Virus record (IMG/VR): IMGVR_UViG_3300044621_001904 | Coordinates: 1 to 24,039 of that record | DNA: 24,039 nt | Origin: a virus | Reading direction: 5' to 3' (one strand) | Shown: positions 1 through 24,039 of the stretch, piece after piece | Position numbering within the stretch: position 1 is the stretch's first letter | Layout: each line of letters opens with the position of its first letter | Program-made: the position numbers and the translations under genes | Notes under the pieces: model-generated | What the model was told of the DNA's origin: nothing | Seen by the model: the letters and a program-made list of their open reading frames with translations, nothing else | Database searches by the model: none

Positions 1-174
1 CAAACGGCAATGGCGCTCCAAGGCCAAATTCAAGGACAGCTTGGTACGCTCGCGACAGCAGGTGCGTTGGCACAAGGTGCACAAGCAGGTAGCTACGCCT
101 TAACTCAAACTGCTCTCACCAATAATCCTTACGCAGCAGCAACGCTGCAGGCGCCCCAGATGAGGTTTGGTTGA
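1..174 (+). CDS. C-terminal end of an Ala/Gln/Gly-rich virion-type protein (5' truncated)
   Basis: Frame 1 is open from the first base and stops at TGA 172-174, giving the last 57 residues of a protein whose start lies outside the window. The fragment is rich in Ala, Gln, Gly and Thr, with stretches such as GQIQGQLGTLATAGALAQGA, and ends in APQMRFG. No family is recognised. Composition and place (directly ahead of other Gly/Ala-rich proteins and upstream of the terminase) suggest a phage structural or internal virion protein, which is inference. The next gene starts 2 nt after the stop, so the two are probably co-transcribed. Confidence 0.6.
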   Translation, partial: QTAMALQGQIQGQLGTLATAGALAQGAQAGSYALTQTALTNNPYAAATLQAPQMRFG

Positions 175-176
175 TC

Positions 177-677
177 ATGGCTAGTTCCTTCGCACTCGGT
201 GGCTCTTTCGGTAGTATCCCCTCTTATGGGGGCTATGGTGGTTCGCTTAACATGCAAGGGTTGGCGGATCAAATCAACCAAGGAAGCCTTGCAGGCCGTT
301 ATGGTCCAAATCAACAAGATTACCAAACATATAAAGATGTATATGGTAATGATGCCAGCCTGATGTACATGATTGATCGCATGGACAAAAGGACCGCAGA
401 ACAAAACGATCCAAAACGATTACAAGAACGTTTTGACGTTTTACTTCCTTTCTATCAAAAAATTGGTGAACAGAGCCAAAAATTTGGCATGCAGTCTAAC
501 CTGCTGGGCGCAGGTTTAAGTGCTATAAAATCAATTCCAGAAACCATCAACGCATTTAGGGCGATACCTTTGCAAGGTTTGTATCAACAAACTCAAGCCA
601 CGCCCAACATTTTTGCTGCCTATGGATCCGGTCGCCCTGGATTCAGTGGAATCCGTGATCGCTTAGGAGCTGCTTAA
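177..677 (+). CDS. Hypothetical phage protein, Gly-rich N terminus
   Basis: This 166-aa protein starts at ATG 177, two bases after the previous stop. A TTG at 171 would add two residues but overlaps that stop, so ATG is preferred. Residues 1-35 are Gly/Ser-rich (GGSFGSIPSYGGYGG), followed by a segment containing LAGRYGP and then a charged, probably helical middle. The C-terminal third is rich in Gln, Pro and Gly. I recognise no family. It sits in a run of small proteins ahead of the terminase, so an internal virion or tail-associated structural role is the best guess. The AGRYGP hexamer resembles AGKYGP in the proteins at 680-1114 and 9584-10084. Confidence 0.75.
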   Translation: MASSFALGGSFGSIPSYGGYGGSLNMQGLADQINQGSLAGRYGPNQQDYQTYKDVYGNDASLMYMIDRMDKRTAEQNDPKRLQERFDVLLPFYQKIGEQSQKFGMQSNLLGAGLSAIKSIPETINAFRAIPLQGLYQQTQATPNIFAAYGSGRPGFSGIRDRLGAA

Positions 678-679
678 TT

Positions 680-1114
680 ATGTTTTCTGTTGCCCCCGCT
701 GGTTTTGGTGCTAGCACATTAGCTGGCTTATCTGGAACAGGAGCCCTTGCTGGTGGCGGTGGAGCTGCTGCCGCAGGTTTAGGCGCAGCTCTTGGTCCCA
801 TTGGCTGGGCTGGCTTAGGTCTCCAAGCCGTTGGTACAATAGGTTCTTTACTCGGTGGTGGAGCCGCTGCTGCGGAAGCCGAGAAAAAGATGAATGAGCA
901 ACGCGAATATGCCTTTGGCACAAGTTTAGCTGCTCAAGAATTTCCGCGTTATTTTGATTTTCGGGACATGAAGAGGGAGCTTTCATTGGCTAATTCTCCC
1001 GCTTTTCGTAGTGCCGAAAGTTTCGCTGGTCGCCAAAAAGCGTTTAAAGATTTTGCTGGTAAATACGGTCCAGCGATGGCTCGTTTATCTTCTGGTTCCT
1101 TCTACGGTAACTAA
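680..1114 (+). CDS. Gly/Ala-rich hydrophobic protein, possible membrane-active virion protein
   Basis: 144 aa, starting at ATG 680 two bases after the previous stop, with AGGAG at 665-669 as a plausible ribosome site. Residues 1-67 are almost entirely Gly, Ala, Leu, Ser, Val and Ile, with small-residue spacing typical of glycine-zipper membrane segments. From about residue 67 the protein becomes charged and helical (AEAEKKMNEQREYAF). Near the C terminus is FAGKYGPAMAR, closely matched by ALAGKYGPALAN in the protein at 9584-10084. No named family is recognised. A hydrophobic Gly/Ala block plus a charged tail is compatible with an ejected internal virion protein or a small lysis/membrane protein. 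The sequence does not decide between them. Confidence 0.75.
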   Translation: MFSVAPAGFGASTLAGLSGTGALAGGGGAAAAGLGAALGPIGWAGLGLQAVGTIGSLLGGGAAAAEAEKKMNEQREYAFGTSLAAQEFPRYFDFRDMKRELSLANSPAFRSAESFAGRQKAFKDFAGKYGPAMARLSSGSFYGN

Positions 1115-1116
1115 CA

Positions 1117-1680
1117 ATGGCAGACTATCAAGACGAAAAAATAATTAGCGACGTACTTGAGCGTTACGGCAGCTCACGTATGAAGCACTTTGTCAAAAGT
1201 GCCAGGCGTGCTGTTCAGTTAGGGCAAGAAACAGGTGAATCTGCTGCAGAAAACCTACGTGCATTGGCTGACGTACGTGGATGGAAGAGCGGAAAAGTTG
1301 AACGAGCCGCAAGAAGACTGGCAAGTATTCCAACCAAAGAAATTGATCCAACTCGATACGACTATCTGACACCAACAATTGAATCGACCTACAAAAATAT
1401 CTTTGGTCGTTCTGCAACGCCTTACGAAATTGGTCAAGCTACAAAACTTGCCGGTGCTTATCGCGTTAACCCAAGTGACCCTGGTGCTTTCAGTGCATTG
1501 TTATCTGATATCGCATTAGCTTCCCCTGAAGGACAGAGCAAGTACAAAACAGAAGCCGATATTCAGTGGGAGCAAATGTACGGCAACATGCCACGAGACG
1601 CTGAAGGTAATCTCCGCCGTGGCTTGATGGCGTATAACCCAGAAATAGTGTCGTCTTTAATTGGGACGATGTTAGGATAA
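1117..1680 (+). CDS. Hypothetical phage protein, 187 aa, helical
   Basis: ATG 1117 lies two bases after the upstream stop and the gene ends with TAA at 1678-1680. The product is rich in Lys, Arg, Glu and Ala in its first 70 residues (e.g. SGKVERAARRLASIP), suggesting a helical basic region. A middle part (YKNIFGRSATPYEIGQATKL) reads like a folded helical domain. It ends in a short hydrophobic tail, SSLIGTMLG. I do not recognise the family. Its neighbours are structural-type proteins, so a virion or internal-core role is likely but unproven. There are no transmembrane segments and no signal peptide. Confidence 0.75.
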   Translation: MADYQDEKIISDVLERYGSSRMKHFVKSARRAVQLGQETGESAAENLRALADVRGWKSGKVERAARRLASIPTKEIDPTRYDYLTPTIESTYKNIFGRSATPYEIGQATKLAGAYRVNPSDPGAFSALLSDIALASPEGQSKYKTEADIQWEQMYGNMPRDAEGNLRRGLMAYNPEIVSSLIGTMLG

Positions 1681-1714
1681 ATCAAAAGGACAACCATCTA
1701 TACAAATACCTGCA

Positions 1715-2626
1715 ATGAGCTGGCAAAATTTCCTAAGGGACATTAATAAAGAAAAGGGCGGTGTCGGCCTCAATGCCATCCAACAAGCCCAGGGCATGGG
1801 TGCCAGCAAAGCAGATATTAATGCTTTCCTGAAGAAAAAAGGTTTTAGCGTTGGTTCTGCCGCACAGGACTCTGGTTTTGGTAAGACGACAAAAGCAAAA
1901 GAAACGACAACAACAAAAACAACAAATGCGGCTAGCTCCGATTGGGAGAAATTTCTAAAACAAATCAATAAAGAAAAAGGCGGTGTTGGCTTGAGTGCCC
2001 TTGAAACAGCAGGGGGTATGGGCGCAAGTAAATCTGCTTTAAACAAGTTTCTTGAAACGCAAGGATACAGTGTAGGCGAAGCTGCACAACAAGCTGGTTA
2101 CGGGAAAAAAACTACGCCAGCGACTACGACAACTTCCACTTCTTCATGGGAAGACTTTTTAAAAGGCATTAATACACAAAAAGGTGGCGTTGGTTTATCT
2201 GCTATCCAACAAGCCCAGGGCATGGGTGCCAGCCAAGACGCAATCAATAAATTCCTTGGCGTCCAAGGCTATACCGTAGGTGACGAAGCACGTAAAGCTG
2301 GTTTTGGAGCACCTTTAACAGATGGGGGTGGCACAACAACCGGAGGCGGCACAACAACCGGCACACAATATGCTACCGACCTAGACAGGTATCTTGCAGG
2401 TTTAGGCACACAAACTCGGTCGGCCGCAGAGCTTGAAAAGTTGCGTCAAGCAGGAGAAACTGAGCGCGTAAAGTATGAAGTTGACAGCCGTGTTCCCGTC
2501 GTTCAGGCAGAAGCTAAAGGTAAGCTTGACTTACAGAAAATTGTGAACTCGGGTTATTCAAACATTGCTAGAATTGAACGTGGATCAGATATGTTCCGTA
2601 GCATCATGGGCGCATTTAACTTTTGA
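1715..2626 (+). CDS. Three-repeat domain protein with Thr-rich linkers
   Basis: 303 aa from ATG 1715, stop 2624-2626. Three copies of a ~56-residue unit lie at about residues 2-57, 74-131 and 143-200. Each has the pattern SW..FL..IN..KGGVGL.A, then GMGAS...(I/L)N.FL...G(Y/F).VG..A..(A/S)G(F/Y)G. Thr/Lys-rich linkers separate the copies and a GGGTTTGGGTTTGT stretch follows the third. The end (about 215-303) is different: charged and helical, containing RQAGETERVKYEVDSR, and closing with SIMGAFNF. The unit looks like a small helical module of unknown family. Tandem copies on flexible linkers suggest a binding or tethering protein in the virion. No Shine-Dalgarno is well placed: AAAAGGA at 1684-1690 is about 24 nt from the ATG. 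Confidence 0.8.
   Translation: MSWQNFLRDINKEKGGVGLNAIQQAQGMGASKADINAFLKKKGFSVGSAAQDSGFGKTTKAKETTTTKTTNAASSDWEKFLKQINKEKGGVGLSALETAGGMGASKSALNKFLETQGYSVGEAAQQAGYGKKTTPATTTTSTSSWEDFLKGINTQKGGVGLSAIQQAQGMGASQDAINKFLGVQGYTVGDEARKAGFGAPLTDGGGTTTGGGTTTGTQYATDLDRYLAGLGTQTRSAAELEKLRQAGETERVKYEVDSRVPVVQAEAKGKLDLQKIVNSGYSNIARIERGSDMFRSIMGAFNF
1718..2313 (+). repeat. Three tandem ~170-nt coding repeats
   Basis: Copies lie at about 1718-1885, 1936-2109 and 2143-2313. Copies 1 and 3 share an identical 30-nt run (1778-1807 and 2204-2233), whereas copy 2 differs at many synonymous and non-synonymous sites there. This points to recent exchange or duplication between the outer copies. Confidence 0.8.
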
Positions 2627-2637
2627 GTTACTTGCCC

Positions 2638-2643
2638 TAAAAT
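2638..2643 (+). promoter_or_regulatory. Putative -10 element (TAAAAT)
   Basis: TAAAAT lies 12 nt after the stop of the repeat protein and 21 nt before the next ATG, in one of the few non-coding gaps. It belongs to a set of TANNAT hexamers placed the same way across the window. A convincing -35 is not seen (TTTAAC at 2615-2620 is the best candidate, 17 nt upstream). Confidence 0.35.
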
Positions 2644-2664
2644 AAATCTAAACGCAGTTAAACA

Positions 2665-2940
2665 ATGGCTTATTCGTTCGAGCAGCCTACTCGTGCCGCT
2701 GGTAAAACCAAAACCGAGTACATGGCTGAGGGCATGTCTGAGCAGGAAGCTCAGGACTTGGTTGATTCCCAGATGACCCGCAAGTATGGCGGTGGCATGT
2801 CCGATGCTGAGCTTCAGGATTTCGAAGCACTCATCGGTCGTCTCGAAAGCTCCAAGATGCGTCAGGCTGGTCAAGCCAATCGCGCACGTCAACGTGATGT
2901 GTTTGCTGGTGGCCTTGCCAGCATGATGGGCAACTTCTGA
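2665..2940 (+). CDS. Small charged helical phage protein, 91 aa
   Basis: Begins at ATG 2665 and ends with TGA 2938-2940. The sequence is highly charged and helix-forming (MSEQEAQDLVDSQMTRKYGG, then DAELQDFEALIGRLESSKMR) and finishes with a small hydrophobic tail, GGLASMMGNF. That ending resembles the SIMGAFNF ending of the preceding protein, and RQAGQANRARQR echoes the RQAGETER segment there. No family is recognised. It opens a run of six very short genes leading to the large terminase. Possible roles include an internal virion peptide or assembly factor. It has no signal peptide or membrane segment. Confidence 0.7.
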   Translation: MAYSFEQPTRAAGKTKTEYMAEGMSEQEAQDLVDSQMTRKYGGGMSDAELQDFEALIGRLESSKMRQAGQANRARQRDVFAGGLASMMGNF

Positions 2941-2941
2941 T

Positions 2942-3112
2942 ATGCAGGAGTCTTCTTCCGAGGCTTCTGCGGATTTAGGACGTTATCGTCAAGCGGCTGA
3001 TGTTGCGTACAAATACGCCAAAAGCCGCTTGAATACAAAAGAGAAGCCAGGTGCCCTGGACAAAGAAGAAACAGATGTTAAAGAAAACATCAAGCAAATA
3101 GAAAGACAATGA
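2942..3112 (+). CDS. Small charged protein, 56 aa
   Basis: ATG 2942 follows the previous stop by one base, and the frame runs 56 codons to TGA 3110-3112, overlapping the next ATG (3109) by 4 nt in the classic ATGA arrangement. The product starts MQESSSEASADLGRY and is rich in Lys, Glu, Asp and Ala, with a probable amphipathic helix (RYRQAADVAYKYAKSRL). The tight coupling on both sides supports translation. No function is recognised. Confidence 0.6.
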   Translation: MQESSSEASADLGRYRQAADVAYKYAKSRLNTKEKPGALDKEETDVKENIKQIERQ

Positions 3113-3393
3113 CAGAAGACGATTTCTATTGGGAGAATCCGGAGAACCCGGATCCGTATGATCTTCTGTTCGATGAAGATAAGGCACGTAAAGCCGCCGC
3201 AGCTGTTAAGATTTTCCAAGATGTTTCCGTTGGTTCCTCAAAAGAAAAGATGAGGACCGCTGGAGAGCAGGAACGCGCAACCATTGGAGAGAGCGGTGAA
3301 CAGCAAAGAAAGTCTGCGGAACAAGCCCAGCGTTTCTCGGAAAGCGACGAAGCCCGAGATTACGCTCAGTCCCAAAGAGCGTATCGATATTGA
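3109..3393 (+). CDS. Acidic then Gln/Glu-rich helical protein, 94 aa
   Basis: Starts at ATG 3109, overlapping the upstream stop by 4 nt. The N terminus is strongly acidic (MTEDDFYWENPENPDPYDLL). The rest is a charged helix with a repeat-like stretch RTAGEQERATIGESGEQQRK. That AGEQER-type pattern is reminiscent, from memory, of repeated segments in some phage internal virion or fibre-stalk proteins. The last ~98 nt overlap the following gene in another frame. The function is unknown. A fragment of, or accessory to, an elongated helical virion protein is one possibility. Confidence 0.6.
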   Translation: MTEDDFYWENPENPDPYDLLFDEDKARKAAAAVKIFQDVSVGSSKEKMRTAGEQERATIGESGEQQRKSAEQAQRFSESDEARDYAQSQRAYRY

Positions 3394-3880
3394 GGTATTC
3401 GACCAGTGGGTCGATAACCTAGATGCACCGACTGAGCAGGCATTCAGAGCTTTCTGCGCTGAAAATTATTCCGTTATCGAGTGTTATCTATACGCTCGCT
3501 TTTTGCGTTACAGCGGTTGCATCACCGGCTGTGACCTTTGGTTACAACAGAACTATCCCAAGCCTGATCACCGCAAAGTTCTGTTGCGTGAAATCGAAGA
3601 GATGCAGGAAGATATCCGGAAACTCAGGGTTGATGTTGATGAAGGTATTGTGAAACGCGATGCGGGTGTTGCGCGTATTGCTGGTATGCAAAAAGAATTA
3701 CGCGGAACAATTGCACAGGTTGAACAATTCACTGGAAACAAAGATCGCAAGGGTTTACTGATGGCAGGAGCAGATCGCGCCATTCGTGAACTTCTTACCA
3801 TCTTCAAAGATGATCCCATTGAAGTCCCCCTGGAAGAAGCATCAATGAGCGTTTGGTCTCACATGCAAATGGAAGAATAG
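3296..3880 (+). CDS. Coiled-coil protein; possible small terminase subunit
   Basis: The frame is open from TTG 3284. I place the start at GTG 3296, giving 194 aa, because GGAGAG at 3286-3291 lies just upstream. No later start precedes the conserved-looking part. The N-terminal half (from FDQWVDNLDAPTEQAFRAF) is helical with aromatic and Cys residues. The middle is a strong coiled coil (LLREIEEMQEDIRKLRVDVD, continuing through AGMQKELRGTIAQVEQF). The C terminus is acidic. A helical head, a central coiled coil and a location two genes before the large terminase fit a small terminase (DNA recognition for packaging), but I cannot see a clear helix-turn-helix. Treat this as a tentative call. It overlaps the upstream gene out of frame by about 98 nt. 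Confidence 0.65.
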   Translation: MNSKESLRNKPSVSRKATKPEITLSPKERIDIEVFDQWVDNLDAPTEQAFRAFCAENYSVIECYLYARFLRYSGCITGCDLWLQQNYPKPDHRKVLLREIEEMQEDIRKLRVDVDEGIVKRDAGVARIAGMQKELRGTIAQVEQFTGNKDRKGLLMAGADRAIRELLTIFKDDPIEVPLEEASMSVWSHMQMEE

Positions 3881-3898
3881 ATAACTTAAACTGAATAT

Positions 3899-4096
3899 AT
3901 GCAAAAACCACCACCGCAACCACCGCAATACGGTGAAAATATTGCAGGTCGTCTTTTTGATGTTGTGCGCCAACTTCAAAAGAATCGAGAGATGGCCGCT
4001 GGCGTGCGTCGCCCCACACCCTTGGCACAAAATGTCCCCCGTGGCCAAGAAGTCATGAATGCTTTAATGCAAAATAAAGAAAATGGCAAAAAATAA
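3899..4096 (+). CDS. Small Pro/Gln-rich protein, 65 aa
   Basis: ATG 3899 to TAA 4094-4096. The N terminus is a proline run (MQKPPPQPPQYGENI), followed by an amphipathic helix (LFDVVRQLQKNREMAAGVRR) and a basic end. Gap sequence 3881-3898 is short and A/T-rich, and the next gene begins inside this one (ATG 4083). No family is recognised. Its location just upstream of the terminase suggests a packaging or virion accessory, without further support. Confidence 0.55.
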   Translation: MQKPPPQPPQYGENIAGRLFDVVRQLQKNREMAAGVRRPTPLAQNVPRGQEVMNALMQNKENGKK

Positions 4097-4247
4097 AATG
4101 CCGCCACAACTCCTGGCACACTTCAAAAAGAAAGAAGCCAAGAACGAAGATGGCAGCGATATGAATGATAAAGAAAAAAGGAAAGCAGCCTTAGATAAAG
4201 CACGCAAGTACAAAGAACAGAAACAGAACAAAGCAGACAAAGAATAG
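4083..4247 (+). CDS. Very basic small protein, 54 aa
   Basis: Opens at ATG 4083, overlapping the previous gene by 14 nt in another frame, and ends at TAG 4245-4247. About a third of its residues are Lys or Arg (e.g. FKKKEAKNEDGS, EKRKAALDKARKYKEQKQNK). The sequence predicts a single charged helix. High positive charge would allow nucleic-acid binding, but composition alone cannot establish this. It ends 35 nt before the large terminase start. Confidence 0.5.
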   Translation: MAKNKMPPQLLAHFKKKEAKNEDGSDMNDKEKRKAALDKARKYKEQKQNKADKE

Positions 4248-4249
4248 GG

Positions 4250-4273
4250 TAGTATTCAGTAATACACTGAATA
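4250..4273 (+). promoter_or_regulatory. TAGTAT hexamer overlapping an 8-bp inverted repeat ahead of the terminase
   Basis: TAGTAT (4250-4255) has the spacing seen for other putative -10 elements in this window. It overlaps a perfect inverted repeat, TATTCAGT (4253-4260) and ACTGAATA (4266-4273), with a 5-nt loop. The terminase GTG is at 4283. The repeat could be an operator or an mRNA 5' hairpin. It has no T-tract, so a terminator is unlikely. Confidence 0.4.
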
Positions 4274-4282
4274 AACGTAATC

Positions 4283-5809
4283 GTGCCTGCGTATCAACAT
4301 CTTGCATATCGCCGCAATGCTCAGGCTGCTGCTCGCAGGCAACAGATTCGTCCTCAGAAAGATATTGAGTCCCTAAAGAGGGCCAGGGAAGATTTTGGTT
4401 TCTTTTGTGAATACGTTGCAGATAAACCTCCGGCTGCACATCACAAAGAATGGCACCGTCACTTCGTAACAGAACAAGACAGCAGCTGCCTTCTAAAGAT
4501 TGCCGGACCCAACATTGACCTACTTGCACCACGGGGTTCTGCCAAGTCCACAATCTTGGGTTTGTTTACTGCATGGGCGATTGGTGTCCACACACAAGCC
4601 AAGAAACCACTACAGATTCTTTATCTCTCTTACACGGTTGATATTGCGCGTTCCAAATCGGCAACCATCAAACGTATCATTGAAAGCAAACGATACCAAG
4701 AAGTTTTCCCCACCGTACGTCTTTTAAAGAACGTCACCAGTAATGAGTACTGGTCCATTGACCACAAGTTTGCGGGCATTGATACCACAGGTGAAGAACA
4801 ATTTACGCTTTGCGCCGCAGGTCTCAAGGGCTCTGTGACATCTAAGCGTTCTCATCTGGTCATCATCGATGACGCCATCAAATCAGCAGCGGACATCTCA
4901 AACCCTGACATCCGCAAACAGATGCAGGACAACTGGAATGCGGTGATTGCACCAACTATGTTTGAAGGTGGACGAGCGATCTGTCTTGGAACGCGCTTCC
5001 GCCATGACGACATCCATTCCACAACTTTTAATCCACAAAACAACTGGATGCAAATTGTGCTTTCTGCAATCTTGAATGATCCCAAGACAGGGGATGAGGT
5101 GTCTTACTGGCCAGAGATGTGGTCGTTGGATTACTTGAAGGAAAAGAAACGGCAAGCACCCATTGCTTTTTCGTTCCAGTACATGAATCAGGTCGTACGC
5201 CAAAACGAATTATCGCTGGCGCCTGAACTGATTGTAAAAGCTGAGATCGCAACAGAATTTGATACGTTGGCTGTTGGGGTTGATCTATCTGCTGGCACTA
5301 AAGAGAAAAACGATTACACGGTGATGGTCTTGGGTGGTCGCATTGATGATCGTATTCATGTCATCGATTACCGCCGGTTGCGTGTTATGGGCAACTTGGA
5401 GAAACTTGATGCGTTGAAGGAATTGTTGAACGACTGGTCAATCCTCGGAAAAGATGAGAGTGGTAATTACTTCCCCACCTATTCCACCTGTGACATTTAC
5501 TCGGAGGCAGTGCAGTACCAAGCATCGCTAGAAGCCGACTTTAAACGCGTTTGCCTAAACAATGAAAACTTATACAACTTGAACTGGCATCCTGTCAAAG
5601 GATTCCGAGCGGACAAGCTGGCACGTTTCCGTGGTTGCATGGGTCTTTTTGAAGACCGCAAGATTATCTTTAATCGTTACCGCAACTTCACAGCAATGTT
5701 TGAAGAGCTGACTAACTTTGGTGTTAGCAGTCATGACGACTGTGTTGATGCTTTGGTCTGGATGATTAACGGATTAATGCGAAAAGGAAAGTTACAACTT
5801 GATTACTAG
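4283..5809 (+). CDS. terL: Phage terminase, large subunit (ATPase and nuclease)
   Basis: 508 aa from GTG 4283. The large terminase is the packaging motor: it powers DNA into the prohead and cuts it. The ATPase domain shows a P-loop of the APRGSAKST type at residues 82-90, in which Ala replaces the Gly before Lys. The Walker B-like stretch is HLVIIDD (191-197), followed by the motif CLGTRFRHDD (234-243). The C-terminal RNase-H-like nuclease shows acidic residues in VGVDLS (Asp334), CDIYSEA (Asp404/Glu408 region) and SHDDCVDALVW (Asp485, Asp486, Asp489). Length and order match the terminase type with fused ATPase and nuclease. No Shine-Dalgarno is evident ahead of the GTG. The stop (5807-5809) is immediately followed by a palindrome. 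Confidence 0.95.
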   Translation: MPAYQHLAYRRNAQAAARRQQIRPQKDIESLKRAREDFGFFCEYVADKPPAAHHKEWHRHFVTEQDSSCLLKIAGPNIDLLAPRGSAKSTILGLFTAWAIGVHTQAKKPLQILYLSYTVDIARSKSATIKRIIESKRYQEVFPTVRLLKNVTSNEYWSIDHKFAGIDTTGEEQFTLCAAGLKGSVTSKRSHLVIIDDAIKSAADISNPDIRKQMQDNWNAVIAPTMFEGGRAICLGTRFRHDDIHSTTFNPQNNWMQIVLSAILNDPKTGDEVSYWPEMWSLDYLKEKKRQAPIAFSFQYMNQVVRQNELSLAPELIVKAEIATEFDTLAVGVDLSAGTKEKNDYTVMVLGGRIDDRIHVIDYRRLRVMGNLEKLDALKELLNDWSILGKDESGNYFPTYSTCDIYSEAVQYQASLEADFKRVCLNNENLYNLNWHPVKGFRADKLARFRGCMGLFEDRKIIFNRYRNFTAMFEELTNFGVSSHDDCVDALVWMINGLMRKGKLQLDY

Positions 5810-5819
5810 ATTCTAGAAT
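5810..5819 (+). promoter_or_regulatory. 10-bp palindrome containing TAGAAT after terL
   Basis: ATTCTAGAAT is a perfect 10-bp palindrome directly after the terminase stop. Its right half includes TAGAAT (5814-5819), one of the recurrent TANNAT hexamers, about 20 nt before the next gene. It may be a -10 element. There is no T-run to make a terminator. Confidence 0.3.
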
Positions 5820-5841
5820 TAGAAAAAAAGCGCGTTTGGTC

Positions 5842-6138
5842 GTGGGGCCTGAATACATTGCTATTGGCTTGACGGCCATTGTTTCAGCTGTAACTGGTGG
5901 TAGCTGGGTCGCGGGTAAAATCCTGGGACGACAAAACGACCAAATCCAGCAAGCTTTCAATTACATTGGTTCGCAGAAGCGAAGGATTGACATTTTGGAA
6001 GACGATCTTAAGCGAATGCCCCTTGAGTATGTCCTCAAGGTCGATTTCTTGAGAGAAATACAACAGATGCATGACAACTTTAATCAAATCAACGCAAAAC
6101 TTGATAAGCTAGTTGAGAAATTGCTCGAAGCAAAATGA
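5842..6138 (+). CDS. Membrane-anchored coiled-coil protein, holin-like
   Basis: About 98 aa. Possible starts are TTG 5836 and GTG 5842, and I choose GTG. Residues ~1-27 form one hydrophobic segment (YIAIGLTAIVSAVTGGSWVA). The rest is a charged coiled coil (RRIDILEDDLKRMPLEYVLK, then HDNFNQINAKLDKLVEKLLE). One N-terminal membrane helix plus a coiled coil and ~100 aa is seen in small phage holin/spanin-type or membrane-tethered proteins, and holins often sit near terminase genes. The specific lysis role is inference. It overlaps the next gene by 4 nt, so translation is probably coupled. Confidence 0.7.
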   Translation: MGPEYIAIGLTAIVSAVTGGSWVAGKILGRQNDQIQQAFNYIGSQKRRIDILEDDLKRMPLEYVLKVDFLREIQQMHDNFNQINAKLDKLVEKLLEAK

Positions 6139-6317
6139 GTTACATCCTTGAGGTCCAGGAGGACGAGAACGGAGATTGTTACATTCTTCTTCCCGATGAT
6201 GTGATAGAAGAGCTGGGATGGGAAGAAGGAGACGTTCTCAACTGGGATGTACGTGGTGACGGCATTGCCCTTAGCAAGGTAAACGATGCTGCCGGTTATG
6301 AAGTATTAGAAGAGTAG
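6135..6317 (+). CDS. AbrB/MazE-type swapped-hairpin protein, 60 aa
   Basis: Starts at ATG 6135, overlapping the upstream stop by 4 nt. Residues ~16-49 match the AbrB/SpoVT/MazE fold: a strand, LPDDVIEELGWEEGDVLNW, then a turn and GIALSKV. In that family the domain dimerises and binds DNA, as a regulator or as a toxin's antitoxin. Here no toxin gene lies next to it. It is a lone domain and very acidic (WEEGDV, YEVLEE), unlike typical DNA-binding AbrB proteins, which carry basic residues. It could be a transcription regulator of the late genes or an adapted small structural protein. The domain call is confident but the function is not. Confidence 0.8.
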   Translation: MSYILEVQEDENGDCYILLPDDVIEELGWEEGDVLNWDVRGDGIALSKVNDAAGYEVLEE

Positions 6318-6320
6318 AAT
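6315..6320 (+). promoter_or_regulatory. Putative -10 element (TAGAAT)
   Basis: TAGAAT overlaps the stop codon of the AbrB-like gene and precedes the next ATG (6343) by 22 nt, the same arrangement as at other genes in the window. There is no clear -35. Confidence 0.25.
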
Positions 6321-6342
6321 AAACGGATTGACGGATGTAAAA

Positions 6343-6837
6343 ATGCAGAGTATTAAAGGGGGTATTCCAGTAGGGGGAAATTTAGGATATTTTGCAGCTG
6401 GTAATCCGCTTACAAACCCAGCGTTTAAAATCCCTGGTGGTGAAAGTCCTTATAAGCAGCCTGTTCTACCAAAAGAAGAATCTCCGGAAGAAAATATTCC
6501 TTTCTTTTTTCCAGGGCAACAACAATTGCCTAGCGCAGGAGTCGGTAATGTTGGAGGATTGGTGGCACAATTGAAACCTTCCAATCAAGTTTATGATATT
6601 TTTATGCGTGCTCCAGGGAGCATGGCGGATCATCCAGCTTTGGAACGGCAACGCATGGATACTGTTCGTAGGATCTACGATCCGAGTAACTACACACAAA
6701 ACAGTAAACAAAATCCTTTACGAGATTATCGCTGGCCTGCGGGTGTACCAGAGAGGATGGGACCAGGACTAGGACCCTATTTTGGTAATAAACAAGGACC
6801 TGGTTTGTATGGCGAAATGGGTACAGGTGCAATCTAA
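6343..6837 (+). CDS. Hypothetical Pro/Gly-rich phage protein
   Basis: 164 aa from ATG 6343 (ACGGA at 6331-6335 could be a weak ribosome site). A TTG at 6328 would add five residues. The sequence is rich in Pro, Gly, Asn and Gln, with little predicted regular structure (e.g. GGIPVGGNLGYFAAGNPLTN, then PGLGPYFGNKQGPGLYGEMG near the end). I recognise no domain. Position between the AbrB-like gene and the portal makes a head or packaging accessory plausible. Confidence 0.65.
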   Translation: MQSIKGGIPVGGNLGYFAAGNPLTNPAFKIPGGESPYKQPVLPKEESPEENIPFFFPGQQQLPSAGVGNVGGLVAQLKPSNQVYDIFMRAPGSMADHPALERQRMDTVRRIYDPSNYTQNSKQNPLRDYRWPAGVPERMGPGLGPYFGNKQGPGLYGEMGTGAI

Positions 6838-6846
6838 AATCCGTAA

Positions 6847-6860
6847 AACTGCTAGTATTT
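6847..6860 (+). promoter_or_regulatory. Putative promoter element ahead of the portal
   Basis: AACTGCTAGTATTT contains TAGTAT (6853-6858) and starts 10 nt after the upstream stop. Twelve of 14 bases match AACTGCTAAAATTT at 10102-10115 ahead of the capsid gene. The portal ATG is at 6882 with AAGGTG at 6872-6877 as its ribosome site. This suggests a shared promoter for the two head operons. Confidence 0.5.
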
Positions 6861-6881
6861 AATTAACGTACAAGGTGAATA

Positions 6882-9155
6882 ATGGCTGACGCAAAGGCCC
6901 GGCTCCAAGAAATCATCAATGCTTACCTGGATAAGGACAGTGACATTGTTGTAGACACGGGCATTGTCGCGTCTCACGTTGCACAGATGAAACTCTTTGG
7001 CATTCGCCAAGGTGTTGAATTTTTCCCCTCCCAAGACAACTTCGGTGCACAACGCAAAGATTTTCTCGACAGGGTACTGAAGTACAACAAGATGGATACC
7101 CGGTTGGATTCCATCTGGGAATACTTCTTGTGTGACGGTAAAGGACTTTTTTATATTCGTCCCACCAAGCAAAGTTATCGTCTTTACTATTTCCGCGAAC
7201 ACGAATATCGTGCTTACTACAACGTAGACGGTGAGCTGGATGAGGTGGTAATCATCTACAGCTATAAAGTCCGCAGAGGCAATGGCTTTGGTGACCAGCT
7301 AAACACAACGAACTTGACAGGTTCAACCAGTACTTATAGCCCTGGTGCAAAACGTTATATCCGTTTATCGATCAAAGCAAAAGAAATTGAAGAGACGCAT
7401 TCCGACTCTGAATTGAATTTTGACATGCCAACGTATGCCTTGACGGGCAATACAAAGCAGTTAAAAAACAGTCTTGGTTTTATTCCCTGTGTTGAGATCA
7501 TCAACAACACCCAAGGTTTTTCAAACGAAGGCTGCGGTGAGTTTGATGGTTTAGCCAATCACATCTGTACGCATGACGAATTGATGCGGACGATGCGGAA
7601 GAACATTACATTCTTCGGTAACCCGACGCTTCTTTCGTCCCGTCCAAAGACCGACTTGATGGAAGCCGGTGGTGACATGGCGGTTCAGCGTCCGTCAATC
7701 GCAGCCAACTCTGGTTTTACCAGCCCTGCCGCCTTGAGTCGTTCAACGTTCAAGGCTGATCCAGTTAGTCGTGGTATCGACGGTCAGATCCGTGTACCAA
7801 GAGTCATTGCAAACCTGGAACCAAACGACCGTGTTGGTTATATTGTCCCAGATGCAATCACTGGTGACCAAAACGCATTTGCACGTCAATACCGTGAAGA
7901 AATTCGTACGGCACTAGGTGGTGTTGACGAACTATCTATTTCTGCAGGCGTTACTGCAACTGAGTACAAATCTTTGTTTGGACGTGTTGCTGCCACATCT
8001 AAAAAGAAAGCAAATGCAATTTATACACATGGCATTTGTCGTTGCCTTGAGTTAATCATTTACCAAGAAGAACAGCTGTTCAAGACAACTCTTGCAATGG
8101 CTGCAGGTCTTGAAAAACCTGTGGATCTCGACGCCAGTGCCACCCCTGAAGATGAGGCGGCATATGAAGAGGCAATGCAGCAATACAATGATCAACTCAA
8201 AAATCTTATGATGGCTTGTGTGGAGACACAACAAATTCCGCCCAAAGTCATTGGCTTAATTCCAGACGGAGATCTCACTGTTTTATGGCGTTGGATGGGT
8301 CCTGTTTATGAGGACTCAACTCAAGACATCCTCAACAACTCCATCGTGGTGCGAAACCTCCAGGAGTTAGGTGTTGATAGCATTGAAGCACTGAAATACC
8401 TCTTTCCGTCTAAGACGGACGAGGAAAGGGCCGAGATGTTATCTGGGTTCCCATTCAGGATGGTGAACGAATTACAGGGTGCATACTCTCAATTCGCTCG
8501 CTTAGTGGGGGGAATGATGCAGACTCCTCACCCGCAAGCACCGGATCTTCCGATGGCTGCGGATCCAAGATTGGACTTAACTCCATATCTGTATCGAACA
8601 TTAGAAGCTCTACAAAAGGAGATGAGTTATGCAGGACGCTACCGTCCAATCGATCCCACAGACGAGCCAAGCACCAGTGGCGGTGGCTCCCAGCAGCTAC
8701 GTGGTACCGGCCCAAGCTCCGGCACCTCAGGCTCCAGTGGCGTATCAAGTGGGTACCAGCTACCCCCAGGCGATTCCGCAGGCGGCCCCCAGCTACCAAT
8801 CAGCCCCTACTCAGTACGCCCCCCAATCCCAACCGGAAGCAGCGAGCAATCCCTGGGAATCGGCGTTCAACAAGGTGGTGAACCTGCTGAGCAGTCCAGT
8901 TCAATCCCCGTTCCAGGGTCAGTCCTCACCGACGACGCAGTACGCACCAGCCAATTACGGCCAGCAGTACAGCAGCCCAGCTACGCAACAATCGGCTCCG
9001 CAGACCTGGTCACCCAACCAGACCTCCTCGCCCAGCTCTTCCCAAACCTACTCAGTTCAATCCTTGGCGGACGTGGCGGATCTGCTCCAGTGGAGTCCGG
9101 AAACACGTCACGTCGTCGAAGCGTACGGAACCGAAGCACCCGCAATTCTAAATAA
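6882..9155 (+). CDS. Phage portal (head-tail connector) protein
   Basis: 757 aa from ATG 6882. Portals form the dodecameric ring through which DNA enters and leaves the capsid. The call rests on size, place between terminase and scaffold/capsid genes, and portal-like segments. These include an N-terminal mixed alpha/beta region, a basic/polar middle around AFARQYREEIRTALGGVDEL and a long helical stem and crown (ILNNSIVVRNLQELGVDSIE). The folded part seems to end near residue 585, close to the size of T7-type portals (about 540 aa). Residues 583-757 are a low-complexity Gly/Ser/Pro/Gln tail ending in an Arg-rich stretch. That tail is entirely within the out-of-frame overlap with the scaffold gene, so it may be a late extension produced by loss of a stop. 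Confidence 0.85.
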   Translation: MADAKARLQEIINAYLDKDSDIVVDTGIVASHVAQMKLFGIRQGVEFFPSQDNFGAQRKDFLDRVLKYNKMDTRLDSIWEYFLCDGKGLFYIRPTKQSYRLYYFREHEYRAYYNVDGELDEVVIIYSYKVRRGNGFGDQLNTTNLTGSTSTYSPGAKRYIRLSIKAKEIEETHSDSELNFDMPTYALTGNTKQLKNSLGFIPCVEIINNTQGFSNEGCGEFDGLANHICTHDELMRTMRKNITFFGNPTLLSSRPKTDLMEAGGDMAVQRPSIAANSGFTSPAALSRSTFKADPVSRGIDGQIRVPRVIANLEPNDRVGYIVPDAITGDQNAFARQYREEIRTALGGVDELSISAGVTATEYKSLFGRVAATSKKKANAIYTHGICRCLELIIYQEEQLFKTTLAMAAGLEKPVDLDASATPEDEAAYEEAMQQYNDQLKNLMMACVETQQIPPKVIGLIPDGDLTVLWRWMGPVYEDSTQDILNNSIVVRNLQELGVDSIEALKYLFPSKTDEERAEMLSGFPFRMVNELQGAYSQFARLVGGMMQTPHPQAPDLPMAADPRLDLTPYLYRTLEALQKEMSYAGRYRPIDPTDEPSTSGGGSQQLRGTGPSSGTSGSSGVSSGYQLPPGDSAGGPQLPISPYSVRPPIPTGSSEQSLGIGVQQGGEPAEQSSSIPVPGSVLTDDAVRTSQLRPAVQQPSYATIGSADLVTQPDLLAQLFPNLLSSILGGRGGSAPVESGNTSRRRSVRNRSTRNSK

Positions 9156-9579
9156 TTACGCCCTTCAGCTCGAAGGGATGCTGGATAGTGCTGTTGCCTG
9201 GGGTCAGGAAGCACAATCTGTTTTGCATCGTTATGCCGAATTCTCGGTTAACGAGCATCAAGAGAATCTGGCTTACAACGAAATTCTGACCAATCCTGAT
9301 GTGCTCAGCGATTACACGCTGAAGTTCTTTGGTCCAGAAGGTCCGTACCCTGTGTACGAAGATGAGGCTCAACTGGAAACCCGTGGTTATCCCACCACAC
9401 CAATCCAGCAAGCCCTGGGTCAATTCCCTGCACCTCCTGCTGCAGATGCACCTCAACAGCCTGAAAACTTCTGGGGTTCCTTCAAGCAACAAATGGATGT
9501 AGATCCCAGCAATGCTTGGCGTCTCCTGAACCAGGCTCAGCCTCAAGTTGTTGCAAACAAACTGTTTGTGATGGAGTGA
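8629..9579 (+). CDS. Capsid scaffold/assembly-type protein overlapping the portal
   Basis: 316 aa from ATG 8629, in the +1 frame relative to the portal. AAAGGAG at 8615-8621 is one of the best ribosome sites in the window and fixes this start. Residues 1-145 are low complexity (Pro, Gln, Ala, Ser, Tyr). From about 145 the protein is ordered and helical (SLADVADLLQWSPETRHVVE, AILNNYALQLEGMLDSAVAW), with an acidic middle and a C-terminal helix (ENFWGSFKQQMDVDPSNAWR). Location between portal and major capsid gene, and a disordered-plus-helical make-up, fit a scaffolding protein. This is inference from synteny, as no signature motif is seen. The first 527 nt are shared with the portal frame. The stop at 9577-9579 is 4 nt before the next gene. 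Confidence 0.8.
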   Translation: MQDATVQSIPQTSQAPVAVAPSSYVVPAQAPAPQAPVAYQVGTSYPQAIPQAAPSYQSAPTQYAPQSQPEAASNPWESAFNKVVNLLSSPVQSPFQGQSSPTTQYAPANYGQQYSSPATQQSAPQTWSPNQTSSPSSSQTYSVQSLADVADLLQWSPETRHVVEAYGTEAPAILNNYALQLEGMLDSAVAWGQEAQSVLHRYAEFSVNEHQENLAYNEILTNPDVLSDYTLKFFGPEGPYPVYEDEAQLETRGYPTTPIQQALGQFPAPPAADAPQQPENFWGSFKQQMDVDPSNAWRLLNQAQPQVVANKLFVME

Positions 9580-9583
9580 TGCC

Positions 9584-10084
9584 ATGCGTGGCGCTCTTAA
9601 ATACGGTGTACCCATTGCCGCTGGTTTAGCCACGGGTGGGTACGCCCTTTCCCAAGGTGAAGATCCAGGCTCTGCCGCACTTGCTGCAGGTGCTGGTGCC
9701 CTTGGTGGCGCTGCAGGTTTATTGGGAGCACGTGCCCTTGCCGGTAAATACGGACCTGCTTTAGCAAATAAAGCCAGGAACGTTGTGACTCCTGAGATTG
9801 CAGACAAGCTTGGCATGAATGTAATCCAAGGTCCTATTGATGCATCTGTGCAACGCAAAGGCCCCACTCGTGCCTATGGCAAAGCAATGGCCGCAGGACT
9901 CGTTCCCGCTGCTGCACTTACCGCTGGTCTTGGTGGTGTAGCACTTGGCGCAATCCCTGGTTCTATTGGTGTACCTGGTTTCCAACAAGGAGGAGCAATC
10001 GATCCAGAATTTGGTGGGTCCAGTAATACACCAAGTGCGCAATACGGCGTAACGCCGAACGCAACAACCTTGCGTTATGGGTAA
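9584..10084 (+). CDS. Gly/Ala-rich hydrophobic protein (glycine-zipper-like)
   Basis: 166 aa from ATG 9584, 4 nt after the scaffold stop, with GGAG at 9573-9576 as ribosome site. Two hydrophobic Gly/Ala-rich stretches stand out: residues ~8-52 (GVPIAAGLATGGYALS, then AALAAGAGALGGAAGLLGA) and ~105-130 (AAALTAGLGGVALGAIPGSI). A basic segment lies between them. LAGKYGPALAN matches FAGKYGPAMAR in the protein at 680-1114. The C terminus is polar. Small-residue-rich hydrophobic segments could insert in membranes, for example during DNA ejection or lysis. No named family is recognised. Confidence 0.75.
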   Translation: MRGALKYGVPIAAGLATGGYALSQGEDPGSAALAAGAGALGGAAGLLGARALAGKYGPALANKARNVVTPEIADKLGMNVIQGPIDASVQRKGPTRAYGKAMAAGLVPAAALTAGLGGVALGAIPGSIGVPGFQQGGAIDPEFGGSSNTPSAQYGVTPNATTLRYG

Positions 10085-10101
10085 TTATTAAATAAATTAC
10101 C

Positions 10102-10115
10102 AACTGCTAAAATTT
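10102..10115 (+). promoter_or_regulatory. Putative promoter element ahead of the capsid gene
   Basis: AACTGCTAAAATTT, with TAAAAT at 10108-10113, matches 12 of 14 bases of the element ahead of the portal. It lies in the longest gap of the head region (10085-10193) and would start a transcript with a ~75-nt leader. Confidence 0.5.
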
Positions 10116-10125
10116 GTGATAGATA

Positions 10126-10159
10126 AGACATATTCATGTCTGAATCTTTCACCCGATAA
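10126..10159 (+). promoter_or_regulatory. Capsid mRNA leader: small hairpin and 7-codon open frame
   Basis: AGACAT (10126-10131) and ATGTCT (10136-10141) form a perfect 6-bp inverted repeat with a 4-nt loop. The ATG inside its right arm opens a seven-codon frame (MSESFTR, 10136-10159). Either may be chance. If transcribed from the upstream TAAAAT, the hairpin would lie near the 5' end of the capsid mRNA. The capsid gene's own ribosome site, GGAGGA, is at 10179-10184. Confidence 0.3.
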
Positions 10160-10193
10160 AAACACTTCCTGCGACACTGGAGGATAAAACAAA

Positions 10194-11357
10194 GTGTTCA
10201 TTGATAACGACTTTCCAAAGATTCTTGGTGCGGAACTTTACCGTCCCCACCCTGCTTACATTGCTGAGATGGCAGTGGAGCCCGTGGTTGTCCACGACTT
10301 CACCCGTCAGCCTGGTCAGACCGTTCAGTTAGATCGCTACAAGTTCTGGGGTACCCCTGGTACGAAGGACAGCCGTGAGCGTATTGCCGATCAAACCATC
10401 GGTACCGCCAACAGCCGCAACATCACCAAAGAGAAGGTGCTTGTTGTGCTGAAAGAGTACACCGGCCCTGCAGATCCGGGTGATCCGACCCAGCCTTCGA
10501 CCTTCAAGATTGCACGTGAGACCCTGATCACTGCCCAGCGCCTTCTGCTGGATAGTGGCAACCTCAACATGTTCCACCAGTCGATCGGCAGCTTGACTCT
10601 GCTCGACGACTATCGCCGTTGGCGTGATCGCGTGTTCATTGATGAACTCGCCAAAGCTGAAGCCAATGGTGCCGCTTCTACCACCCAAGGTGGTTACTAC
10701 TTCCCTGGTGGTAAGACCAAAGATTCCTCCGGTCGTGTTTCCTACAGCACGCAGGAGTATGGCAATGAAGTGCAGCAGTTCCAGGTTCGTACCGACCTGC
10801 TGACCATTGTTAAGGATCTCCGCAAGCGCAACGTTCCGACCTTCGCTGATGGTCTGTATCGTTGCATCTGCGATCCCACCTTCATGATGCACCTGCGTCG
10901 TGATCCCGACTTCCGTGAGATCGCTCGTTACGCTGGTAACCCTGGCCAAGGCATGTACATGGGCAACCCCATGATGCCTAACAACGCCAGCTTCTACATG
11001 GGTCCCCAGGCTGGCCAAGGCTACTTCCTGGCTGGCGAACCCGTGATGCCTACTGGCGTCCAGTTTGAAGGCGTTAAGTTCTTCGAGTCGACTAACTTCC
11101 CGACCAAGAACGTTACCGCTTCTTTCGACGGTGGCTCTGCTTATGCTTCCAAGGAAGTGGCCCAAGGTTACTTCTTTGGTCCTCAGTCGATTGGTGTTGG
11201 TATCGGCGGCCCGAACGCTCAGGTGCTGATCAACAACAACGACGATTTCAGCCGCTTCATCATTCTGATTTGGCAACTGTACGCTGGCTTCGAAATCCTG
11301 AACAAGGACTTCGTTACCACTGCTTACAGCTTCGTTCAGGACGACGGCACCGTCTGA
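10194..11357 (+). CDS. Major capsid protein
   Basis: 387 aa from GTG 10194, with a strong GGAGGA ribosome site 9 nt upstream. It is called major capsid protein from its position directly after portal and scaffold, its size, and its codon use. Codons are those of a highly expressed gene (CTG, GGT, CGT, AAC and TTC preferred), unlike the A/T-ending codons of its neighbours. The sequence shows a mixed alpha/beta composition: an N-terminal arm (MFIDNDFPKILGAELYRPHP), an extended-loop-like region with YKFWGTPGTKDSRERIADQT, helical segments (ITAQRLLLDSGNLNMF, LDDYRRWRDRVFIDELAKAE) and a C-terminal domain. This is compatible with an HK97-like shell protein. Tandem stops TGA-TAA close the gene. The next gene begins 35 nt on with its own ribosome site. 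Confidence 0.85.
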   Translation: MFIDNDFPKILGAELYRPHPAYIAEMAVEPVVVHDFTRQPGQTVQLDRYKFWGTPGTKDSRERIADQTIGTANSRNITKEKVLVVLKEYTGPADPGDPTQPSTFKIARETLITAQRLLLDSGNLNMFHQSIGSLTLLDDYRRWRDRVFIDELAKAEANGAASTTQGGYYFPGGKTKDSSGRVSYSTQEYGNEVQQFQVRTDLLTIVKDLRKRNVPTFADGLYRCICDPTFMMHLRRDPDFREIARYAGNPGQGMYMGNPMMPNNASFYMGPQAGQGYFLAGEPVMPTGVQFEGVKFFESTNFPTKNVTASFDGGSAYASKEVAQGYFFGPQSIGVGIGGPNAQVLINNNDDFSRFIILIWQLYAGFEILNKDFVTTAYSFVQDDGTV

Positions 11358-11392
11358 TAACTAACAAATAAACCCAACACAGGAAACGATAA

Positions 11393-12181
11393 ATGTCCTA
11401 TTTGTCCGCTAAAAAAATCTTCCCAGGTAACTGGGCAGAGCCTCTGAACGGTTGGTACAAGAACATTGATACCAACGATGATGGTGTTAATAATGGTTCC
11501 AAGGGTGGCCCCACTTCCGTGCTGGCTATTCCTGGTTACCGTTATTTCCAACAGCGCGGTTACGTTGCTGTTACCGCTACTTCCGGTAGTGCTGTTGCTT
11601 CCGGCAGCGTGATTGTTCCTTCGCCTTACCGCCAGGACGACACTCGCCCCGACATCACCGGCATGGTGATCTCTGGTAACAGCACCACGCCTGCTTATGT
11701 GTATCGCGCCACTGTTTCCGTTGCCTCTGGTTGGGGTGATGGTCGTGTTGCCTCTGGTATCTACGCTGCTACCGGCAACGTGATCACCTTCGGTCCTGGC
11801 CTGACTTCTACCGGCACCGCTGGTGAAGCTGTGGCACAAGCCAACCTGACCTCCACCACCTCTGGTTCTCAGCCTGGTGAAATCTTCTTCACCGCTGGTA
11901 CCGCTGCCTATAGCGCTCAGCCTTTCCTGACCGCTACCGGTGCTGCTGGCGTGGGTGTTGCGAACGTGTACAAGAGCATCACGAGTGCCACCACCTATAC
12001 TGTGCAGGCTCGTGAATCGCAAACCGCTACCTCCACTTCTGGTGGTTGGTACATTTCCAGTGGTGATGCCTCTGGTGGCCGTACCGGTTACTTCGTGGTT
12101 GAGGTGTGCTACCTCCAGCCTGATGAAGCCGCTGGCTACGAAGACATCGATGGCTACCTGCTTGGTCGCACTGTTAGCTGA
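11393..12181 (+). CDS. Second abundant virion protein (decoration or major tail candidate)
   Basis: 262 aa from ATG 11393, with AGGAAA at 11381-11386. Codon use is the same highly expressed type as in the capsid gene. The protein is rich in Thr, Ser, Gly, Ala and Val with almost no Lys (two residues in the N-terminal part, few later), predicting beta structure (VTATSGSAVASGSVIVPSPY, TSTTSGSQPGEIFFTAGTAA). No family is recognised. Abundant-type codon use plus adjacency to the capsid gene suggests a capsid decoration/cement protein. A major tail protein is the alternative. A strong 9-bp hairpin follows 12 nt after the stop. Confidence 0.75.
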   Translation: MSYLSAKKIFPGNWAEPLNGWYKNIDTNDDGVNNGSKGGPTSVLAIPGYRYFQQRGYVAVTATSGSAVASGSVIVPSPYRQDDTRPDITGMVISGNSTTPAYVYRATVSVASGWGDGRVASGIYAATGNVITFGPGLTSTGTAGEAVAQANLTSTTSGSQPGEIFFTAGTAAYSAQPFLTATGAAGVGVANVYKSITSATTYTVQARESQTATSTSGGWYISSGDASGGRTGYFVVEVCYLQPDEAAGYEDIDGYLLGRTVS

Positions 12182-12193
12182 TTAAGTTAAACT

Positions 12194-12216
12194 AAGACCA
12201 GTCATGTACTGGTCTT
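12194..12216 (+). promoter_or_regulatory. Perfect 9-bp stem-loop touching the next start codon
   Basis: AAGACCAGT (12194-12202) and ACTGGTCTT (12208-12216) form a perfect stem with a 5-nt loop, and the next ATG begins at 12217. There is no T-run, so it is not a standard intrinsic terminator. It may mark the 3' end of the capsid transcript, protect an mRNA end, or hinder initiation of the next gene. A weak TAAACT hexamer (12188-12193) sits just before it. Confidence 0.5.
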
Positions 12217-12645
12217 ATGTCAACGACTGCGGCAATGCTTTATCAGCACAAAAAAACAGGCGCAAGAGTAAAGATTGTAAGCGAATGGGATAACGGCGAT
12301 TGGTTCATGGTCGAAGATCAGGACGGTCGCCTTTATACCGCTTACAAAACTGAACTCACGCCCGATGAAGCGGCAACAAAAACTGTTAAGACGCTTCAGG
12401 TAAAAGATAAAGCAGCGCAAGAGGAACCGCGCACTTTCCCCCCGGACAACCGTTTAAATATCAATTCAGCTACCGCCCAAATGATCGCTGATCATATTAA
12501 GGGTATTGGATTGAAAACAGCCCGAGAGATTAAAGATCTTCAGATGTCCTTATCGGGTGAAAGGTTCAACAATCTCGAACAGTTAAAGCAAATTAAAAGG
12601 GTTGATTGGGACGCAGTTCTGGCAGCTGATTTAATCAGAGTTTGA
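12217..12645 (+). CDS. SH3-like plus helix-hairpin-helix (ComEA-type) protein
   Basis: 142 aa from ATG 12217, directly after a hairpin and without a visible ribosome site. Residues ~8-50 look like a small beta barrel (YQHKKTGARVKIVSEWDNGD, then VEDQDGRLYTAYKTELTP), of SH3/KOW type. After a charged linker, residues ~78-142 match the ComEA-like helix-hairpin-helix pair: RLNINSATAQMIADHIKGIG, then TAREIKD and RFNNLEQLKQIKRV. In known proteins that module binds DNA backbones non-specifically. Here it lies among virion genes, so it could contact packaged DNA at the neck or have become a purely structural module. The gene is followed by the clear terminator at 12665. Confidence 0.8.
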   Translation: MSTTAAMLYQHKKTGARVKIVSEWDNGDWFMVEDQDGRLYTAYKTELTPDEAATKTVKTLQVKDKAAQEEPRTFPPDNRLNINSATAQMIADHIKGIGLKTAREIKDLQMSLSGERFNNLEQLKQIKRVDWDAVLAADLIRV

Positions 12646-12664
12646 TTAGGCATCAATTTAATCA

Positions 12665-12692
12665 CCCCTGGGAAACCAGGGGTTTTTGTTTT
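12665..12692 (+). terminator. Intrinsic terminator
   Basis: CCCCTGG (12665-12671) and CCAGGGG (12676-12682) form a perfect 7-bp GC-rich stem with a GAAA tetraloop, followed by TTTTTGTTTT. This is the only textbook intrinsic terminator in the window. It ends the transcript that carries the helix-hairpin-helix gene. Confidence 0.9.
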
Positions 12693-12697
12693 AAAAT
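12692..12697 (+). promoter_or_regulatory. Putative -10 element (TAAAAT) fused to the terminator tail
   Basis: TAAAAT begins at the last T of the terminator tract, and the next ATG is at 12704, only 6 nt beyond the hexamer. If used as a -10, transcription would begin at or next to the start codon, giving a leaderless mRNA for the peptidase gene. Confidence 0.4.
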
Positions 12698-12703
12698 GTA
12701 GAT

Positions 12704-13369
12704 ATGGCAAACATAACAAGAGTAGGACAACTTGGTTCCACGGGCATTTCTTCCGGCCCGCATCTACATGCCATTGTCAAAAATCTTGAAACAGGCGAAT
12801 ATGAAGATCCTGGCATTCATCGCAGCAAATTTTTAAATGTACGAATAGGGCCAAATCGCGTTCCCAAATATATTGACGATGGCAAAGGCGGGTTGATGTT
12901 AAACCCCGCAGCAGGTCTCGTAATGACTTCTGGTTGGGGTCCACGAGATACGGGAATTGCAGGGGCAAGCAAATATCACAGGGGAAGAGATTATGCAGGT
13001 AAAGAAGGAACAGAGATTTTTGTAGAGGGTGACGTTAAATTTACACCACGTCCCAATGCGGGAGGCTATGGCAACTTAGCCACCTGGACCACGCCAGACC
13101 AAAAATATGAGCTTGGCTATGGCCACATGAAAACATTGGGTGAAGCATCTGATCTAACGGGTGGAAAAGTTGCGGACCCATCAGGCGCTGGAAGTGATCC
13201 CAAGGAGTTTTTATTGGGTTACCTTATGGGTACTGGCTTTACAGGTCAGTCAAAAGAAAGCGAAGGAACTAAGATGAAACGGGCATTGGTACAGCAGTTA
13301 CTGCAACCACAGGAAGACAATACGTTCTCTCAACTTCTTGCAATGCTTCCCAATCCATATGTTGGTTAA
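12704..13369 (+). CDS. M23-type metallopeptidase with circularly permuted motifs
   Basis: 221 aa from ATG 12704. M23 (LytM-type) enzymes are zinc endopeptidases that cut peptidoglycan cross-bridges. All hallmark residues are present but out of order. The normally C-terminal motif comes first: GSTGISSGPHLHAIV at residues 11-25 (His20, His22). The normally N-terminal part follows: TSGWGPRD (75-82), HRGRDYAG with His92 and Asp96, GGYGNLATW (120-128), then YGHM with His141. The C-terminal tail (about 185-221) is a Leu-rich helix ending LLQPQ...LLAMLPNPYVG, resembling the end of the lysozyme at 14923. There is no signal peptide. A virion-associated role in local wall opening at entry fits the structural neighbourhood. 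Upstream is a terminator, so a missing N-terminal domain is unlikely. Confidence 0.85.
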   Translation: MANITRVGQLGSTGISSGPHLHAIVKNLETGEYEDPGIHRSKFLNVRIGPNRVPKYIDDGKGGLMLNPAAGLVMTSGWGPRDTGIAGASKYHRGRDYAGKEGTEIFVEGDVKFTPRPNAGGYGNLATWTTPDQKYELGYGHMKTLGEASDLTGGKVADPSGAGSDPKEFLLGYLMGTGFTGQSKESEGTKMKRALVQQLLQPQEDNTFSQLLAMLPNPYVG

Positions 13370-13380
13370 TTCACTGCATT

Positions 13381-13386
13381 TATAAT
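13381..13386 (+). promoter_or_regulatory. Putative -10 element (consensus TATAAT)
   Basis: TATAAT lies 11 nt after the peptidase stop and 22 nt before the next GTG start (13409), with ACGGA at 13396-13400 as a weak ribosome site. It is the only member of the TANNAT set that equals the sigma-70 consensus. A clear -35 is not seen. Confidence 0.45.
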
Positions 13387-13408
13387 TAAAAACATACGGA
13401 AATAAGCT

Positions 13409-13870
13409 GTGCAGCTCAGCGATTTTGACAAAAGTAGAGTCCGGTATCATCTGGGCTACTTCACGGTTTCCGTGCCAGCGGGTGACTACGCTCGTCTGGA
13501 AGAAGCCATGAATACCGTTCCGGATTCATATTTCTATGACAAAATCGTGATTCAGATTGGTCGTTGTGATACGGCTGAGAAGAAGACAGAGGTTGCAACA
13601 TCGCCTTCCACCAGGCTTGAAAATATTGCTGGTGACGTGGATCGTACGATTCGCTCCAGCAATGCCAAAGAAGCCCTCAAGGTTTGGGACGAGATTTATC
13701 TCTACGAAACCAACCGTTTAGCTGGCATCCTTTACGTTCCTAACTACAAGGATCCATTCCAGGCTCGTTACCGTTACGAACGCTCTGGTGCTGAATTTAT
13801 CCAGGCATTACCTGGACCCGCCGACACTGCTGTTGGTTCTCGTATTTATTTACACACTGTCTGGAGGTAA
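13409..13870 (+). CDS. Probable head-tail adaptor/virion structural protein
   Basis: 153 aa from GTG 13409. The N terminus, MQLSDFDKSRVRYHLGY, and the later region (RLENIAGDVDRTIRSSNAKE, VWDEIYLYETNRLAGILYVP) recall small phage head-completion or head-tail adaptor proteins that begin with a short helix ahead of a helical bundle. Size and position downstream of the capsid gene agree. The C terminus (DTAVGSRIYLHTVWR) appears to be a strand. The assignment is from pattern and synteny only. The stop is 2 nt before the next ATG and TGGAGGT (13862-13868), inside the end of this gene, is that gene's ribosome site. Confidence 0.7.
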   Translation: MQLSDFDKSRVRYHLGYFTVSVPAGDYARLEEAMNTVPDSYFYDKIVIQIGRCDTAEKKTEVATSPSTRLENIAGDVDRTIRSSNAKEALKVWDEIYLYETNRLAGILYVPNYKDPFQARYRYERSGAEFIQALPGPADTAVGSRIYLHTVWR

Positions 13871-13872
13871 TT

Positions 13873-14712
13873 ATGGCAATTCCCGGCGGAATGATGGATC
13901 GTGTTATTCAGGCACGCAAACAACAACCTGGATATAACCCAAATATTCTTGGTCCTCTTGGCCAGCTCATGACTGGCGTAGGGAATCTAATACAAGGCAA
14001 GCCTTACGGCACCAGCTTTACTGGGATTGGTAACATCCCGCCCAGTGCCAGAGGCGAATCATATCGTCGTGCCGAATTACGCTTGGCAGATGCAGCTCGC
14101 TCAGGTGGTGGCGGAGGCGGTGGCGGAAATGCGGGCTACTCAGTGGCGCCTTCTCCATTTTCTTCTCCTGCGGAACGTGCTTATCAACAAGAGAAATCTC
14201 GTGTAGCTCAGTTAACCGCACAAGATCCAGAGCTTCAGCGTTATGAAGCAGCACGCAAAATCGCCGCTGGTCCTGGCGCAACTCCAGAGCAAGTGCAGTC
14301 AGCAGAAGACATTGGCATGCAAATTTGGGCCAAGGCAAATCCAAAGCTTGCGGCTAAGGTCAAGCCCGGTCAATCCGGATATGAAGCCATCCAAGGAACA
14401 CTTGCTGGTAACATGGCTCGTTCTGGTCAAGGCTTCAGCTTACCTGAGCAACTTGTGCCAACTCCCCAAGGATTCCCAACACAAGTACCCTCTTTGCCAA
14501 CAGGTGCAGGATACGGAACAGGTTTTGGAATTGAACAGAACCTTGCCCCAGGAGCACAGACGCCTCCTCCTTATTCCACCATCAAACCTGGCTCCGAACT
14601 TTCAGGTTTAGGCGCGGCTCCTCTTGGTACTGCGCCCACATCTGCTTTCGGCCAACCCGATGTGATGAGCCCAGAGCAATTTGAGAAACTGCTCAAACTT
14701 GTCAAACAGTGA
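13873..14712 (+). CDS. Gly/Pro/Gln-rich hypothetical virion protein
   Basis: 279 aa from ATG 13873, with a strong ribosome site (TGGAGGT). A run of eight glycines lies near residue 80 (SGGGGGGGGNAGYS). The flanks are helical and charged (residues ~95-135, YQQEKSRVAQLTAQDPELQR), while the C-terminal 120 residues are Pro/Gly/Thr-rich and probably disordered. It closes with a short Leu-rich helix (SPEQFEKLLKLVKQ). No enzyme motif is seen. It lies between the probable adaptor and the lysozyme, so it may be a tail or internal virion component. The function is unknown. Confidence 0.75.
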   Translation: MAIPGGMMDRVIQARKQQPGYNPNILGPLGQLMTGVGNLIQGKPYGTSFTGIGNIPPSARGESYRRAELRLADAARSGGGGGGGGNAGYSVAPSPFSSPAERAYQQEKSRVAQLTAQDPELQRYEAARKIAAGPGATPEQVQSAEDIGMQIWAKANPKLAAKVKPGQSGYEAIQGTLAGNMARSGQGFSLPEQLVPTPQGFPTQVPSLPTGAGYGTGFGIEQNLAPGAQTPPPYSTIKPGSELSGLGAAPLGTAPTSAFGQPDVMSPEQFEKLLKLVKQ

Positions 14713-14922
14713 CATCTTTGGCATTGCTTCGCATGTAAGCCCAACCAACTGGACACGAATCTTTGATTCACGGGGGCCAGTGTTGTTGCTTTAAACCCAT
14801 GATCCTTTGTCCCAATTTTGTTAAACGCTTGACGACCAAACTCAGTCTTGTTGCTGCTTTACAAGCTGTATTTATCCCTGGTCTACGCGCTGAATCAAAT
14901 TGGGTAGGAGAATAGGAATATC
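14713..14922 (+). other. 210-nt gap with short open stretches only
   Basis: No tRNA or terminator is recognised. A small inverted repeat GAATC-TTT-GATTC lies near 14757-14769. One frame (from TTG ~14692 to a stop near 14794) reads ...DIFGIASHVSPTNWTRIF without a good start, and a second frame holds the small ORF at 14799-14915. The ribosome site of the lysozyme (TAGGAG, AGGAAT at 14905-14918) ends the gap. It may be a decayed small gene. Confidence 0.4.
14799..14915 (+). CDS. Possible 38-aa signal-peptide-like ORF
   Basis: ATG 14799 to TAG 14913-14915. The product is MILCPNFVKRLTTKLSLVAA followed by LQAVFIPGLRAESNWVGE. That is a basic patch (K-R...K), then a hydrophobic core of about 14 residues, then a polar end, the layout of a signal peptide or tiny membrane protein. 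There is no ribosome site and the stop is only 7 nt before the lysozyme start, so it may be chance. It is worth listing because it directly precedes a lysozyme, where small holins are often found. Confidence 0.25.
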   Translation: MILCPNFVKRLTTKLSLVAALQAVFIPGLRAESNWVGE

Positions 14923-15612
14923 ATGACAGAACGCGAATTACTTGAAAGCTACCTCCAAAAACCGTTCCTGCAAAAGGCGTTAAAGACGATTCGTTTTGCA
15001 GAAGGAACCGAGCGTGGTGGCCCAGATTCTTATCGCGTTATGTTTGGTGGGGGCCTTGCACCTAATTTGCAACGTCACCCAGATAAAGTCATTCGTGGTA
15101 GTGCCGCCGCTGGTGCCTATCAGTTCCTCCCAGGAACATGGCAAGCACACGCCAAAGCACTAAACCTGTCTGATTTTGGTCCGCAAAACCAAGATCTTGC
15201 AGCTGCTCGTGGTATCCGCAATCGGTTAATGCCTCTTGGCGGCCTTGCTATCTTGGAAAAGGAAGGCCTAAGTCCTCGTGTATCTGCTGCTTTAGCACCT
15301 GAGTGGGCTTCATTCCCCACTGAAAGTGGCCGCAGTTATTACGGACAACCTGTTAAAAAACTTTCTGAACTTCAAAAAGTTTTTGGCCAGGATGTCACAC
15401 CGCCTTCTCCTGATCAAGCCAAAACTGGCAAGGGAGATGAAGTGTCTTCTTCCGGTTTCCTTGAAGGATTTATCGCAGCAATGTCTGGCGGTAAACCCAA
15501 AGAGTTAACTGTTCAAGACCTAATCAAGCAAGAGTTAATGGCACAGTTATTAACACCCAAAGCGCCGTCATTACCGCTTGACATCTTGCCTGGTATTAAC
15601 CTCTACGGTTAA
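14923..15612 (+). CDS. Lambda R-type lysozyme (lytic transglycosylase)
   Basis: 229 aa from ATG 14923. Residues ~18-150 match the lambda endolysin family, which cleaves the glycan strand of peptidoglycan. The catalytic Glu is Glu27 in IRFAEGTERGG, followed by YRVMFGGGL, HPDKVIRGSAAAGAYQFLPG, LNLSDFGPQNQDLAA and EWASFP. The lambda enzyme is 158 aa, so this protein carries an extra ~75-residue C-terminal tail. That tail has a Ser/Gly-rich linker, then VQDLIKQELMAQLLTPK and a final LPGINLYG, resembling the tail of the M23-type enzyme at 12704. The tail and structural context suggest a virion-associated hydrolase instead of, or besides, a lysis endolysin. No signal peptide is present. Confidence 0.9.
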   Translation: MTERELLESYLQKPFLQKALKTIRFAEGTERGGPDSYRVMFGGGLAPNLQRHPDKVIRGSAAAGAYQFLPGTWQAHAKALNLSDFGPQNQDLAAARGIRNRLMPLGGLAILEKEGLSPRVSAALAPEWASFPTESGRSYYGQPVKKLSELQKVFGQDVTPPSPDQAKTGKGDEVSSSGFLEGFIAAMSGGKPKELTVQDLIKQELMAQLLTPKAPSLPLDILPGINLYG

Positions 15613-15619
15613 ATCACGT

Positions 15620-15625
15620 TAGAAT
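15620..15625 (+). promoter_or_regulatory. Putative -10 element (TAGAAT) within CGTTA...TAACG
   Basis: TAGAAT starts 8 nt after the lysozyme stop and is enclosed by the short inverted repeat CGTTA-GAAT-TAACG (15617-15630). The next gene starts at TTG 15655. Confidence 0.35.
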
Positions 15626-15654
15626 TAACGAATCAGTAAAAGCGCAGTAGAACA

Positions 15655-16434
15655 TTGTCCTCAACCGCAACCAACAAGCAGCCTCTGCTTATTGATCGTC
15701 CATTGTTTGATTCTGTCCGAGTGACAACTCAGACAGTTGGCAGCTCTACTGCGAATACACTTTTTGTGCAGGGTGGCCAGGCTCCATCGATCCTGGTGGA
15801 TATGGACGCTACCTTGCAGGAAGATAACAATAATGGCGGCGTTGTTGATTCAATCACGATCACACGTAACGATTTTTACCGTGCCGCAGATTACACCGTC
15901 AATGCGTCGACTTCTGGCACTGTTATATCTCTTATCAGTGGTCAGGTTGTGTTTGTTGCTTCCACTGGGGTCTTAACCAATGCGGCAGCAAGTGGTTACG
16001 GCTACTACACTTACACGGGTGGTACGACGCTGACCGGCATCAATACCTCGCTTGTGTACTCCGGTGGTACATCGAGCGGCTTCTTGTTTAACGGTGTTGC
16101 TTACGGTTATCAACCTGCAGTCACTTTCGTGTTTTACCACACGCGTGGCACCACAACGCCTATCCCTGCTTCTGGCGATTACAAGGTTCTGTTCGCCAAA
16201 ACACTACCAGCCAACAGTGGCACAGTCGATTGTTCGGACTTGATGCCACAACTGGCCGCACCTGTTGCACAAGCAGGTAACACCAATGGCCTGGGTTCTA
16301 CAGCACCCCTACGAAACAAAGGCATCCACCTGGAGCGAGGTGATCGTATTTACGTTGGCGTATTCCCAGACGGTCCCAATGTCTCTGGCTATACCCCAGG
16401 GGCACACATTTCTGCGCAAGGCGGCTTCTTCTAA
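15655..16434 (+). CDS. Beta-rich virion structural protein
   Basis: 259 aa from TTG 15655. No ATG or GTG is available upstream in frame before the promoter-like element. The composition is Thr/Ser/Gly/Val-rich, with alternating hydrophobic strands (SVRVTTQTVGSSTANTLFVQ, TVNASTSGTVISLISGQVVF). The C-terminal end has LRNKGIHLERGDRIYVGVFP, a strand pattern common in phage fibre or decoration beta-sandwiches. No precise family is recognised. It precedes a large structural protein by 2 nt and begins the tail/fibre cluster. Confidence 0.7.
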   Translation: MSSTATNKQPLLIDRPLFDSVRVTTQTVGSSTANTLFVQGGQAPSILVDMDATLQEDNNNGGVVDSITITRNDFYRAADYTVNASTSGTVISLISGQVVFVASTGVLTNAAASGYGYYTYTGGTTLTGINTSLVYSGGTSSGFLFNGVAYGYQPAVTFVFYHTRGTTTPIPASGDYKVLFAKTLPANSGTVDCSDLMPQLAAPVAQAGNTNGLGSTAPLRNKGIHLERGDRIYVGVFPDGPNVSGYTPGAHISAQGGFF

Positions 16435-16436
16435 TT

Positions 16437-18074
16437 ATGGCCAGAAAGAGTGGCAACTCTTTTGGTAATTTCAGTAACAGTGCCACATTTGATCCAAGGC
16501 CTGTAAAACCGTTTACGACTGAGTTTTCACAGGGATCAATTCAAGGTTCTCTGTACGCCTTGAACAGGGAATCAGCCTGGACACGATGGAGGAGAGGTTA
16601 CGAATTAGCTACGGCTTCTTCTCACGTCAATAATTATTCCTATCGGTTTAAATATACTGTTCCCTTTGCGGAGGGCATACTCCCCCCTGGAACTGAATAC
16701 CCAGATATCAAAGGATTCTTTCAGGGATTTCCAACTGCCAGTCGTGAGTTCCACGTGCACTGGTCTGGGAAAAAGACAGCAGGAAGTGTACGGTTTGATC
16801 AGTTAAAAGCTTACGTAATTCTTAGTAGTTCCAACTGGTCCGATCTAAGCTTTACCGATTACATCAATGTTGGCCAATGGTTTGATGAAGATTCCACCGT
16901 TGAAGAAATAGATGCTTCCATTGAATCGGTTACGGAAGACGCAGATTATTGGTACGTAAAACTAAAGGGGAAATGGAGTGAGACAAATAAGTTGCCTCCA
17001 CCCCTCTACATCAATCTCGGCGGAAATATCGGCGGCCTTAAAGCATTAAATGGCGAGGTTCTGGAAGATCGCGTTATCTCGCAAGATTCTGATTTTATTA
17101 CCAGGGATAGCATTGATCCAACAACACAGAAACGTTATGGCTACGTTCAAGCGGTCCTGGTTGATGTCAACGAAGTTACCGGTGTTTTAACACTGAAAAA
17201 AGAGGGGTCTGTTGAGGCGACACCAGATAGAACCCTGGTAACTCCCGCAACCAGACCTCCGTCTGTCGGAAGATATTTCATCACGGGTGCCAGGTATGTT
17301 TGTACCTGCCAAGATTTTACGCGGCGTGAATACAGTTATATGCGTGATCTTGGCGCAGGAAACAAAAAAGCATTTCCAAGGACCACGGTCTCAAACGTCA
17401 AGCCGGGACGTTATGAGATCTTGCGGAGTTTAGGTATCGTTGATAACGCAGCCATGACAGACGCTGACGTTGAAAGGATCCTTGAAATCATTGTGCCGTC
17501 CCAAGATTTTGCATTACCTGGAACAGTGACAACCGAAAATATTGTTGATTTGAAAGCTGCGCGAGACAATCCGGGTGTGTATAGAGAATTCGGTGCTTTA
17601 TATCTGCGTTCAACACAAAACCCTGGCTTGAGCGGATCCAGTCCAGAAGGCATGCCTTCTTACAACGATTACTCCGCCGTACAAAATGAGGTAACCAGTA
17701 TTACCGACATTTGGAGTCCAATATTAGATGAGCTGCGTTACTGCAAACACATCTACGCCATGCGCTTCCAGGACGATGTGTTCCCACCCGAGCCATCCGA
17801 TTTTCCTGTTGGCATCGGAAGTATGACATCTTGGGAGCAAGAGTTGGTGGACAAGACGGAAAAAGAACAGGAAAAAACAGCGAAAGAATTAGGAGAAAAA
17901 GCATTGATGTATATGGATGTTCCACCGTATAACTGTCAATCACAATCGATGCAGCCCATGCTCCAGCGTTTATTTAACGTGCCGTTGAGCTACATCAAGA
18001 TTGATGGCTTTACCATGTACGATAAGAATGGAATTGAATATGTTCCTGCGGCAGGCGGCAGGCCTTCTGTTTAA
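16437..18074 (+). CDS. Large virion structural protein (tail candidate), 545 aa
   Basis: Starts at ATG 16437, 2 nt after the preceding stop. It is a mixed-fold protein with many aromatic residues. Features visible are an extended N terminus (KPFTTEFSQGSIQGSLYALN), beta-rich middle segments (YYVKL-type strands), a Cys pair in VCTCQDFTRREYSYM (Cys289, Cys291), a charged coiled segment near residues 465-490 (ELVDKTEKEQEKTAKELGEK) and a final domain with PPYNCQSQSMQPMLQRLF. The CxC recalls part of a SWIM zinc site, but the second half of such a site is not seen. Size and context, ahead of fibre genes, fit a tail-tube, nozzle or fibre-anchoring protein. The assignment is not specific. Confidence 0.75.
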   Translation: MARKSGNSFGNFSNSATFDPRPVKPFTTEFSQGSIQGSLYALNRESAWTRWRRGYELATASSHVNNYSYRFKYTVPFAEGILPPGTEYPDIKGFFQGFPTASREFHVHWSGKKTAGSVRFDQLKAYVILSSSNWSDLSFTDYINVGQWFDEDSTVEEIDASIESVTEDADYWYVKLKGKWSETNKLPPPLYINLGGNIGGLKALNGEVLEDRVISQDSDFITRDSIDPTTQKRYGYVQAVLVDVNEVTGVLTLKKEGSVEATPDRTLVTPATRPPSVGRYFITGARYVCTCQDFTRREYSYMRDLGAGNKKAFPRTTVSNVKPGRYEILRSLGIVDNAAMTDADVERILEIIVPSQDFALPGTVTTENIVDLKAARDNPGVYREFGALYLRSTQNPGLSGSSPEGMPSYNDYSAVQNEVTSITDIWSPILDELRYCKHIYAMRFQDDVFPPEPSDFPVGIGSMTSWEQELVDKTEKEQEKTAKELGEKALMYMDVPPYNCQSQSMQPMLQRLFNVPLSYIKIDGFTMYDKNGIEYVPAAGGRPSV

Positions 18075-18083
18075 TTCTTCAGT

Positions 18084-18089
18084 TAAAAT
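18084..18089 (+). promoter_or_regulatory. Putative -10 element (TAAAAT) ahead of the collagen-like gene
   Basis: TAAAAT lies 9 nt after the upstream stop, with a GAAGGA ribosome site at 18101-18106 and ATG 18116, giving a short-leader arrangement like others in the window. No -35 is evident. Confidence 0.4.
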
Positions 18090-18115
18090 AAGTAGATATA
18101 GAAGGATAAAGTTGA

Positions 18116-19366
18116 ATGCTGCTGCTGACTTCTACAACTGATGTAGTAAAAGTTGTTGCGTCTGCCAGCACTCAACTGGAAGTTCACGCGTCATATGTTG
18201 ATAATGCTGCGGGGGTTGTAACTCCTGGGCGTCAAAATTCCACGATCACAACAAGTGGCACGTCCACAATCATTACGGCACCAGCAGCAGACGTACAAAG
18301 AAACGTCCGTACGTTATTTATCCGCAATGATCACGCCACACTTTCGAATACATTAAGTGTTGAGCATGATAATGGCACGGTTGTTTCTACCATTTGGTAC
18401 GGAACCTTAGGTGCCAGAGAAGAGGTTGTTCTCAGTCAAGAAGGCACCTGGCACTCTTATGACCCACTTGGGTTAGAAAAGAATTACAACATGATTGGGG
18501 CAACAGGCCCCCAGGGTGATCCCGGCGGACCAACCGGTGTTACAGGCGCAACAGGCCCACAAGGAACCACAGGTCCAACAGGTCCTCAAGGTGTGACTGG
18601 CCCCACCGGTCCACAAGGTGTTACAGGTGTTACGGGACCACAAGGAACCACGGGTCCAACAGGTCCTCAAGGCACGACTGGTCCTACCGGTCCTCAGGGA
18701 ACTACAGGTCCCACTGGCGCACAAGGTACGACTGGTCCCACAGGTCCACAAGGAACTACGGGTCCCACAGGTCCTCAGGGGACAACAGGTCCTACTGGAC
18801 CCCAAGGCACAACTGGCCCCACTGGAGTTACCGGTCCTCAAGGCGCAACAGGTCTTCAGGGAACCACAGGTCCCACTGGTGCACAAGGCACAACTGGCCC
18901 CACTGGAGCTGATGGACCTACTGGTGTCACAGGTCCTCAGGGAACCACAGGTCCCACTGGTCCCCAAGGAACTACCGGTCCTACGGGAGTTACTGGTCCA
19001 CAAGGTGCCACGGGTCCTACAGGCCCACAAGGAACCACTGGACCTACCGGAGTTGATGGCCCTACCGGAGTTACGGGACCAACTGGTCCACAAGGTACGA
19101 CGGGTCCTACAGGTCCCCAGGGAACCACCGGACCTACCGGTCCTCAAGGTGCGACCGGACCTACGGGTCCACAGGGAACTACAGGTCCTACAGGCCCCCA
19201 AGGTACGACGGGTCCTACGGGAGTTGATGGCCCCACTGGAGTTACAGGCCCCTCAGGTGCTACTGGCCCCACTGGGCCGACCGGACCCACTGGCCCCACT
19301 GGACCCCAGGGACCAACTGGTGCAAACAGTGACATTCACGTTGTTATCGCCGCTATGATGTTCTAA
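18116..19366 (+). CDS. Collagen-like phage fibre protein
   Basis: 416 aa from ATG 18116. Residues 1-127 form a beta-rich head ([37 protein letters not shown]), likely the virion attachment module. Residues 128-401 are about 91 Gly-X-Y triplets with a single extra Gly near GDPGGPTG, built mainly on the nine-residue unit GPTGPQGTT. The C terminus is short and hydrophobic ([12 protein letters not shown]). Such repeats form a trimeric triple helix, so the product should be a thin rod on the virion. The Y position is mostly Thr or Gln, with no need for hydroxyproline. The stop overlaps the next ATG by 1 nt. A glycosyltransferase gene lies downstream, which may act on the Thr residues (inference). 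Confidence 0.9.
18497..19318 (+). repeat. Collagen-coding tandem repeats (27-nt unit)
   Basis: The Gly-X-Y region is about 822 nt of 9-nt and 27-nt periodic sequence. Units differ mostly at synonymous third positions (GGT/GGA/GGC, ACT/ACA/ACC/ACG), so the protein repeat is kept while the DNA is diversified. The periodicity leaves several other frames open, which explains spurious antisense ORFs there. Confidence 0.9.
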
Positions 19367-19725
19367 TGGCTGCTCCAAATCTTAAATCCCCTACGACAAT
19401 TACGGGTAAGACAGCAAGATATGCTGTAACTGCTTCGCTTGCCGCTGCGTTGAGCAATTCAGCCGCAAGTAATAAAGTGCTGAAAATTAACAGTATTTTT
19501 TGCGCCAATGTGGATGGTGTCAACTCTGCTGATATCAGCATTTCCATTTACAACGGAACAACCGATTTTTATATCGCTAAAACAATTAACGTTCCAGCAG
19601 ATGCGACGCAGATGCTGAGCACAAAAGAAACGTATTTCTACTTGGAAGAAGGTGATTCCATTCGTGCGTTGGCATCTGCCGCAAACGATTTGGAATTGAT
19701 AATTGCATACGAGGAGATCAGCTAA
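19366..19725 (+). CDS. Small beta-sandwich fibre module
   Basis: 119 aa from ATG 19366, overlapping the collagen stop by 1 nt and itself overlapping the next ATG by 1 nt. The pattern (KVLKINSIFCANVDGVNSAD, ISIYNGTTDFYIAKTINVPA, YFYLEEGDSIRALASAANDL) is the small jelly-roll-like module frequent in cyanophage structural clusters. Its general layout resembles the N-terminal head of the collagen-like protein. It may cap or attach a fibre. The fold is an estimate from strand pattern. GAGGAG at 19712-19717 in its end serves the next gene. Confidence 0.7.
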   Translation: MAAPNLKSPTTITGKTARYAVTASLAAALSNSAASNKVLKINSIFCANVDGVNSADISISIYNGTTDFYIAKTINVPADATQMLSTKETYFYLEEGDSIRALASAANDLELIIAYEEIS

Positions 19726-22148
19726 TGCGTTTGGGATTGATGGGTGGAACAGACAGTAAGCGCACATCTGGTGTGTATAAACCAGATGATGTTACTGAGT
19801 TGCAAGACGCCAAAAAATACATTAGTTGCTTTGGTTATGACGGTGTTTTCAATGCCTTGAGTAGTTCTGGTATTGAAGAAGGTTTTGATGTTAGCCGCGA
19901 TGGTCGATACGTTTATGTTGCTGTACGTGGTACGCGAACTACTGCCACCATTTTTCAGTACGAATGCACAACGCCTTGGGATCTCTCAACCATTGTTTAT
20001 TCCAGTAAGAGTTTGGTAGTCGGTGACTACGACCTTAACTGTAACGGAATTGCAATTAGCAATGACGGCACTCGTTTGTTTTTCACGGGGTACGGTGGAG
20101 ATGCTGTATGGTCTTGCACGCTTTCTACGCCTTACGACCTAGCAACAGCAACGGTTGATGTTAAAAAGTTTTATGCAGGCACGCAAGATGCCACACCACG
20201 CACACCCTTCTTTGGTGACAGTGGCACCAAAATGTACATCATGGGTGGCACAAATGATACCGTATACCAGTACACATTAAGCACGGCTTGGGACGTAAGC
20301 ACTGCTTCTTATGCCAATAAGAGTTTAAGCGTAACTACGCTAGACGCAACTCCGTTTGCTTTATTTTTTCGAGATAACGGAACAAAGCTGTATGTAATTG
20401 GCGGCACAAACGTCGTCATCCTTTCGTATACACTGTCTACCGCATGGGATATTTCAACTGCAACTGCAGATTATGTAGCAAAATCTTTCCTTGTATCAAG
20501 TCAGGCGACCATTCCCGTTGGCGTTGCTTTTGGTGACAGCGGCACCAAGATGTATGTTCTTGCTGGTGGATCAACAGCAACTGATACTGTTTTTCAATAC
20601 ACATTAAGCACAGCTTGGGATGTCACAACAGCTAGCTATGCAAGTAAAAGTGTAAGTGTCAACACTCAAGCAACTTTCTCTACAGATTTATTTTTCAAGG
20701 ATGATGGCACCAAGATGTACATCTTGAATGATGCTAATGATACGATCTTTCAATACAGCTTGTCAACGGCATGGGATGTCTCGACTGCAACTTATGATAC
20801 CGTTTCGTTTAGCGTAGCAGGCCAGGAAACTGCTCCCAATGGCTTATTCTTTGGTGACAGTGGCACCAAGATGTACGTCATTGGTACTACTGGCGATGAC
20901 GTTAATCAATATGCGCTTTCTACAGCATGGGATATTTCAACTGCATCATTCGTGAGAGTTTCTGCTGCCATTGGCGATACAGTTCCGGCAGGGATTTTCT
21001 TTTCGTCTTCGGGCGACCGGATGTTTGTGGTTGGACAAACTGGAGATACCGTAAGAGTTTTTAGTTTAAGTACAGCATGGGATGTGTCTACAATTTCATT
21101 CCTTGGATATTATTTTGCAGGCGATGCAACACCTCAAGGGATAGTCTTCAAGGATGATGGCACGGAGATGTACATTGTTGGAGACACCGCAGATCGTATT
21201 CTCCAGTATTCTCTTACGACTGCCTGGGAACCACGTTCAGTTACGGGTCGATATTTGGTCTTTGAACAAGAAACTGTTCCTACCGCTTTATTCTTTAAGC
21301 CAGACGGCACCAAGATGTATGTTACTGGTACTACTGGCGATGATGTAAACGAATACGATCTAAGCACCGCTTGGAATGTTAGTACCGCATCTTTTGTGCG
21401 TGTATCTGCAACGATTGGTGATACAACCCCTGCAGGGTTGTGGTTCAAGGATGATGGCACCAGGATGTATGTCATCGGACAAGGTAGTGACACAGTTAGG
21501 GAGTTTTCACTATCTACAGCCTGGAACGTATCAACAATTTCATTTGTACAAGCATTATCTGTTGGATTTGAAACTGCTCCTCTCGGAGTGACCTTCAAGG
21601 ATGACGGCACAGAACTTTATCTTGTTGGGTCTACAAACGATGTTGTATATGAAATCCAGCTTGGCACAGCTTGGAACATCAGCACGGCAAAAGGCTTTAT
21701 TTATGTAAGTGGCACAGAACCAGCCCCGCGTGGCATTCACATTAATAATGATGGTACGTTATTGTTTCTTGCGGGCGACGCGGATAACATTCGCAAGTAC
21801 ACATTAAGCACTGCTTATGAACTGGGCACGGCTACACTTTCGCAAAGCCTTGCTTTAACTGGATCATTGGGTGTTCATGTTTTTGCAGATGGTTTACGCA
21901 TTTATGCAACAACAGATTCCAGCAATACATCTCCCAATGGCGGTAGACAAGTGCGTCAAATCACCTTAACATCTCCCAATGATCTGACAACTGCCAGCAC
22001 TAGCTCTGTTGAGTTAATTCCATTGTATGGTTTTACCGGCACTGCAACAACTCCTTGGGGCATCCGCGTTTCCCCTGATGGCACGCGTATGTTTGTGCTA
22101 TCTGACGCCGTGCAGGGCCTGTATCAATTCTCATTGAGGTTTGCATGA
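19725..22148 (+). CDS. Beta-propeller repeat fibre protein, 807 aa
   Basis: ATG 19725 overlaps the upstream stop by 1 nt and has ribosome site GAGGAG. I count 15 copies of a ~48-57-residue unit. Each has F(F/K)DDGTKMYV(I/T)G followed by D.V.QY.LSTAWD(V/I)STAS. The DG-T-KMYV strand and tryptophan signature resemble NHL/YVTN-type propellers. Fifteen units exceed one propeller and suggest two seven-bladed rings plus one unit, or closure across the termini. Units 7-9 and 10-12 are a duplicated three-unit block. A surface-exposed receptor-binding or fibre-shaft role fits its place between the collagen fibre and the fibre accessory gene. Short divergent flanks lie at both ends. Confidence 0.85.
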   Translation: MRLGLMGGTDSKRTSGVYKPDDVTELQDAKKYISCFGYDGVFNALSSSGIEEGFDVSRDGRYVYVAVRGTRTTATIFQYECTTPWDLSTIVYSSKSLVVGDYDLNCNGIAISNDGTRLFFTGYGGDAVWSCTLSTPYDLATATVDVKKFYAGTQDATPRTPFFGDSGTKMYIMGGTNDTVYQYTLSTAWDVSTASYANKSLSVTTLDATPFALFFRDNGTKLYVIGGTNVVILSYTLSTAWDISTATADYVAKSFLVSSQATIPVGVAFGDSGTKMYVLAGGSTATDTVFQYTLSTAWDVTTASYASKSVSVNTQATFSTDLFFKDDGTKMYILNDANDTIFQYSLSTAWDVSTATYDTVSFSVAGQETAPNGLFFGDSGTKMYVIGTTGDDVNQYALSTAWDISTASFVRVSAAIGDTVPAGIFFSSSGDRMFVVGQTGDTVRVFSLSTAWDVSTISFLGYYFAGDATPQGIVFKDDGTEMYIVGDTADRILQYSLTTAWEPRSVTGRYLVFEQETVPTALFFKPDGTKMYVTGTTGDDVNEYDLSTAWNVSTASFVRVSATIGDTTPAGLWFKDDGTRMYVIGQGSDTVREFSLSTAWNVSTISFVQALSVGFETAPLGVTFKDDGTELYLVGSTNDVVYEIQLGTAWNISTAKGFIYVSGTEPAPRGIHINNDGTLLFLAGDADNIRKYTLSTAYELGTATLSQSLALTGSLGVHVFADGLRIYATTDSSNTSPNGGRQVRQITLTSPNDLTTASTSSVELIPLYGFTGTATTPWGIRVSPDGTRMFVLSDAVQGLYQFSLRFA
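20810..21700 (+). repeat. Tandem duplication of a three-blade block in the propeller gene
   Basis: Two ~444-nt blocks (about 20810-21255 and 21256-21700) encode parallel series: TTGDDVN(Q/E)Y, then SFVRVSA(A/T)IGDT(V/T)PAG, then ST(I)SF. Single-unit repeats elsewhere are more divergent, so the block was duplicated more recently. Confidence 0.7.
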
Positions 22149-22402
22149 TGCTGTACTCCTACCGCACCTGTTGGCCCCAGGAATTACCGTTTCGTATTCG
22201 TTTAAGCGACGGTTTTACTCGCACAGATCCATCTACATTTACTGCTGAAGAAATTGCAGACGCTGGTTTTACTGGTCCATATACAGAACCTAATTATGAT
22301 CCTGATACTGAAGTATTAAACTGGGATCCTAAAACTCTTTCTTTTTACATTACGCCTAAACCAGAAGATACTGGCAGCTTAAACGAAGATCCTGTACCAT
22401 AG
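22145..22402 (+). CDS. Fibre accessory / XkdW-like tail assembly protein
   Basis: 85 aa from ATG 22145, overlapping the propeller stop by 4 nt, with TGAGGT (22136-22141) as ribosome site. The N-terminal half (PFRIRLSDGFTRTDPSTFTA, EEIADAGFTGPY) and the Y-D-P...L-W-D stretch (NYDPDTEVLNWDPKTLSFYI) are typical of small proteins found after phage fibre genes, including XkdW-like and fibre-assembly chaperone types. Possible roles are a chaperone or a small tip protein. Only resemblance supports this. Confidence 0.75.
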   Translation: MMLYSYRTCWPQELPFRIRLSDGFTRTDPSTFTAEEIADAGFTGPYTEPNYDPDTEVLNWDPKTLSFYITPKPEDTGSLNEDPVP

Positions 22403-22420
22403 CAACAGCTTTGGTTATTT

Positions 22421-22473
22421 GTATGCGTCTTCACCTTGTGGGAATTTTCCACACACAAGCAACAGACGCATAC
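22421..22473 (+). promoter_or_regulatory. Nested stem-loop enclosing a start codon
   Basis: GTATGCGTCT (22421-22430) pairs perfectly with AGACGCATAC (22464-22473). Inside, CTTGTG (22435-22440) can pair with CACAAG (22454-22459), with GG/CC beyond. The ATG of the glycosyltransferase (22423) lies in the left arm. No T-run follows. In mRNA this would hide the start codon. Confidence 0.6.
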
Positions 22474-24039
22474 TCTCACTGCGCCTTCACTGGGAAAGCT
22501 TTGCGGTTTCCCAAGATGATGGAGGCCAGAGGTTATCACGTCATTGAATACGCGAACGAAGGAAGTCAGGCCCAGGCAAGTGAGCATGTGACCATGCTTA
22601 CAACACAAGAATTTAATTCGTTCTATGGCAAACGAAAGTCAACAGATTTCCACGGAGACGATGCCTGCATTGGCAGCCCCGGCCATCAGTTATTTGAAGA
22701 ACGCTTGATTACCGAGCTTGGTAAACGACTGGAAAAAGAAGACATCATCTGCCATCCCTTTGGTCATGCACATCAAATTCTCACAGAAAAATTCCCCAAT
22801 CATCACCATGTCGAGACGGGGATTGGATACCCAACCTTAATGCCGAACAGTTTTAAGATCTACGAATCTTACGCCTGGATGCATTATCACCAGGGCAAAG
22901 AAAACAGGCAAGGAAAAAACTACGAATGGGTTGTCCCCAATTACTTTGACATTGACGATTGGAATCCAAATTACACACCAGGATCTTACCTTGCTTTCCT
23001 TGGTCGCATCTGCAGTGCCAAGGGAATGGACACATTATTTGAAATTGCCAAATACAGTCCATGGCCTATTGTCATCCATGGACAAGGAGATCCAACACCC
23101 TGGAGCCACCCCAACATTGAATACCGTGGACCCATTACAGGCAAAGCACGCTCTAAGTTTTTACGCAACGCAAGAGCCGCGTTAATGCCAACAAATTTTA
23201 CGGAACCTTTTGGTGGTAGTGGCGTCGAAGCAATGTTGTGTGGCACACCGTTAATCGCCGTTGATTACGGCGCGTTCACAGAAACGATTATTGACGGGGT
23301 CACTGGTTATCGCTGCCACACCCTGCAAGATTGGATTGACGCCATTGATAAAGTTGAAGATCTTAATCGTTATACCGTTGCAAAGATTGCACGATCCAGA
23401 TACAGCCTGGAAGCCTGCGGCAAGAAATACGACACAATTTTCAAGAGTATCAACAATCTTTGGCGAAACGGATGGTATCAACTAGATTCCACAGACATTA
23501 TCAATTACGATCAGATTGAAGAAGAGGAAGGGCCTTTTGCTAAACGTCTAGCGCATTGGATTAAAGATCAATTTGCTCCATATGATTTTGTATACGATCT
23601 TGGGTGCGGGCCAGGTACATACGTCAATGCTTTAAATAATATTGGCGTAGATGCTTTTGGTTATGACATTGACCCAAGAGTAGAAGATAAGCCAAATCTT
23701 ATATGTGCTGATCTTTTAAAACTTAACCCAACAACGCAAGCAGAACTTGTGTTATGTCTTGAGACAGCAGAACATATAGACTCAATGCACAACAAGGATA
23801 TTGTCAAAGCAATAGACAGGTGTTTAATGCATGGCGGCATGTTGATTTGGTCTGCTGCTCAACCAGGACAGGGAGGTGTTGGGCACATTAATTGTCAAAC
23901 AAAAGAATATTGGCATAAACTATTTCAGAAAAAAGGATTCTCACGAAATTACGGAGTAGAAAAAAGTTTGGTTGAAGATATGCGCACAGGTTATCATATG
24001 GGCTGGTTTGTGCAAAACGTTATGGTATTTATTAAGAAC
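22423..24039 (+). CDS. Glycosyltransferase-methyltransferase fusion (3' truncated)
   Basis: Open from ATG 22423 for 539 codons to the window edge with no stop. Residues ~1-345 are a GT-B-type, GT4-like glycosyltransferase: an N-terminal MRLHLVGIFHTQ, FLGRICSAKGMDTLF at 192-206 (the usual GR...KG pattern), and the donor-binding motif TEPFGGSGVEAMLCGTP with the E-x7-E pair Glu261/Glu269, then DYGAFTETIIDGVTGY. Residues ~380-539 are a class I S-adenosylmethionine methyltransferase, with motif I VYDLGCGPGTY (390-400) and the acidic GYDIDP after strand 2. The enzyme should transfer a sugar and methylate it or the acceptor. It follows the fibre genes, so a virion or host-surface glycan is the likely target (inference). 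There is no ribosome site, and a stem-loop covers the start. Confidence 0.88.
   Translation, partial: MRLHLVGIFHTQATDAYSHCAFTGKALRFPKMMEARGYHVIEYANEGSQAQASEHVTMLTTQEFNSFYGKRKSTDFHGDDACIGSPGHQLFEERLITELGKRLEKEDIICHPFGHAHQILTEKFPNHHHVETGIGYPTLMPNSFKIYESYAWMHYHQGKENRQGKNYEWVVPNYFDIDDWNPNYTPGSYLAFLGRICSAKGMDTLFEIAKYSPWPIVIHGQGDPTPWSHPNIEYRGPITGKARSKFLRNARAALMPTNFTEPFGGSGVEAMLCGTPLIAVDYGAFTETIIDGVTGYRCHTLQDWIDAIDKVEDLNRYTVAKIARSRYSLEACGKKYDTIFKSINNLWRNGWYQLDSTDIINYDQIEEEEGPFAKRLAHWIKDQFAPYDFVYDLGCGPGTYVNALNNIGVDAFGYDIDPRVEDKPNLICADLLKLNPTTQAELVLCLETAEHIDSMHNKDIVKAIDRCLMHGGMLIWSAAQPGQGGVGHINCQTKEYWHKLFQKKGFSRNYGVEKSLVEDMRTGYHMGWFVQNVMVFIKN

Follow-up and report, generated by a model that had tools for sequence, protein, structure and literature searches.

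M23 enzymes have a textbook fold and are a source of antibacterials. Among phages, M23 peptidases serve for entry, as with gp13 of phi29 and other virion-associated M23 lysins (PMC9662197). Natural circular permutation within a peptidoglycan-peptidase superfamily is on record for the NlpC/P60 enzymes (Xu et al. 2011, as cited in the preprint PMC12667903). The phrase 'circularly permuted endopeptidases' in that preprint was considered as an M23 precedent and set aside, as it refers to NlpC/P60. No permuted M23, LytM, lysostaphin or tape-measure peptidase turned up in a search of the open-access literature; an earlier report elsewhere is possible.

The DNA analysed here, called the window, is the full 24,039-nucleotide stretch of IMG/VR virus record IMGVR_UViG_3300044621_001904. 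One of its genes (Table 1) probably codes for a natural circular permutant of the M23 (LytM/lysostaphin-type) zinc peptidases which, docked on the virion, would cut the wall at genome entry. The conserved circular permutation of a known M23 fold is real; catalysis and placement are read from motifs, gene position and relatives.

Table 1. Features of the permuted M23 gene and its neighbours in the window.
Feature	Coordinates	Strand	Description and evidence
Permuted M23 gene	12704..13369	+	221 aa; half-domain profiles, Pfam, phmmer, homologues
B half, residues 1-27	12704..12784	+	GQ-IG strand, GSTG loop, HxH strand; profile, dN/dS, AF2 strands
His20-Leu21-His22 (HxH)	12761..12769	+	His20 catalytic-type, 22 the zinc-ligand position; sequence and alignment
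Linker, residues 28-72	12785..12919	+	Normal C-terminal end (DPxxx), helix, normal N-terminal strand; alignment, AF2
A half, residues 73-145	12920..13138	+	TSGWGPR, HRGRD, GGYGN, YGHM; half-domain profile, Pfam, phmmer
His92-xxx-Asp96	12977..12991	+	Zinc-ligand motif; alignment, invariant in 39 members
His141 (YGHM)	13124..13126	+	Second catalytic-type His; alignment, invariant in 39 members
C-terminal tail, about residues 151-221	13154..13366	+	Faster evolving, low pLDDT, common to replacement enzyme L247
Intrinsic terminator	12664..12691	+	12664-12683 plus T run; between upstream gene and permuted M23 gene, conserved in relatives
Upstream gene	12217..12645	+	Helix-hairpin-helix motif; syntenic in S-EIV1 and other relatives
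Downstream gene	13409..13870	+	phrog_29158; syntenic in relatives
Lysozyme/endolysin-like gene	14923..15612	+	phrog_90, phrog_17230; second predicted wall hydrolase of the cluster

Order of the M23 halves

A preliminary description, made from the window sequence, had placed the gene at 12704-13369 and claimed that the two halves of an M23 domain stand in swapped order with all zinc-ligand and catalytic positions surviving. His20, His22, His92, Asp96 and His141 were all found where it had put them in the window protein, and the swap was confirmed by half-domain profiles, by pieces of the Pfam match and by crossing phmmer matches. The motifs of the window protein are GSTGISSGPHLH (residues 11-22), SGWGPRD (76-82), HRGRD (92-96), GGYGN (120-124) and YGHM (139-142). 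Because these run in the order HxH, H-x3-D, YxH, and the collinear M23 order H-x3-D, YxH, HxH is not found, the protein is classed on its motifs as a permuted M23 variant and not as a standard family member.

M23 profiles were built from ordinary domains in three forms: the complete domain ('can'), a version rotated at the loop that follows YxH ('rot'), and the A and B halves on their own. On the window protein the A half scored 38.0 bits (residues 74-143) and the B half 23.5 bits (residues 6-26), while the best half-domain scores among shuffled controls (n=880) were 4.6 and 3.3 bits, respectively. Both M23 halves are statistically real. The Pfam M23 model (PF01551) matched the window protein in two stretches with 28.0 bits against a gathering cut-off of 28.7; it gave 41 bits on the relative L048 and no match on the S-EIV1 homologue. 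When PDB chains were searched with phmmer, 3slu, 6muk and 9m7n each received two crossing matches from the window protein, those to 3slu pairing query residues 60-156 with 214-310 and query residues 7-23 with 311-327.

The preliminary description had proposed that phage proteins be searched with the permuted order, and the swap was found in tape-measure proteins of other phages as well. In 17 Acinetobacter/Moraxella tape-measure proteins, where the linker is short, 'can' split into a crossing pair of matches, whereas 'rot' matched as a single domain (53-62 bits); on L320 the single 'rot' match gave 46 bits. As a control, held-out ordinary M23 proteins were recovered as one domain by 'can' in 37/37 cases and by 'rot' in 0/37. 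The long linker of the window-clade proteins breaks up the 'rot' match, and the pieces lie in rotated order. The permutation thus occurs in more phage lineages than the window sequence alone could reveal.

Predicted fold

AlphaFold2 (AF2) was run on an alignment of 39 members. The pLDDT was about 97 at residues 21-70 and mostly above 90 for residues 71-150, the tail was disordered, and strands were placed at residues 4-10 and 20-27. The pTM was 0.64. By simple calculation, pTM could not exceed 0.58 if residues 1-27 were unplaced, or 0.41 if residues 1-72 were unplaced; the observed value lies above both ceilings, and therefore AF2 treats residues 1-150 as one body. Judged by these confidence scores, the prediction supports a single confident folded unit over residues 1-150, in which the two segments, whose relative placement had been proposed as a check on the permutation, would lie together. 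Foldseek, which follows chain order, found no M23 structure in the PDB with the AF2 model, a result that fits the swapped order or a model inaccurate in detail. Its viral matches were A0A510E7V3, a tape-measure fragment (E 1.4e-6), and H6WFX6, a virion structural protein of S-TIM5.

In the fold we propose, the chain would start just before the normal GQ-IG...GSTG...HxH strands and pass through the normal C-terminal end. The linker of about 45 residues would then cross to the normal N terminus, and the chain would end after the strand that carries the YxH histidine. Folding should set His20 and His22 beside His92, Asp96 and His141, and so rebuild the usual one-zinc site.

Terminal strands are known to be exchanged between chains in some proteins, and a linker of this length would allow such domain swapping: the N-terminal HxH strand would complete the sheet of a second chain, and the active unit would be an intertwined dimer. 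We regard such a dimer as unlikely, since AF2 folds the monomer with confidence and since the tape-measure proteins, with their shorter linker, show the unit as one compact rotated domain in alignment.

Genome context, tail and proposed function

The window, a 24 kb virus record, carries a terminase (4283-5809), a portal-like gene (6882-9155), a major-head-like gene (10194-11357), the lysozyme-like gene and collagen-like fibre genes. The permuted M23 gene lies between the major-capsid gene and the lysozyme/fibre genes. At megablast sensitivity the only match of the window in the phage collection was Synechococcus phage S-EIV1, to which a quarter of the searched stretch aligned at about 78% DNA identity. 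Several other features of the window were recorded. A conserved TTTTAAAAT stretch at 12684-12703, between the terminator and the start codon and also 5' of homologues, is a possible phage promoter element. A unit of about 65 aa is present in three imperfect copies at 1715-2626 (SWxxFLxxINxxKGGVGLxAxxxAxGMGASxxxxNxFL), and a long GPT/GPQ repeat tract lies in a collagen-like fibre (18116-19366). The 807-aa product of 19725-22148 is propeller-like with repeated FFxDDGTKMYV...YxLSTAWDVSTA units, and a fusion of glycosyltransferase group 1 and methyltransferase domains (Pfam) at 22411-24039 is cut by the end of the record.

In L247, L239-L244 and L248 a different domain stands in place of the permuted M23 domain, and the C-terminal tail is kept. 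The neighbourhood of L247 agrees with that of the window gene for gene. Tail profiles trained on M23 proteins scored 104 bits on L247 and 108 on L244. The invariant His/Asp residues of the replacement domain are H33, H39, D46, H94, H97 and H99 (of A5), and from its motifs it resembles an M15-type peptidase; Foldseek against the PDB gave weak, non-significant matches to the Zn DD-peptidase 1lbu and the L-Ala-D-Glu endopeptidase ChiX 5opz. At the permuted-M23 locus this His/Asp-rich, peptidase-like domain with M15-like motifs and the same tail was seen at L247:3001-3639, in L239-L244 and in L248-L253.

The tail of the lysozyme gene is weakly like that of the M23 protein, with E values of 2e-4 in L247, 4e-6 in S-EIV1 and 0.03 in the window. 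The likeness was noted at the C-terminal end of window 14923-15612, at L016:10245-10904 and at L247:5168-5869. It suggests that the lysozyme and M23 tails may be a shared docking module, and the tail looks like a lineage-specific dock for differing wall-cutting domains. A degenerate C-terminal copy of the HxH motif was also sought in residues 146-221, where GGKVADPSGAGSDP is faintly alike; it is unconserved in relatives and was rejected.

The survival of the active-site residues held for His20, His92, Asp96 and His141, which are invariant in the alignment of 39 diverse members, down to about 25% identity. It did not hold for the whole HxH motif: the window and L048/L304 clades have His at position 22, but the S-EIV1 clade has Asp there and so reads HxD. 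Zinc binding in the S-EIV1 clade may differ, because Asp stands for the second histidine of HxH. Together with the PAHD that replaces xGxD in the H-x3-D motif of some members, this substitution lends some weight to the view that the permuted M23 fold persists in a non-catalytic role, either wall-binding or structural, as in degenerate LytM factors. Such a role is improbable for the window protein given that its clade and that of L048/L304 retain HxH, that the four other positions never vary among the 39 members, and that the same tail also carries a swapped-in domain rich in invariant His/Asp. Because another His/Asp-rich domain replaces M23 on that tail, hydrolysis is suggested as the needed property.

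The simplest and best reading is that the permuted M23 protein would be a virion-associated peptidoglycan endopeptidase. Conservation gives the predicted function good support, and the position of the gene, together with the relatives found within tape-measure and annotated virion proteins, suggests a virion location. The C-terminal tail would most likely dock the enzyme on the virion, and the enzyme would cleave peptide cross-links in the wall of the cyanobacterium at genome entry, alongside the lysozyme encoded about 1.5 kb downstream.

Integrity of the gene, spread and relation to known enzymes

The preliminary description had argued from a terminator just 5' of the gene that it has no missing front. 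The terminator was found and is kept in the related loci inspected. The window clade shares both the start codon and an upstream CCCCTGGGAAACCAGGGG-type terminator, and a stop followed by 1-3 in-frame codons precedes the conserved Met. Homologues in which an upstream frame gives the canonical order had been named as evidence that would overturn the permutation; among the homologues examined none has an upstream frame that supplies a canonical front half. The dN/dS ratio was approximately 0.055-0.06 for residues 1-27, 0.025-0.05 for the A half and 0.16 for the tail, all rough values with dS near saturation, and on these ratios the N-terminal segment appears to be under strong purifying selection. 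The HxH motif starts at most 11 residues from the start codon, as truncation would give, yet a truncated or rearranged pseudogene, its ordinary M23 front half lost or in another frame, is extremely improbable in the face of this selection, of the closed upstream frame, of dozens of IMG/VR relatives with B before A and many with the same start and order down to about 25% identity, of the lack of a second M23 on the contigs of six relatives (77 and 84 kb long in two cases), and of the recurrence of the B-A order within tape-measure proteins of other phages. Truncation, frameshift and an upstream exon are ruled out by the homologues.

As a stand-alone protein the permuted M23 is found in S-EIV1-like phages; no relatives of the cyanophage protein were found in bacterial genomes. 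Within tape-measure proteins it occurs in Acinetobacter and Moraxella phages and prophages, with 4/149 genomes of that bacterial family (Moraxellaceae) carrying it. In L320 it forms the C terminus of a 545-aa protein (2717-4351), the upstream part of which looks glucosaminidase-like by eye. Gp111 of the marine cyanomyovirus S-TIM5 (997 aa), the virion structural protein matched by Foldseek, has HxH at 538 and then HTGVD at 591, with weak profile scores. Before this unit, at residues ~431-467 of gp111 (L400:16128-19121), is a weak M23-like remnant (YVHQEY...VKEGDKVEIGQIIGSV), a possible duplication intermediate. Among the matches listed for 398 Pseudomonadota genomes, a strong span of the permuted model was seen in the Acinetobacter centre genome alone; six doubtful matches with long profile spans proved, when read, to be ordinary A-B M23 proteins.

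A tree was built from the A and B halves with 26 permuted rows. It groups the S-EIV1-type, Moraxellaceae and L320 members in a clade with support of 96/87, and 26/26 permuted rows fall to the same side of a branch that is itself weak (support 30/0). Because that branch is weak, a single origin of the permuted M23 domains is possible rather than demonstrated. The permutation may have arisen by tandem duplication, as the preliminary description had proposed. A broader reading, which we hold tentatively, is that one ancient permutation gave a phage-specific branch now used as a virion wall-cutting module in S-EIV1-like cyanophages, Moraxellaceae tape-measure proteins, S-TIM5 gp111 and a modular tail lysin, the new termini being suited to insertion into long structural proteins.

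Standard annotation overlooks the permutant: the window protein scores under the Pfam cut-off, its S-EIV1 homologue goes unmatched, and Foldseek misses solved M23 structures. Since cultured Acinetobacter phages and S-EIV1 carry the permutant, its activity and topology are directly testable.

The closest described proteins differ from the window protein in several ways. The S-EIV1 protein AHV82231 (KJ410740), annotated as M23, is syntenic, 26% identical and permuted in the same order; it has HLD for HLH and a longer C-terminal tail, and no record of its permutation was found. The tape-measure proteins of Acinetobacter Vieuvirus YMC11/11/R3177 (AJT61396) and Moraxella phage Mcat23 (AKI27967) contain the permuted unit as one compact domain; in proteins of this type it lies in mid-protein (~1,300-1,700 aa), with a shorter linker and HLD. 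The 2022 M23 review (PMC9662197), which covers lysins of the phi29 gp13 type, contains nothing on permutation. The permuted NlpC/P60 enzymes have a papain-like cysteine fold unrelated to M23. With M23/LytM enzymes (PF01551; 3slu, 6muk) the window protein has the motifs of both halves in common (phmmer E ~2e-6 to 3slu and 6muk). It differs from them in the swapped order of its halves and in the linker that leads from the normal C-terminal end back to the normal N terminus. The permutant is also a natural experiment on how the M23 fold tolerates moved termini.
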